Assembly: GCA_017513445.1 (NCBI GenBank)
Contig: JAFXFS010000013.1
Coordinates: 124,001-188,000, forward strand
Direction of reading: 5' to 3'
Length of the DNA: 64,000 nucleotides
From: Bacteroidales bacterium
GTDB taxonomy: Bacteria > Bacteroidota > Bacteroidia > Bacteroidales > UBA932
A program made the position numbers and the translations under genes. The notes beneath the pieces are model-generated. The model was given only the letters and a program-made list of their open reading frames with translations, searched no databases and had not been told where the DNA came from. Shown in pieces: positions 1 to 64,000 of this stretch (its first letter is position 1; every line of letters begins with the position of its first letter).

Positions 1-164
1 TCGAAACTTTCGCAGACCTAGTATCTCACCAAAGATCTGAGTTGATGAAATTCAGAAACTTCGGTAAGAAATCTCTAAGCGAAATTGATATGCTTGTTGA
101 GAGATTGAAGCTAAAATTCGGTATGGATGTAAGTATGTATAAAATTGATAATAAAGAAGAATAA
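1..164 (+). CDS. rpoA: RNA polymerase alpha subunit, C-terminal fragment
   Basis: This is the 3' end of the gene; coding is read from base 3 and stops at 162-164. The 53 visible residues form the end of the alpha C-terminal domain, a helix-hairpin-helix fold that binds UP elements and activators. The recognisable stretch is LMKFRNFGKKSLSEID, followed by KFGMDVS, which matches the end of alpha subunits in Bacteroidota. The next gene, rplQ, begins 8 bases downstream, the usual order at the end of the alpha ribosomal operon. The start lies outside the window. Confidence 0.93.
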   Translation, partial: ETFADLVSHQRSELMKFRNFGKKSLSEIDMLVERLKLKFGMDVSMYKIDNKEE

Positions 165-172
165 AGTAGATT

Positions 173-643
173 ATGAGACACAATAAGGCTGTAAATCATT
201 TGGGTAGACAAAGTGGTCACCGCAAAGCGATGTTGGCAAATATGGCTTCATCTTTGATCCTTCACAAAAGAATTGAAACCACACTAGCTAAAGCAAAAGC
301 TTTGAGACAATATGTTGAACCACTAATCACCAAATCAAAAGAAGATACAACTCACTCACGTCGTGTAGTATTCAGCTACCTTAAACAAAAAGAGGCTGTT
401 TCTGAGTTGTTCCGCGTAGTAGCCCCTAAAATTGCTGACCGTCCAGGTGGATACACTCGTATCTTGAAGATTGGTTTCAGACAAGGTGATGCTGCTGATA
501 TGGCTTTGATCGAATTAGTTGACTTTAACGAATTGGCACTTGCTGCAACTCCAAAAGAGACTAAGAAAGCAACAACTCGTAGAAGTCGTGCTAAAAAAGC
601 TCAAGCTGAAGCTCCAGCTGCTGAAGAGGCAACACAAGAGTAA
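173..643 (+). CDS. rplQ: 50S ribosomal protein L17
   Basis: L17 sits near the peptide exit tunnel of the large ribosomal subunit. The 156-residue product begins [20 protein letters not shown], the family signature, and the conserved core runs to about residue 118. After that comes a Lys/Ala/Glu-rich tail of about 38 residues, which is absent from the roughly 127-residue E. coli protein and is a common Bacteroidota extension. It follows rpoA by 8 bases and is followed by a strong terminator, so it closes the operon. Confidence 0.97.
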
Positions 644-663
644 TTCAACAGAGAATATAAAAG

Positions 664-697
664 AAACGCTCCGCAATTCAGTTTGCGGAGCGTTTTT
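664..697 (+). terminator. Intrinsic terminator after rplQ
   Basis: An 11-base perfect inverted repeat (664-674 with 685-695) encloses a 10-base loop and is followed by T residues. The left arm begins with A residues, so it can also end transcripts arriving on the minus strand from the permease gene at 719-1984. Confidence 0.9.
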
Positions 698-718
698 CAT
701 TATCTATATTTTAGATCT

Positions 719-1984
719 TTACTTCTTAGAAGGATTGTGTTTGTACTTGAATAGAATTGCAAATAGTACAAATATTACAAGAGCATAGGCAGCAAATACG
801 TACCAAGTTGTGCTCCAACCCTCCATTCTCAAGATAGGATCGCTTTGACTATTAACAAAGTAGTTTACAACTGCCTGAGCACCAAGTGTTCCAATCGCAG
901 CTCCAACACCATTTGTCATCAACATAAATAGACCTTGAGCACTTGAACGGATTGATTTGTCAGTGTTTTCATCAACAAATAGTGAACCTGAGATATTGAA
1001 GAAATCGAAAGCAATACCATAAACAATCATTGATAGGACAAACATCCATACACCACCTCCTGGGTTACCTACACCGAATAGCCCAAATCTTAGGAACCAA
1101 GCAAACATAGCCATCAACATAACCTTCTTAATACCAAATTTGCGTAAGCAGAATGGAATCAATAGGATACATAGTGTCTCTGAAATTTGTGAAAGTGAGA
1201 TAAGAATATTCGAGTGTTTAACACCAAATGTCTCTTGATATTGAGGGATCCCACCAAATTCACCTAAGAATGGATTAGCAAAACCATTAGTGATTTGCAG
1301 AGCTACACCAAGAAGCATTGAGAATATGAAGAAAATTGCCATTCTGCTATCTTTGAATAGCGCAAATGCTTTAAGTCCCATAGCTTCAACAATAGATGTT
1401 TTCTTATCGCTTTTAGAGATAGGACAATTAGGTAGTGTAAAGGCATAACCACCAAGGATAATACCAAGAATACCGGAAACAACATATTGTGCAGATGTTG
1501 CTTGGAATCCAGCCAAATCAACAAACCACATAGAACAGATGAAACCGATAGTTCCGAAGACACGAATCTTTGGATATACATCTACTGTAGATAATCCCTC
1601 TTTGTCTAATGCGTTGTATGACACTGAGTTAGCCAATGCAATTGTCGGCATAAAGAAGGCTACGCTAAGTGTGTAAAGTGTGAAAATGATTGGGAATGAA
1701 ACCTCTGCTCCGGCAATGTGACCATAATAACCGGCACCAACCATAAATAGACCTGCTAATAGGTGGCTGATTCCCAACAATTTTTGAGCAGGTATCCATT
1801 TATCAGCGATGATACCCATAATTGCAGGCATAAAGATAGATACTACACCTTGTACGGCATAGAACCAACCAATATGTTCACCAAATCCTACACTGCCAAG
1901 GTAACGACCTTGAGATGTCAAATATGCACCCCATACGGCAAATTCAAGGAATTGTAAAATAATAAGTTTAAGCTTTGTGTTCAT
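719..1984 (-). CDS. Nucleoside permease, NupG-like MFS transporter
   Basis: The 421-residue protein is hydrophobic throughout, with about 12 predicted membrane segments and no signal peptide. Its start (LQFLEFAVWGAYLTSQGRYL) and the internal AVQGVVSIFMPAIMGIIADKW resemble the NupG/XapB nucleoside:proton symporter branch of the major facilitator superfamily. The likely role is uptake of nucleosides across the inner membrane, although substrate identity cannot be read from sequence. It lies 21 bases downstream of an LptF/G permease gene and is probably the last gene of a tgt-permease-transporter unit. The alternative is another nucleoside or sugar MFS carrier. Confidence 0.82.
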   Translation of the reverse strand: MNTKLKLIILQFLEFAVWGAYLTSQGRYLGSVGFGEHIGWFYAVQGVVSIFMPAIMGIIADKWIPAQKLLGISHLLAGLFMVGAGYYGHIAGAEVSFPIIFTLYTLSVAFFMPTIALANSVSYNALDKEGLSTVDVYPKIRVFGTIGFICSMWFVDLAGFQATSAQYVVSGILGIILGGYAFTLPNCPISKSDKKTSIVEAMGLKAFALFKDSRMAIFFIFSMLLGVALQITNGFANPFLGEFGGIPQYQETFGVKHSNILISLSQISETLCILLIPFCLRKFGIKKVMLMAMFAWFLRFGLFGVGNPGGGVWMFVLSMIVYGIAFDFFNISGSLFVDENTDKSIRSSAQGLFMLMTNGVGAAIGTLGAQAVVNYFVNSQSDPILRMEGWSTTWYVFAAYALVIFVLFAILFKYKHNPSKK

Positions 1985-2005
1985 ATAATTAATAATTATG
2001 ATTGA

Positions 2006-3097
2006 CTATTTTGGTGCCATTCTGTATAGCACTGCGGCAACAATGGCAAATAGGATATTTGGCATCCATAGAGCAATTTCAGGGGGTAATGCTCCAGTAT
2101 GGACAAACATTTCGCTGAATTTCATAAAGAGAATATATGTAAAGCTCAATGCTATACCGATACCAATGTTTAGTCCGATACCACCCCTGCGCTTTTTAGA
2201 GCTGAGGGCAACACCAATAATGGTTAATATGAAAGCAGAGAACGGCATTGCCAAGCGTGAATTCTTCTCAATCAGAGCATATTTAACCATATCATCACCT
2301 CTCATCTTCTGCATCGCAATAAGTTCATCCAAGTCTTTTTGAGGCAGAGATTCCACTACATTCCTTCTACGGTAGAAGTCATCAAGAGTGAGGGAAATCA
2401 CTGTGTCAATCTGTTTCTTGAATGAAACTTTTTCGGAAGCACCGATGTACTCTCTAATCACGCAATTCTTAAGCTCCCACCCATTAAAAGTAGTATCCCA
2501 AGCAGCTACTTCAGCAGTTAATTTCTTTGTAATACGGTTATTCTCAATATCTTCCAGTGTAAACTTGTATGCAGTATTATTCCACGAACTAAAACTCTCT
2601 ACATAGACAAAATTACCTGGAGAGAGTTGATAGTGAATGTTCTTTGATGAGTTGTAATAGTTGGTACCTTTTACATATTGCTGTTCAAAATCGAGCCGCT
2701 CCTTATTCGCAGGTGGAATAATATAGAGACCTAAAATAAATGTGAAGATGGCAATAAGAAGAGCAGAGATCATATACGGTCGCATCAGACGCCCGAAGCT
2801 CATACCTCCGGAGAGCATTGCAATTATCTCACTATTTCCAGCCAATTTAGATGTAATAAAAATAACCGTAATGAATACAAATATTGGACTGAATGTATTT
2901 AGAATATATGGAATAAAATTGGCGTAGTAATCAAATACAATAGCTCTCAATGGCGCCTCTTTCTCCACAAATTTGTCGATTTTCTCACTGATATCGAATA
3001 TGATGACAATACCTATGATAAGGATAAGAGAGACCAGATAGGTCCCTATAAACTTCTTGATAATATACTTATCGAGTATTTTTCCTGGCAGTCTCAT
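2006..3097 (-). CDS. LptF/LptG family permease (YjgP/YjgQ)
   Basis: LptF and LptG are the inner-membrane halves of the LptB2FG transporter that extracts lipopolysaccharide and hands it to the periplasmic bridge. This 363-residue protein has the standard length and layout: about three membrane helices at the N terminus (residues 15-125), a periplasmic beta-jellyroll region, and about three helices at the C terminus (from about 275). The conserved coupling-helix region EIIAMLSGGMSFGRLMRP is present. It begins 3 bases after the tgt stop codon, so the two are co-transcribed. A second family member lies at 6236-8665; I cannot say which corresponds to LptF and which to LptG. Confidence 0.92.
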   Translation of the reverse strand: MRLPGKILDKYIIKKFIGTYLVSLILIIGIVIIFDISEKIDKFVEKEAPLRAIVFDYYANFIPYILNTFSPIFVFITVIFITSKLAGNSEIIAMLSGGMSFGRLMRPYMISALLIAIFTFILGLYIIPPANKERLDFEQQYVKGTNYYNSSKNIHYQLSPGNFVYVESFSSWNNTAYKFTLEDIENNRITKKLTAEVAAWDTTFNGWELKNCVIREYIGASEKVSFKKQIDTVISLTLDDFYRRRNVVESLPQKDLDELIAMQKMRGDDMVKYALIEKNSRLAMPFSAFILTIIGVALSSKKRRGGIGLNIGIGIALSFTYILFMKFSEMFVHTGALPPEIALWMPNILFAIVAAVLYRMAPK

Positions 3098-3100
3098 CTA

Positions 3101-4231
3101 TTACAATCTTGTTTCAAGTTTCTTAACTACGGCATCTTTCCAAGAGCCGAAATCTCCAGTTTTAATATGCTCTTTTGCTTTCGCAACCAAATCCAAATAA
3201 AATGCCAAATTGTGCTGACTGGCAATAATGGCTCCAAGCATCTCTCCAGCTATAAATAGATGGCGAAGATATGCTTTTGTATAAGTAGAATCTACAAATG
3301 AAGTTCCTAATGGATCAATAGGGGAGAAGTCATCAGCCCACTTCTTATTTTTGATATTGATGATTCCGTCCCAAGTGAAGAGCATTCCGTTACGACCATT
3401 TCTTGTTGGCATAACGCAGTCGAACATATCAACTCCACGGGCAATTGCTTCAAGGATATTGGCAGGAGTACCCACTCCCATTAGGTATCGTGGTTTGTCT
3501 TGAGGTAATACAGGGTGCAAAACCTCAATCATCTCATACATCTTTTCAGTTGGCTCTCCAACAGCCAATCCTCCAATTGCATATCCCTCTCTATCTAATT
3601 TAACGGCGTGTTCCGCAGCTCTTAATCTTAAATCAGGATAGATACAACCTTGAACAATTGGGAAGAATGTTTGACTATATCCATAAAGTGGTTCTGTCTC
3701 ATCAAAACGCTTAACACATCTTTCCAACCATCTTTGGGTTAGTTTCAATGATTTCTCAGCATAACTCTTATCAGCATCGCCTGGAGTACATTCGTCAAGA
3801 GCCATTATTATATCGGCACCTATAATGCGTTGAGTATCAACATTATTCTCAGGTGTAAATATATGTTTAGATCCATCGATATGTGAGCGGAATGTACATC
3901 CCTCTTCTGTTAATTTTCTATTTGCAGCAAGGGAAAATACTTGAAATCCACCGCTATCTGTAAGAATTGGCTTGTCCCACGAAGAGAATTTGTGCAAACC
4001 ACCCGCCTGATGTAGAATCTCTAAACCAGGTCTTAAGTAGAGGTGATAAGTATTGCCAAGAATAATCTCAGCATTGACATCCTCTTTAAGCTCTTTATGA
4101 AAAATACCCTTGACTGTAGCAACAGTGCCAACAGGCATAAATATCGGTGTGTGGATATCGCCGTGGTCAGTGTGGACTATTCCGCATCTTGCTGCAGAAG
4201 ATTTATCTTTAGCTATAATATCGAATGTCAT
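3101..4231 (-). CDS. tgt: tRNA-guanine transglycosylase (queuine tRNA-ribosyltransferase)
   Basis: Tgt exchanges guanine 34 in GUN anticodons for the queuosine precursor preQ1. The 376-residue product has the family length, the nucleophile region LTDSGGFQVFSL, the substrate loop GGLAVGEP, and GVGTPANILEAIARGVDMFDCVMPTRNGRNG. The usual C-terminal zinc site CxCxxC...H is not intact: the region PLGTSFVDSTYTKAYLRHL has no cysteines at the expected positions, although the downstream QHNL histidine remains. This may be a lineage trait. The lptF/G-like gene follows after 3 bases. Confidence 0.96.
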   Translation of the reverse strand: MTFDIIAKDKSSAARCGIVHTDHGDIHTPIFMPVGTVATVKGIFHKELKEDVNAEIILGNTYHLYLRPGLEILHQAGGLHKFSSWDKPILTDSGGFQVFSLAANRKLTEEGCTFRSHIDGSKHIFTPENNVDTQRIIGADIIMALDECTPGDADKSYAEKSLKLTQRWLERCVKRFDETEPLYGYSQTFFPIVQGCIYPDLRLRAAEHAVKLDREGYAIGGLAVGEPTEKMYEMIEVLHPVLPQDKPRYLMGVGTPANILEAIARGVDMFDCVMPTRNGRNGMLFTWDGIINIKNKKWADDFSPIDPLGTSFVDSTYTKAYLRHLFIAGEMLGAIIASQHNLAFYLDLVAKAKEHIKTGDFGSWKDAVVKKLETRL

Positions 4232-4256
4232 AATTATTCACAAATGAAAAGACAAA

Positions 4257-4287
4257 TTTAACAAATCATTTGAATCTATTATCTTTG
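4257..4287 (+). promoter_or_regulatory. Candidate promoter for the GSCFA gene
   Basis: A Bacteroidota -7 element TATCTTTG lies at 4280-4287. A near-match to the -33 element (TTTA at 4257-4260, against TTTG) is 19 bases upstream. The start codon at 4292 is only 4 bases after the -7 element, so the transcript would have almost no leader. Confidence 0.5.
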
Positions 4288-4291
4288 TATT

Positions 4292-5149
4292 ATGATTTTA
4301 CAGACAAAAATAGAGTTTCCACCTCTCCAAAAGAGATTTACTTACCAAGATTCATTACTTTTTATTGGCTCTTGCTTCGCTAATGAAATTGGTAACATTA
4401 TGAAGGATTTATCATTTGATATAGATGTGAATCCATTGGGCGTGTTATATAACCCTGCATCAATTGCCTCTTCTTTAGACAGAATCTCTTCAGGTACTCC
4501 ATTTACTAAGGATGATTTGATAGAATCTCAAGGTGTAATACACTCTTTTTACCACCATAGCTCTTTCGGAAGGGAGTCAGCTGATCTTTTTTTGGACAAT
4601 GCAAATAGAAAGTTGGCAGAAGATTATAGCCACTTTAGAAAATGTAAGTTTGTGGTAATCTCTTTGGGAACAGCTTGGGTTTTCAGACACATTAAAAGAG
4701 ATATTATTGTCTCAAATTGTCATAAGATTCATCCCAATGAATTTATAAGAGAGAGACTATCTGTAAGTGAAGTTGTTAATCTTCTATCTCCATTAATTGA
4801 ACGCTACCCGGATAAGGAGTGGATCTTTACTGTGAGTCCGATACGACACATTAAGGATACTCTTCACGGCAACAATCTAAGTAAATCGATTCTTCTTTTG
4901 GCTGTCGATATATTAGAGCAGAAGTATGAGAATGTTCACTATTTTCCTGCTTATGAGATAGTTATGGATGAGTTAAGAGATTATAGATTCTATAGCGAGG
5001 ATATGGTGCATCCATCTGCGCAAAGTGTTAATTATATTTGGGAACACTTTGTAAAGTATGCTATACAAGAGTCTGAGTATGAGGAGATTAAGAGAGTTGA
5101 GAAAGCAAACAGATCATCCAGACACAGGTCTATTGCTGGGCAAAATTAA
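4292..5149 (+). CDS. GSCFA domain protein
   Basis: The 285-residue protein carries the motif that names the GSCFA family (FIGSCFANEIG, about residues 26-36), followed by NPLGVLYNP. The family has an SGNH-hydrolase-like fold and is common in Bacteroidota and some proteobacteria, but its substrate is not established. A late DMVHPS segment (near residue 235) may supply the catalytic Asp and His. No signal peptide is visible, so it is probably cytoplasmic. It is monocistronic, divergent from tgt, and ends at a hairpin shared with the converging gene at 5232-6179. Confidence 0.88.
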   Translation: MILQTKIEFPPLQKRFTYQDSLLFIGSCFANEIGNIMKDLSFDIDVNPLGVLYNPASIASSLDRISSGTPFTKDDLIESQGVIHSFYHHSSFGRESADLFLDNANRKLAEDYSHFRKCKFVVISLGTAWVFRHIKRDIIVSNCHKIHPNEFIRERLSVSEVVNLLSPLIERYPDKEWIFTVSPIRHIKDTLHGNNLSKSILLLAVDILEQKYENVHYFPAYEIVMDELRDYRFYSEDMVHPSAQSVNYIWEHFVKYAIQESEYEEIKRVEKANRSSRHRSIAGQN

Positions 5150-5150
5150 A

Positions 5151-5212
5151 AGAGACTAAAAATTGTAGTATTTTAATGTTAGCAAATCTTAACTACTCTT
5201 TTTAGTCCCTCT
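5151..5212 (+). terminator. Bidirectional terminator between converging genes
   Basis: An imperfect inverted repeat pairs 5151-5169 (agagactaaaaa then gtagt) with 5192-5212 (actac then tttttagtccctct) around a 22-base loop. It lies between two converging stop codons and is bounded by A- and T-rich tracts, which fits termination from both sides. Confidence 0.6.
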
Positions 5213-5231
5213 TAATTATTGTAGGTTTGAA

Positions 5232-6179
5232 TTAAATCTTGGTTTTGATTACTTTCAACATATCTTCCACCATATTTTCTATGCCCCACTGAGGATTCCA
5301 TCCCCACTCTTTGCGAGCACAACTATCATCCAGTTTATTTGGCCAAGATGCTGATATTGCATCTTTGATAGGATCGATATTATAATCGAATGTTGCATCA
5401 GGAAGATGTTTTTTTATCTCTGCAAAAAGTTGATTTGGAGTAAAACTCATTGATGTAATATTGAAAGAGTTTCTATGAACCAATTTATCAGGGTCTGCCT
5501 CCATTAGTTGAATAATTGCCTGTAGGGCATCTGGCATATATAGCATATCCATATATCTATCCTCTGGCACTTCGCAAGTGTAGTGTCCATTCTTGAGAAT
5601 TTCATAGAAGACCTCAACTGCATAGTCAGTTGTGCCTCCACCAGGAAGAGCACCATTAGATATAATACCAGGGAAACGAACGCTACGGGTGTCCACTCCG
5701 AATTTTGTGAAGTAGTAATCACTCAACAACTCTGCAGATACTTTGCAAACTCCATACATTGTGTTTGGACGCATAATTGTATCTTGCGGAGTCAAATCTT
5801 TAGGTGTATCATTTCCAAATGCGCCAATAGAAGAGGGGGTAAACAGAGCACAATTATACTCTTTTGCAATGTCAAGAGAGTTTAATAGTGCACCCATATT
5901 TATATCCCAAGCGTGACGTGGGTTTAACTCCCCTTTTGCTGACAAGAGAGCAACAAGGTTAAATATTGCATCAATTTTATTATTTTTTACAACTTCAGCG
6001 AATGGTTCAATTTGGCAAGCATCTAATCTAAGAGCAGGACCATTTTGAGATAGTTTTTTTACCATCTCCTCTCTTAAGTCAGCTGCAATTACATTTTCAA
6101 CGCCATAATGCTTCTGAAGAAATGGGGCAAGTTCGGTTCCAATCTGACCACCTGCACCTACTATAAGTATCCTTTTCAT
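5232..6179 (-). CDS. L-threonine 3-dehydrogenase, extended SDR type
   Basis: The 315-residue protein is an NAD-dependent extended short-chain dehydrogenase. It has the Rossmann motif GAGGQIGTEL at residues 7-16 and a YxxxK active-site motif (MYGVCK, near residue 145). The segments LLSAKGE, FTPSSIGAFG and RFPGIISNGALPGGGTTDYA resemble the SDR-type threonine dehydrogenases known from Flavobacterium and vertebrates rather than UDP-glucose epimerases. The reaction would oxidise threonine to 2-amino-3-ketobutyrate. It stands alone on the minus strand, with a possible -7 element (TACATTTG on the minus strand) at 6203-6210. The call rests on motif resemblance. Confidence 0.82.
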   Translation of the reverse strand: MKRILIVGAGGQIGTELAPFLQKHYGVENVIAADLREEMVKKLSQNGPALRLDACQIEPFAEVVKNNKIDAIFNLVALLSAKGELNPRHAWDINMGALLNSLDIAKEYNCALFTPSSIGAFGNDTPKDLTPQDTIMRPNTMYGVCKVSAELLSDYYFTKFGVDTRSVRFPGIISNGALPGGGTTDYAVEVFYEILKNGHYTCEVPEDRYMDMLYMPDALQAIIQLMEADPDKLVHRNSFNITSMSFTPNQLFAEIKKHLPDATFDYNIDPIKDAISASWPNKLDDSCARKEWGWNPQWGIENMVEDMLKVIKTKI

Positions 6180-6235
6180 ATATTTTAGTATAGATATCTA
6201 TACAAATGTAATAAAAAATGGATAATAATTATCGT

Positions 6236-8665
6236 TTATTGAAAAATAAAATTCTCAATATCTCTTGCACCTGCAAGAAAGGCAGAACTTTCCATTCTCT
6301 TTTTACCTGATGCCTGTAATTCGGTGATTCTGTAATACCCTTCAGAACAAGCTACAATCAAGTTTTTCTTGCCATCAGTGATAATAGTTCCAGGAGTTGT
6401 TTCAGCAGTGATTTTCTCTTGAAGATTTTGAGGGAGCGTATCCTTTGTCAATACCTCTCCGGCAAAGATTTTAACCTCTACTTCGCTACCTTCAGAAGAC
6501 ATCGTGCTAAGTGCTGCAGGATATGGAGATAGACCTCTGACGTGGCACCAAACCTCTTTAGCACTCTTATTCCAGGATATTGTACGATTCTCTCTATTTA
6601 GTTTAGGTGCAGGAAGAGGTGGATCATCAGGATCAATTACCTGAGGAGTAGCTGCATATCTGTCAGTTACCAATGCTTCTATTGTTTGAAGAACCAAGCC
6701 TGCTCCAATCGGCATCATCTTATCGTGAAGAGTTTCAAATGTGTCACTATTTTCAATTAAACACTCTTTTGTAAATAGGATATTGCCGGTATCTATATTT
6801 TCATCAATTAAGAATGTGGTCAATCCGGTAATTCTGTGACCATTTATGATGGCCCAGTTGATAGGGGCAGCACCTCTGTATTGAGGAAGTAGAGATGCGT
6901 GCAGATTGAATGTGCCAAGTTTTGGAAGAGACCAAACCTCCTTAGGCAACATTCTGAATGCAACTACAACAAAGATATCTGCATCAATATCCTTCAGTTG
7001 TTGTATGAATTCAGGATCTTTAAGACTAACCGGTTGTAGTAGAGGTAGTTTATGTTCTGTTGCATACTTCTTGACAGCACTCTCATTTATCTTCAAGCCT
7101 CTTCCTGAGGCCTTATCCGGTACAGTTACAACTGTCGATACAGTATAACCTTTCTTATAAATTGCATCCAAGATTGAGACTGCAAATTCTGGAGTACCCA
7201 TAAATGCAATCTTCACCTTCTTTCGTTTTCTTCTATCTAATAAATCTTTCATCCAAGCTTTTATTGCTTTAAAAATTACTGTTGGGTTAAAAATTGCTGA
7301 ATCCTTTGTTGATGTCCAAGTTAGAAATGCACCGATAGGCATCAAAACGAATGATGAGATAAATGTTCCCATAAATGGAGACATTGAGCCATCTCTCGCC
7401 AATTTCTTACCACTGATATCTACTACCCAATATGCAGCAAAGAATAGTATTGATATAATTACAGGAATACCAAGTCCACCCTTTCTGATAATAGCACCAA
7501 GAGGGGCACCGATAAAGAAGAATATCAGACAGGCAAGAGAGAGTGTGAATTTTCTAAAGCTCTCAATAACATTTCTTCTAATAGGATCAACATACCTGAA
7601 CTCATTTCTCTCAAACCCTTCAAGAAGACGGATTGCCTCATCTGTTGCATTTCTCGCGTCGTGCATAGCCATACTCTTGCTTCTCGCACTAAAGTATTTT
7701 GGTTTGAGTGAATCAACAGGCATTACACCCTTGAAAGAACGACTTCTCTCTTCATCAAACTGGAATGAGAATTGGAGTCCCAAAGAGAATTTTGCTCTGC
7801 GAAGTTGTTCCTCATCTTCGGCTGCCATTTTTATAGTTAAAGAGTCTCGGTCAACTTTCAACTGCGACAAGTTTTTTGCCATAACTTGGTCATCAAATCG
7901 TCCCTCTTCTGAACGAGAAAAAGCATAGTTTTCAAGAGGGACAATGAGTTCCTGCTCTCTAAAGTCTATTCTTTGCAGAGATAAAGTTGTATCTCTATAT
8001 ACTAACTTATTGGATTCTACATAGTTACAGCCGTTATAAAGAGTGAAAACCATATTCTTTTGGTCGGCTGAAAGTCGCATCAAACTTGAATCCGCAATTG
8101 TAAGATTGTTGTTTCCTGTTGTTGATGTGTGGTCATAAACCATCACGTCATACATCATACCAGTCTCTTTATTCTCTGTATCTACTCTGATAATATAACC
8201 ATCAATACCATCATAGAAGATGCCGGTTGGAATCTTAATCTCATCCTTTGTCTTGTTGATGTCATATTGAAGGGTGTAGATATTCTTGTAAGCAACAGGT
8301 ATAAGGTTATTTGAGACGAAAAATGCACCTACGCTTATAAGTAATGCAATGGCAATTAGAGGTGTCAGAATTCTTCCAAGTGAAATTCCCGCAGCTTTCA
8401 TAGCAAGAAGTTCATTGTTTTCACCCATTCCACCCAAAGTCATAATGGAAGCCAAAAGTGTGGCTAACGGGAGGGCGTTTGGCATAAGTGTCGCTGCGCC
8501 CCAACCCATAAATTCCAAAATAACTCCAAAGCTTAGACCTTTTCCAACCAATTCGTCGATATAGAGCCACAAGAATTGTAATACCAATACAAACATTACG
8601 ACCAAGAAGGTCATAATAAATGGTCCAATGAATGATTTAATTATGAATCGGTCTAGTCTTTTCAT
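6236..8665 (-). CDS. LptG-type permease fused to methionyl-tRNA formyltransferase
   Basis: One uninterrupted 809-codon frame encodes two unrelated enzymes. Residues 1 to about 470 are a YjgP/YjgQ permease: N-terminal helices, the coupling segment ENNELLAMKAAGISLGRIL, a long soluble insert (about residues 140-370) and three C-terminal helices. Residues from about 484 to 809 are a complete methionyl-tRNA formyltransferase. It has VKIAFMGTPEFAV at the start, the catalytic triad N587, H589 and D625 (FNLHAS and ENIDTG) and SLLPQYRGAAPINW. The join is a basic linker, LLDRRKRKK. No stop codon separates them. V484 is a GTG exactly where Fmt normally starts, and M472 is an upstream ATG, so internal initiation is possible. 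LptG C termini face the cytoplasm, so a fused Fmt would be on the correct side. alaS ends 5 bases upstream. Confidence 0.88.
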   Translation of the reverse strand: MKRLDRFIIKSFIGPFIMTFLVVMFVLVLQFLWLYIDELVGKGLSFGVILEFMGWGAATLMPNALPLATLLASIMTLGGMGENNELLAMKAAGISLGRILTPLIAIALLISVGAFFVSNNLIPVAYKNIYTLQYDINKTKDEIKIPTGIFYDGIDGYIIRVDTENKETGMMYDVMVYDHTSTTGNNNLTIADSSLMRLSADQKNMVFTLYNGCNYVESNKLVYRDTTLSLQRIDFREQELIVPLENYAFSRSEEGRFDDQVMAKNLSQLKVDRDSLTIKMAAEDEEQLRRAKFSLGLQFSFQFDEERSRSFKGVMPVDSLKPKYFSARSKSMAMHDARNATDEAIRLLEGFERNEFRYVDPIRRNVIESFRKFTLSLACLIFFFIGAPLGAIIRKGGLGIPVIISILFFAAYWVVDISGKKLARDGSMSPFMGTFISSFVLMPIGAFLTWTSTKDSAIFNPTVIFKAIKAWMKDLLDRRKRKKVKIAFMGTPEFAVSILDAIYKKGYTVSTVVTVPDKASGRGLKINESAVKKYATEHKLPLLQPVSLKDPEFIQQLKDIDADIFVVVAFRMLPKEVWSLPKLGTFNLHASLLPQYRGAAPINWAIINGHRITGLTTFLIDENIDTGNILFTKECLIENSDTFETLHDKMMPIGAGLVLQTIEALVTDRYAATPQVIDPDDPPLPAPKLNRENRTISWNKSAKEVWCHVRGLSPYPAALSTMSSEGSEVEVKIFAGEVLTKDTLPQNLQEKITAETTPGTIITDGKKNLIVACSEGYYRITELQASGKKRMESSAFLAGARDIENFIFQ

Positions 8666-8670
8666 CTAAA

Positions 8671-11286
8671 CTATTTAGTAGCCATTTTAATAAGTAACTC
8701 CATTGCTTCAGATAGGCCGTCAGGGTTCTTTCCACCTGCAGTAGCAAGATAGTTCTGTCCGCCGCCACCTCCTTGGATGAATTTTGAAGCTTCACGGATA
8801 TCCTTTGATGCATTGAAGCCATTCTTAATCAAAGAATCTGTGTACATCAATGTCAAGCAGGCCTTTCCGTCTGGGGTTGTATATGCTGCAATAAACGAGC
8901 CAACTTCAACCTCTTTGTATAACATAAAGGCGATGTTTTTCATTGTCTCACCATCACTTACGCCTCTGAATGTGTAGATATCAAGGCCATTGATAGTAGT
9001 TTTATTGCTAATAATTTTCTCTTTAAGCTCTATTGTGTGCTTGCGAGCTGCCTCTTCAAGAGCTTTTTTAGCTGCCTCATTCTCCTGAATCATCTTCTGG
9101 ATACTTGCAATAACATTAGGGGTGTTATTAAAGCAGGATTTGATAGTGTTTAATGTATCCTCTGCAGTGTCAACAAGATTTTCAGCATAGCTTCCTGTTA
9201 CAGCTTCAATTCTTCTTACACCTGCGGCTACCGCTGATTCTGAAACAATTTTAAGAAGACCAATATCACCAGTTGCTCCTGTATGAGTACCACCACAAAG
9301 TTCTATAGAGTCGCCAAATTTGATAACTCTCACATAATCTCCATACTTTTCTCCGAATAGAGCTGTAGCACCCAGGGCTTTTGCTTCTTCAATAGCCATA
9401 CTGCGATGCTCCTCTCTTACAAAGTTCTCGCGAATCAATTTGTTTACAAGTTTTTCAACTTTTTTCAGATTTTCAGGAGTAATCTTCTCAAAATGAGAGA
9501 AGTCAAAGCGGAAATATGCATTACTTACATAAGAACCTTTTTGCTCAATATGTGATCCTAAAACCTCTCTAAGTGCGTGATGAAGAAGGTGAGTCGCAGT
9601 GTGATTTCTTGCAATCTCTCTTCTTCTTTCAACATCTACATAGGCCTTGTAACTGCTTTCAGTATCAAGAGGAAGTCTGTCTGCAATGTGGATAGAGAGA
9701 TTATTCTCCTTTATTGTGCCAAGAATCATAATCTTCTCACCCTTTTCAGTAATGATGTGTCCGGTATCACCAATTTGTCCACCACTCTCGGCATAGAAAG
9801 GAGTCTTGTCAAATACAATCTGATATGCCTCTTTGCCTTTAGACTTGACAGTTCTATACTTGGCAATCTTAATATCTTCAGCCAATGAATCATATCCAAC
9901 AAAATCTTCTTGAGGAAGTTCTTCAATTACAACCCAGTCTCCTGCCTCTTTAGCAGTTGCACTTCTGGCGCGCTCTTTCTGTTTGTTTAATTCCTCTTCA
10001 AAACCCTTAAAATCAATAGAATAGCCATTCTCTCTGGCGATAAGTTCACTCAAATCGATTGGGAATCCAAAAGTGTCGTAAAGCGTAAAGGCGTCACTTC
10101 CAGAGATAACTTTGCTCTCCTCTGATTTTTTCATAATCTGATTCATAAGGATAATACCCTTATCCAAAGTTCTCAAGAATGCCTCTTCCTCATTTTTAAC
10201 AACATCTTCAATCAATTTTTGTTGTTTTGCAATTTCTGGGTATGATTCGCCCATCTCTTCTACCAACTTAGCTACAAGTTTGCAAAGGAATGGCTCTTTA
10301 AGATCAAGGAAAGTGTAACCATATCTTACAGCTCTTCTTAAAATTCTGCGAATTACATAGCCGGCTTTAACATTTGAAGGAAGTTGACCATCAGCAATAG
10401 AGAAACTTATTGCGCGGATGTGGTCAGCGATAACTCTGATTGCGATACCCACCTCATTATCAGGAGTATATGGTTTGCCACAAAGTTCAGAAATTTTAGT
10501 AATCATACCTGTAAATACATCGGTATCATAATTACTTTTCTTGTTCTGTAGAGCCATACAAAGTCTTTCAAAACCCATTCCTGTATCAACGTGTTTTTGA
10601 GGGAGTGGTTCCAAAGAACCATTGGCTTTGCGATTGAATTGCATAAATACAAGGTTCCAAATCTCAATTACAAGGTGATGTCCTTTGTTGACCATCTCTG
10701 CTCCACTTACCTCTGCGCGTTCTTTGTCATCGCGAAGGTCGATATGAATCTCGCTACAAGGGCCACAAGGGCCTGTATCTCCCATTTCCCAGAAGTTATC
10801 CTTCTTGTTACCCAAGATAATGTGATCTTCCGGCAAATATTTTAACCATAAATTTTTGGCTTCACTGTCCATCTCAAGGTTGTCGTCTGCATAACCCTCA
10901 AAGACAGTAGCATATAATCTATCTTTATCCAATTTATATACTTCGGTAAGAAGTTCCCAAGCCCACTCAATCGCCTCTTTCTTGAAATAATCTCCAAAAC
11001 TCCAGTTACCAAGCATTTCAAACATTGTGTGGTGATATGTATCGTGTCCAACCTCTTCAAGGTCGTTATGTTTTCCACTGACTCTCAAACACTTTTGCGT
11101 ATCTGCTACTCTATGATATTTGGCAGGATTATTGCCTAAGAACCAATCTTTGAATTGATTCATACCGGCATTGGTAAACATCAAGGTAGGATCGTTTTTT
11201 ACAACCATTGGCGCAGATGGCACAATTGTGTGAGATTTTGACTCAAAAAAGTCCAAAAAGGTCTTTCTAATATCTTTAGCTTTCAT
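8671..11286 (-). CDS. alaS: Alanyl-tRNA synthetase
   Basis: AlaS charges tRNA-Ala and edits mischarged Ser and Gly. The product is 871 residues from the ATG at 11286, close to the family's usual length (876 in E. coli). A longer TTG-initiated reading (11310) adds eight residues not expected in the family and is rejected. Domains in order are the class II catalytic core ([13 protein letters not shown] near residue 45), the editing domain with zinc ligands in [11 protein letters not shown] and [12 protein letters not shown], and the C-Ala domain with the glycine run [15 protein letters not shown]. The downstream permease-Fmt gene starts 5 bases after the stop, coupling two tRNA-Met/Ala functions in one unit. 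Confidence 0.97.
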
Positions 11287-11307
11287 ACTCTTAAAATAGT
11301 TTGGTTG

Positions 11308-11343
11308 CAAAATTAGTTTTTTTATTCAAAATTATTATATTTG
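11308..11343. promoter_or_regulatory. Divergent -7 elements for alaS and the M23 operon
   Basis: On the minus strand TAATTTTG reads at 11315-11308, 22 bases upstream of the alaS ATG, and again at 11334-11327. On the plus strand TATATTTG lies at 11336-11343, 28 bases upstream of the M23 start. No convincing -33 TTTG was found at the right spacing for any of them, so this rests on the -7 element and the divergent gene layout. Confidence 0.4.
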
Positions 11344-11371
11344 CGTGGATATAAAGTTATGAAAAATCAGT

Positions 11372-12334
11372 ATGGCTCGAGAAAAATTGTATAAATTCAA
11401 CAAAAATACCCTCACTTACGAGGCTTGTACCCCAACAAGAAGGGAGAAAATTGTGAGATGGGCTATTTTTCTTGCTTGTGGTCTGCTAGTATCTTCGGGT
11501 TATTTCTACTTATATCATAATGTCTTCAGATTAGAGACACCAAAGATGCTTCTACTCTCTGAAAAGAATGGAGAGTTACTCTCAAAAATGGAGCTGCTAA
11601 ATCAGAGAATGGAGAATAAAAATCGTGTTCTCACAGAGCTTCAATTGAGAGACAATGTTATTTACCGCTCAATTTTCGGTATGGAGGAGATTCCTCAAGA
11701 GGTAAGAAATGCCGGTTATGGTGGTGTTAACAGATATGAGAAATTCAAATCTTTCTATAATGCAGAATTGCTGGCATCATCTGCAATGAAGATGGATGTT
11801 CTGACTAAAAAGGCATACATTCAATCTAAATCATTTGACGATATTGAGGTTCTTTCTAAGCGCGCAGGCGATATGGCATCCTGTATTCCAACTCTTTTCC
11901 CTGTTTCTACAGATAAGAGGAATAGAATTACAAGTGCGTTCGGATATCGTTTAGACCCATTCAGAGGCGCTTCAACAATGCATAGAGGTGTTGATATTGC
12001 AGGCCCAAGTGGTGAACCAATCTATGTAACTGGTGATGGTGTTGTTGAAGAGGTGGGTTATAATTTCTTCGGTTATGGTAACTTTGTTATTGTTGATCAC
12101 GGCTTCGGATATAAGACTCGATATGCTCATATCAAGAGTTCGAATGTTGCTGAAGGTCAGATAGTTCGCAGAGGAGATCAAATCGCAGAGATGGGAAATA
12201 CTGGTCGTTCCAGTGGTACTCACTTGCATTATGAAGTAATCTATAAATCACGTCCTATCAATCCTTGGAACTTCTTTAACAATAAGATGGATCCGAAGGA
12301 GTATGCAACATTGGTTAAACCGAAACAAAAGTAG
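11372..12334 (+). CDS. M23 family metallopeptidase (first of a tandem pair)
   Basis: The 320-residue protein is an LytM-type peptidoglycan endopeptidase anchored in the inner membrane. A transmembrane helix lies at about residues 25-47, a coiled coil at about 60-90, and the catalytic domain at about 190-300. Zinc ligands are complete: H204 and D208 in MHRGVDIAG and H286 in HLHYE (H284 is the catalytic partner). A complete active site suggests a working hydrolase rather than an EnvC/NlpD-like activator. A second, similarly built gene starts 9 bases after its stop. The role in wall growth or division is inferred. Confidence 0.9.
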   Translation: MAREKLYKFNKNTLTYEACTPTRREKIVRWAIFLACGLLVSSGYFYLYHNVFRLETPKMLLLSEKNGELLSKMELLNQRMENKNRVLTELQLRDNVIYRSIFGMEEIPQEVRNAGYGGVNRYEKFKSFYNAELLASSAMKMDVLTKKAYIQSKSFDDIEVLSKRAGDMASCIPTLFPVSTDKRNRITSAFGYRLDPFRGASTMHRGVDIAGPSGEPIYVTGDGVVEEVGYNFFGYGNFVIVDHGFGYKTRYAHIKSSNVAEGQIVRRGDQIAEMGNTGRSSGTHLHYEVIYKSRPINPWNFFNNKMDPKEYATLVKPKQK

Positions 12335-12343
12335 GAGGTGCCA

Positions 12344-13297
12344 ATGACAAAGTTTGTATTTGATAGGGAAAAGTTGAAATTTCAAGAGCATAAACGTTCC
12401 CCTAAAGAGATTCTGCTTACTATTTTAAAATACTTTTTGTTGTCAATAGTGGTGGCATTCTTATTCTATGTGGTAATAGCACTACTTATTGATACTGAGC
12501 GTGAAAGGAGATTAAAAGCAGAGAATCGTTATCTTGAGCAGGAGTATGCAAAGATGGAGGAGAAGATGGATATGCTTGATAATGCGATATCCAATCTGGA
12601 GTTGAGAGATCAGGCGATATATCAAGATATATTTAATGCTATGCCACCTGATTATCTGCCAGAAGAGACGGTGACTGATTATGGTCAGCTGGATACAATT
12701 AAGGATAAAGCGTTGGTAATCAGCACTTTTGATAAGAGTTGTGAGCTTGTTGAAGTATCTAAAAATATCTCAAAAGATATAGATGATATAATTACATTAT
12801 TTTCAAATATGGGAGATAGTGTAAAGAGGATTCCTTCACTTATTCCAGTTAATAATTTCAATAGCGCACAGACTGGTGCATCTCTGGGAATGAAGGTAAA
12901 TCCCTTTTATAAGACCATCAAGATGCATACGGGTATAGACCTATTAGTTCCGGTGGGGACAGAGGTTATTGCTACGGCTACAGGCATTGTCGAGAAGGTA
13001 ACTCGTTCAAAAAAAGATAAGGGGAATAGCATCCTTATTAACCACGGGAATGGTTATAAGACTATGTATGCCCACTTGAATGACATTTTGGTAAGACAGG
13101 GACAATCTGTTAAACAGGGTGTGAGAATAGGGCGATCTGGAAATACAGGTGTATCGTTTGCCCCGCACCTCCATTATGAGGTAATTAAAGATAGTATAAG
13201 TCAAGATCCTATACCATACTTCTTCGGAAGTCTAACTACATCGGAGTATAGAGAGATGATGATAATTGCAAGTAATACAGGACAATCATTAGATTAA
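12344..13297 (+). CDS. M23 family metallopeptidase (second of a tandem pair)
   Basis: The protein has the same plan as its neighbour: a membrane helix near residues 25-50, a coiled coil near 55-90, and a C-terminal peptidase domain. The zinc ligands are H195 and D199 in MHTGIDLLVP and H277 in HLHYE, so the site is complete. I place the start at ATG 12344 because AGGAGG at 12333-12338 ends five bases before it; an in-frame GTG at 12338 overlaps that ribosome-binding site. The length is then 317 residues. The pair probably arose by duplication, but the proteins have diverged widely outside the catalytic core. The merR-type gene follows after 4 bases. Confidence 0.9.
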   Translation: MTKFVFDREKLKFQEHKRSPKEILLTILKYFLLSIVVAFLFYVVIALLIDTERERRLKAENRYLEQEYAKMEEKMDMLDNAISNLELRDQAIYQDIFNAMPPDYLPEETVTDYGQLDTIKDKALVISTFDKSCELVEVSKNISKDIDDIITLFSNMGDSVKRIPSLIPVNNFNSAQTGASLGMKVNPFYKTIKMHTGIDLLVPVGTEVIATATGIVEKVTRSKKDKGNSILINHGNGYKTMYAHLNDILVRQGQSVKQGVRIGRSGNTGVSFAPHLHYEVIKDSISQDPIPYFFGSLTTSEYREMMIIASNTGQSLD

Positions 13298-13301
13298 TAT
13301 T

Positions 13302-13640
13302 ATGCCATACAAACCATTCAAAGCAGAAAAACTCTATTTTACAATAGGAGAGGTGGCCGAAATTTTTGGTGAAAGTACTTCTCTGATAAGATTTTGGGCT
13401 GATAAATTTCCGCAATATATTAAGCCAGAGAGGAATAAAAAGGGCAACAGACTCTTCTCTCAACAGGATCTTCAAAACTTCAAGACCATTCACTATTTGG
13501 TTAAGCAGCGAGGAATGACCTTGGATGGAGCAGCCAAAAGAATGAAAGAGAACAAGGATGGACTTAATAAGAACGTTGAGATCATTGATAAACTCGATGA
13601 GATTAAAATTATGTTACAACAAGTTTACGAGTCGCTATAG
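13302..13640 (+). CDS. MerR family transcriptional regulator
   Basis: The 112-residue protein has a winged-helix MerR DNA-binding domain at about residues 12-80 (YFTIGEVAEIFGESTSLIRFW then KGNRLFSQQDL), followed by a short helix that would dimerise. It has no effector-binding domain and no cysteine cluster, so it is the short type common next to M23 genes in Bacteroidota. The targets are unknown. It sits between the M23 pair and a Nif3-like gene with gaps of 4 and 2 bases, inside the same transcript. Confidence 0.88.
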   Translation: MPYKPFKAEKLYFTIGEVAEIFGESTSLIRFWADKFPQYIKPERNKKGNRLFSQQDLQNFKTIHYLVKQRGMTLDGAAKRMKENKDGLNKNVEIIDKLDEIKIMLQQVYESL

Positions 13641-13642
13641 TT

Positions 13643-14398
13643 ATGAAGGCAAAAGAGGTAGCAGCAATTATTGAGGAGTTTGCACCACTCTCTTTGCAAG
13701 AGGGTTGGGATAATGCAGGTTTCTCGGTTGGAGATTCCAACCAGGAGGTCACATCTGTTTTGGTAGCATTGGATTGCACACCGGAGTTAATTCTTGAGGC
13801 AGTAGAGTTGGGTGCAAATATGATAATAACTCACCATCCACTTATCTTTGGTGGTGTTAAAAAGATTACATTTGACAATGTTGTAGGCAGATCAATACAG
13901 TTGGCAATTCAAAACAATATTGTTCTTTATTCAGCACATACAAATGCAGATAAGGTGTGGGTTAGTAAACTAATGGCGGAGAGACTCAATTTGGAGAATG
14001 TCAGCCCGTTGGATGAATCCCTCATAGGAGTTGTAGGTGACTTGCCTTGTGAGATGGATAGCAAGGAGTTTGTGGAGAGAGTAAAGTCTGTATTCTCTTT
14101 AAAATCAATAAGATACTCACAACCTCTTGAACAAAAAATCAGGAGAGTAGCCCTTTGTGGAGGCAGTGGAAAATCTATGATAAATGCATCTATTGCAAAT
14201 GGTGCTCAGGCATATATTACAGGAGATATTCCATACCACGAATTCTTCTGCAGAGATAATTATATGATTTTAGATATTGGTCATTACGAGAGTGAGATAG
14301 ATTTTGTTGAAAACATTATATCTATTCTTAAGAAAAAAATATCTAACTTTGCAATCTATAACACGACAAAAAATAATAATCCAATATATTACATTTAA
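13643..14398 (+). CDS. Nif3-like dinuclear metal centre protein
   Basis: The 251-residue protein belongs to the NIF3/YbgI family of toroidal hexamers with a two-metal site. Metal-binding motifs are visible: WDNAGFSVGD near residue 21, THHPLIFGG near 62, SAHTNAD near 96 and GHYESE near 215. It is the short form, without the PII-like insert that takes other members to about 370 residues. Suggested activities include GTP cyclohydrolase-like chemistry, but the physiological role is unsettled. In Bacteroidota it is typically followed by a zinc-ribbon protein gene, as here (7-base gap). Confidence 0.9.
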   Translation: MKAKEVAAIIEEFAPLSLQEGWDNAGFSVGDSNQEVTSVLVALDCTPELILEAVELGANMIITHHPLIFGGVKKITFDNVVGRSIQLAIQNNIVLYSAHTNADKVWVSKLMAERLNLENVSPLDESLIGVVGDLPCEMDSKEFVERVKSVFSLKSIRYSQPLEQKIRRVALCGGSGKSMINASIANGAQAYITGDIPYHEFFCRDNYMILDIGHYESEIDFVENIISILKKKISNFAIYNTTKNNNPIYYI

Positions 14399-14405
14399 GT
14401 AGATT

Positions 14406-15233
14406 ATGGCTACAAGAAAGAGTACAAAAAATGTCAATAATTTGACAGTCAAAGATCAAAACGAAACATTTGTATCAATTTCAAAGAATGTTTCAGATTC
14501 TGATATCTCTATGGAGGAAAAACTTCGTGTTTTATATCAGATGCAGAAGGTAGATACCAAAATTGATCAAATACACCTGTTGCGTGGTGAACTTCCATTG
14601 GAAGTTAAAGATATTGAGGATGCTATCGAAGGTTTGAATACTCGTATTGAAAATCTATCAGTAGATATCAAACAAACAGAGCAAAGCAACTCACACTACA
14701 AAACTCAAATTGAAGAGAGCAAAGCTTTAGTTGCTAAATATGAAAAACAAAGAGAGAATGTTCAAAACAACCGTGAATATGACTCATTATCAAAAGAGAT
14801 TGAGTATCAGGAACTTGAACAAGAGGCGTTAGAAAAAAGAATCAGAGATAATGTTCTTGAGATCAATGAGAAGAAAGAGGCAGTTGCTCAGGCAAAAGCT
14901 CTTTTGGAAGAGAAGCATCTTGATCTTAAAAACAAACAAGAGGAGTTGGATGCTATCATCAATGATACTTCAAAAGAGGAAGAACAACTACTAGCTGAGA
15001 AAGAAGAATTGTCTCAAAAAATTGAATCAAGAGTTCTATCAGCATACGAAAGAGTTCGTACAAATGCTAGAAACAGATTGGCTGTTGTGACAGTTCAGAG
15101 AGATGCTTGTGGTGGTTGTTTCAATAAAATACCTCCTCAAAGACAGTTGGATATTGCAAATAACAAGAAGATTATCGTTTGTGAATACTGCGGTAGAATC
15201 TTGGTAAGCAAAGATATTGACTCAAAAGAGTAA
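14406..15233 (+). CDS. Coiled-coil zinc-ribbon protein (DUF164/CdsZ-like)
   Basis: The 275-residue protein has a long antiparallel coiled coil at about residues 40-215, rich in Glu, Lys and Gln. A C4 zinc ribbon near the C terminus is made by CGGC (about residue 236) and CEYC (about 260). The same architecture defines the C4-type zinc-ribbon family linked to nucleic-acid or chaperone functions. The N-terminal 35 residues are polar and look disordered. It is embedded between the Nif3-like gene and dnaB, with gaps of 7 and 6 bases. No function is proven. Confidence 0.85.
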   Translation: MATRKSTKNVNNLTVKDQNETFVSISKNVSDSDISMEEKLRVLYQMQKVDTKIDQIHLLRGELPLEVKDIEDAIEGLNTRIENLSVDIKQTEQSNSHYKTQIEESKALVAKYEKQRENVQNNREYDSLSKEIEYQELEQEALEKRIRDNVLEINEKKEAVAQAKALLEEKHLDLKNKQEELDAIINDTSKEEEQLLAEKEELSQKIESRVLSAYERVRTNARNRLAVVTVQRDACGGCFNKIPPQRQLDIANNKKIIVCEYCGRILVSKDIDSKE

Positions 15234-15239
15234 TATTCT

Positions 15240-16730
15240 ATGGCAAAAAGGGAGAGCAATAAACGAGCAAATAGTACAGTTGATCTTAATACAATAGGGC
15301 TTGAGATGGGACGTAAACCACCTCAAGCTATTGATGTTGAGGAGGCTGTGTTAGGCGCATTACTTGTTGAACCAGAGTGTGTTACAGAGATAATGGACTC
15401 GCTCTCTCCTGATTGTTTCTACAAGGAAGCGAATAAGAAGATATTCAAGGCAATTTTAGGATTGGCGCAGCGTCACGCTCCAGTTGATATTTACACTGTC
15501 TCAAATGAATTAAGTGCGACAGGTGATCTTGAACTTATAGGTGGTGTACACTACTTGAGCCAGCTCTCTTTGAGAATTGGTTCAGCCACACACGTTGATT
15601 ATCACGCGAAGGTACTCCTTCAAAAGTATATCCAGAGAGAACTTATTTCTATTTCATACGAGGTGCAAAGAAATGCATTTGATGATACTCTCTCTGTGGA
15701 TGTTCTACTTGATGATGCTCAGCAGAAACTCTTTACTCTTACAGAGAAGAATATGCGTAATGAGTCATCGACAATCCACGGATTGATAAATTTAGCTCTG
15801 GATGATATTGAAAAGTATCAAAATAATGATAGCGGATTGAGTGGTGTGCCTTCTGGATATGCAAAATTGGATGAGAAGACTTTAGGATGGCAACCATCAG
15901 ACCTTATTATTGTGGCTGCCCGTCCATCAATGGGTAAAACTGCTTTTGTGCTTAATATGGCACGAAATATGGCGGTTGACCATAATGTTCCCGTTGCATT
16001 CTTCTCTCTAGAAATGTCGTCGCTACAACTTATAAAAAGAATTATAGTTAGTGAGACAGGTTTGAGTGCAGATAAAATCAGAGGTGGATCAAAACTTAGT
16101 GTGGATGAGTGGAATGTCTTGAATGATAGGGTTGGAGCTATTGCAAATGCACCATTCTGGGTAGATGATACTCCATCACTTTCGATATATGAATTCCGTT
16201 CAAAGGCAAGAAAGTTAGTGAATAATGCCGGAGTGAAGGCAATTATTATTGACTACTTGCAGTTGATGACGGGACCTCCTGAGCTAAAGGGACTCCGTGA
16301 GCAGGAGGTTGCACACATATCTCGTTCCTTAAAAGCAATCGCCAAAGAGTTAAATGTGCCTATAATAGCTTTGTCGCAGCTTTCAAGACAGGTTGAGACA
16401 CGTGGAGGTAATCGTCGTCCAATGTTGAGTGACCTTCGTGAATCCGGAGCTATTGAGCAGGATGCCGATTTGGTAATCTTTATAAATCGTCCTGAATATT
16501 ATGGTGGAGATAGAAGCAGTCCCGGTAGGGCTGAAATTATCATTGCCAAGCATAGAAATGGTGAAGTTGGAGATGTTAATATGGTATTTATCCCATCAGA
16601 AATCAAATTCGTAGATGAGGATCACCTTAGTATTCCTCTCCCAGAGATGGAAGATGAGTTAGATAATTACCAAATTATCAAATCAGGTATGAATAGTAGT
16701 GACTTCACTATGAATAGCACTGAGTTCTAA
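15240..16730 (+). CDS. dnaB: Replicative DNA helicase DnaB
   Basis: DnaB is the hexameric 5'-3' helicase that opens the replication fork. The 496-residue product has an N-terminal DnaB_N domain (about residues 30-130) and a RecA-like C-terminal domain with Walker A ARPSMGKTAF near residue 230. It also has Walker B IIIDYLQLM near 340 and the arginine-rich LSQLSRQVETRGGNRRPMLSDLRESG. No intein is present. It lies in the long plus-strand run with a 6-base gap upstream. The 25-residue tail after the helicase core is polar and poorly conserved. Confidence 0.97.
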   Translation: MAKRESNKRANSTVDLNTIGLEMGRKPPQAIDVEEAVLGALLVEPECVTEIMDSLSPDCFYKEANKKIFKAILGLAQRHAPVDIYTVSNELSATGDLELIGGVHYLSQLSLRIGSATHVDYHAKVLLQKYIQRELISISYEVQRNAFDDTLSVDVLLDDAQQKLFTLTEKNMRNESSTIHGLINLALDDIEKYQNNDSGLSGVPSGYAKLDEKTLGWQPSDLIIVAARPSMGKTAFVLNMARNMAVDHNVPVAFFSLEMSSLQLIKRIIVSETGLSADKIRGGSKLSVDEWNVLNDRVGAIANAPFWVDDTPSLSIYEFRSKARKLVNNAGVKAIIIDYLQLMTGPPELKGLREQEVAHISRSLKAIAKELNVPIIALSQLSRQVETRGGNRRPMLSDLRESGAIEQDADLVIFINRPEYYGGDRSSPGRAEIIIAKHRNGEVGDVNMVFIPSEIKFVDEDHLSIPLPEMEDELDNYQIIKSGMNSSDFTMNSTEF

Positions 16731-16769
16731 TTGGGCACGAGTTTTGCTCCTACTATTGAAAAATTTAAT

Positions 16770-17639
16770 ATGAGATATTTTAGAAGATTAGTATTATCAA
16801 TTTTAACACTTACAACCCTTTTTATTAATGTTAATGCACAAACTATCAAAGATGTGCCTTTCCAAGATGGAGAGAATACCACATTGGTAGTACATTATAA
16901 ATGGGGTGTCATAAATGCAGATATAGCCGAAGTTTCAATTCAACTTACCGAAGAGGTTTATAATAATGAAAATTGTATTCACGTTCTAGCCCATGCATCC
17001 ACATATCCATTTTGGGATAAGTTCTTCAAGGTAAGAGATATTTATGAGGCAATTTTTACAGCAGATAATGTTGAACCACGCTATTTCCATCGTGATGTTA
17101 ATGAGGGTAATTATTCTGCACAGAACTTCTATCACTGGAAGCCAAATAGCAACGATGTAGATATTAAAGTAACAAAATCGACTCGTCCGCCACTAGATTC
17201 AACTCTAAATGTTGGTAGAGAACTATACGATTTGATAACAATGGTTTACCACGCAAGAAGTGTAGATTTTGAAGAGTTGGAGAAGAAACCTATAAACTTC
17301 GTATGTGCAATTGATAAAAACCTTATGGATGTTCAATTGAGATTTATGGGTAGAGAAGAGAAGAATATCAAAGATTTGGGTAAATTCAACACTGTTAAAG
17401 TAGGTGCATCTGTAACCGCAAGAAAGGGCAATGAAAAGAGTGATGTTGAATCAAATTTCTCGGTAACAAAAGAGGGTGTATTTAAAGGTAAAGATGATGT
17501 AATCATCTGGTTTTCAGATGATTCCAATAAAGTTCCATTGACTTTCCGTTCCCCTGTAGCTGTTGGTTCTATTAATGGCAGAATGGTAAAGGTAGATGGT
17601 ACAAAATATCCATTAACAAGTCAATTGTTAGATGAGTAG
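16770..17639 (+). CDS. DUF3108 domain exported protein
   Basis: The 289-residue protein begins with a signal peptide (MRYFRRLVLSILTLTTLFIN, cleavage after about residue 24, VNA-QT). The mature part resembles the DUF3108 family (VVHYKWGVINADIAEVSI and ASTYPFWDKFFKVRDIYEA), a periplasmic or outer-membrane-associated beta protein of unknown function. I start it at ATG 16770; an in-frame TTG at 16731 would place 13 non-signal residues in front of the signal peptide. Its last 8 bases overlap rseC, which suggests translational coupling to the Rnf operon. Confidence 0.85.
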   Translation: MRYFRRLVLSILTLTTLFINVNAQTIKDVPFQDGENTTLVVHYKWGVINADIAEVSIQLTEEVYNNENCIHVLAHASTYPFWDKFFKVRDIYEAIFTADNVEPRYFHRDVNEGNYSAQNFYHWKPNSNDVDIKVTKSTRPPLDSTLNVGRELYDLITMVYHARSVDFEELEKKPINFVCAIDKNLMDVQLRFMGREEKNIKDLGKFNTVKVGASVTARKGNEKSDVESNFSVTKEGVFKGKDDVIIWFSDDSNKVPLTFRSPVAVGSINGRMVKVDGTKYPLTSQLLDE

Positions 17640-18045
17640 TATCGAACACGAAGGTGTGATTGTTGAGATTAAGGGGAACTCTAAAGCCGTTGTCTCTATT
17701 GTAAGCAAATCTGCTTGCGCCTCTTGTCACGCCAAAGGTGTATGTTCAGCTGCCGATCAGAAAGAGAAAAAGATAGAGGTTACTCTCTCTTCCGATGATA
17801 ATTATTCAGTCGGAGAGAGAGTAATTCTTTCATTAGAAAGTGGTATTGGGCTTAAAGCAGTTTTGGTACTTTATGTAATTCCTTTGATTATTTTATTAAC
17901 TTTATTATTAACTTTGTTGAGTTGTAAAGTTAGCGAACCTATGTCGGCGTTAATATCGGTAGGATCGGTGGCGTTATACTATGTGTTAGTTAAGATTTTC
18001 AATATCTCTTTAGAGAGAAATTTATATTTTAAGATTAGAAAGTGA
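17632..18045 (+). CDS. rseC: RseC/MucC family protein
   Basis: The 137-residue protein has an N-terminal soluble domain with a cysteine cluster (CASCHAKGVCSAADQ, about residues 24-38). Two hydrophobic helices follow at about residues 75-96 and 100-122. This is the SoxR-reducing/RseC family, which in Bacteroidota is the standard first gene of the Rnf cluster. It may help assembly of, or electron transfer to, redox proteins at the membrane. It overlaps the DUF3108 gene by 8 bases and precedes rnfB by 4. Confidence 0.88.
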   Translation: MSSIEHEGVIVEIKGNSKAVVSIVSKSACASCHAKGVCSAADQKEKKIEVTLSSDDNYSVGERVILSLESGIGLKAVLVLYVIPLIILLTLLLTLLSCKVSEPMSALISVGSVALYYVLVKIFNISLERNLYFKIRK

Positions 18046-18049
18046 TATT

Positions 18050-18970
18050 ATGAGTATCGTTCTTTTTACTATTATCTGCCTGAGTGTCATAGGATTACTC
18101 TTGGCGATAATTCTTTATGTGGTATCCAAGAAGTTTCACGTTGAGGAGGACCCTCGTATTGAAATTGTTGAGGCACTTCTTCCAGGTGCTAACTGTGGAG
18201 GTTGTGGTTTTACAGGATGTCACGCATTTGCTCAGTCTGCCGTTGAATCTCCTTCCCTAGATGGACATTTCTGTCCGGTGGGTGGTAATGATACAATGGC
18301 AAAAGTTGCCTCGGCTTTAGGTCAGGAGGTTAAGGTTCAACAAAAGATGGTTGCTGTGGTCAGATGTAATGGAACATTTGACAATCGCGAGAAGAGTAAC
18401 TATTTCGATGGTTATAAATCTTGTAAAGTGGCACTCTCCCTCTATGCAGGAGAAACAAATTGCCGTTATGGTTGTGCAGGTTTTGGTGACTGTGTTGAGG
18501 TTTGTGCTTTCGATGCTATTCACGTTGATCCTAAGACCGGAATCCCTGAGGTAGATCAGGATAAATGTACTGCTTGTGGTGCTTGTGTCAAGGCCTGTCC
18601 TCAATCATTGATTGAGTTGCGAGCAGCTGGTCCGAAAAATAGAAGAGTATGTGTCTCTTGCCGAAATATGGATAAAGGTGCATTGACAAGAAAGGCGTGC
18701 AAGGTTGGTTGTATCGGTTGCGGAAAGTGTGCTAAAGTTTGTCCTTTTGGAGCAATTAAAATTGAAAATAATCTGGCTTATATAGATTTTAACCTTTGCA
18801 AATTGTGCAAGAAGTGTGTTGATGAGTGTCCGACTGGGGCAATAGAGGCAGTAAATTTCCCTATTAAGGTCCCTAAAAGTGCAACAACACTGGAGACTCC
18901 ACAAACACAAGCTCCACAACCAAAGGTTGCAACCCCTATAGAGCAAAAAGAGAATAATAGTAAAGAATAG
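18050..18970 (+). CDS. rnfB: Rnf complex subunit B, multi-cluster ferredoxin
   Basis: RnfB is the iron-sulphur subunit that accepts electrons from reduced ferredoxin for the Na+ or H+ pumping ferredoxin:NAD oxidoreductase. The 306-residue protein has an N-terminal membrane helix (residues 2-24) and the special 4Fe-4S motif C49, C52, C57, C75. Four further CxxCxxC-type ferredoxin motifs follow (CAGFGDCVEVC, CTACGACVKAC, CIGCGKCAKVC, CKLCKKCVDEC). This is the long form found in anaerobes. The Pro/Gln/Thr-rich tail after residue 270 is probably disordered. Confidence 0.96.
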   Translation: MSIVLFTIICLSVIGLLLAIILYVVSKKFHVEEDPRIEIVEALLPGANCGGCGFTGCHAFAQSAVESPSLDGHFCPVGGNDTMAKVASALGQEVKVQQKMVAVVRCNGTFDNREKSNYFDGYKSCKVALSLYAGETNCRYGCAGFGDCVEVCAFDAIHVDPKTGIPEVDQDKCTACGACVKACPQSLIELRAAGPKNRRVCVSCRNMDKGALTRKACKVGCIGCGKCAKVCPFGAIKIENNLAYIDFNLCKLCKKCVDECPTGAIEAVNFPIKVPKSATTLETPQTQAPQPKVATPIEQKENNSKE

Positions 18971-18979
18971 GAGGTAATT

Positions 18980-20314
18980 ATGCTTAAGACATTTCATATT
19001 GGAGGAGTTCATCCAAACGACAATAAGATAACTGCTGATGCTCCTATTGAGGTTTTCCCTATTTTAGATAAGGTATATATATCTATGGCTCAGCATCTTG
19101 GAGCTCCTGCAACTCCTGTAGTGGCAAAGGGTGACAAGGTAAAGGTAGGCGATGTAATAGGGGAGCCGGCTGGTTTTATTTCTGGTTATGTTCACGCATC
19201 AGTTTCAGGTACAGTTACAGCTGTAGAGCCGATGAAGGATTTAGCTGGGAAGCTCGTTATGCACGTTGTAATAGCTGTTGAAGGTGATGAATGGCGTCCT
19301 GAAATAGATAGATCGAGTGATATAGTTCGTGATATAAAGTTATCGAAAGAGGAGATTCTTGATAAGATAAAACTTTCGGGAATTGTTGGATTGGGAGGAG
19401 CTACATTCCCAACTCACGTGAAATTATCACCTCCTCCAGGTAAAAAAGCGGAATTCTTGATTCTAAATGGAGCTGAATGTGAACCATACGTTACAGCAGA
19501 TGACAGAATTATGCGTGAGCAGAGTGAGCAAATCTTCATCGGAGGTAAAATAATGCTTAAAGCGTTAGGTATAGAGAGAGGATTTGTAGGGATAGAAGAG
19601 AATAAGAAGGCAGCTATTGCTCAGATGAAAGAGACTGGCAAGAAGTACCCTGAATTAGAGGTTATCATTCTTAAGAAAAAATATCCGCAAGGTGGTGAAA
19701 AACAGCTTATTGAAGCGATTACTGGCAGAAGAGTACCTTCACTTGGGTTGCCTATTGACGTTGGTGTTGTAGTACAAAATGTAGGAACAGCTCTTGCAGT
19801 TTATGAGGCAATTCAAAAGAATAAACCACTTGTTGAGAGTGTTGTTACTGTTACAGGTCAATGTATTTCACAGCAAAGAAATCTTTCATTAAGAGTTGGT
19901 ACATCTTTTTCTCAGATTTTAGATGCGATAGGAGGCATTCCTAAGGATGCTGCGAAATTTATCAGCGGTGGTCCAATGATGGGAAAAGCTGTTTCGAATA
20001 TTGATGCATCTGTGCTAAAAGGAACATCTGCCTTCCTAATGCTAACTGAAGAGCAGACCAAGAGAAAAGAGGAGATTAACTGTGTAAGGTGTGCAAAATG
20101 TATTGAGGCTTGTCCTATGGGTTTGGAGCCTTGGTTGCTTAATAAATTGTCAAGAGCTAGACGCTATGACGATTTAGAGAAGGAGAAGATTTATGACTGT
20201 ATTGAGTGTGGATGTTGTCTCTACACCTGTCCGTCAAACATCCCTCTTTTGGACATTATCAGAATTAGTAAAGCAGAGGTTACACGCATTATGCGCAGCA
20301 GACCTAAAAAATAG
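18980..20314 (+). CDS. rnfC: Rnf complex subunit C, NADH-binding
   Basis: RnfC carries the FMN and NAD(H) site and two 4Fe-4S clusters on the cytoplasmic face. The 444-residue protein has the Nqo1-like fold motif GLGGATFPTHVKLSPPPGKK (about residue 138) and NGAECEPYVTADDR. Its C-terminal cluster motifs are CVRCAKCIEACPMG (about residue 371) and CIECGCCLYTCPS (about 410). An exact AGGAGG ribosome-binding site at 18969-18974 lies five bases before the ATG, unusually strong for this window. The protein is the standard short RnfC without the long C-terminal repeat of enterobacteria. Confidence 0.97.
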   Translation: MLKTFHIGGVHPNDNKITADAPIEVFPILDKVYISMAQHLGAPATPVVAKGDKVKVGDVIGEPAGFISGYVHASVSGTVTAVEPMKDLAGKLVMHVVIAVEGDEWRPEIDRSSDIVRDIKLSKEEILDKIKLSGIVGLGGATFPTHVKLSPPPGKKAEFLILNGAECEPYVTADDRIMREQSEQIFIGGKIMLKALGIERGFVGIEENKKAAIAQMKETGKKYPELEVIILKKKYPQGGEKQLIEAITGRRVPSLGLPIDVGVVVQNVGTALAVYEAIQKNKPLVESVVTVTGQCISQQRNLSLRVGTSFSQILDAIGGIPKDAAKFISGGPMMGKAVSNIDASVLKGTSAFLMLTEEQTKRKEEINCVRCAKCIEACPMGLEPWLLNKLSRARRYDDLEKEKIYDCIECGCCLYTCPSNIPLLDIIRISKAEVTRIMRSRPKK

Positions 20315-20322
20315 ATTAGAGT

Positions 20323-21318
20323 ATGAAAAAATTTATAGTTTCTCCAGCACCTCACATCCATAGTGAATTTGAGACTCGAAAATTAATGAGAGATGTCTTG
20401 ATTGCTTTGACACCATCTCTATTGGTCTCTATTTATTTCTTTGGATTCTCAGCAATCAAATTGGTATTGATTGGCGCAGGTGCCTGTGTGTTGGTTGAGT
20501 ATCTTATTCAGAAGTACCTTCTTCACTCAAAAATTACAATAAATGATTATTCAGCTGCGGTAACAGGTGTACTTTTAGCATTAAACTTACCGCCAAACTC
20601 GCCTTGGTGGCTGATTTTGATTGGCTCTATCGTGGCAATCGGAGTAGCAAAGATGACTTTTGGAGGTTTAGGTCAAAATGTATTTAACCCTGCACTGGTT
20701 GGTCGTGTGTTCTTGCTAATCTCATTCCCGGTATTGATGACAGATTGGACAATTCCAGAGTCTTGGTTCAGACCTGGTGTAGATGCAATTACAGGTCCGA
20801 CTCCACTCTCAATAGTTAAAGAGGGGTTAGCATCCGGTCTATCTATGGGTGAGATTTTCCAACAGAATAACTTCTCTTGGGGTGAAATGTTATTTATAAA
20901 GATGGGTGGTTCAGTAGGAGAGATCTCTGCTCTTGCTCTAATATTAGGATTTATTTATCTTTTGATTAAAAGAGTTATCAGACCACATATTCCAGTTGCA
21001 ATTGTTTTAACAATAGTTGTACTTACATCAATTTTCCATCTTATTAGTCCTGAACAATTTACAGGCCCTATGTTCAACATATTGACAGGTGGTGTGTTAC
21101 TCGGTTCAATCTTTATGGCAACCGATTATGTAACATCTCCAATGAATCCTGTAGGTATGGTTATTTATGGTGTTGGTATTGGTTTAATAACAGTTTTAAT
21201 CAGATATTTTGGCGCATATCCTGAAGGAATTTCGTTCGCTATTTTGATAATGAATAGTGTCGTTCCACTTATCAATAAGGCTTGTAAACCAAAAAGATTT
21301 GCAAAGGAGGTAAAATAA
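20323..21318 (+). CDS. rnfD: Rnf complex subunit D, flavinylated membrane protein
   Basis: The 331-residue integral membrane protein has about nine to ten helices. RnfD carries FMN covalently bound through a threonine; here the site is DAITGPTPLS (near residue 150), with Pro where Ala is common in the SGAT-type consensus. The stretch GGLGQNVFNPALVGRVFL and the late DYVTSPMNP are family signatures. It pairs with RnfE/RnfA in the ion-translocating core. The stop codon overlaps the rnfG start by one base. Confidence 0.95.
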   Translation: MKKFIVSPAPHIHSEFETRKLMRDVLIALTPSLLVSIYFFGFSAIKLVLIGAGACVLVEYLIQKYLLHSKITINDYSAAVTGVLLALNLPPNSPWWLILIGSIVAIGVAKMTFGGLGQNVFNPALVGRVFLLISFPVLMTDWTIPESWFRPGVDAITGPTPLSIVKEGLASGLSMGEIFQQNNFSWGEMLFIKMGGSVGEISALALILGFIYLLIKRVIRPHIPVAIVLTIVVLTSIFHLISPEQFTGPMFNILTGGVLLGSIFMATDYVTSPMNPVGMVIYGVGIGLITVLIRYFGAYPEGISFAILIMNSVVPLINKACKPKRFAKEVK

Positions 21319-21890
21319 TGGCTAAGAAATCATCATTTTTAAGTATGACGCTGACATTGACATTGATATGTTTGGTTTGTTCAGCTCTTTTGGGATTTGT
21401 CTATTCATTTACTGAAAAGCCAATCAAGAATGCCGAAGTTGCAAAGAAAAACTCTGCAATATCAGTAGTCTTGCCGCAATTTACAAATGTTCCTTCAGAA
21501 GAGGAGCAGACATTGGAGATGGATGGCAAGGAGTACAAGGTATATACAGCCAAGAATGGCGAAGATATTATTGGTTATGCTATTGAGTCTGCTTCAGCAG
21601 GTTTTGGTGGTCCAATCAAACTTATGATAGGAATAACTGTTGATGGTATTATTCACAATATCTCAGTCCTTTCACACGCAGAGACTCCAGGTTTAGGAGA
21701 TAAAATTGATCCAAGGAAGAGCAATTTCCCAGAGCAATTTAAGGGAATGAATCCAGCTCAGACAAATATGGCTGTGACAAAGGATGGTGGTGATATTGAT
21801 GCAATTACAGCTGCTACAATATCATCCAGAGCTTATATTGAAGCTGTTAAAAGTGCAGTTGCACTATATAATAATGTTATAACTAAGTAG
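21318..21890 (+). CDS. rnfG: Rnf complex subunit G, periplasmic flavoprotein
   Basis: RnfG has one N-terminal membrane helix (residues 8-30) and a periplasmic FMN-binding domain. The flavinylation site is DAITAATISS near residue 165, with Ala where Gly is usual. The threonine that receives FMN from ApbE is kept. The motif SHAETPGLGDKI (about residue 117) is also characteristic. The length of 190 residues is normal. Translation is coupled to rnfD by a TAATG junction. No apbE gene lies in this window. Confidence 0.94.
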   Translation: MAKKSSFLSMTLTLTLICLVCSALLGFVYSFTEKPIKNAEVAKKNSAISVVLPQFTNVPSEEEQTLEMDGKEYKVYTAKNGEDIIGYAIESASAGFGGPIKLMIGITVDGIIHNISVLSHAETPGLGDKIDPRKSNFPEQFKGMNPAQTNMAVTKDGGDIDAITAATISSRAYIEAVKSAVALYNNVITK

Positions 21891-21892
21891 CT

Positions 21893-22480
21893 ATGAGTAA
21901 ATTAAATATAATTACCAGAGGAATAATAAAGGATAATCCTACTTTTGTCCTTTTATTGGGTATGTGTCCTACATTGGGAACAACTACTTCAGCTATTAAT
22001 GGTATGAGTATGGGTTTAGCAACAATGTGTGTGCTTATCCTCTCAAATATCGTTATCTCAGCGGTGGCAAAATTTATTCCGGATAAGGTTAGAATCCCAT
22101 CTTATATTGTTATCATAGCCACATTTGTTACGGTTGTGCAGTTTGTGATGCAGGCCTATCTTCCATCTCTTTATGAAACATTAGGCCTTTTCATCCCACT
22201 GATTGTGGTAAACTGTATTGTTTTAGGAAGAGCTGAAGCCTTCGCAAATAAGAATGGTGTGATAGATTCAGCCCTTGATGGTGTCGGAATTGGTTTAGGT
22301 TTTACTATCGCCTTGACACTATTAGGTTTTGTTCGTGAACTATTGGGAAGTGGATCCATCTTTGGTATTAAACTTATAGAAGGAGATGGAATGTTGGCCT
22401 TTGTGCTTGCACCGGGTGCATTTATAGCATTGGCATATCTGATAGTTCTATTTCGTAAAATCACCACTAAAAAGAGTTAG
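21893..22480 (+). CDS. rnfE: Rnf complex subunit E
   Basis: The 195-residue membrane protein has about six helices and belongs to the RnfA/RnfE/NqrD/NqrE family. The signature LGMCPTLGTTTSAINGMSMG (residues 22-41) and NCIVLGRAEAFA near 104 identify the E subunit; each half-channel supplies cysteine ligands for the membrane 2Fe-2S centre between RnfA and RnfE. The start lies 2 bases after rnfG, in the conserved D-G-E-A order. Confidence 0.95.
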   Translation: MSKLNIITRGIIKDNPTFVLLLGMCPTLGTTTSAINGMSMGLATMCVLILSNIVISAVAKFIPDKVRIPSYIVIIATFVTVVQFVMQAYLPSLYETLGLFIPLIVVNCIVLGRAEAFANKNGVIDSALDGVGIGLGFTIALTLLGFVRELLGSGSIFGIKLIEGDGMLAFVLAPGAFIALAYLIVLFRKITTKKS

Positions 22481-22483
22481 AGT

Positions 22484-23083
22484 ATGGAATATGTTCTTAT
22501 AATTATTTCGGCAGTATTCGTAAATAATATTCTGCTATCTCAATTTTTAGGAGTTTGTCCATTTTTAGGAGTATCCAATAAAGTATCTACTGCAGTTGGT
22601 ATGACAGGAGCTGTTACCTTTGTGATGGCACTTGCTACACTTATCACATACCTTTTGCAATACTATGTTTTGGTACCGCTTCACCTTGAGTTTTTGCAAA
22701 CAGTCAGCTTTATTCTTGTTATTGCTGCGTTAGTTCAGATGGTGGAGATTGTCTTGAAGAAAATAAGTCCATCTCTCTATCAAGCTCTAGGAATATTTTT
22801 GCCTTTGATAACAACAAACTGTGCTGTCTTGGGTGTTGCTATTTTAGTGGTTACTAAGGAATTTACATTTGGAGGAGCTGCTCATTATTTGAATCTTGGC
22901 CAATCTGTTACTTATGCGGTAGCAAGTGCTATTGGATTTGGCGTTGCAATGATTATTTTTGCGGGACTAAGAGAGCAATTGGATCTGAATGATGTTCCAA
23001 AATCTTTTAAAGGAGTTCCTATCGCCTTAGTTACAGCAGGTATTCTTGCAATGGCGTTTATGGGATTCTCAGGATTGGTTTAA
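22484..23083 (+). CDS. rnfA: Rnf complex subunit A
   Basis: The 199-residue membrane protein has six helices and is homologous to RnfE in inverted topology. The markers are [20 protein letters not shown] (residues 14-33) and [13 protein letters not shown] near 110, each holding a cysteine that ligates the shared 2Fe-2S cluster. It ends the six-subunit Rnf set; two small genes of unrelated type follow on the same strand without an obvious terminator. Confidence 0.96.
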
Positions 23084-23084
23084 T

Positions 23085-23360
23085 ATGACAAATAAACTTA
23101 TTGAAATTGAAAAAATGCTTTGTGGAAATAGGGTTGAAGAGGCATACGACACTCTTCAGATACTGTTGAAGCAAGAGCCGACTAACTCGCAGGCATGGTA
23201 TTTGTTGGGTAACCTATTCAGGCGACATCAAATGTGGGGTGATGCAATAAATGCATATAACCAAGCAAAATTGATTGAGCCGGATGGGCCGGCAGCCATT
23301 GCTATAGAGGCAATTTATGATATTTTAAGGTATAGAAATACCGATTTAATAAACCCATAA
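23085..23360 (+). CDS. Small TPR protein
   Basis: The 91-residue product contains two TPR-like helical hairpins (about residues 15-45 and 46-80; the second includes AWYLLGNLFRRHQMWGDAI). It has no signal peptide and no membrane segment. I place the start at ATG 23085, one base after the rnfA stop; an upstream in-frame ATG at 23046 would overlap rnfA by 38 bases. Its position suggests co-expression with Rnf, but TPR proteins act as scaffolds for many partners and no function can be assigned. Confidence 0.75.
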   Translation: MTNKLIEIEKMLCGNRVEEAYDTLQILLKQEPTNSQAWYLLGNLFRRHQMWGDAINAYNQAKLIEPDGPAAIAIEAIYDILRYRNTDLINP

Positions 23361-23370
23361 TTATAAAAAC

Positions 23371-23880
23371 ATGAAGAGGATTAAATTATTATTAACACTA
23401 GCTTTTATTGCTATTTTTATGACATCTTGCACAGATCAGCAGTATTATCAGAATCGATATATGCTCTACATCTATGCAGATTGGAATGGAACATCTTTGG
23501 ACGTAAATAGCGAAGCAGGCAATCAAATCAACAATGCTATTATTAATCAGATCGAATTTCTCTCAAACAGAGGGTTATCTTTTTCCTGGTATGATAATAG
23601 AGATATTTCAAAATTTGATGCACAAGAGGCAGACCAGTCAATGGACGAAGCTGCTAAACAGGTCTTTTTAAGTTGGATTGATGATTATCAAATGTCCATT
23701 AATAATCTTAAAGATTCCTTTAAGGAGATGGTTAATGAAAAAGAACCTCAATTAGAGGAGGAAAATTCAAAGATTTCTTATCTAATCAAGTACCGTCTCT
23801 CAAAAGATGTTGGGGAAAATGAGGAGCTTGTGATGATGGAGAGTGATCCAACATACCTCAATTATCCTGAAATAGAGTAA
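23371..23880 (+). CDS. Lipoprotein of unknown function
   Basis: The 169-residue product has a lipoprotein signal peptide with the acylated cysteine at residue 20 (MTSC). The mature part is acidic and mostly helical, with YMLYIYADWNG near the start and a Glu/Lys-rich end. I do not recognise the family. It lies 10 bases after the TPR gene and is followed by a strong terminator, so it is likely the last gene of the Rnf transcript. Confidence 0.7.
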   Translation: MKRIKLLLTLAFIAIFMTSCTDQQYYQNRYMLYIYADWNGTSLDVNSEAGNQINNAIINQIEFLSNRGLSFSWYDNRDISKFDAQEADQSMDEAAKQVFLSWIDDYQMSINNLKDSFKEMVNEKEPQLEEENSKISYLIKYRLSKDVGENEELVMMESDPTYLNYPEIE

Positions 23881-23899
23881 AATTTTTATTTTTTTTGCT

Positions 23900-23941
23900 A
23901 ATAATCCTATCATTAATATTTAATGGTAGGATTATTATTTT
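23900..23941 (+). terminator. Terminator before the SusC gene
   Basis: A 15-base inverted repeat with one G:T pair (23900-23914 with 23922-23936) encloses a 7-base loop and is followed by an AT-rich run. It separates the Rnf transcript from the SusC/SusD locus. Confidence 0.85.
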
Positions 23942-23948
23942 ATATTTG
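23919..23948 (+). promoter_or_regulatory. Candidate promoter of the SusC/SusD locus
   Basis: The -7 element TATATTTG is at 23941-23948, 22 bases before the ATG. A near-match -33 (TTTA, 23919-23922) lies 18 bases upstream. The -33 element is inside the preceding terminator hairpin. Confidence 0.45.
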
Positions 23949-23970
23949 CTAAAGTAAAATATTGTGGCCT

Positions 23971-26900
23971 ATGAAAAGATTTAGACTATTTTTCCTCTTG
24001 ACGGCACTTATCTTTACTGTGTCACCGATACATTTTTCTACTTTAGCACTTGCTTCTGAAGCAACACCACAGCAGGGTATGAGGGAGGTAAAGGGTACTG
24101 TGCGTGATGACCTTTTAGGTGAAACTCTAGTTGGAGTACACATTTTAATCAAAGGGACAAAAACAGGCGTCTTTACAGATATTGATGGAAATTTCTCAAT
24201 AAAAGTTCCATCAGATAAAGAGGTCTATTTGGTATTCACCTATGTCGGTATGAAGACACAAGAGGTGCTTGTTGGCAAGTCTGACCAACTTAATGTTATA
24301 ATGATTTCTGATAACACTATCGATGCGGTTGTTGTGCAAGGTGCTTATGGTACAGCACAGAGAAGATCTGATTTGGTAGGTAGCGTATTTCAAGTGGGTG
24401 CCAAACAGTTGGAGACTCTTCCGGCCACGCGTATTGACAATTTACTCGGGGGACTTGTGCCAGGCTTGAGTATTGATCCAAATACAGATTCAGCAACAGG
24501 TTCAGTTAGAACAAGATACAATACTCGTGTCAGAGGTAATGCCTCTCTGAGTGCTTCAAATGAGCCATTGTGGATTGTGGATGGAACTCCTATGTACACA
24601 GGTAATAGTACCAATACAATGCCTGGTATGAGTTGGACTGTAAGCCCATTGTCATTTATCAATCCATCAGATATTGAATCAATAACAGTCTTAAAGGATG
24701 CCTCTGCTACCTCTATTTATGGAGCAAATGGTGCCAACGGTGTTATTCTTGTTACAACAAAATCAGGAGCAAAAGGACAACACTCTGTCAATGTCTCTTT
24801 AAAGTATGGTATCTCAAAAATTGATGAGAGCACAAGATTGAAAGTGCTTGATGCTGAGCAATATATGATGATGGCAAAAGAGGCCTGGGTTAACGGCGGT
24901 CAAAGTCTTGATTTGTTCCCATACCAGGATAATGAGTTGAATAGTTACTCAACCACAGATACTCGCTGGCACGATATATATTATGACCTAGGACATAATA
25001 TGATGGTGAACTTCTCAATCAGAAGTGGCTCTGATAAGTCTAAGAGCTATCTTTCCGGTTCATATTATAACGAAGAGTCAACAGTATCTAATAATACACA
25101 AGACAGATTCTCACTTCGTTCCAATACAGAGTATTCCCTAGCTAAGAATTTAGTATTCAAGTCGATATTGTCAGTGTCATATAATGAGAATAATATCTTT
25201 ACTGTCGGTAGAGAGTATTATGAGACATTGCCAATATTCTCTCCTTATATGAATGATGGATATTCGTTCCGTCTTTACAATAGGATTGTAGATGGATTGA
25301 ATCCAGATGGTACGCTTAAGTGGGTAGATAAAAAATTCTTTGATAACTGTGTCCCAGACAGAGAGGCCAATGACAATTTCCAAACTACACTTAAGAGTAA
25401 TGCAAACCTCTCATTGGAGTATAAACCAATTGATGGAATGACAATTACTGCTCAATATGGAGCAGATTTTATGAATAGCCGAGAGGAGATATACTATGCT
25501 AGAACAACTCTTGATGGTTTAAGTGGAACAGAACCAAGGGGCTCATCAAGAAGAGCTTCTGCCAACTATTTTACTTGGACAAATATTGAGAGAATCAACT
25601 ATAATAAGAAGTTTGGAAAGCATACCGTAGGTGCTCTTGCTGGTATGGAGTTGAATCACAAGGAGTACAAAACACTTTATGCAACAGGATCTGGCTTTTC
25701 GAATGACCATATCAAAGAGGTTGGCTATTCAGAATCTGATTCCAGAAGTGGTTATAGTAGTTCTTCAACAACCAGGTCGCTTTCATTCTTTGCACAGGCA
25801 AGTTACACATACGACAATCGATACTATATAACTTTGAATGCTCGTAGAGATGGTAACTCGGCCTTCGGCCAATATGCGCGTTGGGCAAATTTCGGATCAT
25901 TAGGTCTATCCTGGAATATGCACAATGAGAATTGGTTTGATAGCTCTTTTATAAATCTATTGAAGTTTAAGGGCTCTTTCGGTAGTAATGGTAACTCGCG
26001 TATTGATGGTTCTGTTTCTGCTGGAACATACAATTATGGAGACAGCTACGCGTACGATGGTAAAATCGGAGCAGTTATGGGAACTCCTGCAAACCCTGGA
26101 TTGAGTTGGGAGACAACCTATATGTCTAATATTGGTGTTAGAGTGGGTCTAATGGAGAGAATAGATTTTGAGGTTGAATATTATTTCAATTATACTGTAG
26201 ATTTGTTGAGCAAAATCTATACTTCCAGAACAATCGGAGACTCTCGTATTTATAGCAATGTGGGAGAGGTTTCAAATAGGGGTATAGAGATTACAATTAA
26301 TACGCAAAATATTAGTACTCAGGATTTTAACTGGGATACTGACTTCAACATTTCAAGAAATAGAAATAAAATTCACAAGTTGTACAATGGTAACTCCACA
26401 GGATTTGGAACATCTATCTGGACAGAGGGAGCCGATATGGATTCATACTATCTGGTGCGTTGGGCCGGTGTTGATCCTGCAACGGGAATGCCTATGTGGT
26501 ACGACTTGAATGGAAACATTACCTTTATTTATAGTGATTCAAACAGAGTTGTTGATAAATCACCTAATCCATTTGCATCTGGTGGTATGACAAATAATTT
26601 CCGCTGGAAGAATTTCTCTTTGAGAGTTCAGTTAAATTATACCTTAGGTGGTTATGCTTTGAGCTCAAATGCCAACTATGTGATGTCTGATGGATATAAT
26701 ATTATGGATCAGAATGTCTCTGTAAATGCTTTGGAGAGATGGCAGAAACCTGGTGATTTAGCTGTGAATCCAATCTTCACAACAAAGAGTACAAAATCAT
26801 CAATGTACTCAACACGTCATCTTTATAGCAAGACGCATTTCAAGTTGCAGAATATTTCACTTTCTTACAGACTGCCAAGCAAAGTGTGTGATAAGTTGAA

Positions 26901-27048
26901 AATCAGAAATGCGAATGTTTCTCTTATTTGTGATAATGTTTATCTATGGACTCCAGATCAAAAGCGAAATCTGAATAGCTACAAGACCTATATGAGTGGT
27001 TATCCTATGGAGAACATTTATTCACTTAGTTTAGATGTTACATTTTAA
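23971..27048 (+). CDS. SusC/RagA-type TonB-linked outer membrane transporter
   Basis: The 1025-residue protein starts at ATG 23971; an in-frame TTG nine bases upstream is less likely. It has a signal peptide (about residues 1-31) and a carboxypeptidase D-like regulatory domain (about 35-115, VKGTVRDDLLGETLVGVHILIKG). A TonB-box region DAVVVQGAYGTAQ comes next, then the plug domain (about 130-260, DASATSIYGANGANGVILVTTKSG), and a beta barrel to the end with a final aromatic SLDVTF. It imports large ligands with its SusD lid. The locus has no sigma/anti-sigma pair and no two-component regulator nearby. The ligand is unknown. Confidence 0.95.
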   Translation: MKRFRLFFLLTALIFTVSPIHFSTLALASEATPQQGMREVKGTVRDDLLGETLVGVHILIKGTKTGVFTDIDGNFSIKVPSDKEVYLVFTYVGMKTQEVLVGKSDQLNVIMISDNTIDAVVVQGAYGTAQRRSDLVGSVFQVGAKQLETLPATRIDNLLGGLVPGLSIDPNTDSATGSVRTRYNTRVRGNASLSASNEPLWIVDGTPMYTGNSTNTMPGMSWTVSPLSFINPSDIESITVLKDASATSIYGANGANGVILVTTKSGAKGQHSVNVSLKYGISKIDESTRLKVLDAEQYMMMAKEAWVNGGQSLDLFPYQDNELNSYSTTDTRWHDIYYDLGHNMMVNFSIRSGSDKSKSYLSGSYYNEESTVSNNTQDRFSLRSNTEYSLAKNLVFKSILSVSYNENNIFTVGREYYETLPIFSPYMNDGYSFRLYNRIVDGLNPDGTLKWVDKKFFDNCVPDREANDNFQTTLKSNANLSLEYKPIDGMTITAQYGADFMNSREEIYYARTTLDGLSGTEPRGSSRRASANYFTWTNIERINYNKKFGKHTVGALAGMELNHKEYKTLYATGSGFSNDHIKEVGYSESDSRSGYSSSSTTRSLSFFAQASYTYDNRYYITLNARRDGNSAFGQYARWANFGSLGLSWNMHNENWFDSSFINLLKFKGSFGSNGNSRIDGSVSAGTYNYGDSYAYDGKIGAVMGTPANPGLSWETTYMSNIGVRVGLMERIDFEVEYYFNYTVDLLSKIYTSRTIGDSRIYSNVGEVSNRGIEITINTQNISTQDFNWDTDFNISRNRNKIHKLYNGNSTGFGTSIWTEGADMDSYYLVRWAGVDPATGMPMWYDLNGNITFIYSDSNRVVDKSPNPFASGGMTNNFRWKNFSLRVQLNYTLGGYALSSNANYVMSDGYNIMDQNVSVNALERWQKPGDLAVNPIFTTKSTKSSMYSTRHLYSKTHFKLQNISLSYRLPSKVCDKLKIRNANVSLICDNVYLWTPDQKRNLNSYKTYMSGYPMENIYSLSLDVTF

Positions 27049-27064
27049 TTGAGGAGGATAAAAT

Positions 27065-28513
27065 ATGAGAAATATAAAAGATAAATTTTTATATATAATC
27101 GCATCAATATCAATTGTTTGTGCGTTAAGTGGTTGCCATTTTCTTGAAGTTGAGAAATTGGGAAAGAGTGATATTGAGGGATACTTTAAAGAGTTTGACG
27201 GACTTAAGACAGCTATGTATGGAGCATATAGCGTGACATACGATTTTTATGATTCTCACTTCAGTAAATATGCTGAGGTTGCTGGAAATATGACTCGTCT
27301 TTCAAGTGTGACAAGTTCGGATGATATGGTGGATCAATATAATTTCACTTCATCTCCTGATCAGGAGACTACTGCTGTGGGATATATCTGGAAAGATGGA
27401 TTCATTATAATGTCAAATGTAAATAATATCCTCTATTATGCTCCAGGTTTGAAGAAGAGTTTCCCAAACAATCTTCGCGATATTGAGCTTATTGAGGCGC
27501 AAGCCCTCTTTTTAAGAGCTTTGACTCACTTGGATATTACTCTTTGTTATGGACAACACTATACCTATACACCGGATGCTTCACATTTAGGTATCCCTGT
27601 TTTGACCCGTCTTCCGGCAGCTGGAGAGACAATTCTACGTAATAGTGTTAAAGAGGTATATGATCAGATTCTTTCTGACCTTAATAAAGCAATAGAGATT
27701 TTTGAAGATACCCCGATGACAAGTGCATATTACGCCTCTGCTGATGCTTGCAAGGCACTTCTTTCCAGAGTTTATCTCTATATGGAGGATTGGGATAAGG
27801 CAGAACAATATGCTTCTGAGGTGATTCCAAAATTCCCATTGACACCGAGAGAAAAGTATGCTGAGATGTATCACAATCCAGCCTACTTAGGTAGCGAAGC
27901 CATCTTCCGTTTAAGTGGATATAAGGCAGGTACTACTCTAAAGAAATTTTATGATCCAACATCTCCTGTAGCAACTCCTGCTGATACTTTGTTTTCACTA
28001 TTTGATAACCCTGATGATGTCAGATTATCGTTGCTAAAATATACAAATGATAATGGATATACAGTTAATGCTTGTACAAAGTTCTATATTCCTGATAATA
28101 CAATTCCAGATGAAGATAGACACTATGATCCATTCGTTTTAAGATCATCTGAAATGTATCTTAATAGAGCAGAAGCAAGATGTAAGAAGGGCAATTTAGA
28201 GGGAGCAGCAAGTGATTTGAAAACTCTAATCGCAAGAGCAACTGGTGTCTCTGAAAGCAGTGTCAATCTTACTTATAGCAATAGTGAAGAATTGATGCAA
28301 CTGATTGTAAAAGAGAGAGTTAAGGAACTATGCTTTGAAGGTCATAACTTCTTCGATATAACCAGAAGAAAGAGTGATTTACGCCGTGAATTATCAACAA
28401 ACTCAGTGGTGCGCTATATGGCTTATCCAAGTGACTATTTTGTACTTCCAATACCTCAGATTGAGATGGACTCAAATATTGGAATACAACCAAACCCGAC
28501 TGTTAACAACTAA
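27065..28513 (+). CDS. SusD/RagB-type surface lipoprotein
   Basis: The 482-residue lipoprotein has its acylated cysteine near residue 24 (ALSGC). SusD proteins form the hinged lid on the SusC barrel and contribute to ligand binding. The helical TPR-like core is recognisable from AQALFLRALTHLDITLCYG (about residue 145) and CKALLSRVYLYMEDWDKAEQYA (about 235), and the end VLPIPQIEMDSN is typical. A purine-rich GAGGAGG just upstream of the ATG is a clear ribosome-binding site. It follows SusC by 16 bases. Confidence 0.94.
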   Translation: MRNIKDKFLYIIASISIVCALSGCHFLEVEKLGKSDIEGYFKEFDGLKTAMYGAYSVTYDFYDSHFSKYAEVAGNMTRLSSVTSSDDMVDQYNFTSSPDQETTAVGYIWKDGFIIMSNVNNILYYAPGLKKSFPNNLRDIELIEAQALFLRALTHLDITLCYGQHYTYTPDASHLGIPVLTRLPAAGETILRNSVKEVYDQILSDLNKAIEIFEDTPMTSAYYASADACKALLSRVYLYMEDWDKAEQYASEVIPKFPLTPREKYAEMYHNPAYLGSEAIFRLSGYKAGTTLKKFYDPTSPVATPADTLFSLFDNPDDVRLSLLKYTNDNGYTVNACTKFYIPDNTIPDEDRHYDPFVLRSSEMYLNRAEARCKKGNLEGAASDLKTLIARATGVSESSVNLTYSNSEELMQLIVKERVKELCFEGHNFFDITRRKSDLRRELSTNSVVRYMAYPSDYFVLPIPQIEMDSNIGIQPNPTVNN

Positions 28514-28524
28514 AAATATGGATT

Positions 28525-28980
28525 ATGAAAATTAAGAGTTTTTTAATAGCGATAATATCACTCTTCACACTCTCTTCTTGTGTGAATGAGTTGGAACCGT
28601 ATGATAATCCATTTATCTATCTTTCAAGTAAAGGTGCTTCATCGGCAAGTGTATCTCAGATAGCACAAGTGGCAGGCGAATATACTATTCACTTGAGCAG
28701 TAAGACTTTAACTGAGCCATTAGTTATTGATTATTCAATTACTGCCGGAGATGGGTTAACAGAAGGAGTAGATTATAGAATTATTACTCAAGGACGTCAG
28801 GCGACTATCCAGCCGGGACTTTTCGAGTATAATATCAGAATAATGTGGTTGCCTCACAAGTTAGATGCTACCAAAGATAATACATTGACAATCAAGTTAG
28901 AAAGTAACTCATTGAATTTCACAATGGGACTTCCTGGACCTGATTCCTTACAAAAAGAACTAGTAATAAGAAAGTACTAA
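28525..28980 (+). CDS. Surface lipoprotein, DUF4843/DUF1735-like
   Basis: The 151-residue lipoprotein (acylated cysteine at residue 19, LSSC) has a single beta-sandwich-like domain. The pattern EPLVIDYSITAGDGLTEGVDYRI is typical of DUF1735/DUF4843 and Calx-beta-like domains found directly after SusD. Such proteins usually sit on the cell surface as extra binding or packing subunits. It starts 11 bases after SusD. The assignment to a specific family is by resemblance only. Confidence 0.65.
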   Translation: MKIKSFLIAIISLFTLSSCVNELEPYDNPFIYLSSKGASSASVSQIAQVAGEYTIHLSSKTLTEPLVIDYSITAGDGLTEGVDYRIITQGRQATIQPGLFEYNIRIMWLPHKLDATKDNTLTIKLESNSLNFTMGLPGPDSLQKELVIRKY

Positions 28981-29011
28981 CCAATTTTATTAACAATTAA
29001 AACCAACGATT

Positions 29012-30490
29012 ATGAAAAAGATTTTAAAATTTGCTTTGTGTGCGACAATGTTGGTATTTTCAGCATTAAGCTGTAACCTATTTGAACCTGAACCAGAACC
29101 TGAACCAGAACCAAAACCAATAGTTCACGGACCGGCTGAACTGGTTTCTTTCCAATTCCTTGCTGAAGATAATGTTGATATCATCTATAAGGATATTGAA
29201 GGAGTTATTGATGGAACAAATGTAGCAGTTCAAGTTCCTGAAGGAACAGAAGTTTCTGCATTGGTGGCTCGTTTTGAAGTATCTCCTAACGACACTGTAA
29301 AAGTGGATGGTGTTCTTCAAGAGAGTGGTAAGACTGTCAACAGTTTTGAAGCTCCTGTTGATTATGTTGTTAATGAAGGAACAAACGTTAAATCTTATAA
29401 AGTAACAGTTTCGGAACTTCCAGCAGGTACTTGGAGCCGTGTAGCCTCTTATCCAGTTGATGGAATCAAATTATACAAGAGTGCAATCAATCCTAAAACA
29501 GGTGAGCCTGCATTCCTTGTCTCTGAATCAGATTATCAACTTTCATATGTTGAGTTGAAGAATGGTGCATTTGCGGATGATTACATCCTTGACAGTATCT
29601 CAGGAAGATATATTGGATTCAACTTTGGAACAGATGGAACACCTTACGCTTCATTCTGCCACGATAATAAGAATATGTCAGTTGTAGCTAAATCTGGAAC
29701 TGGTTGGGCATTTGTAGGTGAAGAAAAATTTGGTTCAAGATCTAACTCATACAGCTCTGAAATTATCGAAGCACCTGATGGAAAGGTTATGATGTTCTAC
29801 TCTATGAATGCAGCTGCTAATGGTTTGGCAAAGAGAGAGCTATCAGTATGTACTTGGGATGGTTCTGCTTGGACTGTTGATCAATCACTACCTGTTAGAG
29901 AACCAGGTGCGTACGGCTATTGGCCAAAAGCTGTAGTTGCTAATGATGTACTTTATTTAGGAGTGTTTAACCCAGTTAATCCTAACTCATTTGATGTTTA
30001 TTCATATAAAGATGGAGTATGGGAAGTTTTGGTTGACAAATATAATCAAAAGACAGCTGAAGGTGCAGATACTGCAACTCCAATGTATGGCTTTGGTATT
30101 GCAGCTGATGCTAAGGGTAATGTTTATATCTCAATTGCAAATAACTCAGAGACTACTCAAGGTAGCCCACGTGTTTTCAAATATGATGCTGAAACTAAGA
30201 CAGTAGAACAATTAGGTCAATCAATCATTTGTGAAGATAGCGTTTCTGCGCGTTACAATAGAGTAGTAGTTGGTTATGACTACAATGTTTACTTCCTATA
30301 TCTAAACACAGCAGGTAATGTATGTGCTACTAAGTTGAATAAGAAGACTCAACAATGGGAAGATCCAACAATCATTTCGCCAAATGATGGTGATACAGAT
30401 ATTGACTTGGTAATCAATGCTGATGGCGTACCATACGCTTCATTCTTTGATAATGCAAATAAACAAATCGTAGTTTATAAATACGAATAA
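29012..30490 (+). CDS. Surface lipoprotein with Ig-like and propeller-like domains
   Basis: The 492-residue lipoprotein (cysteine at residue 21) has an EP-repeat spacer at about residues 25-36 and then a DUF5018-like or cadherin-like domain at about 40-135. From about residue 145 to the end come repeating WxxxG/xYASF segments that look like a beta-propeller. PYASF occurs at about residue 211 and again close to the C terminus, which would suit a ring closed by its first and last blades. The likely role is surface ligand binding for the SusCD pair. No catalytic motif was recognised. Confidence 0.7.
   Translation: MKKILKFALCATMLVFSALSCNLFEPEPEPEPEPKPIVHGPAELVSFQFLAEDNVDIIYKDIEGVIDGTNVAVQVPEGTEVSALVARFEVSPNDTVKVDGVLQESGKTVNSFEAPVDYVVNEGTNVKSYKVTVSELPAGTWSRVASYPVDGIKLYKSAINPKTGEPAFLVSESDYQLSYVELKNGAFADDYILDSISGRYIGFNFGTDGTPYASFCHDNKNMSVVAKSGTGWAFVGEEKFGSRSNSYSSEIIEAPDGKVMMFYSMNAAANGLAKRELSVCTWDGSAWTVDQSLPVREPGAYGYWPKAVVANDVLYLGVFNPVNPNSFDVYSYKDGVWEVLVDKYNQKTAEGADTATPMYGFGIAADAKGNVYISIANNSETTQGSPRVFKYDAETKTVEQLGQSIICEDSVSARYNRVVVGYDYNVYFLYLNTAGNVCATKLNKKTQQWEDPTIISPNDGDTDIDLVINADGVPYASFFDNANKQIVVYKYE
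29084..29119 (+). repeat. In-frame EP-coding tandem repeat
   Basis: Two exact 12-base units gaacctgaacca (29084-29095, 29096-29107) are followed by two related 6-base units. They encode five EP dipeptides and one KP, forming a stiff spacer between the lipid anchor and the first folded domain. Copy-number change would stay in frame. Confidence 0.8.
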
Positions 30491-30492
30491 CA

Positions 30493-31932
30493 TTGAAAAA
30501 GAGCCTATTATCAGTAATACTGCTGATTAAAATAACTATATCCGGAGCTGCCCAAGAGAGCATCTCCGGAGTAGTTTTTTTGGATCAGAATGGAGATGGA
30601 AAGTTAAATAGAAGTGAGCAGAGACTCTCATATATTCCCCTCTCCAATGGTGATACTATTGTATTTACAGATAGTAGGGGCTCGTTTACACTTCCGATTT
30701 CCGAAGATGGTAGCTTTTTCCCGATTCTGCCATCGCATTTATCTACACCAAAAGGTGGAGTACAGAATTTCAACTCATCCGACTACTATCAAACCTCCTC
30801 TGGTAAAATAAGAATTCCATTGGTTAGTAGAGAACCAGAGAAGGAGTTCAGAGTAGCGGCAATAGGGGATATTCAAGTAGATAATATAAAAGAGTTCGGA
30901 TTTGCTTGGGAATCAATTTTTAAAGAGTTGATTGATAGAAAAGATATCGACTTTAATATTATTTTGGGTGATTTAGTAAATGACAAACCAACTCTTATGC
31001 CGGTTATGAAGTGGGCAATTGACTCACTTTCTGCAGAGAGCTGGATTGTCATAGGAAATCACGATTTAGATAAAGAAAAGAGCTTTGAAAAGTATTTTGG
31101 AGCTGCAAATTACGCCTTTGAGAGAGGTAATGTATGTTTTGTCTCTTTGAATAATTTTGATCACAACAAGAGTCATTACACCCCTTCTCAACTCTCATTT
31201 GTCAAGAATATTGCTGAGAGAGTCTTGAAGGGGAAGACACTTGTCATTTCGCAACATATTCCATTAAAGAGTGTAAGGAACAGAGATAAACTTCTTGAAA
31301 TTATCCCTGATGATGTAAATCTTCTCATACTAACAGCACACTCTCACGTGGTAGAGAGGACTATCTGGTCAGATAATATATTAGAAATTGGATGTGGAGC
31401 ACCTTGTGGCTCGTGGTGGAGAGGAAATATAGGTGCTGATGGTATTCCTGTGGCCACTATGCAGTGTGGTTCTCCACGAAACTATTTTGTAATTGATTTT
31501 GACGAAGATGGCTCATATCAAGCTCAATTCAAGGCAATAGGATACGATAGTTCCTATCAATTCAACAATTGGAGTCCAGCTGGAGTTACATCTTATGAAT
31601 TAGTTATTTTTGATCCATTACTCTTCCCTGATGGAGTGGTTTATGACTGCTCAAAAGGTACTCAAAGTGTAAATATTGAGTCAGAACCTCTTGGTTTTGA
31701 AGAGTTAAGTGATTCCTCAGTAATAGTGAATCTATTTGGAGGAGGAGAGGATACAATAATTCTGATGCGACGCCAGGGCGAGGATTTCGAAATATTAGAG
31801 AAGGCAAATCTTATAGATCTTTCTGTCAGTGAAATTCGCCAGGATAATTACGAATCGGGATACAGAGCAAGAGACTCCCGAAAGATTCCACTGCGCAAAC
31901 TTCCATCAAAGCATATCTGGAAGAGCAAATAA
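30493..31932 (+). CDS. Secreted calcineurin-like phosphoesterase
   Basis: The 479-residue protein has a signal peptide that begins at once after a TTG start (KKSLLSVILLI; no ATG is available before it, so TTG 30493 is preferred). An N-terminal domain with an EF-hand-like DQNGDGKLN loop (about residues 30-39) precedes the phosphoesterase core (about 115-285). Metal motifs visible are GDIQ, GDLVND, GNHDLD, QHIP and a variant AHSH in place of the common GHxH. A C-terminal beta domain follows, as in MetallophosN/C proteins. It starts 2 bases after the surface lipoprotein and ends the SusCD locus, suggesting a phosphate-ester substrate. Confidence 0.85.
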   Translation: MKKSLLSVILLIKITISGAAQESISGVVFLDQNGDGKLNRSEQRLSYIPLSNGDTIVFTDSRGSFTLPISEDGSFFPILPSHLSTPKGGVQNFNSSDYYQTSSGKIRIPLVSREPEKEFRVAAIGDIQVDNIKEFGFAWESIFKELIDRKDIDFNIILGDLVNDKPTLMPVMKWAIDSLSAESWIVIGNHDLDKEKSFEKYFGAANYAFERGNVCFVSLNNFDHNKSHYTPSQLSFVKNIAERVLKGKTLVISQHIPLKSVRNRDKLLEIIPDDVNLLILTAHSHVVERTIWSDNILEIGCGAPCGSWWRGNIGADGIPVATMQCGSPRNYFVIDFDEDGSYQAQFKAIGYDSSYQFNNWSPAGVTSYELVIFDPLLFPDGVVYDCSKGTQSVNIESEPLGFEELSDSSVIVNLFGGGEDTIILMRRQGEDFEILEKANLIDLSVSEIRQDNYESGYRARDSRKIPLRKLPSKHIWKSK

Positions 31933-31953
31933 AACCACTATTTATAAAAGAAA

Positions 31954-31997
31954 ACCGCCAACCAGTTGATAAACAAATGATTAGCGGTATTTTTTTG
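31954..31997 (+). terminator. Weak terminator after the phosphoesterase
   Basis: A 5-base stem (accgc 31954-31958 with gcggt 31984-31988) holds a smaller hairpin (caac/gttg) in its loop and is followed by a run of seven T. The stem is short, so this is a tentative call for the only hairpin between two converging genes. Confidence 0.35.
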
Positions 31998-32010
31998 TGC
32001 TATGTGAGTC

Positions 32011-34512
32011 CTATTTCTTCGACTCGAAGGCCTCTTTTGATGCTGTATCTATCATTTTGATTAGATAATTGTAATGAGCCCTTGTTGTCATATCTCGTGT
32101 AGTAGCTGAAGCAATAGTACTTCTTATTAATTGCAATTGATAAAATGCCACAGACATAATATCTGTATTGTCCTTAATTGGAGCACTGCTTGAAAGCGCA
32201 GAGACTAATGCAGTAAGTAGTCCGCCACCTTTACCAGAGATAAGATCAATAATGGCTTGGATATAGCATTTTTGCTGTATTCTCTTGTATGGATGAACCT
32301 CTTTACCCTTTGAGATATCTGAAAGGATATATTTATCCAAATCAGAATATAGATTTTCCATAGTATATGCATCATCACCTAACTCAGCTTCGGCTTCGTA
32401 CAGATTTCTCATAACTCTCTTAGAGATAATAGCACTGAATACTTTCTTATAACTACTTTCTAAAGTGCTTTCAGGGCTGGTGCTAATCTTATTCATAATC
32501 TCCTCAGGAACAAGCCACATAGGTACATTGAATAGATATCTGTTTAGGAATGAAATCGCCTCTTCTTGTTTTTCCTTCTCCACAAATTCATAAACATCTC
32601 CCTCCATTTCTACGCGTTTAGGTGTCTCGTAAACTCCTCCAATCCATTTAGCTACGTGGCCAAGATAACGGTTATATTGTGTTACAAGTTGACCATACAT
32701 ACTCTTCAAATTTGAGTAATCCTCGTTTGGCTCAGATGTCCATTCAATAAGATTATTCATAATAAACTGAAGATTTCTGATTGCATAGATACCAGTCTCC
32801 ATTTGATTACTTCCTAAATCTTCTGACTGATAGCGAGGGTCATTAGAGCTGGATTCTGTACCAAATCTATAATATGGATTCTTAGTTTTTTCAATAATCC
32901 AGTTGTTAATGTATGTAAGTTCTGCCTCTGGATCATTATATTGTGGGAGCAATCTGTAACCCCATTCAATAGCCCACTCATCGTAGTGTGAGATGCGAGG
33001 GAAAAGCAACTCTTGAGGAATATTATCTCCAGGTTGTGCAACGAAATTGAAGCGAGAATAATCCATAATTGAAGTTGTATGGCCATTCTCCTTCAAAAAT
33101 TTAGGATCTCTTAATTGCTTTGCTGTATAGAAAGATGTACCTGCAAAGTTGTGTCTAAGACCTAATGTGTGTCCAACTTCGTGAGATGATACAAATCTGA
33201 TAAGCTGTCCCATCAATTCCTCATCAAAAATCATCTTTCTTGCAGCAGGATCAACGGCTGCACATTGAATAAAATACCAGTCGTGAACAAGAGACATAAC
33301 ATTGTGGTACCAGTTTACGTGGCTCTCAATAATCTCACCTGAGCGAGGGTCGTGTACGTGTGGACCACTTGCATTGGCAATATCAGATGGTTTATATACG
33401 ATTGCTGAATGGCGAGCATCTTCCAGAGACCAAGTTGGATCCTCTTCCGGAGTTGGTGCTACCTTTCCGCAAATTGCATTCTTGAATCCTGCCTTTTCAA
33501 AAGCTTTGTTCCAGTCATTTACACCTTGAATTAGGTAAGGTACCCATTGTTTTGGTGTTGATGGGTCGATATAATAAACAATCTGTTTTGCAGGCTCAAC
33601 AAGTTCCCCTTTCAGATATTTCTCCATATCTTCAGGTTTTGGTTCAAGTCTGTAACGTGTAATCATTCTTACTCTCTCTACACGTTGAGGATTTTTATCA
33701 AAATTTGTTTGACTTGCTACAAAATAACCAACTCTGTCATCATAGTAGCGTGGAACCATTGGTTCATCAGGCAACTTTACAAAAGAGCAGTTAATCTCAA
33801 ATGTCGCAGGGGTTGCTTTAGATGTAGCAAAGGTTTTAACCACTCTGATTTCTGTATTGATAGGGAAGGTCTTTGCGCTTACAAAATAGGATTTATCCTT
33901 TTCGTAGCCCTTCAATCCATATCTATTTTTGCCACTCTTTGAGAAGAAAAGTACCTCACTATCAGCCATAAAGAAATCTGTAACATCAATAATAGCAGAT
34001 GTGGAGTCGGCATTGTAAGCTTTTACATCAAATGATTCCAAAATAGGTTGTAGGTTTGAATTTTGAAGATTCTCATAAATTGGCGATCCCTCTTCAGAGA
34101 AGTCATCACCATTAAGGACTCTTAGGAATATTTTATCCTTGGTTCCCTTTTCAAAGCGTACAACATATTCATTCAAAATATCTCCGGCATATCCTGCAAA
34201 ACTTGCTCTAATACCTGCTGCAGATTTAGATACACGTGAAACTAATAGAATGTCTTTATTCAAAATAGAGTCGTTAATTCCGAGAAAATACTTTTCATCT
34301 TGAATGTAGATGGTGGTAAAACCCTCTTTTGTAACAGTCTCTTTTTCCAAGAATTCATCTAAAGAGATTACACCACTCTTCTTTTCCTCTTTTTTCTCTT
34401 TCTCCTCAGAATTCTCTTTTTTAGCCTCTCCTTTAACTTCTTGAGCACACATCGGAATAGGAGTTAGTAGTAGAAGTGATAAAATCACTGTGTAAACAAT
34501 ACCTTTTCTCAT
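32011..34512 (-). CDS. Large secreted zinc metalloprotease (DUF5117/DUF5118 type)
   Basis: The 833-residue protein has a signal peptide (about residues 1-23, CAQ) and then a charged Glu/Lys-rich linker (about 24-45). The N-terminal DUF5118/DUF5117-like domains run to about residue 330. The metzincin motif HEVGHTLGLRH places the zinc ligands at H444, H448 and H454 with E445 as base, and a Met-turn candidate lies in SIMDYS. A helical C-terminal region follows. Members are periplasmic or secreted proteases of unknown target. It is transcribed with the TrmH-type gene 5 bases upstream and converges on the SusCD locus. Confidence 0.9.
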   Translation of the reverse strand: MRKGIVYTVILSLLLLTPIPMCAQEVKGEAKKENSEEKEKKEEKKSGVISLDEFLEKETVTKEGFTTIYIQDEKYFLGINDSILNKDILLVSRVSKSAAGIRASFAGYAGDILNEYVVRFEKGTKDKIFLRVLNGDDFSEEGSPIYENLQNSNLQPILESFDVKAYNADSTSAIIDVTDFFMADSEVLFFSKSGKNRYGLKGYEKDKSYFVSAKTFPINTEIRVVKTFATSKATPATFEINCSFVKLPDEPMVPRYYDDRVGYFVASQTNFDKNPQRVERVRMITRYRLEPKPEDMEKYLKGELVEPAKQIVYYIDPSTPKQWVPYLIQGVNDWNKAFEKAGFKNAICGKVAPTPEEDPTWSLEDARHSAIVYKPSDIANASGPHVHDPRSGEIIESHVNWYHNVMSLVHDWYFIQCAAVDPAARKMIFDEELMGQLIRFVSSHEVGHTLGLRHNFAGTSFYTAKQLRDPKFLKENGHTTSIMDYSRFNFVAQPGDNIPQELLFPRISHYDEWAIEWGYRLLPQYNDPEAELTYINNWIIEKTKNPYYRFGTESSSNDPRYQSEDLGSNQMETGIYAIRNLQFIMNNLIEWTSEPNEDYSNLKSMYGQLVTQYNRYLGHVAKWIGGVYETPKRVEMEGDVYEFVEKEKQEEAISFLNRYLFNVPMWLVPEEIMNKISTSPESTLESSYKKVFSAIISKRVMRNLYEAEAELGDDAYTMENLYSDLDKYILSDISKGKEVHPYKRIQQKCYIQAIIDLISGKGGGLLTALVSALSSSAPIKDNTDIMSVAFYQLQLIRSTIASATTRDMTTRAHYNYLIKMIDTASKEAFESKK

Positions 34513-34517
34513 AATAT

Positions 34518-35054
34518 CTATTTTTTGTTTAACAATTCGCTGATTTTCCAGATAGTTATACCTATTGATACAGAGACATTAAGGGAGTGTTTTGTGCCAT
34601 ATTGTGGAATCTCAAGGCAAATATCACTTGCATCCACAACAGCTTGCTCGACACCCTTTACTTCATTTCCGTAAATAAGTGCAATTTTTTGATTTTCAGG
34701 CAATTGAAAACTATCCAACATTGTTGAATTCTCAGCTTGTTCAACACTTATAATTGTAAATCCCTCATCTTTCAATCGCTTCACGACATCGATAGTCTCT
34801 TTATAATACTCCCAATCTACAGAGAATTCAGCACCGAGAGCCGATTTATGTATCTCTGCAGTAGGAGGAGTTGCACAAATTCCACATAGATAGATCTTTT
34901 CAACACGAAAAGAGTCTGCTGTACGAAAAGCAGATCCGATATTGTGCTGACTTCTTATATTGTCCAATACTACAACTAATGGGCTTTTTTTCGCCTCTTT
35001 GAACTCTTCTGCACTTAATCTTCCAAGTTCGTGATTAAAAAGTTTCCTAAACAT
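34518..35054 (-). CDS. TrmH/SpoU family RNA 2'-O-methyltransferase
   Basis: The 178-residue protein has the SPOUT knot motifs: VVVLDNIRSQHNIGSAFRTAD (motif 1, about residues 29-49), IALIYGNEVKGV (motif 2, about 127) and LEIPQYGTKHSLNVSVSIGI (motif 3, about 147). It methylates a ribose in tRNA or rRNA using SAM. The 50-residue N-terminal extension of rRNA-type enzymes is missing, so a tRNA target is likelier. It precedes the metalloprotease gene by 5 bases on the minus strand, with no evident functional link. Confidence 0.9.
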   Translation of the reverse strand: MFRKLFNHELGRLSAEEFKEAKKSPLVVVLDNIRSQHNIGSAFRTADSFRVEKIYLCGICATPPTAEIHKSALGAEFSVDWEYYKETIDVVKRLKDEGFTIISVEQAENSTMLDSFQLPENQKIALIYGNEVKGVEQAVVDASDICLEIPQYGTKHSLNVSVSIGITIWKISELLNKK

Positions 35055-35076
35055 TAGAAATTTGATTAAAAACCAT

Positions 35077-35084
35077 TAACTTTG
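35077..35084 (+). promoter_or_regulatory. Candidate -7 element of glyA
   Basis: TAACTTTG matches the Bacteroidota -7 consensus and lies 54 bases upstream of the glyA ATG. The only nearby TTTG (35061-35064) is 12 bases upstream, too close for a normal -33 element. Confidence 0.4.
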
Positions 35085-35138
35085 TAAAGATATACAATTT
35101 TTAATATTTAGCTTTTATTAGGAGTAATAAATTCAGTT

Positions 35139-36419
35139 ATGAAGCAAGATGTAATAATATTAGAACTGATTAAAAGAGAACTTGAACGTCAAACAGTTGG
35201 TTTGGAACTTATCGCTTCTGAAAACTATGTAAGTGATAATGTTTTGACAGCATTAGGTTCGGTTTTAACTAATAAATATGCAGAGGGTTATCCTGGCGCA
35301 AGATACTACGGAGGTTGCGAAGTTGTGGACCAGGTAGAGCAGATAGCTATCGAACGCCTATGCAAACTTTTCGATGCTGAGTATGCCAATGTTCAACCTC
35401 ACTCTGGTGCTCAAGCAAATATGGCTGTATTTATGGCTTGTTTGAAGCCAGGTGATACATTTATGGGATTAGACTTGGCTCACGGTGGTCACTTGACACA
35501 CGGATCTCCTGTTAATATGTCAGGTATTCTATACAATGCTGTAGCTTATACATTGAACGAAGAGACAGGATTGGTTGATTACGATGATATGGAGAGAAAA
35601 GCCCTTGAATATCGTCCGAAACTGATTGTTGGTGGTGCCTCTGCCTATTCAAGAGAGTGGGATTGGGAGAGAATGCGTGCTATCGCTGATAAAATTGGTG
35701 CAATTTTGATGGTTGATATGGCCCACCCTGCAGGTTTGATTGCTGCTGGTATCCTTAAGAACCCTGTAAAATATGCTCACATTGTAACATCTACTACACA
35801 CAAGACTTTGAGAGGTCCACGTGGTGGTGTTATCATTATAGGTAAAGACTTTGATAATCCTTTCGGAATTAAAACACCTAAAGGTGAGATTAAAAAGATG
35901 TCTGCAGTTATTAATTCAAGTGTATTCCCTGGTATTCAAGGTGGTCCACTTGAGCACTGTATTGCTGCTAAGGCAGTTGCATTCTATGAAGCATTACAAC
36001 CTGAATTCAAAACTTATCAGGAACAAGTTCATAAAAATGCAGTTGCTATGGCAGAGGCCTTTATTGCTAAGGGTTACAAGGTTGTTTCAGGAGGTACAGA
36101 CAACCACTTGTTGTTGATAGACCTTCGTACAAAATTCCCTGAATTGACAGGTAAAGTAGCTGAGAAGACCTTAGTTAAAGCTGATATTACAGTTAATAAG
36201 AATATGGTTCCATTTGATAGCCGTTCACCATTCCAGACTTCAGGTATTCGTGTAGGAACACCTGCAATTACATCAAGAGGTTTGGTAGAGAAAGATATGG
36301 CTTCAGTTGTTGAACTTATCGATAAAGTATTGAACAATATCGATAACGAAGAGGTAATCAACCACGTACGTGAACAAGTTCGTATGAAGATGAATGGAAG
36401 ACCACTAAACGTTTGGTAG
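35139..36419 (+). CDS. glyA: Serine hydroxymethyltransferase
   Basis: GlyA converts serine and tetrahydrofolate to glycine and methylene-tetrahydrofolate, feeding one-carbon metabolism. The 426-residue product has the start [20 protein letters not shown], the ring-stacking region [14 protein letters not shown], and the PLP lysine in [15 protein letters not shown] (about residue 230). HPAGLIAAG lies just upstream. The length is normal for bacteria. It is monocistronic, with a -7 element upstream and a strong hairpin downstream. With the threonine dehydrogenase at 5232-6179 it would link Thr, Gly and Ser pools. Confidence 0.97.
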
Positions 36420-36448
36420 TCGTCTGTAAATCAATAAGTTAAAATAAG

Positions 36449-36484
36449 AGAGGTCGATTGGATTTAACCAACCGACCTCTTTTC
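36449..36484. terminator. Bidirectional terminator between glyA and pnp
   Basis: A 13-base stem with one G:T pair (36449-36461 with 36468-36480) encloses a 6-base loop and is flanked by A residues on the left and TTT on the right. It separates the converging glyA and pnp genes. Confidence 0.88.
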
Positions 36485-36501
36485 ATATCTAAAGTATCAT
36501 A

Positions 36502-38733
36502 TTACTTTTGTTGAGGTTTGCGAGGACCTTTCTTAGAGTCACCATCTTTGCGTGGAGGACGATTTCCAGCAGGACGTGGTTTTCTTTCCGGCTCTACATA
36601 ACCCTCAGGTTTTTCGATAAGAGCTTTGCGTGAAAGTCTCAATTTGCCTGTTTTAGCATCAATTTCAAGAAGTTTAACATTTACGATGTCTCCAAGTTGT
36701 AGAACATCTTCTACCTTCTCAACTTTTCTCCAATCAAGTTCAGAGATATGAAGAAGTCCCTCTTTGCCAGGAAGAATCTCCACAAATGCACCAAATTCTA
36801 CGATAGATACAACTTTACCTTCATAACATTCGCCAACTTCTGGAACAGTTGTGATGGCTTTAATGCGTGCAAGAGCAGCATCCATACCCTCTTTATTTTC
36901 ACCAAAGATGTCAATGATACCGATAGTGTTTCCTTCAGCATCCTTGCTCTCTGTAATAGTGATAGTTGTACCGGTAGTCTTTTGCATATCTTGAATAACT
37001 TCGCCACCTTTACCAATTACAGCACCAATAAATTCGCCAGGGATAGTGATTTGAATGATGCGAGGCACGTGAGGTTTGTAATCTTCACGAGGTTGCTCGA
37101 TAGTCTTAAGCATTTCGCCCATAATGTGCATACGACCAAGTCTAGCTTGTTCTAGAGCTTTTTCAAGAACTTCGTATGAAAGACCATCTACTTTAATATC
37201 CATTTGAGTAGCAGTAATACCATCTTTTGTACCTGTTACTTTGAAGTCCATATCTCCTAAGTGGTCTTCATCACCAAGGATATCTGAAAGTACGGCATAT
37301 TTTCCGCTTGCAGAGTCAGATATAAGTCCCATTGCAATACCTGCTACAGGTTTTTTAATCTTAACACCACAATCCATCAATGCCAAACAACCAGCACATA
37401 CAGTTGCCATAGATGATGAACCATTTGATTCCAAAATGTCAGAAACAACGCGAACTGCGTATGGATTCTCTTCTCCTACAGGAACAACAGGTTTAAGAGC
37501 TCTCCAAGCCAAGTTACCGTGACCAATTTCACGACGGCTAACACCACGAGAAGCTTTAGCCTCACCTGTTGAGAATGGAGGGAAGTTGTAGTGAAGAACA
37601 AATTGTTCTGTACCTTGAATCAATACTTCGTCCATCTCCTTCATATCCATCTTAGTACCCAAAGTTACAGTTGATAGAGATTGTGTCTCACCACGTGTAA
37701 AAATTGCAGAACCGTGAGCTCCAGGTAGATAATCAACTTCGCACCAGATTGGTCTGATTTGAGTTGTACTTCTACCATCAAGACGGATACCCTCATCAAG
37801 AATCATTCTACGCATTGCCTCTTTCTCAACAGCGTGATAGTAGCGACCAATCATAGATGCCTTCTCTTCACGTTCCTCTTCAGGAATTGTTTCGATGAAC
37901 TCCTCTTTTAATGCCTCAAATTTATCTGTACGTTCGTGTTTAGATGTTCCCTCTTTTGCAATAGCATAACATTTCTCATAGCAATAGTCGTGAACAGCTT
38001 GACGAAGCTCTTCGTCATTAGTTTCGTGGCAATAAGTTCTCTTTTCAACTTTACCAACAGCTTCCATTAGTTCAAGTTGAACTTGACACTGTTTTTTAAT
38101 CTCTTCGTGAGCAAATTTGATAGCATCAAGCATTACAGCTTCGCTAACCTCTTTCATCTCACCTTCAACCATCATAATATTATCAATAGTTGCAGCAACC
38201 ATAATATCCAAATCAACATTTTCCATTTGAGAGAATGTTGGGTTGATTACAAATTCACCATTGATTCTTGCTACTCTTACTTCAGAGATTGGACCACAGA
38301 ATGGAATATCACTAACTGCAAGGGCAGCAGATGCAGCTAAACCAGCAAGAGCATCTGGTTGATCCTCTTTATCTGCAGAGATTAGGTTTACTGTAACATA
38401 TACCTCTGCGTGGAAATCTTCTGGGAATAGTGGACGTAAAGCTCTGTCAACTAAACGGCCAACTAAGATTTCATAGTCTGTTGCACGACCCTCTCTTTTC
38501 ATAAAACCACCCGGGAAGCGGCCCGCTGCGGCAAATTTTTCTTTATACTCTACTTGAAGAGGCATAAAATCTACATCTTCTTTTGCCTCTTTTGCGCAAG
38601 TTACAGCAGCAAGCAACATTGTCTTGCCCATTTTAACTACAACTGAACCGTCGGCTTGTTTCGCCAATTTACCGGTTTCGATTTCGATTGTCCTTCCGTC
38701 GGACAATTGGATGGTTTTGTTTACAATATTCAT
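36502..38733 (-). CDS. pnp: Polynucleotide phosphorylase
   Basis: PNPase is a trimeric 3'-5' phosphorolytic exoribonuclease of RNA turnover. The product has two RNase PH domains (about residues 1-220 and 300-540), separated by a helical domain. A KH domain follows ([20 protein letters not shown], about 560), then an S1 domain ([20 protein letters not shown], about 620), and a basic Pro/Arg/Lys tail that may bind RNA. I start at ATG 38733 (743 residues, [13 protein letters not shown]); an in-frame start at 38760 would add nine residues encoded in the ribosome-binding region. It follows rpsO, a classical order, but a terminator and a candidate promoter lie between the two. Confidence 0.96.
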
Positions 38734-38739
38734 CTTAAT

Positions 38740-38822
38740 AATTCTCCCTGCCTCTCCCAATGAGAGTTGTTAATAAATTCTTTTCCGCGATAGCTTTGGT
38801 GCAGGGATTTATTTACCAAAGC
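38740..38822 (-). promoter_or_regulatory. Structured pnp leader with loop-to-RBS complementarity
   Basis: On the transcribed minus strand an 8-base perfect stem (38822-38815 with 38800-38793) encloses a 14-base loop. The loop's 3' half reads UCCCUGC, which is exactly complementary to GCAGGGA immediately upstream of the pnp start (about 38752-38744). Pairing would cover the purine-rich ribosome-binding region. In E. coli, pnp is autoregulated through a 5' stem processed by RNase III; this may be a different solution to the same control. Confidence 0.45.
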
Positions 38823-38831
38823 GACAACTTA

Positions 38832-38865
38832 CAAATATAAGTAAAACATCAATCCGATGTTCAAA
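38832..38865 (-). promoter_or_regulatory. Candidate pnp promoter
   Basis: On the minus strand TATATTTG reads at 38839-38832, and TTTG at 38865-38862 with a 22-base spacer, slightly longer than usual. It lies just downstream of the rpsO terminator, so pnp could be expressed independently. The start site would fall just before the leader hairpin. Confidence 0.45.
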
Positions 38866-38872
38866 TGTCAAT

Positions 38873-38901
38873 AAAAAAGGATGCTCAATTTTGAACATCC
38901 T
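38873..38901 (-). terminator. Terminator of rpsO
   Basis: An 11-base stem with one G:U pair in the minus-strand transcript (38901-38891 with 38888-38878) is followed by a run of U (38878-38873). It sits 22 bases after the rpsO stop codon and should reduce read-through into pnp. Confidence 0.85.
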
Positions 38902-38922
38902 CTCAGTTTCCTTTTCTTGATA

Positions 38923-39198
38923 CTATCGACGAAGGTTAAGTGCCTTCAAAATAGCTCTGTATCGTTCGATATCAGTTTCCTTCAAGTAATCAAGAAGGCG
39001 ACGTCTTTTACCAACAAGTCTTAACAAAGCTCTTTGAGTGTTGTGGTCTTTCTTGTTAGCTTTAACGTGTTCTGAAAGGTGAACGATACGGTAGGAAAAT
39101 AAAGCAATCTGGCTCTCTGGAGAACCGGTGTCTGTATTAGACTTTCCGTATTGTCCGAAAATCTCTTGCTTTTTGTCTGCAGATAAATATTCTGACAT
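38923..39198 (-). CDS. rpsO: 30S ribosomal protein S15
   Basis: S15 is a primary 16S rRNA-binding protein of the small subunit platform. The 91-residue product carries the family pattern GSPESQIALFSYRIVHLSEHVK and DHNTQRALLRLVGKRRRLLDYL. The length is close to the usual 89. It lies upstream of pnp, as in many bacteria, and has its own promoter and terminator here. Confidence 0.97.
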   Translation of the reverse strand: MSEYLSADKKQEIFGQYGKSNTDTGSPESQIALFSYRIVHLSEHVKANKKDHNTQRALLRLVGKRRRLLDYLKETDIERYRAILKALNLRR

Positions 39199-39242
39199 AA
39201 TAATGCTTAAGATTTAATTGTTTTGTCCCAAAATTGGGAGTG

Positions 39243-39272
39243 CAAAGGTAGTTAATATTTTCAATTATACAA
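39243..39272 (-). promoter_or_regulatory. Candidate rpsO promoter
   Basis: On the minus strand TACCTTTG reads at 39250-39243 and a partial -33 (TTG at 39272-39270) lies 19 bases upstream. The ATG of rpsO is 44 bases downstream of the -7 element. Confidence 0.5.
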
Positions 39273-39281
39273 TATTTTTAA

Positions 39282-39289
39282 TAACTTTG
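39282..39289 (+). promoter_or_regulatory. Candidate -7 element of the YgjP-like gene
   Basis: TAACTTTG lies 26 bases before the ATG at 39316. The intergenic region thus carries divergent -7 elements for rpsO and this gene. No clear -33 was found. Confidence 0.4.
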
Positions 39290-39315
39290 TTTGGTCTTAA
39301 TTAGCTGATTTTGTT

Positions 39316-40143
39316 ATGGATAAAGTTGTTCACCACCCCGAAATAGGTAAAATCCACCTTAAGAAGGTCCCTTCATCATCTTCAATCAAGATTACAGTGC
39401 ATCCTCGTCGAGGAGTTGTAGTCTCTATCCCTTGGTTAGTGAGATATCCTGTAGCAATGAGATTTATTGAGCAGAAGAAGGAGTGGATTTTGCGTATGAT
39501 CGAGCGTCAGAGTAGAAAAATTGAGAAGGATCAGATTCAAGGAAAGTCTATTCCTCCTCTTGGCGATGGAGTGGTAATTAAGACATTAAAACGTATCATA
39601 ACTATAGAACAGTCACCTGAATTGGTTCTTTTTCAAAACACAATATCAGTTGATAATCAGTATAAGGTAACATCTTCAAAACATAATACAGTTCAGACAA
39701 ATGCCCCAATTGTTTCAGTATCTGTTAAAAAAGATAGTGCTACGATTATTTTTCCTGCAGATTTCCCAACAACTCCTCAGAAGGACTCTGTGGAGAGTGG
39801 TATGCTTAACAATGCTTTGGTTAAGATATTAAAACACGAGGCCAAAGAGGTCTTGCCACAGAAGTTGGAGCAATTGGCTGCAAAACACAATTTTGAGTAT
39901 AATAAACTCGCACTGAAGAATAATTTGACAAATTGGGGAAGTTGCTCAGAGAAGAAAAATATCAATCTTAATATCCATTTAGTTCGTCTCCCTGAGGAGT
40001 TGATAGATTATGTGATACTACACGAATTGTGTCATCTTAAGTATCAAAATCACGGAGCAAATTACTATAAATTGCTTGACTCACTTTGTGAGGGAAGAGA
40101 GAAGGAGCTAAGAAAGGAGTTAAAGAGTTACAAGTTATATTAA
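39316..40143 (+). CDS. YgjP-like zinc metallopeptidase (DUF45/WLM)
   Basis: The 275-residue protein belongs to the YgjP/DUF45 family of gluzincin-like proteins. The N-terminal part has HPRRGVVVSIPW and FIEQKKEWIL. The active site is HELCHLKYQNHG near residue 237, preceded by NLTNWGSCSEKKNINLN. It has no signal peptide and is probably cytoplasmic. An insert of about 50 residues between the two halves (about residues 100-150, from SPELVLFQNT to TIIFPADFP) makes it somewhat longer than the usual 230-240. The target is unknown. Confidence 0.88.
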   Translation: MDKVVHHPEIGKIHLKKVPSSSSIKITVHPRRGVVVSIPWLVRYPVAMRFIEQKKEWILRMIERQSRKIEKDQIQGKSIPPLGDGVVIKTLKRIITIEQSPELVLFQNTISVDNQYKVTSSKHNTVQTNAPIVSVSVKKDSATIIFPADFPTTPQKDSVESGMLNNALVKILKHEAKEVLPQKLEQLAAKHNFEYNKLALKNNLTNWGSCSEKKNINLNIHLVRLPEELIDYVILHELCHLKYQNHGANYYKLLDSLCEGREKELRKELKSYKLY

Positions 40144-40147
40144 CAAA

Positions 40148-40174
40148 AAAAGCGGCCCGAGAGCCGCTTTTAAT
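40148..40174. terminator. Bidirectional terminator
   Basis: A 9-base perfect stem (40148-40156 with 40163-40171), rich in GC at its centre, encloses a 6-base loop, with A residues on the left and T residues on the right. It separates the converging YgjP-like and lemA genes. Confidence 0.9.
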
Positions 40175-40189
40175 TTTCAATAACTGTGA

Positions 40190-40807
40190 TTAGAAATTGA
40201 ATTCTACATCCGGAGCTTGTTCTGCACCCTCTTCAGCTTCAAAATATGCTTTCTTGTCAAATCCGAAGATGTTTGCAATTAGATTTGTAGGGAAGCGACG
40301 AATCTTACTATTGTAAGGTCTAACAGCTTCATTGAAATCTCTTCTGGCTACAGTAATGCGATTTTCAGTACCCTCTAATTGTGCTTGAAGTTCCTGGAAA
40401 TTCTCATTTGCTTTAAGCTCTGGATAGTTCTCAGTAACAGCAATCAATCTGCCAAGAGCTGCACCCAATTCACCTTGAGCAGCTTGGAAAGCAGCTAGAT
40501 TCTCTTCTGTAAGAGAAGAAGCATCAATTTTTGTTTGAGTTGCTGCTGCGCGAGCATTGATTACAGATTCAAGTGTGCTTTTTTCAAATTCAGCAGCACC
40601 TTTCACAGTATTTACCAAGTTAGGGATAAGGTCAGCTCTACGTTGATAAACGTTCTCTACATTACCCCATTGATTAGCAACATTTTCATCCAATGCAACA
40701 AGTTTGTTGTATTGACCAATTGCCCAAACAGCTATAACTGCAACAACAATTATAATTATCGCAGTAGCTGACAATTTTTTCTTAGCAGAACCAGTGTTTT
40801 CTGACAT
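40190..40807 (-). CDS. lemA: LemA family protein
   Basis: The 205-residue protein has an N-terminal membrane helix (about residues 12-31), followed by the long-helix bundle of the LemA family. The motif VANQWGNVENVYQRRADLIPNLVNTVKG is the family signature, read here in segments from residue 40 to 66. LemA proteins are membrane-anchored and often sit with TPM-domain or peptidase genes; their role is unknown. No TPM partner lies here; instead a small unknown protein is encoded 11 bases upstream. Confidence 0.93.
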   Translation of the reverse strand: MSENTGSAKKKLSATAIIIIVVAVIAVWAIGQYNKLVALDENVANQWGNVENVYQRRADLIPNLVNTVKGAAEFEKSTLESVINARAAATQTKIDASSLTEENLAAFQAAQGELGAALGRLIAVTENYPELKANENFQELQAQLEGTENRITVARRDFNEAVRPYNSKIRRFPTNLIANIFGFDKKAYFEAEEGAEQAPDVEFNF

Positions 40808-40818
40808 AATATTATTTC

Positions 40819-41094
40819 TTAAGATCTTGCAACTTCAGAAAGTCTATCGCAGAATGCATCCAAACCTTTTTGCAAATCATCTTTGATTGCTTTAAAGTGC
40901 TCTTTAACATTGCTCTTCTTGTCAAAGTGATTTACTCTATAAAATAGATCATTCGCAAAGTCAATTGTTTCAAAGATAATTCTTCTAACCTCTTCGTCGT
41001 GTTTACCTGGGTGAAGTTCCAAATATAAAACACAATCTTCAATAAAATCATTTACAAGGAATTCGATATCCTTTTTCAATACTCTTAAACTCAT
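40819..41094 (-). CDS. Small conserved-looking helical protein
   Basis: The 91-residue protein is charged and predicted helical, with no signal peptide, membrane segment or cysteine cluster (one Cys near residue 21, one near 82). Segments such as LYLELHPGKHDEEVRRIIFETI and a regular spacing of hydrophobic residues suggest a folded helical bundle. The ATG at 41094 and the 11-base gap to lemA support a real gene in an operon. I do not recognise the family. Confidence 0.7.
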   Translation of the reverse strand: MSLRVLKKDIEFLVNDFIEDCVLYLELHPGKHDEEVRRIIFETIDFANDLFYRVNHFDKKSNVKEHFKAIKDDLQKGLDAFCDRLSEVARS

Positions 41095-41150
41095 ATTCTT
41101 AAATTAAATTGTTTTTACAAATATTTAGCAAAAATAGTAAAAAAAGGCAA

Positions 41151-42326
41151 TTATAGTTTGATTATACCTTTTTTCTTTGTTAAACCTAATCCAGGTTTAT
41201 CTTCCAAAGTGATTCTGCCTTCATTTAACTTCATACCATCAAAGCAGTCATTTGCGATAAGAACATTACCATCCAAGTCTGCCCATTCCATCTTTGGAGA
41301 TAGTTGTGCAGCCGCAGAAATAGCAACAGAAGTCTCGGTCATACAGCCAATCATAAGTTTCATTCTCAATGAGTTAGCCATACTCACCATCTCGCGTGCC
41401 TCTCTCATACCGGTACACTTCATAAGTTTAATGTTAATACCGTGATATGCACCTTTAAGTTTTGGAACATCAATTAATCTTTGGCAAGCTTCATCGGCAA
41501 TAACTGGAAGTGGACTTCTTTCTGTAACCCAGGCAGCATCATCTAACCAATATTTTGGCATTGGTTGTTCAATCATATTTACATTGCGTTCTGCAAGCCA
41601 GTTAATCATATCCAAAGCATAGTATTTATCTTTCCATCCTTGGTTTGCATCAATGCATATAACTGTATCTGTCTTTGAGCGGATTAGATTGATCATTCTC
41701 TTATCCTCTTTCTCAGACATTCCCAATTTCACCTTAATAACTTTTGTCCAAGATGCCTCTTCGATCTTCTCGTAAACGACATCATCACTTGCATCGTATC
41801 CAATAGTGTAGCTGGTTAGAGGTGTGTTGTTTGGATTAAATCCCCAGATTTTCCACCAAGGTTGTCCAATAATGTTTCCGACAAGATCGTGAAGTGCGAT
41901 ATCTACAGCAGCTTTAGCAGCAGTGTTGTTTGTAGCAATAGCATCAACTGCAATAAGAATATCCTCAATTTGGAAAGGATTATCAAATTTTTCCAATACA
42001 GGAACGACTTTCTTAAGGAATTCGTGTACAGATGCTTGAGTCTCTCCTAAATATGGAGGCATAGCAGCTTCGCCATATCCTGTGTAGCCATCCCAAGTAA
42101 GTCTTGTGATAACAATTGGAGTTGATGAACGAGAAGATCCGGAAATTGTGAATGTGTATTTCATTTCACCTGTGAAATTCTCCCAAGCAAGCTCCAGTTT
42201 GCTTGAACCACCTCTCTTGTTTCTTTTGGCAGGATTATTTGCGAATAGATTTGCAGGGTTGAATACGGCAGCCGCAGCAGTCGCAATACCCATTGTCTTA
42301 AGAAAGTTTCTTCTACTTGTTTCCAT
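41151..42326 (-). CDS. Dipeptide epimerase (L-Ala-D/L-Glu type), twin-arginine leader
   Basis: The 391-residue protein is an enolase-superfamily enzyme of the muconate lactonising subgroup. The catalytic lysine pair is in KVIKVKLGMSEKE (about residue 198), the metal ligands are in CIDANQGW, EQPMP and ADEACQ, and the second lysine is in KLMKCTG. The N terminus has a twin-arginine-type leader, SRRNFLKTMG, with an Ala-rich hydrophobic core, so it is probably exported. It lies 25 bases after an NlpC/P60 endopeptidase gene. Together they would cut muropeptides and convert L-Ala-D-Glu to L-Ala-L-Glu. Confidence 0.88.
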   Translation of the reverse strand: METSRRNFLKTMGIATAAAAVFNPANLFANNPAKRNKRGGSSKLELAWENFTGEMKYTFTISGSSRSSTPIVITRLTWDGYTGYGEAAMPPYLGETQASVHEFLKKVVPVLEKFDNPFQIEDILIAVDAIATNNTAAKAAVDIALHDLVGNIIGQPWWKIWGFNPNNTPLTSYTIGYDASDDVVYEKIEEASWTKVIKVKLGMSEKEDKRMINLIRSKTDTVICIDANQGWKDKYYALDMINWLAERNVNMIEQPMPKYWLDDAAWVTERSPLPVIADEACQRLIDVPKLKGAYHGINIKLMKCTGMREAREMVSMANSLRMKLMIGCMTETSVAISAAAQLSPKMEWADLDGNVLIANDCFDGMKLNEGRITLEDKPGLGLTKKKGIIKL

Positions 42327-42351
42327 TGTGGTATATTTGTTTTGTTATCAA

Positions 42352-43611
42352 TTACTTATAAAGTCCACCGTGTTTAAGTGTGGTGATGTCTGGAGTGATG
42401 TCGTGGTTAGTAAGAATTCTTCTTGCTCTAACTAAATTTTTTGAACCACTATAATAGATATCACTCTCTGGATCTAAACTGTTAATTCTTACAACTGAAG
42501 CTGAGTGAATAAATACTCCATCTTCGATGTAGATGCCAACGTGGGTAATTCTCTCAGATTTACCTTCAGAAGCTTTTCTTCCAAAGAATAGCAAGTCTCC
42601 CTTTTGAAGATTTTCCCAACCATTTTCAATATCAACGTGTTCTCCTGTTTTTGCTTGTTGAGAAGCATCTCTAAGTAGTTGAATACCATTTAGTTGGTAA
42701 GTTGTTTTAGAGAATCCGCTGCAGTCAAGGGCCTTAATTGATGTACCTGCCCAAAGGTAAGGGAATCCTAAAAATTGTTTTGCTGTAGCAATAATTGCAT
42801 CTTGTGCAGCTTCAATATCTTTTGCTGGAGAATCTTTAGTAACGTATGTCTTCATACCATCCAACCAGGTATCAAAATCCTTAACATCAGATTTTAAGAC
42901 ATAAGCTACCTCTCCACCAGGAAGCATTACCCTATAATATTTTCCAACACCTGAAACCAGTGATAGTCCAAAGTTTTCCCAATCTTTAGTTGATTGAGTG
43001 TCGTAACGATTAACAATATCTCCCCAAACACCGTCGCAAACGACATCGGCATCTTCACGAGGTTCAGCTCTGAAAAGAGTGTAATGTTTAGTAACAACAA
43101 GACGTTTAGAAGCTTTCCATTTCTCATACTCCTCTTTTGTGATAGGTTTTACACTTTTTGATGTTACCCAACCAAAGTATCCTTCAGGAGTTTGAACCTT
43201 AATCCAGTTGCCATCCTTTTGGAAAGTGCGAAGAGGAGCACCCATTAAGACTTGAGTCGCCATCTCTGCAGAATAATTTGGTGAATATCTTAAGTTATTG
43301 ACAGAAAGTGTAGCAAGAGCATAATTGTCTTCGCAAGTTGAATCAATCACAGTTACACTATCTAATATAGAAACACCCAAAGAATCCAAACCCTTCAGAA
43401 GTGCATCTTTTGCGCCTTGTTCGGTGGTTAATCCTCTTAAAATCAACTCTTTACCGTTTTCTTCCAATTTGATGTCATAAATTGAAGAACGTCTGTCAGG
43501 AGCAAATTCTTTTTTAACTTCTGAAGATAATTTATCAAATGTAGCTTGTGGATCTTTGCAAGAGGTAATTGCAAGAAGACAGATAATTGTAAGTATCGAG
43601 TATTTTCTCAT
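42352..43611 (-). CDS. NlpC/P60 endopeptidase with SH3 domains (YkfC-like)
   Basis: The 419-residue lipoprotein (acylated cysteine near residue 18, ITSC) has SH3-like domains (about residues 130-270) and a C-terminal NlpC/P60 papain-like domain. The catalytic residues are C297 in LDCSGFSK, H357 in ITHVGIY and H369 in FIHSAS. This layout matches YkfC-type gamma-D-glutamyl-L-diamino acid endopeptidases, whose SH3 domain selects free N-terminal L-Ala. It precedes the dipeptide epimerase by 25 bases, which supports a muropeptide-recycling role. Confidence 0.9.
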   Translation of the reverse strand: MRKYSILTIICLLAITSCKDPQATFDKLSSEVKKEFAPDRRSSIYDIKLEENGKELILRGLTTEQGAKDALLKGLDSLGVSILDSVTVIDSTCEDNYALATLSVNNLRYSPNYSAEMATQVLMGAPLRTFQKDGNWIKVQTPEGYFGWVTSKSVKPITKEEYEKWKASKRLVVTKHYTLFRAEPREDADVVCDGVWGDIVNRYDTQSTKDWENFGLSLVSGVGKYYRVMLPGGEVAYVLKSDVKDFDTWLDGMKTYVTKDSPAKDIEAAQDAIIATAKQFLGFPYLWAGTSIKALDCSGFSKTTYQLNGIQLLRDASQQAKTGEHVDIENGWENLQKGDLLFFGRKASEGKSERITHVGIYIEDGVFIHSASVVRINSLDPESDIYYSGSKNLVRARRILTNHDITPDITTLKHGGLYK

Positions 43612-43639
43612 AATAATGTAAGATTGTAATTATATTCTA

Positions 43640-43663
43640 CAAATTTATAATTTTTTATCTTTG
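43640..43663. promoter_or_regulatory. Divergent -7 elements (endopeptidase and radical SAM genes)
   Basis: TAAATTTG reads on the minus strand at 43647-43640, and TATCTTTG on the plus strand at 43656-43663. They point at the divergent genes on either side. No -33 TTTG at proper spacing was seen for either. Confidence 0.4.
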
Positions 43664-43688
43664 TAGCATAAAAAAAGGTTACAATTTT

Positions 43689-44651
43689 ATGGAGAAAAAG
43701 GGGAGATATAATACAGCCGTTGGATATTTCAAAGAAAAGTATGGTTGCAGGTTACAAAAGATTGTTATAGATGCGGGTTTTACCTGTCCAAACCGTGATG
43801 GCTCAATATCTCGTGGAGGTTGTACTTTTTGTGATAACAATGCATTTCACCCCTCGTACAGTACGCCGGATAAGAGCATCCATTTGCAGATAGAGGAGGG
43901 AATTGAATTTCACGCCAACAGATATAGGAATGCAACACAGTTTCTTGCCTATTTTCAGACATATTCCAACACTTATGCCCCTTTGGAGAGGTTGAAGGAG
44001 ATATACTCTCAAGCATTGGACCATCCATCAATAAGGGGAATTGTGATAGGTACACGTCCCGATTGTGTTGATGATGAGAAATTGGACTACCTTGCTGAAT
44101 TATCCCGCAAACATTTAGTAATCATTGAGTATGGTATAGAGTCTTGTTATAACTCAACATTAGAAAAAATAAATAGAGGCCATACTTGGGAACAGGCGGT
44201 AGAGGCAGTAAATAAAACTCACGAACGAGGTTTGGAGCAGGGAGCTCACTTTATGTTCGGATTGCCTGGCGAAAGCCGTGAGGATATGCTCGCAATGGCA
44301 GATAAAATCAATAAATTACCTATAGACGCTGCAAAATTCCATCAACTCCAAATTGTCAAAGGGACAAAAATGGAGAGGGAATTTGAAGAGCATCCAGAGA
44401 GATTTGTAACCTTTGCTCTGGATGAATATATTGACTTCTTTGTCGATTTTTTGGAGAGATTAAGACCAGATTTGCGCATAGAGAGATTTGTCTCAGAGGT
44501 TCCTCCAAGATTTGTAAATTCGACACCGTGGGGGTTAATACGAAACGTAGAACTTCTTAGACTCTTGGATCAGAGGTTGGAAGAGAGGAATACCTATCAA
44601 GGGCGTATCTTTGAGATGAACTCAAAATCTGTCGGTAGCTCCATCTTATAA
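43689..44651 (+). CDS. Radical SAM protein, YhcC/TIGR01212 type
   Basis: The 320-residue protein has the iron-sulphur cysteines C33, C45 and C48 in TCPNRDG then GGCTFCDN. The long C33-C45 gap is typical of the TIGR01212/YhcC family, not the CxxxCxxC of most radical SAM enzymes. The SAM/barrel motifs IVIGTRPDCV and FGLPGESRED follow. The target is unproven; related proteins act on RNA. It is monocistronic, and its last 55 bases overlap the 3' end of the acyltransferase gene on the other strand. Confidence 0.9.
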   Translation: MEKKGRYNTAVGYFKEKYGCRLQKIVIDAGFTCPNRDGSISRGGCTFCDNNAFHPSYSTPDKSIHLQIEEGIEFHANRYRNATQFLAYFQTYSNTYAPLERLKEIYSQALDHPSIRGIVIGTRPDCVDDEKLDYLAELSRKHLVIIEYGIESCYNSTLEKINRGHTWEQAVEAVNKTHERGLEQGAHFMFGLPGESREDMLAMADKINKLPIDAAKFHQLQIVKGTKMEREFEEHPERFVTFALDEYIDFFVDFLERLRPDLRIERFVSEVPPRFVNSTPWGLIRNVELLRLLDQRLEERNTYQGRIFEMNSKSVGSSIL

Positions 44652-45451
44652 ACGCTCTCCCTCAAGAAGGTTCGGTAATCATTAATATCGCTATATCCCT
44701 CTTGCTCCTGTGGTAAGATTGGTGATCCTATACCTACTCTTACCTCTTTGCCTCTCTTGTTAAATACCTCACTTGGAAGACGTAGCAGGCGTACTTTCCA
44801 ATCTATAAGCCCAAGGTTATAGTAAAATTTAGAATTGCCATCAAAGAATCTTACAGGCACAATAGGGACTCTTGCTTTTTTTATAAGTCTGATGATTGCC
44901 TCTTGCCATTCGCGGTCTCTGATGCACCCCTCTTTCAAACTTAAATCAGATACAGCTCCCGATGGAAATATTCCTAAAGGTTTGCCATCTTTGAGCTGTT
45001 TGATTGCGTTTCTTACACCGGCAATACTCTCTTTTGTTGCAGCCTCGCGACTCTTTCCGGTGGGTGTTACGGTAATAAAATTCTCGTTTAAAGGTTCAAT
45101 TCTTGATAAGAAGTTGTTTACCATAACCTTAAAGTCAGGGTTAATATGGGCAAACAAATCCACCAAAATAATACCATCAATGCTTCCGTATGGGTGGTTG
45201 CTGATTGTGATAAAAGCTCCCTCCGGAAGATTGTTCAGATTCTCTAATCCCCCTACCTGATAATCAACACCTATGTCCTGAAGTACGTGTGATGCGAACT
45301 CCGGACCTTTGTATTGATAATTGTTGTCATATAGTTGATTTACCTTCTCAACTCTGAATAATCTCAACAAGGATTGTGCAAATTTCTTTCCTGCACATCC
45401 TCTAAAAATTGGTGAAGCGTTTGATAACTCTTCTATTGATAATAGTGGCAC
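44597..45451 (-). CDS. PlsC-like acyltransferase (hemolysin-type)
   Basis: The 284-residue protein belongs to the lysophospholipid/glycerol acyltransferase superfamily. The catalytic region is ISNHPYGSID (about residue 82), with five residues between His and Asp instead of the standard four, as in the hemolysin-like subgroup. The second motif is GIFPSGAVSDL (near 157). It starts with GTG at 45451, directly after the stop codon of the GNAT-like gene (TAAGTG), so the two are translationally linked. In this operon it could acylate a sphingolipid or another envelope lipid, but the acceptor is unknown. Confidence 0.82.
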   Translation of the reverse strand: MPLLSIEELSNASPIFRGCAGKKFAQSLLRLFRVEKVNQLYDNNYQYKGPEFASHVLQDIGVDYQVGGLENLNNLPEGAFITISNHPYGSIDGIILVDLFAHINPDFKVMVNNFLSRIEPLNENFITVTPTGKSREAATKESIAGVRNAIKQLKDGKPLGIFPSGAVSDLSLKEGCIRDREWQEAIIRLIKKARVPIVPVRFFDGNSKFYYNLGLIDWKVRLLRLPSEVFNKRGKEVRVGIGSPILPQEQEGYSDINDYRTFLRESVYKMELPTDFEFISKIRP

Positions 45452-46579
45452 TTATTTAATCTCCTTAATGTAGCTTCGGGCCCTCTTGTGTAGTCTATGA
45501 TCAAATTTATTCCAAAGATTTTGAACGCTAAAATTATCTTCCAACTCACGAGTGGACTCGACATATTTAACATTATACTTCTCAATTCCTTTAGCTATCT
45601 CTCTGAAAATCATCGCATTAACACCTTTTTGCTGATAGTCGGGATCGATACCGATAAGCAAAGTGTCAATTGTGTCGTTCTTTTTCAAAGCTCTTAAAAT
45701 GTGAATAAAACCGAATGGGAAGAGTTTGCCTTTTGCCTTTTGAAGTGCTTTGGACATTGAAGGCAGGCAGACACCAAATCCAACAATTTTATCATCACTA
45801 TTAAGAATGATAGATACGAAGTCCAGATTAAGTTGAGGTACAAATTGTGCAATAAGGTCATCTATCTGACCTTGGCTTAGTTGACTGTAACCGTGAAGTT
45901 TATCATATACTTTGTTGATTAAGTCAAATACACCGCCTATATATTTTTTTAGTTCTCTTTTATTTTTAATAGTTGCTACTCTGAGATTCTCACGTTTCTC
46001 AACAATTTGAGCAATTCTGTAGTATTTTTCAGGAATTGGACAAGGGGTAGTAATTCTATACTCAACCCAGTCAATCTCCTTCGTAAAGCCCAATTCTAAA
46101 ATACGAGGTTCATAGTATGGATGGTTGTACTTTCCGTAAGCTGTAGGAAGCTCGTCAAAACCCTCTACAAGCACACCTGACGCATCAAATTCCAAAAAAC
46201 CGACAGGTCCACAGATTTGTTGCATACCATTATCTTTTGCCCATTTCTCTGCTGTGTCAAAGAGCAGTTTCACAACCTCTTTATCATCAATAAAATCTAC
46301 CCAACCGAATCTTGCATAATTCGTGCCTGTTTTTTTGTTGTATTGGTGATTAATGATACCGGCAATTCTTCCTACTATCTTACCGTTTTCGTCATAAGCC
46401 AACCAATATTTTGCATCGCAGTATTCGAAAGCGTGGTTCTTTTCCTTTGTCAATGCATCTAAATCAGCAGATTCTAATTGAGGAACATAAAACTTACTAT
46501 CTTTATACAGTTTGTTCGGGAATTTTACAAAATTCTTAAGTTCCTTTCTGGTAGATACCTCTTTTATTGAATACTTCAT
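45452..46579 (-). CDS. GNAT-like acyltransferase in sphingolipid operon
   Basis: The 375-residue protein looks like a GNAT-fold protein: an N-terminal half (YWLAYDENGKIVGRIAGIIN) and a C-terminal half (DDKIVGFGVCLPSM and LLIGIDPDYQQKGVNAMIF) each resemble acetyltransferase folds. The DPDYQQKGVN segment is close to an acyl-CoA binding loop. It sits between an SDR reductase and an acyltransferase, in a run headed by serine palmitoyltransferase. Known bacterial ceramide synthases (bCerS) are also GNAT-like, so an N-acyltransferase making dihydroceramide is a reasonable guess. It is not shown by sequence. Confidence 0.65.
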   Translation of the reverse strand: MKYSIKEVSTRKELKNFVKFPNKLYKDSKFYVPQLESADLDALTKEKNHAFEYCDAKYWLAYDENGKIVGRIAGIINHQYNKKTGTNYARFGWVDFIDDKEVVKLLFDTAEKWAKDNGMQQICGPVGFLEFDASGVLVEGFDELPTAYGKYNHPYYEPRILELGFTKEIDWVEYRITTPCPIPEKYYRIAQIVEKRENLRVATIKNKRELKKYIGGVFDLINKVYDKLHGYSQLSQGQIDDLIAQFVPQLNLDFVSIILNSDDKIVGFGVCLPSMSKALQKAKGKLFPFGFIHILRALKKNDTIDTLLIGIDPDYQQKGVNAMIFREIAKGIEKYNVKYVESTRELEDNFSVQNLWNKFDHRLHKRARSYIKEIK

Positions 46580-46595
46580 AGGATTGTGTGTTAGG

Positions 46596-47389
46596 TTAAA
46601 CTTTATAATACATTTTCAAGATCCAGCTAAAGAGCCTTGGAGGGAGAATTCTTTTTGCCACAACAGCTAGTTTCTGAAGTGGAGAGGCAATGATATAGCG
46701 ATATTTTGGCTCTCTTTTTTCTACAATTTTAGCAATTACTTTTGCCAATTTTAATGGTTTAAGACCACCATTTTCATCATTCTCAATACTCTTCATAGAT
46801 GCTTTTAGTGATGGATATGCAGTTGAAGCATCTTCGGATAGTTGGCTCTTTCTATTTTGTGTGAAATGGGTGGAAAAATCACCCGGATTTATTACAACTA
46901 CTTTAATGTTAAATTGACTGCACTCCAATCTCAATGCCTGGCAGAAACCCTCGATTGCAAATTTACTTGCAGAGTAGAAACCCTGATAAGGAAGTCCGAT
47001 TAGACCACCGATAGAGCTTAGGCAGATAATCTTGCCACAATTGATCTCTCTCATATAAGGGAGAACGGCCTTAGTGCATCTAACGCAACCCATAAAATTT
47101 GTATCCATCTGATTATCAATATCTTCCAGACTTGAAAATTCTATTGGTCCACCAATTCCGATACCAGCATTATTTATAAGTACATCAATTTTACCCTCTT
47201 TTTTTATAACAAAGTCAATAGCCTCAGTGATAGAATTATTATCGCGAACATCAACCATTAGATAGTTTACACCAACTATCTTCTCCACCTCTCTTCTTAC
47301 GGTGCCATAGATAGTGTGCCCTTTTTGGTTAAGCAGCTTTGCTATCTCGGCTCCGAATCCTGACGAGATTCCTGTTATAAAAATTACCA

Positions 47390-47390
<1 letters not shown>
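46596..47390 (-). CDS. Short-chain dehydrogenase, likely 3-ketosphinganine reductase
   Basis: The 264-residue classical SDR has the cofactor motif TGISSGFG (residues 6-13), NNAGIG (about 85) and the active-site pattern SSIGG...YSASK (about 135-155). It ends in a hydrophobic basic tail (VVAKRILPPRLFSWILKMYYK), which could touch the membrane. Its ATG overlaps the stop of serine palmitoyltransferase by one base (TAATG). SDR folds are too general for a substrate, but this position supports reduction of 3-ketosphinganine, the second step of sphingoid base synthesis. Confidence 0.8.
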
Positions 47391-48631
<1,241 letters not shown>

Positions 48632-49039
48632 TTACCTCTTTTGCTTGAAAATAATCCATTCCGAGATGGCGTAATTGATAGAACCTGAGATGCATAAAGC
48701 TAGTAGATTGCAAATAATAACATTCCAGCTGAAGAGCAATTCAAAGAGAAGTAGGAATCCCATCTTTATAACAAATACGCCGCTGGATGTGAGATTGTAT
48801 CCGAGGTAGTGTCTGATAAATGAGCGGAAGTTTCTCTTGCTTACCCTGTTTTTCCAAATCAGAAAGTATGAGCTGAAAAAGTTGCACAGAACGGCAACTT
48901 CAAATGATATGATAGGGGAGATAATGTAATCTCCCACATAGGTATCAAACACAAAGGCAGAGAACACCCATAGGATAAGTGTATCTATAAGTGTTCCGAA
49001 GCCATTTGTAACAATAAAAAGTATTATTCTATTTATCAC
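48632..49039 (-). CDS. GtrA family membrane protein
   Basis: The 135-residue protein has four membrane helices and the GtrA-type starting pattern FIVTNGFGTLIDTLILW (about residues 8-24). GtrA proteins are proposed flippases for lipid-linked sugars or other polar lipids. It starts with GTG at 49039 and overlaps the upstream CDP-alcohol phosphatidyltransferase gene by 11 bases, so the two are translationally coupled. Its partner and the neighbouring sphingolipid operon hint at handling of a lipid headgroup, but this is inference. Confidence 0.8.
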   Translation of the reverse strand: MINRIILFIVTNGFGTLIDTLILWVFSAFVFDTYVGDYIISPIISFEVAVLCNFFSSYFLIWKNRVSKRNFRSFIRHYLGYNLTSSGVFVIKMGFLLLFELLFSWNVIICNLLALCISGSINYAISEWIIFKQKR

Positions 49040-49742
49040 AATCTATCTTTTTGGGAGGGTCCATTTTGTAATAAATCTTTCCATCTTTATAGACACTCAT
49101 AAAGTGAGAAATAATTATGAATAAGAAAATTACAATGCCAAGATAATCAAATATTCCCAATGTGATCGTGCTTCCGTAAAAATTAAATGTGTTAGAATAA
49201 TTTCTTAGTGGTTCAATATACAAGAATAATGTGTTCAAAATCATCATAACCAATCTGAACTCAGTAGGTCCAATGCGATTGTATGATATTCTAAACTCGT
49301 TTTTTAAGTGTGTGTTAATGTAAGTATAAATTGATAAAATCAGATACGCTACCAACACTAGCATAGCTACATAAAGACTCAATATTCCCGACAAACCAGC
49401 TCCGATGCACATTATCGCAACTGTAATACCATCGACGTTATGGTCGATGAAGAAGCCCCAAACAGGACGTTGAGACTTTCTTACCCTTGCTAATGTACCA
49501 TCTAATGAGTCTCCATACCAATTTACGAAGAAGCCAAATGTGGCCAGCCATAAAAAGTATATATTTTCATTCGATAGAATGTATCCAATAGCAACGATAA
49601 TTGATCCAACAACACCAATCGCAGTAAGCATATCTGATGTCACCCAAGATGGTGTCCTCTTTGCTAAATAGGTTAAGAATCTCTTCTCAGCTTTGCTTAA
49701 GAGAGATTCTTGAAATCTTACTGATTGTTCTTTTTCCTTCAT
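49029..49742 (-). CDS. CDP-alcohol phosphatidyltransferase
   Basis: The protein has the family motif DG(x)2AR(x)9G(x)3D(x)3D, seen in SLDGTLARVRKSQRPVWGFF then DHNVD at about residues 85-110, with all the aspartates kept. About six membrane helices are predicted. Such enzymes swap CMP in CDP-diacylglycerol, or transfer a phosphoalcohol, to make phospholipid or phosphosphingolipid headgroups. I start at ATG 49742 (237 residues); a TTG at 49757 is possible. It lies upstream of GtrA and the spt operon. Substrate choices include an inositol- or ethanolamine-type headgroup and cannot be read here. Confidence 0.85.
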   Translation of the reverse strand: MKEKEQSVRFQESLLSKAEKRFLTYLAKRTPSWVTSDMLTAIGVVGSIIVAIGYILSNENIYFLWLATFGFFVNWYGDSLDGTLARVRKSQRPVWGFFIDHNVDGITVAIMCIGAGLSGILSLYVAMLVLVAYLILSIYTYINTHLKNEFRISYNRIGPTEFRLVMMILNTLFLYIEPLRNYSNTFNFYGSTITLGIFDYLGIVIFLFIIISHFMSVYKDGKIYYKMDPPKKIDCDK

Positions 49743-49899
49743 TTTTGTGTCATTCAAAATGTTTACAAAATGAATACAAAATATGTTCCATTAATTAAAA
49801 TGCTCCCCTTTAAGATAGTCAAAAAGGAAAAATTGAACATTATTTAATTTACATACTCTTATTATCAACTATCGATACTAATAATTGAATAAAAATGCT

Positions 49900-49907
49900 T
49901 AACTTTG
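49900..49907 (+). promoter_or_regulatory. Candidate -7 element of guaB
   Basis: TAACTTTG is followed by C and lies 27 bases before the guaB ATG. No proper -33 was seen. The rest of the 190-base gap between the phosphatidyltransferase and guaB is AT-rich and shows nothing else I can name. Confidence 0.45.
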
Positions 49908-49934
49908 CACCTTATATAGAAAAATATAAACACT

Positions 49935-51404
49935 ATGCAATCACAATTTAATTTCTCTATTCCAGAGGGTCTTACCTTTGATGATGTACTATTGGTTCCT
50001 GCTGAATCCAATGTACTACCCCGAGACGTGGATGTAACTACAAAGTTTACTAAGGAGCTTACTCTTCACACTCCGATTGTTTCAGCTGCTATGGATACAG
50101 TGACTGAGGCTGCAACTGCAATTGCTATTGCTCGTGCCGGAGGTATTGGTGTTATCCATAAGAATATGACTATGGAACAACAAATGGAGCAGGTTCGCAG
50201 AGTTAAAAGAGCTGAAAATGGTATGATCTATGATCCTGTTACCATTGATTGCAATGCTTGTGTGGGTGATGCCCTAAGATTGATGTCTGAAAATCATATC
50301 GGTGGAATCCCTGTTGTAGATAAGAGCAAAAAACTTATCGGTATCGTTACAAACAGAGATTTGCGTTTTGAGAATAATATGAAGACTCCTATTTCTGAAG
50401 TTATGACTCACGAAGGTCTTATTACTGTCAGAAGTAAGACAGATATTCCTCAGGCAACAGAGATTTTAAGAAGACATAAGATTGAAAAACTTCCGGTTGT
50501 GGATGAAAATGGAGTTTTGGTAGGTCTTATCACATATAAAGATATTACAAAGATTAAAGATAATCCGATTGCAAGTAAGGACTCAAAGGGTCGTCTATTG
50601 GTTGCAGCTGCAGTTGGTGTAAAGGCAGATACAGTTGAGAGAGTTGAAAAACTTGTCTCTGCACACGTTGATGCAGTTGTAATAGATACAGCACACGGAC
50701 ACTCTCTTTTCGTTCTTGAAACTATCAAGAAGGTAAGAGCAGCTTTCCCTCATCTGCAAATAGTTGCCGGAAATATCGCAACAGGCGAGGCGGCTTTGGC
50801 TTTGAAAGAGGCAGGCGTAGATGCAGTTAAGGTTGGTATTGGTCCTGGTTCAATTTGTACCACAAGAATTATTGCCGGTGTCGGTGTCCCACAATTGAGT
50901 GCAATTATGTCAGCAGCATCTGCACTTGAAGGTAGTGGAGTTCCAGTGATTGCTGATGGTGGTATCCGCTACTCGGGAGATATCGTTAAGGCATTGGCAG
51001 CAGGTGCATCTACAATTATGGCGGGTTCACTATTTGCCGGAGTTGAGGAGTCGCCAGGTGAAACTATCATCTTCAATGGTAGAAAATTCAAATCATATCG
51101 TGGTATGGGTTCTCTTGAGGCAATGCAACAAGGTTCAAAAGATCGCTATTTCCAAGATATGGAAGAGGATGTTAAAAAACTTGTACCAGAAGGAATTGTT
51201 GCACAGGTGCCATATAAAGGAACTTTGGATGAAGTTGTATATCAACTTATTGGTGGATTGAGAGCCGGAATGGGTTATTGTGGCGCAAAAGATATCCCAT
51301 CTTTAAGAAAGGCACAGTTTGTGCGTATCACATCTGCAGGTGTGGCTGAAAACCACCCTCACGATGTTACAATTACCAGAGAGGCACCAAACTACTCAAG
51401 ATAA
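49935..51404 (+). CDS. guaB: IMP dehydrogenase
   Basis: GuaB oxidises IMP to XMP, the committed step to GMP. The 489-residue product has the barrel start [19 protein letters not shown] and two CBS domains (about residues 95-205). The catalytic cysteine is C308 in [15 protein letters not shown]. The flap [11 protein letters not shown] (about 385) is intact. The length is the bacterial standard. The next gene starts one base after the stop. Confidence 0.98.
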
Positions 51405-51405
51405 G

Positions 51406-52260
51406 ATGAAAAGATTCTTCACTATATTGTTTTCACTGATACTCTTAACCTCTTGTGAGAGTATTGGTAATCTGTTTAGTGGAGACAAGGTGGCTCGTGT
51501 TGGCTCCTATGTGTTGTACGAGAGGGATTTGAGAAGTTTAATCCCATTAGGTACATCCAAAGAAGATAGCATTCAGATGGTTCAACAATATATCAACTCC
51601 TGGGCAGTGCAGAATCTAAAGCAGATTCAGGCAGAGCAGGAGTTGTCTTCTGAAGAGAAAGATATTACGGCTGAGATTGAGGAGTTCAAAAAGACTCTTT
51701 TAGCATATAGATATGAAAAATTATATGTTGAGCAACGTCTTGATACCTTAATCACAGAGAAGGAGTGTGAGGATTACTATCGAGAAAATCTTCAATATTT
51801 TATCTCTTCTACCCCTATATTCAAAGCACGTGTAATAAAAATTAATCCATTGTCATCCAATTATTTGCAGATAAAGAAACTCTACAAATCTACTAAAGAG
51901 GAGGATTTGCATCAGTTGGATGAATTATGTTCTGAATATGCGGAAAAATATATCGATTTTGATGGACAATGGATTGTGCCTCAGCAACTTGCAGACTATG
52001 TGGGGATAACTCCGGATCAATGTGTAGAGTTATTGGGAGCTGGAAACAGTTTCGAAGTGGAGAACCCGGCAAATCACTATTTTGTCTATATCGATGTGAT
52101 GAATAATAGAGGGAAGGTTGCTCCATTTGAGTATGTCGAGCCGAAAATCAAAGAGAGTATATTAAGTAAAAGAAAACAGCAACTTTTGCAGAGTTTGGAA
52201 CAAGACTTGCTTAGAGATGCTGTAAGTAATAATAAGTTAAAAATTTATGATAAAGAGTAG
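51406..52260 (+). CDS. Lipoprotein, SurA-like N-terminal region
   Basis: The 284-residue lipoprotein (cysteine at residue 15, LTSC) has a mostly helical SurA_N-like segment (YVLYERDLRSLIP) and a Glu/Lys-rich middle. I see no intact parvulin motif, so it may be a chaperone without isomerase activity, as in the group of proteins preceding SurA in Bacteroidota. I start at ATG 51406 because the signal peptide begins there (MKRFFTILFSL); an upstream in-frame start at 51319 lies inside guaB. Its last 14 bases overlap the surA start. Confidence 0.75.
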   Translation: MKRFFTILFSLILLTSCESIGNLFSGDKVARVGSYVLYERDLRSLIPLGTSKEDSIQMVQQYINSWAVQNLKQIQAEQELSSEEKDITAEIEEFKKTLLAYRYEKLYVEQRLDTLITEKECEDYYRENLQYFISSTPIFKARVIKINPLSSNYLQIKKLYKSTKEEDLHQLDELCSEYAEKYIDFDGQWIVPQQLADYVGITPDQCVELLGAGNSFEVENPANHYFVYIDVMNNRGKVAPFEYVEPKIKESILSKRKQQLLQSLEQDLLRDAVSNNKLKIYDKE

Positions 52261-53611
52261 AGTCATACTATCCATCCTTATAGCAATAACTGTTGTAGCA
52301 ATTTCTCCGGTTAATGCACAAAAATATGAGGGTATTGTAGATAAAACCATTGCAATTGTGGGAGATAAAGCAATCTCTCTATTTGATTTGGAATCTGAGA
52401 TTCAAGTCCTAAAATCACAAGGATATCCTGTGGATAAGGATACAAGATGTGAAATTTTAGAGGGAATGTTAGGTGCAAAAATATATGTTGCACAGGCAAT
52501 AATGGATAGTTTGTATGTAAATGAAGACCAGGTACAAGCTGAGTTGGACAGTCGTATTAGCAATGCTTTGGCTACATTGGGTGGAGAGGCAGAGTTTGAG
52601 AAATATTTCAAGAAACCTGTTTATAAGGTTCGTGCAATGTGGCGTGATGCTATATATGAGCAACTCCAAACTCAACAAATGCAGCAGGAGATTATAAAAA
52701 AGGTGCCAGAATTGACCCCAACAGATGTAAAAAACTTCTGCGACACAGTAAGTGAGGATTTGCCTATAATTCCTACTCAATATCAGATTCGTCAAATTGT
52801 TCTATATCCTGACCAGGAGTCTGCCAAGCTTTTAGTAAAAGAGAAATTGCTGGAAATCAGAGAGAGAATACAGAATGGTGAAAAATTCTCTACTTTGGCG
52901 AGAATTTATTCTCAAGATCATTCTAATGCTTCTCGTGGTGGTGAGTTGGGAATGTATTCAAAATCAGTCTTTTGGTCACAATTCTCCGATGCAGCTATGT
53001 CATTGAAGGAGGGACAAGTTTCTCAAATTGTTGAGACTCCGGATGGATTCCACCTTATTCAGATGATAGAAAAGAAAGGGGATGCATTTAATGCAAGACA
53101 TATCTTGATTAAGCCAGAATATACTGCTGAAGATAGAATTAAAGCTTTTGATAAGCTGGATACTATCAGAAATGCGATTGTTGAGGATTCTGTCTCATTT
53201 GAAAGTCTTGCAAAACTATATTCAGAAGATCCAAAAACACGCACAAATGGTGGTTTGATGGCTGATCTAAATACAGGTTCATCATTCTTCGAGAAAGACC
53301 AATTGAAGCCGTCAGATTATAATATTCTTAAGAATATGAAGGAGGGTGAAGTTTCACAACCATTTGAATCGACAGATAACGAAGGACGTAGTGGAAATGT
53401 AATCTACAAGATTATTAAACTTGAAAAGATTGTTCCTGCTCATACTGCAATTTTTACATCAGATTACCCTGTATTGAGGGACTATGCCCAAAATAAAGAG
53501 TCCAGCAAGGCAGTTGAGAAATTCTTGGAGGAGAAGAAAAAGAGCACCTTCATTATGATTGATGATATGTTCAAAGGATGTTCTTTTGTTGAAGAAGGTT
53601 GGATTAAGTAA
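52247..53611 (+). CDS. surA: Periplasmic peptidyl-prolyl isomerase SurA
   Basis: SurA escorts outer-membrane proteins through the periplasm. The 454-residue protein has a signal peptide (about residues 1-24, VNA), a SurA_N chaperone domain (about 30-170) and two parvulin domains (about 175-285 and 280-390). The parvulin signatures are SQDHSNASRGGELGMYSKS and SEDPKTRTNGGLMADL. It overlaps the upstream lipoprotein gene by 14 bases and is followed by an OstA-like gene after 6 bases. This places an outer-membrane chaperone with likely LPS assembly functions. Confidence 0.92.
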   Translation: MIKSRVILSILIAITVVAISPVNAQKYEGIVDKTIAIVGDKAISLFDLESEIQVLKSQGYPVDKDTRCEILEGMLGAKIYVAQAIMDSLYVNEDQVQAELDSRISNALATLGGEAEFEKYFKKPVYKVRAMWRDAIYEQLQTQQMQQEIIKKVPELTPTDVKNFCDTVSEDLPIIPTQYQIRQIVLYPDQESAKLLVKEKLLEIRERIQNGEKFSTLARIYSQDHSNASRGGELGMYSKSVFWSQFSDAAMSLKEGQVSQIVETPDGFHLIQMIEKKGDAFNARHILIKPEYTAEDRIKAFDKLDTIRNAIVEDSVSFESLAKLYSEDPKTRTNGGLMADLNTGSSFFEKDQLKPSDYNILKNMKEGEVSQPFESTDNEGRSGNVIYKIIKLEKIVPAHTAIFTSDYPVLRDYAQNKESSKAVEKFLEEKKKSTFIMIDDMFKGCSFVEEGWIK

Positions 53612-53617
53612 TTGTAA

Positions 53618-56530
53618 ATGAAGAAGTTGCGTAAGATTTATCTATCGTTATTGCTGATATTATTGCCGGTTGTTTCTTTTGCTCAGAAGCAGCCGCAAGA
53701 TAGTTTAGTACGTCTATTGGAGGCAAAATCTGCGGAACTTATTGAAAAATATGGCAGAACATATCGCAAGGTAATTGGCCCTGCGAGATTCCTGCATAAT
53801 AATACATATCTTATTTGCGACACAGCTTTCTGGGATGTCCAAAATGAATTTATTGATGCTATTGGTCGAGTTCAGTTAGCTCAAGATGGAACACTTCTGA
53901 CAAGTGACAAATTGCACTATAAAATTCAAGAGAATCTAGCCGAGTTCAGAGGATCGGAGGTAAGACTTATCGACAAAGAGAAGAATACCTTAAAGACTCG
54001 CTATCTTGATTATAATACAAAAGATAGTATAGCGGTATTCAAAGGTGGTGCCTCTATGAAGGATAAGGATGGTAATATCATTGAGAGTAATAATGGTACA
54101 TACGAATCTAAAGAGAATACATTTTTCTTTGAACATAATGTGAATTTCTTCTCAGATTCGCTCTTTATGAAGAGTATGAATATGACCTATAATACTGCGA
54201 ACAATACTGCATATTTTGGTCGTTATACCTATTTGTGGCAAGGTGATAATTTCTTGTCAGCTCACGGTGGCTGGTATGACAGAGAAAATGAGAAGATTTT
54301 GTTTACGAATAATGTCTTTGGCTCCAATCCCGAATATGAATTCACGAGTGATTCCGCTTTCTATGACAGACCACTAAATTATCTTGAACTTTCGAACAAT
54401 GCTCAAGTTATTGATACTGCAAATCAGGTAATCTTAATCTCCGATAAAATGACTTTTACTCAAGACTCTTTGGGTAATAGTTTTGGTGATATGTTAAAGA
54501 ATCCTGTCTTTATCTATTATGGTGAAAATGAGAACAATGTGGTTGATTCACTCTTTGCAGTGAGTGATATTATGCATATTGAGACTGAGCGTAAGTTTAG
54601 AATTCCGGAGAGTGAGACAACAGCATCTGCGGAAAGAATCAAGAGATTTTTCCAGGATCCGATAGCTGAGATGAAGAAGAATAAAGCAGCAGAGGCCGCA
54701 AAAGAGAGAGAGGAGAAATTAAGGCAGGTTGGTGCAACTATAGATAGAGGAGCAGATGGAGCGCTTGATATGAATCCGAATCTTAATAAGCCAGACTCTA
54801 CTCTAAATGCTAATAATGATATCTCAAAACCTCAGTCGGATAGTACGCTGAATGTCGGTGTTGATTCTTTGGGCTTTGCAACCGATTCTTTAGGAGTAGC
54901 TTTAGACTCTCTCGGAAATGTAATAGACTCTCTTTCAGTTGCCCCTATAGATTCAACTGAAGTAATGTTTCTGCGTGCCCACAGAAATGTGAAGATTTAC
55001 AGAAGTGATATTCAAGTTTTATGTGACTCTCTTGTATTTACAGATTTGGATTCTATTGCCCGTTTGTATCAGAAACCTGTTTTATGGAATGAGGCAACTA
55101 ATCAACTTTCAGCCGACGAAATGCAACTTCTCGTACAGAATGGAGCATTATCCAGAGGTTCAATGGCTGGAAATGCCTTTATAACAACAGAGGAGGACTC
55201 TGTCCACTATAATCAGATAAAATCTGTGGAGATGATAGGTCACTTCAAGGATAATGAGCTGACAAGATTTGATGCCTTTGGTGGAGTCTCTGCAATTTTC
55301 TATTTGGTAGAGGAGGGTGAGATAACAACAGTGAATATAAAGAATTCAACAATGATGATGTCTCTTCTCAAGAATAATCGTGCAGAGAAGAATTTCTACT
55401 ATGATGCTCCAAAGAATGATGCACATCCATTGTTTGGTCTTGATACAAATATTCAGAGATTAAAGGATTTCCATTGGAGAGGAGATGAACGTCCTAAGAG
55501 TAGATATGACATTACCAATGCTGTTATTAAACCAAGTAGCAGAGGTAAATATACTCACGTTCAATTCCCGCAATTCAGACAGAGCGAAATTTACTTTCCT
55601 GGATATATCAGAGGTATTTTGAAGGATATTGAGATAAGAAAAATCAATAAAGAGAATGCTATAGAAGATGCACAATGGCATACAAATGAGTCAGACTCAA
55701 TAGCAGTTATAGATTCTATCCCACTTCCTCCTTCAGATCCAATAATTACTCTTGATACCACTACTACAATAGAGTTAATAAAGGATTCGTTGCTGGTACT
55801 TGATAAGAGGATAGTAACAGACACTATAAATACAATAATGAGAGATTCTCTGATGCAGAGAATTGCAGATGATACAATTATAGAGGAGATAGATGATATT
55901 ATTGTAGAGGATACTGAGCAAGGAGTTGTGCAAGTTGTTGAAAATAAGACAGATACGACAATTGTTCCTACTCCGGTTAGAGAGATGGATAATACTCCGA
56001 GTCGAACAGAAGCTTTGGTTCAGGAGTCAATCAAACAGAGACCTTATGTTAAGAAAAGCAGATTCAAATTTGAGGCAGGTTTGGGTATCCATACTCCTAT
56101 TGGATTGATAGGATCGTCAGGAGGTTCAGAAGTGAGTATTATTTCTCCAAAAGTATATGGAGCAGCACAGTACTATTTTAATGATAATTTGAGTTTAGGA
56201 GCTAAACTATTGTATAATTATTCAACTCAGGGTTCAAATGCAACAGCAATAGAACCAGTTACTAATAACATACACAATCTAAGATTAGTTGCCTTCTCTG
56301 ATTATCATTTTATGGCAGATAGGAAATACAGACCATTTATTGGAGTTGGAGTAGGAGGAAGTATCAATGCAGTAAATACAGCATCAAAATACTTGTTTAT
56401 AGAGCCACGCGTTGGTATTGAAATGGGCAAGCATCTAAAATTGACACTTGATATGGGTTGCTTTATCAATAGTAAAGAAAAATCTCATATCTGGAATGAT
56501 ACAAGTTTGAATATTGGCTGGGTGTTCTAG
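53618..56530 (+). CDS. OstA-like protein with C-terminal beta-barrel-like domain
   Basis: The 970-residue protein has a signal peptide (about residues 1-23). Its N-terminal region (about residues 45-340) resembles the OstA/LptA/LptD beta-jellyroll repeat (LTSDKLHYKIQENLAEFRGS and FEHNVNFFSDSLF). Low-complexity DSLG repeats lie near residues 410-445. A second OstA-like stretch runs from about 455 to 590. A polar acidic linker follows, and the last 160 residues resemble a small outer-membrane barrel (FKFEAGLGIHTPIG to LNIGWVF). It lies 6 bases after surA. A role in LPS transport or outer-membrane assembly is inferred from the fold. Confidence 0.8.
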   Translation: MKKLRKIYLSLLLILLPVVSFAQKQPQDSLVRLLEAKSAELIEKYGRTYRKVIGPARFLHNNTYLICDTAFWDVQNEFIDAIGRVQLAQDGTLLTSDKLHYKIQENLAEFRGSEVRLIDKEKNTLKTRYLDYNTKDSIAVFKGGASMKDKDGNIIESNNGTYESKENTFFFEHNVNFFSDSLFMKSMNMTYNTANNTAYFGRYTYLWQGDNFLSAHGGWYDRENEKILFTNNVFGSNPEYEFTSDSAFYDRPLNYLELSNNAQVIDTANQVILISDKMTFTQDSLGNSFGDMLKNPVFIYYGENENNVVDSLFAVSDIMHIETERKFRIPESETTASAERIKRFFQDPIAEMKKNKAAEAAKEREEKLRQVGATIDRGADGALDMNPNLNKPDSTLNANNDISKPQSDSTLNVGVDSLGFATDSLGVALDSLGNVIDSLSVAPIDSTEVMFLRAHRNVKIYRSDIQVLCDSLVFTDLDSIARLYQKPVLWNEATNQLSADEMQLLVQNGALSRGSMAGNAFITTEEDSVHYNQIKSVEMIGHFKDNELTRFDAFGGVSAIFYLVEEGEITTVNIKNSTMMMSLLKNNRAEKNFYYDAPKNDAHPLFGLDTNIQRLKDFHWRGDERPKSRYDITNAVIKPSSRGKYTHVQFPQFRQSEIYFPGYIRGILKDIEIRKINKENAIEDAQWHTNESDSIAVIDSIPLPPSDPIITLDTTTTIELIKDSLLVLDKRIVTDTINTIMRDSLMQRIADDTIIEEIDDIIVEDTEQGVVQVVENKTDTTIVPTPVREMDNTPSRTEALVQESIKQRPYVKKSRFKFEAGLGIHTPIGLIGSSGGSEVSIISPKVYGAAQYYFNDNLSLGAKLLYNYSTQGSNATAIEPVTNNIHNLRLVAFSDYHFMADRKYRPFIGVGVGGSINAVNTASKYLFIEPRVGIEMGKHLKLTLDMGCFINSKEKSHIWNDTSLNIGWVF

Positions 56531-56551
56531 GAGGTTTTATACAATAATATG

Positions 56552-56596
56552 AAAGAGATGACTATGTGATGCTTTCATATAGTCATCTCTTTTTTA
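56552..56596. terminator. Bidirectional terminator between the OstA-like gene and murF
   Basis: A perfect 14-base stem (56552-56565 with 56579-56592) encloses a 13-base loop and is followed by T residues. On the minus strand it is flanked by A, so it also serves murF. A smaller alternative stem (atgaaag 56549-56555 with ctttcat 56572-56578) competes with it. Confidence 0.9.
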
Positions 56597-56632
56597 CTTC
56601 GCTTGCAATCAACTCAAGATAATCTTTATCCT

Positions 56633-57907
56633 TTAACCTTGAGGCAATACTTTTTCCAGTCTAATGCCTCGAGAACCCTTTACAAGTATGCTCTTCTCGC
56701 TTAAATCTACTGACAATAGATGTTCTGCAAGTTTTTCTGAAGAGTCAAATACCGGAGTTGCTCCCGCTTTTTCAAACTCTTTCCCTACATAATATTCCGA
56801 TGAAAAATTGGAAGTATGGACAAGTTCAACAATCTTCTTATGCTCATTAACAGAGAACTCTCCAAGTTCAAGCATATCTCCAAGAATTACTACTTTGTTC
56901 TTAAAACTGCTATTGGCAAAATTGGTAATGGAAGCCCTCATACTTGTCGGGTTAGCATTGTAGGCATCTATAATGTATGTTGTATCTCCAATTTTTTTGA
57001 GTTGAGAACGATTATTTGTTGGAATATACTCCTCTATTGCCTGAATTGCATCATCTTGATCTACTCCAAAGTACTCGCCTACCTTCAAGGCAGCCATAAT
57101 ATTATCGGCATTGTAGGCTCCAATTAGATTACTGTTAATTACTTTGCCATTACTTAGTTCTACACGAAGGTAGGGATTGTTTTCATCTGATTGCAGTACT
57201 TTACTATTTGAAAACTCAACACCATAAGGTATAATCTTCAGGTCTGGTCTTTGAGTGGCCATATCAACCAAAATTGTGTTGTCAACATTTACAAATGCGT
57301 GGTCTGCTGTTCGTTGCAGGTAATCGTAAAGTTCTCCTTTGGTCTTCTTTACGCCATCAAATGATCCAAATCCAAGAAGGTGTGCCTTGCCAACATTGGT
57401 AATTAATCCAAATGTTGGTAGAGCAATTTTTGTGCTACTCTCTATCTCTCCAGGATTACTTGCACCCATCTCAACAACAGCGATTTCGTGGCCTTTCTCC
57501 AGTCTCAAAAGAGTAAGGGGTACGCCTATGTGGTTGTTTAGATTGCCTGTTGTGGAAAGTGTACTGTATTTTTTGCTTAAAACGCTGGATATTAACTCTT
57601 TAGTAGTGGTTTTCCCATTCGTACCTGTTAGTCCTATTACGGGGATATTGAATTGAGAACGATGATATCTCGCCAAAGACTGAAGAGCAGTAAGTGTATC
57701 TTCAACTACAATAATTCCCTCTTCTCCAGCCAACTCCACTCTATCAACAACTGCATATCTTGCACCGCACTCTATCGCTTTGAGAGCGAAATCATTGCCA
57801 TCAAAGTTCTCTCCTTTAAGTGCAAAAAATAGTGATCCCTCCTTAACAGCACGACTATCGGTTGATACACCGGTAGATTCTAAAAATGCTCTATATAGTT
57901 CCTTCAT
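56633..57907 (-). CDS. murF: UDP-MurNAc-tripeptide D-Ala-D-Ala ligase
   Basis: MurF adds D-Ala-D-Ala to complete the peptidoglycan pentapeptide precursor. The product is 424 residues from ATG 57907 (a TTG two codons upstream is less likely). It has the N-terminal domain (STDSRAVKEGSLFFALKGENFDG), the ATP loop GLTGTNGKTTTKELI (about residue 93), EMGASNPGEI and DAYNANPTSM in the C-terminal half. It is the last gene of the flippase-dut-murF unit, 6 bases after dut. Confidence 0.96.
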   Translation of the reverse strand: MKELYRAFLESTGVSTDSRAVKEGSLFFALKGENFDGNDFALKAIECGARYAVVDRVELAGEEGIIVVEDTLTALQSLARYHRSQFNIPVIGLTGTNGKTTTKELISSVLSKKYSTLSTTGNLNNHIGVPLTLLRLEKGHEIAVVEMGASNPGEIESSTKIALPTFGLITNVGKAHLLGFGSFDGVKKTKGELYDYLQRTADHAFVNVDNTILVDMATQRPDLKIIPYGVEFSNSKVLQSDENNPYLRVELSNGKVINSNLIGAYNADNIMAALKVGEYFGVDQDDAIQAIEEYIPTNNRSQLKKIGDTTYIIDAYNANPTSMRASITNFANSSFKNKVVILGDMLELGEFSVNEHKKIVELVHTSNFSSEYYVGKEFEKAGATPVFDSSEKLAEHLLSVDLSEKSILVKGSRGIRLEKVLPQG

Positions 57908-57913
57908 ATTCAA

Positions 57914-58354
57914 TTATTTTGTACCTGTAGAACCAAATCCGCCTGCACCACGTTTGCTCTCTTCCAATGTCTCAACACTCTCCCATTCAACAGTTTCGTG
58001 TTTTGCAACAACCATTTGCGCAACTCTCTCTCCTGGTTTGATAACGAATGGCTCTTTTGACAGATTAATAAGAATAACTCCAATCTCTCCTCTGTAATCA
58101 GCATCGATTGTTCCAGGACTATTTGGAATAGAGATTCCAAACTTGGCAGCCAAACCGCTTCGAGGTCTGATTTGCGCCTCATATCCTTGTGGTAACTCAA
58201 TGAAAAGACCTGTTGGTACTACAACTCTTTCAAGAGATCCTAGTACGATTTCATTCTCTATATTTGCCTTCAAATCCATTCCTGCAGAGTACTCGGTAGC
58301 ATATTTTGGAAGATCGTAATTAGACTTGTTTACAATTTTTACCTTTAGAGTCAT
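57914..58354 (-). CDS. dut: dUTP diphosphatase
   Basis: Dut hydrolyses dUTP to dUMP, limiting uracil in DNA. The 146-residue product carries the trimeric family motifs: [10 protein letters not shown] (motif 1), [10 protein letters not shown] (motif 2), [18 protein letters not shown] (motif 3), GERVAQMVV (motif 4) and the glycine-rich [10 protein letters not shown] (motif 5). I start at ATG 58354 ([11 protein letters not shown]), since the alternative at 58396 lies within the flippase gene. The gap to the flippase gene is only 4 bases. Confidence 0.97.
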
Positions 58355-58358
58355 ATCT

Positions 58359-59834
58359 TTAATTTTTAATAAGTTTCTTAATATTCTTTCTCTCAATTAT
58401 AATCCATATTGCCAGATATATGAGAATCAATACTGTATGGATGGCGAGTTTCCAACCAAGTTGCATTTCTCCAAATATAGTACTAGCTCCGAAAATTGCC
58501 AATCCGATAGCAATCAGAGATATAATCTTTTTCCAGTTATAATCAATAGGATAATATTTTCTTCCCATAATCAAACTTGTTATCAGCATAACAAGGTAGC
58601 TTGCAAGGTGCGCCCAAGCAGCAGCGTGATATGAGAATTTCGGCATAAATATAATGTTCAGTATAATTGTAACAATTAGGCCGGATATAGTTATGTAGAT
58701 GGCATAAGAGGTCTTTCCTGCAAGTTTATACCACATATCTACATTGAACAACATACCAAGTACCATATAGGCAAAGAGCATAATCGGAGCAATAGATAGA
58801 CCTACTCTGAAATCTCTGCCGAGGAATAGTCCTATAAGGTCAATATATAAAACAACTCCAAGGAAAACGAGCATACAGAAACCTACAAAATAGTTCATTA
58901 CTTCGGCATAGATCAGTTTGCTCTCCTTCTCCTTTTGCCTTTGGAAGAAGAATGGTTCAGCTGCGTATCGGAACATCTGAACGAATAGTGACATTATCAC
59001 AGCAATTTTTACACCTGCCTGATATACTCCTAAATCTGCTCTCCAGATAGACTCTTCGCATAAAAACCTCATTAAAATTCTGTCAATGAAGTCGTTGAAA
59101 ATACCTGGAAGCCCAGCAATCATTAGTGGTAATGAATATGCCAATAGCTTTTTTAACAAGTTGATATCCATTGAGAACTTCAATCGAAGAATTTCAGGTA
59201 GAAGAAGTATTACACAAACTATACAACTTACAAAGATTGCAAAGATCACGTAAGAGAAGTCAGGTGTAGGACTTATGAAATTGGTAATGAAAGAGTTAGG
59301 ATTGTTTGCCAGGTACTTTGGAAGTGCAAGGAAAAGGAGTAGATTTCCGCAGGTCTCCGTCAAGATTTTGATGGTTTTAATTACTGCAAACTTTAAGGCC
59401 TTATGCTCAAATCTAAGTTTTGCAAAGATGATACTTGTGCTACAATCCATAAAAAGGATTCCTCCGACATAGATTATGCAGTTTGAATATCCTGCATATC
59501 CCATAGCAGATGAGATAGGATCGGCAAATATTATCATCAGGGCAAAAAATAGCCCTGAGAGGAGTGAAGTTGTGGCAAAGGCACTCGAAAAGATAGAGGA
59601 TTTATTTACTCCATCCTTTGTGGCAAATCGGAAGCATCCGGTCTCTAAACCTAAGACAAGGACGACTTGAAGAATTGCAATATATGCGAGAAACTCTGTT
59701 GTAACTCCATACTCAGATTGTGTCAAAACCCTTGTATATAGAGGAACAAGCAAAAAGTTTATGACGCGGGCAAGAATTGTACTTAACCCATAAATAGCGG
59801 TCTCGCCTGCAAGTTGTTTTAGAGGATTTGCCAT
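58359..59834 (-). CDS. Polysaccharide flippase, Wzx/MATE-like
   Basis: The 491-residue protein has about 12-14 membrane helices and the polysaccharide-biosynthesis start [33 protein letters not shown], which I quote in parts here as [16 protein letters not shown]. It belongs to the MVF/Wzx flippase superfamily and may flip undecaprenyl-linked sugars across the inner membrane. The context with murF suggests envelope precursors, possibly O-antigen or lipid II, but substrate cannot be told. A -7 element is upstream on the minus strand (59862-59855). Confidence 0.85.
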
Positions 59835-59854
59835 AATATCATTTCATTAACAAG

Positions 59855-59883
59855 CAAACTTACAAAAAATAGTGTTAAATTTG
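59855..59883. promoter_or_regulatory. Divergent -7 elements (flippase and cyclophilin genes)
   Basis: TAAGTTTG reads on the minus strand at 59862-59855, 20 bases before the flippase ATG. TAAATTTG lies on the plus strand at 59876-59883, 34 bases before the cyclophilin ATG. Neither has a clean -33. Confidence 0.4.
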
Positions 59884-59917
59884 CTTATTATTAAGAATCT
59901 TTATAAGGAGAATTATT

Positions 59918-60577
59918 ATGAAATTTACAAAACTAATTAATTTACTGATTGTTATGGCATTACTTTTCACAGGATGTAAAAGTTCAAACTCAAACGAAGA
60001 GGCAGCTTTGGCATTTGATCCTACACAACTTCAAGATGAACCTATTTTCAAAATTGTAACTACACAAGGAACAATTACTGTTAAGCTCTATGCCGACACT
60101 CCCCTTCATAGAGATAACTTTGTAAAATTGGCTTCAGAAAAATTCTTTGATGGAATTCTATTCCACAGAGTTATCAACGGTTTTATGATTCAAGCCGGAG
60201 ATCCATTAACTAAAGATCCAGAAAAGGCAGCTCAATATGGAACAGGTGGCCCTGGTTACACAATTCCTGCAGAATTTGTTCAAGAGCATAGACATATTAA
60301 AGGAGCTTTGGCTGCTGCAAGAAGAGGTGATGCTGCAAATCCTCTAAAAGAGTCATCTGGCTCACAATTTTACATTGTACAAAATCCAGAAACTTGCGCA
60401 CAGTTGGATGGTCAATATACTGTTTTTGGTGAAACTATTGAGGGTATAGAGGTTATTGATAAGATTGCAGCAATTCCTACAGATGGTAGAGACAGACCAA
60501 CTCGTGACGTTAAAATTGTATCTGTGTTGCCAGTTATTACAGAAGCAGCTCCAGCAGTTGAAGATACAGTTAAGTAG
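59918..60577 (+). CDS. Cyclophilin-type peptidyl-prolyl isomerase, lipoprotein
   Basis: The 219-residue lipoprotein (cysteine at residue 20, FTGC) has a cyclophilin domain at about residues 45-205. The motifs FHRVINGFMIQAGD, SGSQFYIVQ and LDGQYTVFGE are all present. It catalyses cis-trans proline isomerisation, here in the envelope. An AAGGAGA ribosome-binding site precedes the ATG. The next gene starts 6 bases after the stop. Confidence 0.93.
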   Translation: MKFTKLINLLIVMALLFTGCKSSNSNEEAALAFDPTQLQDEPIFKIVTTQGTITVKLYADTPLHRDNFVKLASEKFFDGILFHRVINGFMIQAGDPLTKDPEKAAQYGTGGPGYTIPAEFVQEHRHIKGALAAARRGDAANPLKESSGSQFYIVQNPETCAQLDGQYTVFGETIEGIEVIDKIAAIPTDGRDRPTRDVKIVSVLPVITEAAPAVEDTVK

Positions 60578-60583
60578 TTGATA

Positions 60584-61168
60584 ATGAGTGATTTAGGAAT
60601 ATTAGACATAATTAAACGTAGCCGTAGCTACAGGCGTTTTTATCAAGAGAAGGCAATTCCTCAAGAGGAGTTGCTTTCTATGATAGAGGCGGCACGTTTT
60701 TCTCCATCGGCAAGGAATGTCCAGCCGATTAAGTATATTATTTGCTCTACTCCTGAGTCCTGTGCAAGAGTATATCCAACCTTGGCTTGGGCTGGATATT
60801 TGAAGGATTGGGATGGCCCGGCAGAGGGGGAGCGACCATCGGCATATATCATTCAGTTGCACGATACTGAGGTGAGTCCAGGATATAACTGTGATCACGG
60901 GATTACAGCTCAGAGTATTCTGTTACAAGCGACCTCTTTAGGTTATGGCGGATGTCTCATTGCTGCGGTACAAAGGGAATCACTTACAGAGATTCTTCAA
61001 TTACCAGAACATTTGAAAATTATAAATGTTATAGCACTTGGAGTTCCAAAAGAGGAAATTGTTGTAACAGATATTAAAAATAATGATCATTGCTATTGGC
61101 GTGATAATCAGGCAGTTCACTATGTTCCAAAGAGGACTGTTGAAGAAATTTTAACAAAAATTATCTAA
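60584..61168 (+). CDS. Nitroreductase family flavoprotein
   Basis: The 194-residue protein starts at ATG 60584 (an upstream TTG in frame is less likely). It has the FMN-binding start IKRSRSYRRFYQE and AARFSPSARNVQPIKYI, then LLQATSLGYGGCLIAAV in the second half. Nitroreductases of this family use NAD(P)H and FMN to reduce varied substrates. It is just downstream of the cyclophilin gene and is followed by a strong hairpin. No specific substrate is known. Confidence 0.88.
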   Translation: MSDLGILDIIKRSRSYRRFYQEKAIPQEELLSMIEAARFSPSARNVQPIKYIICSTPESCARVYPTLAWAGYLKDWDGPAEGERPSAYIIQLHDTEVSPGYNCDHGITAQSILLQATSLGYGGCLIAAVQRESLTEILQLPEHLKIINVIALGVPKEEIVVTDIKNNDHCYWRDNQAVHYVPKRTVEEILTKII

Positions 61169-61260
61169 TTTTTTTGATAATTATCTGTTTTTGGCACAGC
61201 AATTGCAATTTAATAAAGCAGATAGTTTTTTCATAGGTTAGATTTTTAGGTTAAGTGAAA

Positions 61261-61304
61261 AAAGAGAGTGCATCAAGGGAGAGGATGCGCTCTCTTTATT
61301 TTTG
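61261..61304 (+). terminator. Terminator after the nitroreductase gene
   Basis: A 14-base stem with one G:T pair (61261-61274 with 61284-61297) encloses a 9-base loop and is followed by a T-rich tract. It lies about 90 bases after the nitroreductase stop codon; the bases in between are AT-rich with a short palindrome (aattgcaatt, 61201-61210). Its T tract overlaps the -33 element of the hutH promoter. Confidence 0.88.
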
Positions 61305-61331
61305 CACTTCCCTAAAATTTTTTTATCTTTG
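61301..61331 (+). promoter_or_regulatory. Promoter of the hut operon
   Basis: TTTG (61301-61304) and TATCTTTG (61324-61331), separated by 19 bases, fully match the Bacteroidota consensus. The hutH ATG is 20 bases downstream. The -33 element lies in the T tract of the preceding terminator. Confidence 0.78.
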
Positions 61332-61351
61332 AATTAATCAATTTATAGATT

Positions 61352-62839
61352 ATGGCAACATTTAATATAGATCAAAAATATCATACTTTGTCTGAGGTGG
61401 CTACTCTTTTTGAGAGTCATTGTAAATTGCATCTGGGAGATGATGCAAAAGGTAGAATTTCACATTGCAGAGAGTATTTAGATAATAAAATGAAGAGTCA
61501 AACCAAGCCAATTTATGGCGTTACAACAGGGTTTGGCTCTTTGTGTAATGTCTCGGTTGATAATGAAAATCTCAGCCAATTGCAGAAGAATCTTGTAATG
61601 TCTCACGCTTGTGGAGTAGGTGAGGAGGTTGACACTCAAATTGTTAAGTTAATGATGGCTTTGAAGGTGAAATCTCTTGCTTATGGCTATTCGGGAGTGC
61701 AGTTGGAGACTGTAGAGCGCCTTGTAGATATGTTTAACAATGGTGTCTATCCGGTGGTTTATGACCAGGGATCACTTGGTGCTTCGGGAGATTTAGCTCC
61801 TCTTGCAAATATGTGTTTGCCATTGCTTGGATTAGGAGAGGTAAATTACGACGGTAAAAGATATCCTGCAGAGGAGATTAATAAGAGATTCGGTTGGGAA
61901 CCATTGACTTTGGCTTCAAAAGAGGGTTTAGCCCTTCTTAATGGAACACAGTTTATGTTAGCACACGCAATATGGGCTATTCACAACTCCGAAAGATTGG
62001 TAAAACTTGCTGATAAAATAGCAGCTCTTTCTATAGATGCTTATGATGGAAGAATCGAACCATTCACAGAGGGAGTACACCGTGTAAGACCACATAAAGG
62101 TCAACTTGCCACCGCAAAGGCAATTAGAGAGTATCTTGATGGAAGTGAGATTATAACAAGAGAGAAAGTACATGTCCAAGATCCATACTCATTCAGATGT
62201 GTTCCACAGGTTCACGGAGCTTCAAAAGATGCCTTCGAGTATGTATCCTCAGTATTCTTGACAGAACTGAATTCTGCCACTGATAATCCTACAGTTATCC
62301 CTGATGAGGATTTGATTGTTTCGGCAGGAAACTTTCACGGTCAGCCACTCGCATTGGCTTTAGATTTTCTTTCAATAGCTATGGCTGAATTGGGAAGTAT
62401 TTCTGAAAGAAGAACTTACCAACTGATTTCAGGAAAGAGGGAGTTGCCATCTTTCTTAGTAGCACACTCTGGACTTAATTCTGGATTTATGATTCCACAA
62501 TATGCTGCAGCTTCGATTGTGAGTCAAAATAAACAGTTGGCTACCCCATCTTGTGTTGATACAATAGATTCATCTCAGGGTCAGGAGGATCACGTAAGTA
62601 TGGGTGCGAATGGCGCAACAAAGGCGATTAAAGTTGTCAAAAATGTGGAAAAAGTTTTGGCAATCGAGTTGATGAATGCTGCACAGGCAATAGAGTTTCG
62701 TCGTCCATCAAAGAGCTCTCCAATATTGGAAGATTTTGTTGCAGAGTATCGTAAAGTGGTTCCATTCATTGAAGAGGATCAGGTTATGTACACTCATATT
62801 GCCAATTCAATAGATTTCTTAAAAAAACAAGAGTTATAG
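61352..62839 (+). CDS. hutH: Histidine ammonia-lyase
   Basis: HutH removes ammonia from histidine to form urocanate. The 495-residue product has the MIO-forming tripeptide A144-S145-G146 in GSLGASGDLAPLA, plus NGTQFMLAHA, TDNPTVIPDEDLIVSAGNFH and the SSQGQEDHVSMG region. The length is close to the usual 500-510. hutI follows one base after the stop, so this begins a histidine degradation operon under its own promoter. Confidence 0.97.
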   Translation: MATFNIDQKYHTLSEVATLFESHCKLHLGDDAKGRISHCREYLDNKMKSQTKPIYGVTTGFGSLCNVSVDNENLSQLQKNLVMSHACGVGEEVDTQIVKLMMALKVKSLAYGYSGVQLETVERLVDMFNNGVYPVVYDQGSLGASGDLAPLANMCLPLLGLGEVNYDGKRYPAEEINKRFGWEPLTLASKEGLALLNGTQFMLAHAIWAIHNSERLVKLADKIAALSIDAYDGRIEPFTEGVHRVRPHKGQLATAKAIREYLDGSEIITREKVHVQDPYSFRCVPQVHGASKDAFEYVSSVFLTELNSATDNPTVIPDEDLIVSAGNFHGQPLALALDFLSIAMAELGSISERRTYQLISGKRELPSFLVAHSGLNSGFMIPQYAAASIVSQNKQLATPSCVDTIDSSQGQEDHVSMGANGATKAIKVVKNVEKVLAIELMNAAQAIEFRRPSKSSPILEDFVAEYRKVVPFIEEDQVMYTHIANSIDFLKKQEL

Positions 62840-62840
62840 A

Positions 62841-64000
62841 ATGTCTATTCTAATCAAAAATATAAAGCGCCTTCTGGTAGTTCAAGAGGGAAATAGTACT
62901 CCTTTAAGGGGGAGTGCTCTCTCTGAATTAAATAGTATAGATAATGCTTTTGTCTATATTAAAGATGGTGTAATTGAAGATTATGGTGTTATGTCAGAAA
63001 TGCCATTACTATCTGATAATCAGGAAGTTGAGGTGATTGATGCAGATGGTAGAATGGTAATGCCGGCTTATTGTGATTCTCATACACATATAGTATATTC
63101 CGGTAGTCGTGAGATGGAGTATATGGATAAGATACGAGGTCTTTCATATCAGGAGATTGCGGCCAGAGGTGGCGGCATCCTTAACTCAGTAGATCTATTG
63201 CATAATACCTCTGAAGATGAACTTTATCGACAGGCAATGGTGCGTGTAGATGAGATGATAAGGTTTGGCACAGGTGCTATTGAAGTAAAGAGTGGTTATG
63301 GCCTGAGTGTAGAAGATGAGGTAAAAATGCTTCGCGTGGCGCGTAGGATAGGTGATAGTAGTGATGTCACAGTCAGAACTACCTTTTTAGGTGCTCACGC
63401 CTATCCTAGGAGATATTTAGAGAATAAATCTAAATATGTGGATGAGATTATTAAAGAGATGATACCTGTAATCCAAAGTGAGGGTTTAGCAGATTATATT
63501 GATGTATTCTGTGAACAGGGATTCTTCTCAGTTGAGGATAGTGAGAGAATCTTGAGAGCCGGAATTGATGCAGGGATGATCCCAACTATCCACGCAAATC
63601 AGATGAGTAAATCGGGTGGCGTTGAGTTAGGGGTAAAATTGGGTGCATCATCAGTTTGCCATTTGGAATTTACAGATGAGTCTCATTACAAACTTCTGGG
63701 CGAGTCGGAAACTATAGCAACTATGCTACCGGGCTCAACCTTCTTTTTGAAAATGAATTATCCGAATGTAAGAGAGATGATTGATAAAAATGTAGCAGTT
63801 GCACTGGCAACCAATTACAATCCCGGCTCATCTCCAAGTGGAGATATGAAGTTTATGATGGCTCTCTCTTGCCTTTATCTAAATATGAAACCGGAAGAGG
63901 TAATAAATGCCTCTACAATAAATGGTGCCTACGCAATGGGAGTAGCGCACAAATTAGGATCAATCACAAAGGGAAAGGTGGCTAATCTAATTATTACAAA
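62841..64000 (+). CDS. hutI: Imidazolonepropionase, 3' end beyond the window
   Basis: HutI hydrolyses imidazolonepropionate in histidine degradation. About 386 of an expected 400-420 codons are visible with no stop. The motifs SHTHIVYSGSREMEYMDKI, AARGGGILNS and NPGSSPSGD identify it. By analogy with the B. subtilis enzyme (zinc on H80, H82, H249, D324), the ligands are H81, H83 and H251. The fourth position, however, is N325 (ATNYNPG, codon aat at 63813-63815). The nearby VDH motif reads VCH (C273, H274). Both changes are visible in the DNA. Confidence 0.93.
   Translation, partial: MSILIKNIKRLLVVQEGNSTPLRGSALSELNSIDNAFVYIKDGVIEDYGVMSEMPLLSDNQEVEVIDADGRMVMPAYCDSHTHIVYSGSREMEYMDKIRGLSYQEIAARGGGILNSVDLLHNTSEDELYRQAMVRVDEMIRFGTGAIEVKSGYGLSVEDEVKMLRVARRIGDSSDVTVRTTFLGAHAYPRRYLENKSKYVDEIIKEMIPVIQSEGLADYIDVFCEQGFFSVEDSERILRAGIDAGMIPTIHANQMSKSGGVELGVKLGASSVCHLEFTDESHYKLLGESETIATMLPGSTFFLKMNYPNVREMIDKNVAVALATNYNPGSSPSGDMKFMMALSCLYLNMKPEEVINASTINGAYAMGVAHKLGSITKGKVANLIIT

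Follow-up and report, generated by a model that had tools for sequence, protein, structure and literature searches.

The fused gene and its neighbourhood

The window, i.e., the whole analysed stretch of 64,000 nucleotides from a Bacteroidales genome, contains an lptF-fmt fusion gene at 6236–8665 (minus strand), which reads without interruption through 809 codons, beginning with ATG and ending with TAA. The encoded protein carries the Pfam domains of an LptF/LptG permease (LptF_LptG, residues 6–450, E = 1e-66) and of methionyl-tRNA formyltransferase (Fmt; Formyl_trans_N, residues 485–651, E = 6e-36; Formyl_trans_C, residues 688–800, E = 5e-22), confirming the original prediction that a permease and a complete Fmt are read without a stop between them. 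Directly upstream and separated by a gap of 5 nt lies alaS (8671–11310, minus strand), and the order alaS-lptF-fmt is conserved. An AlphaFold2 model of the fusion (20 fused sequences) has a mean pLDDT of 80 and a pTM of 0.44, the mutual placing of the two halves being unreliable.

Further features of the window include a GSCFA-family protein (PF08885; 4292–5149), encoded between tgt and an NAD-dependent epimerase, and two neighbouring frames on the plus strand (11372–13297), the C-terminal parts of which resemble M23-type peptidases by eye.

Permease half and LPS-export partners

The lipopolysaccharide (LPS) exporter LptB2FG has two permease subunits, LptF and LptG. The permease domain of the fusion (residues 6–450; 7316–8650, minus strand) belongs to the LptF/LptG family, as indicated by PF03739 (225.7 bits, cut-off 27.9) and by sequence matches to LptF/LptG entries of the PDB (solved LptB2FG structures include 6MIT and 7EFO). 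The half had originally been taken for an LptG-type permease; however, it scores higher with the LptF model (TIGR04407, 138 bits) than with the LptG model (97 bits), both values being below the respective cut-offs (230 and 240 bits), while the order is reversed for a separate permease adjoining tgt (2006–3097, minus strand; LptG 185 vs LptF 138 bits). Judged by these scores, the permease half is LptF-like rather than LptG-like, though divergent from LptF of known LptB2FG systems and differing from it in bearing a whole enzyme at its C-terminus. A search of the window genome with PF03739 retrieved exactly two LptF/G permeases, i.e., the fusion and the LptG-type protein. LptB is likewise encoded (363 bits, cut-off 240), so that both partners known from the LptB2FG setting are present.

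LptF frames that extend about 150–200 residues beyond the permease domain occur in several other Bacteroidales. Such frames of 630–680 codons were found in genomes G007, G019, G020, G037, G050, G053, G055, G057 and G059; the tail of another long LptF (L028:1501–3405, genome G006) has no Pfam match after residue 453.

Formyltransferase half

Fmt formylates the tRNA with which the synthesis of every protein begins. The Fmt domain of the fusion (residues 485–801; 6263–7213, minus strand) scores above the cut-off of the equivalog model TIGR00460 (233.9 vs 201.5 bits), and its predicted structure superimposes on solved Fmt structures with TM values of 0.86–0.91, the closest solved structures all being Fmt. 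It shares about 35 % sequence identity with the latter and has in common with them (e.g., 1FMT, 2FMT, 4IQF) both domains, the catalytic triad and the GRG loop. The triad (6791–6907, minus strand), predicted to be intact, is present as N587 (6905–6907), H589 (6899–6901) and D625 (6791–6793), and is invariant across 20 aligned fused proteins, as is the loop G521-R522-G523; all 20 match TIGR00460 as well as TIGR04407. The fused half differs from ordinary Fmt in that it has no conserved start codon of its own and in that its N-terminus continues from a membrane permease.

In the window genome (99.15 % complete), TIGR00460 detects a single Fmt, namely the fusion; a 206-residue frame with a weak match to this model was rejected as a second Fmt. 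Since there is no other Fmt and there are exactly two LptF/G permeases, the fusion represents the genome's only LptF-like permease and its only Fmt. One peptide deformylase is also encoded. Given the sole copy and the presence of deformylase and LptB, the genome apparently uses both LPS export and formylation, each by way of the fusion gene.

Distribution among relatives

As initially proposed, relatives were searched for fusions spanning the join, covering first 60 relatives and next 300 genomes sampled from the GTDB family UBA932, a group of uncultured gut bacteria (Cryptobacteroides, Coprenecus and relatives), nearly all genomes compared being metagenome assemblies. The same join is present in an open frame in at least 145 of the 300 family genomes, originating from many independent assemblies; this number corresponds to 150 rows among the matches listed, eight of them partial, minus five in which a stop codon interrupts the join (G069, G136, G196, G208 and G264). 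Fused open frames in the family comprise about 800–890 codons. The lptF-fmt fusion is thus a genuine and fixed gene fusion, and the notion of an assembly or sequencing artefact, to which the draft state of the window genome (19 contigs) might lend itself, can be dismissed in view of these at least 145 genomes; 28 named records among them come from different studies and different hosts.

Every locus read is fused in g1, g4, g6, g15, g16, g17 and g23 and consists of adjacent separate genes in g5, g10, g11, g12, g14, g18, g19 and g22; both forms occur in g3 and g24. Candidatus Cryptobacteroides and Candidatus Coprenecus are among the fused records that carry a name, both being placed in the GTDB family UBA932 by their naming paper (PMC8035907).

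Outside the UBA932 family, no such fusion was found in nearly 300 genomes of the order and phylum, and among the matches listed from these samples no frame outside family f1 exceeded 523 residues. Fmt itself was detected in 154 of the 157 genomes sampled from the order, which cover 116 families, and in 152 of the 153 sampled from the phylum. An apparent independent fusion in another family (G049), first listed as a long frame, proved to be two separate genes upon reading of the DNA. In a plasmid collection, no match spanned both the permease and the Fmt halves.

Linker and possible internal starts

The two halves are connected by a basic linker (residues 461–483; 7217–7285, minus strand), which contains the originally described stretch LLDRRKRKK (residues 475–483). 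According to the AlphaFold2 model it forms a single helix (461–483) leading directly into the first strand of Fmt (485–490), the confidence there being moderate to low (block means 54–60 at residues 461–480). Among fused genes, 40 to 79 residues separate the end of the last helix from the MGTPEF motif of Fmt. Across 19 close pairs, 298 of 503 nucleotide differences in the linker (59 %) fall on third codon positions; this excess indicates that the linker evolves as a translated and constrained coding sequence.

One frame could nevertheless yield two proteins, if the long chain served as LptF and initiation within it (at the GTG of V484, at M472 or at an ATG at codon −11) provided free Fmt. Codons for such starts do exist in the window: M472 is encoded by ATG, and a GTG (V484; 7214–7216, minus strand) had been predicted to sit at the expected Fmt start. 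The latter codon is there, but lies at codon −5 relative to MGTPEF, whereas the separate fmt genes of relatives mostly start at codons −6 to −12. The DNA of the join was read in 69 fused and 26 separate loci. GTG at codon −5 occurs in 5 of the 69 fused genes and is thus not conserved. An ATG is found within codons −14 to −3 in 32 of them. In the Cryptobacteroides branch it mostly occupies codon −11 and may be left over from the former fmt start; however, it is missing in several members of this very branch (L046, L067, L069, L073 and L110). No ATG, GTG or TTG at all is present within codons −14 to −3 in 26 of the 69 fused genes (38 %), not far from the 45 % that codon use would give by chance. 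With V484 unconserved and 26 fused genes lacking a nearby start codon, internal initiation is not the general route; this view is strengthened by the linker holding the frame and being constrained as protein. The original alternative of two proteins made by internal initiation is therefore not supported as a general mechanism and is improbable overall, although it may apply to single lineages, including that of the window.

Somewhat less probable still is that the full chain is made and subsequently cut by a protease in the linker, releasing LptF and Fmt. The basic, variable and weakly predicted nature of the linker could render it accessible, but the alignment of fused proteins reveals no conserved cleavage motif, and there is no other pointer to processing.

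A different assignment would have the formyltransferase half modify LPS or lipid A instead of Met-tRNA, in analogy to ArnA, in which a formyltransferase of the same fold is likewise part of an LPS-connected fusion. Such an activity would make sense on an LPS exporter, and the half shares superfamily and kind of triad with ArnA, including a weak match to the ArnA model (140.5 bits vs a cut-off of 777). ArnA, however, acts on a UDP-sugar with a dehydrogenase partner, while here the Fmt domain is joined to an LPS export permease and Pfam finds no dehydrogenase half. The score above the Fmt equivalog cut-off, the status as the genome's only Fmt, the retained C-terminal Fmt domain, the structural matches, the presence of deformylase and the fact that the separate gene at this place in relatives is Fmt jointly render the ArnA-like assignment very unlikely.

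Gene order and history of the join

alaS is located directly upstream of lptF at 67 of 69 fused and at 21 of 26 separate loci; alaS-lptF-fmt is therefore the common arrangement in the family. In other genera of the UBA932 family, order and strand match those of the fused loci, but lptF and fmt are separate genes which either overlap or stand a few tens of bases apart, with a stop codon in between. Related genomes with two genes and a stop had been named in advance as evidence against the fusion. They were indeed found in other genera, but they represent the ancestral state of the family, a cluster of separate alaS, lptF and fmt genes, rather than a sign of error. A distance of 1.2–3.7 kb separates lptF from the following fmt in six relatives that are more distant or branch off early. 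In unfused relatives of the Coprenecus branch (L015, L016, L019 and L086), the closest start codon for fmt falls within the final part of lptF, giving an overlap of about 30 bases; this is a likely step before fusion.

A mixture-model tree built from both halves (48 rows) requires four changes of the fused state, three of which are forced by well-supported branches. With at least three changes of state, the join must have been gained repeatedly or lost, the counting of changes as such not separating gains from losses. Grouping every fused gene but L105, the lone fused member of g24, into one clade was rejected (AU test, p = 0.0005), and still so when L008 was also left out, while the branch of the window and the Cryptobacteroides branch are compatible with forming one clade (p = 0.45). 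The phylogeny suggests more than one origin of the join. The fused L105 stands beside the unfused L027 of the same genus, which is most simply explained by a separate gain. In g3, L008 and L021 likewise show fused and separate states within one genus, pairs of this kind being well suited to distinguishing gain from loss.

Proposed origin and function

The reading preferred here, to which we assign a probability of about 80 %, is that of an operon-born fusion which yields a membrane-tethered Fmt with two independent activities. With lptF and fmt adjoining behind alaS, in places overlapping or split by one in-frame stop, the two genes would have been joined when this stop was lost or a small frameshift occurred. 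In LptB2FG, the C-terminus of LptF is cytoplasmic, i.e., on the side where Fmt works, so that the fusion needs no change in topology; the join would be tolerated because of this location of the tail and because the first strand of Fmt can bear an extension at its N-terminus. Fmt as a C-terminal tail after the last transmembrane helix is hence topologically sensible. The full-length chain would reside in the inner membrane together with LptG and LptB, its Fmt domain formylating Met-tRNA while tethered at the membrane, and the permease and formyltransferase activities would otherwise be independent of each other. Cleavage or internal initiation could still free Fmt, and may do so in single lineages.

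One may speculate that tethering is itself functional, with formylation of the initiator tRNA held at the LPS export complex and selection having made the fusion recur. Possible roles would be to couple envelope assembly to translation initiation or to serve membrane-bound ribosomes. We regard this extension as doubtful: selection would account for the repeated origin and long retention, and a ratchet, in which splitting becomes hard because the old start codon was lost, would do so equally well.

A full-text search, with most subscription journals outside its reach, yielded no earlier description of an LptF-Fmt fusion, and we know of none. The permease and Fmt families are both known; it is their combination that is new. 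LPS export and translation initiation, housekeeping functions unrelated to each other, both depend on a single gene in this large group of gut bacteria, and annotation assigning one function per gene would miss one of the two in many genomes. Since the family comprises fused as well as unfused species, it offers a natural experiment on whether fusions born from operons are adaptive or neutral.
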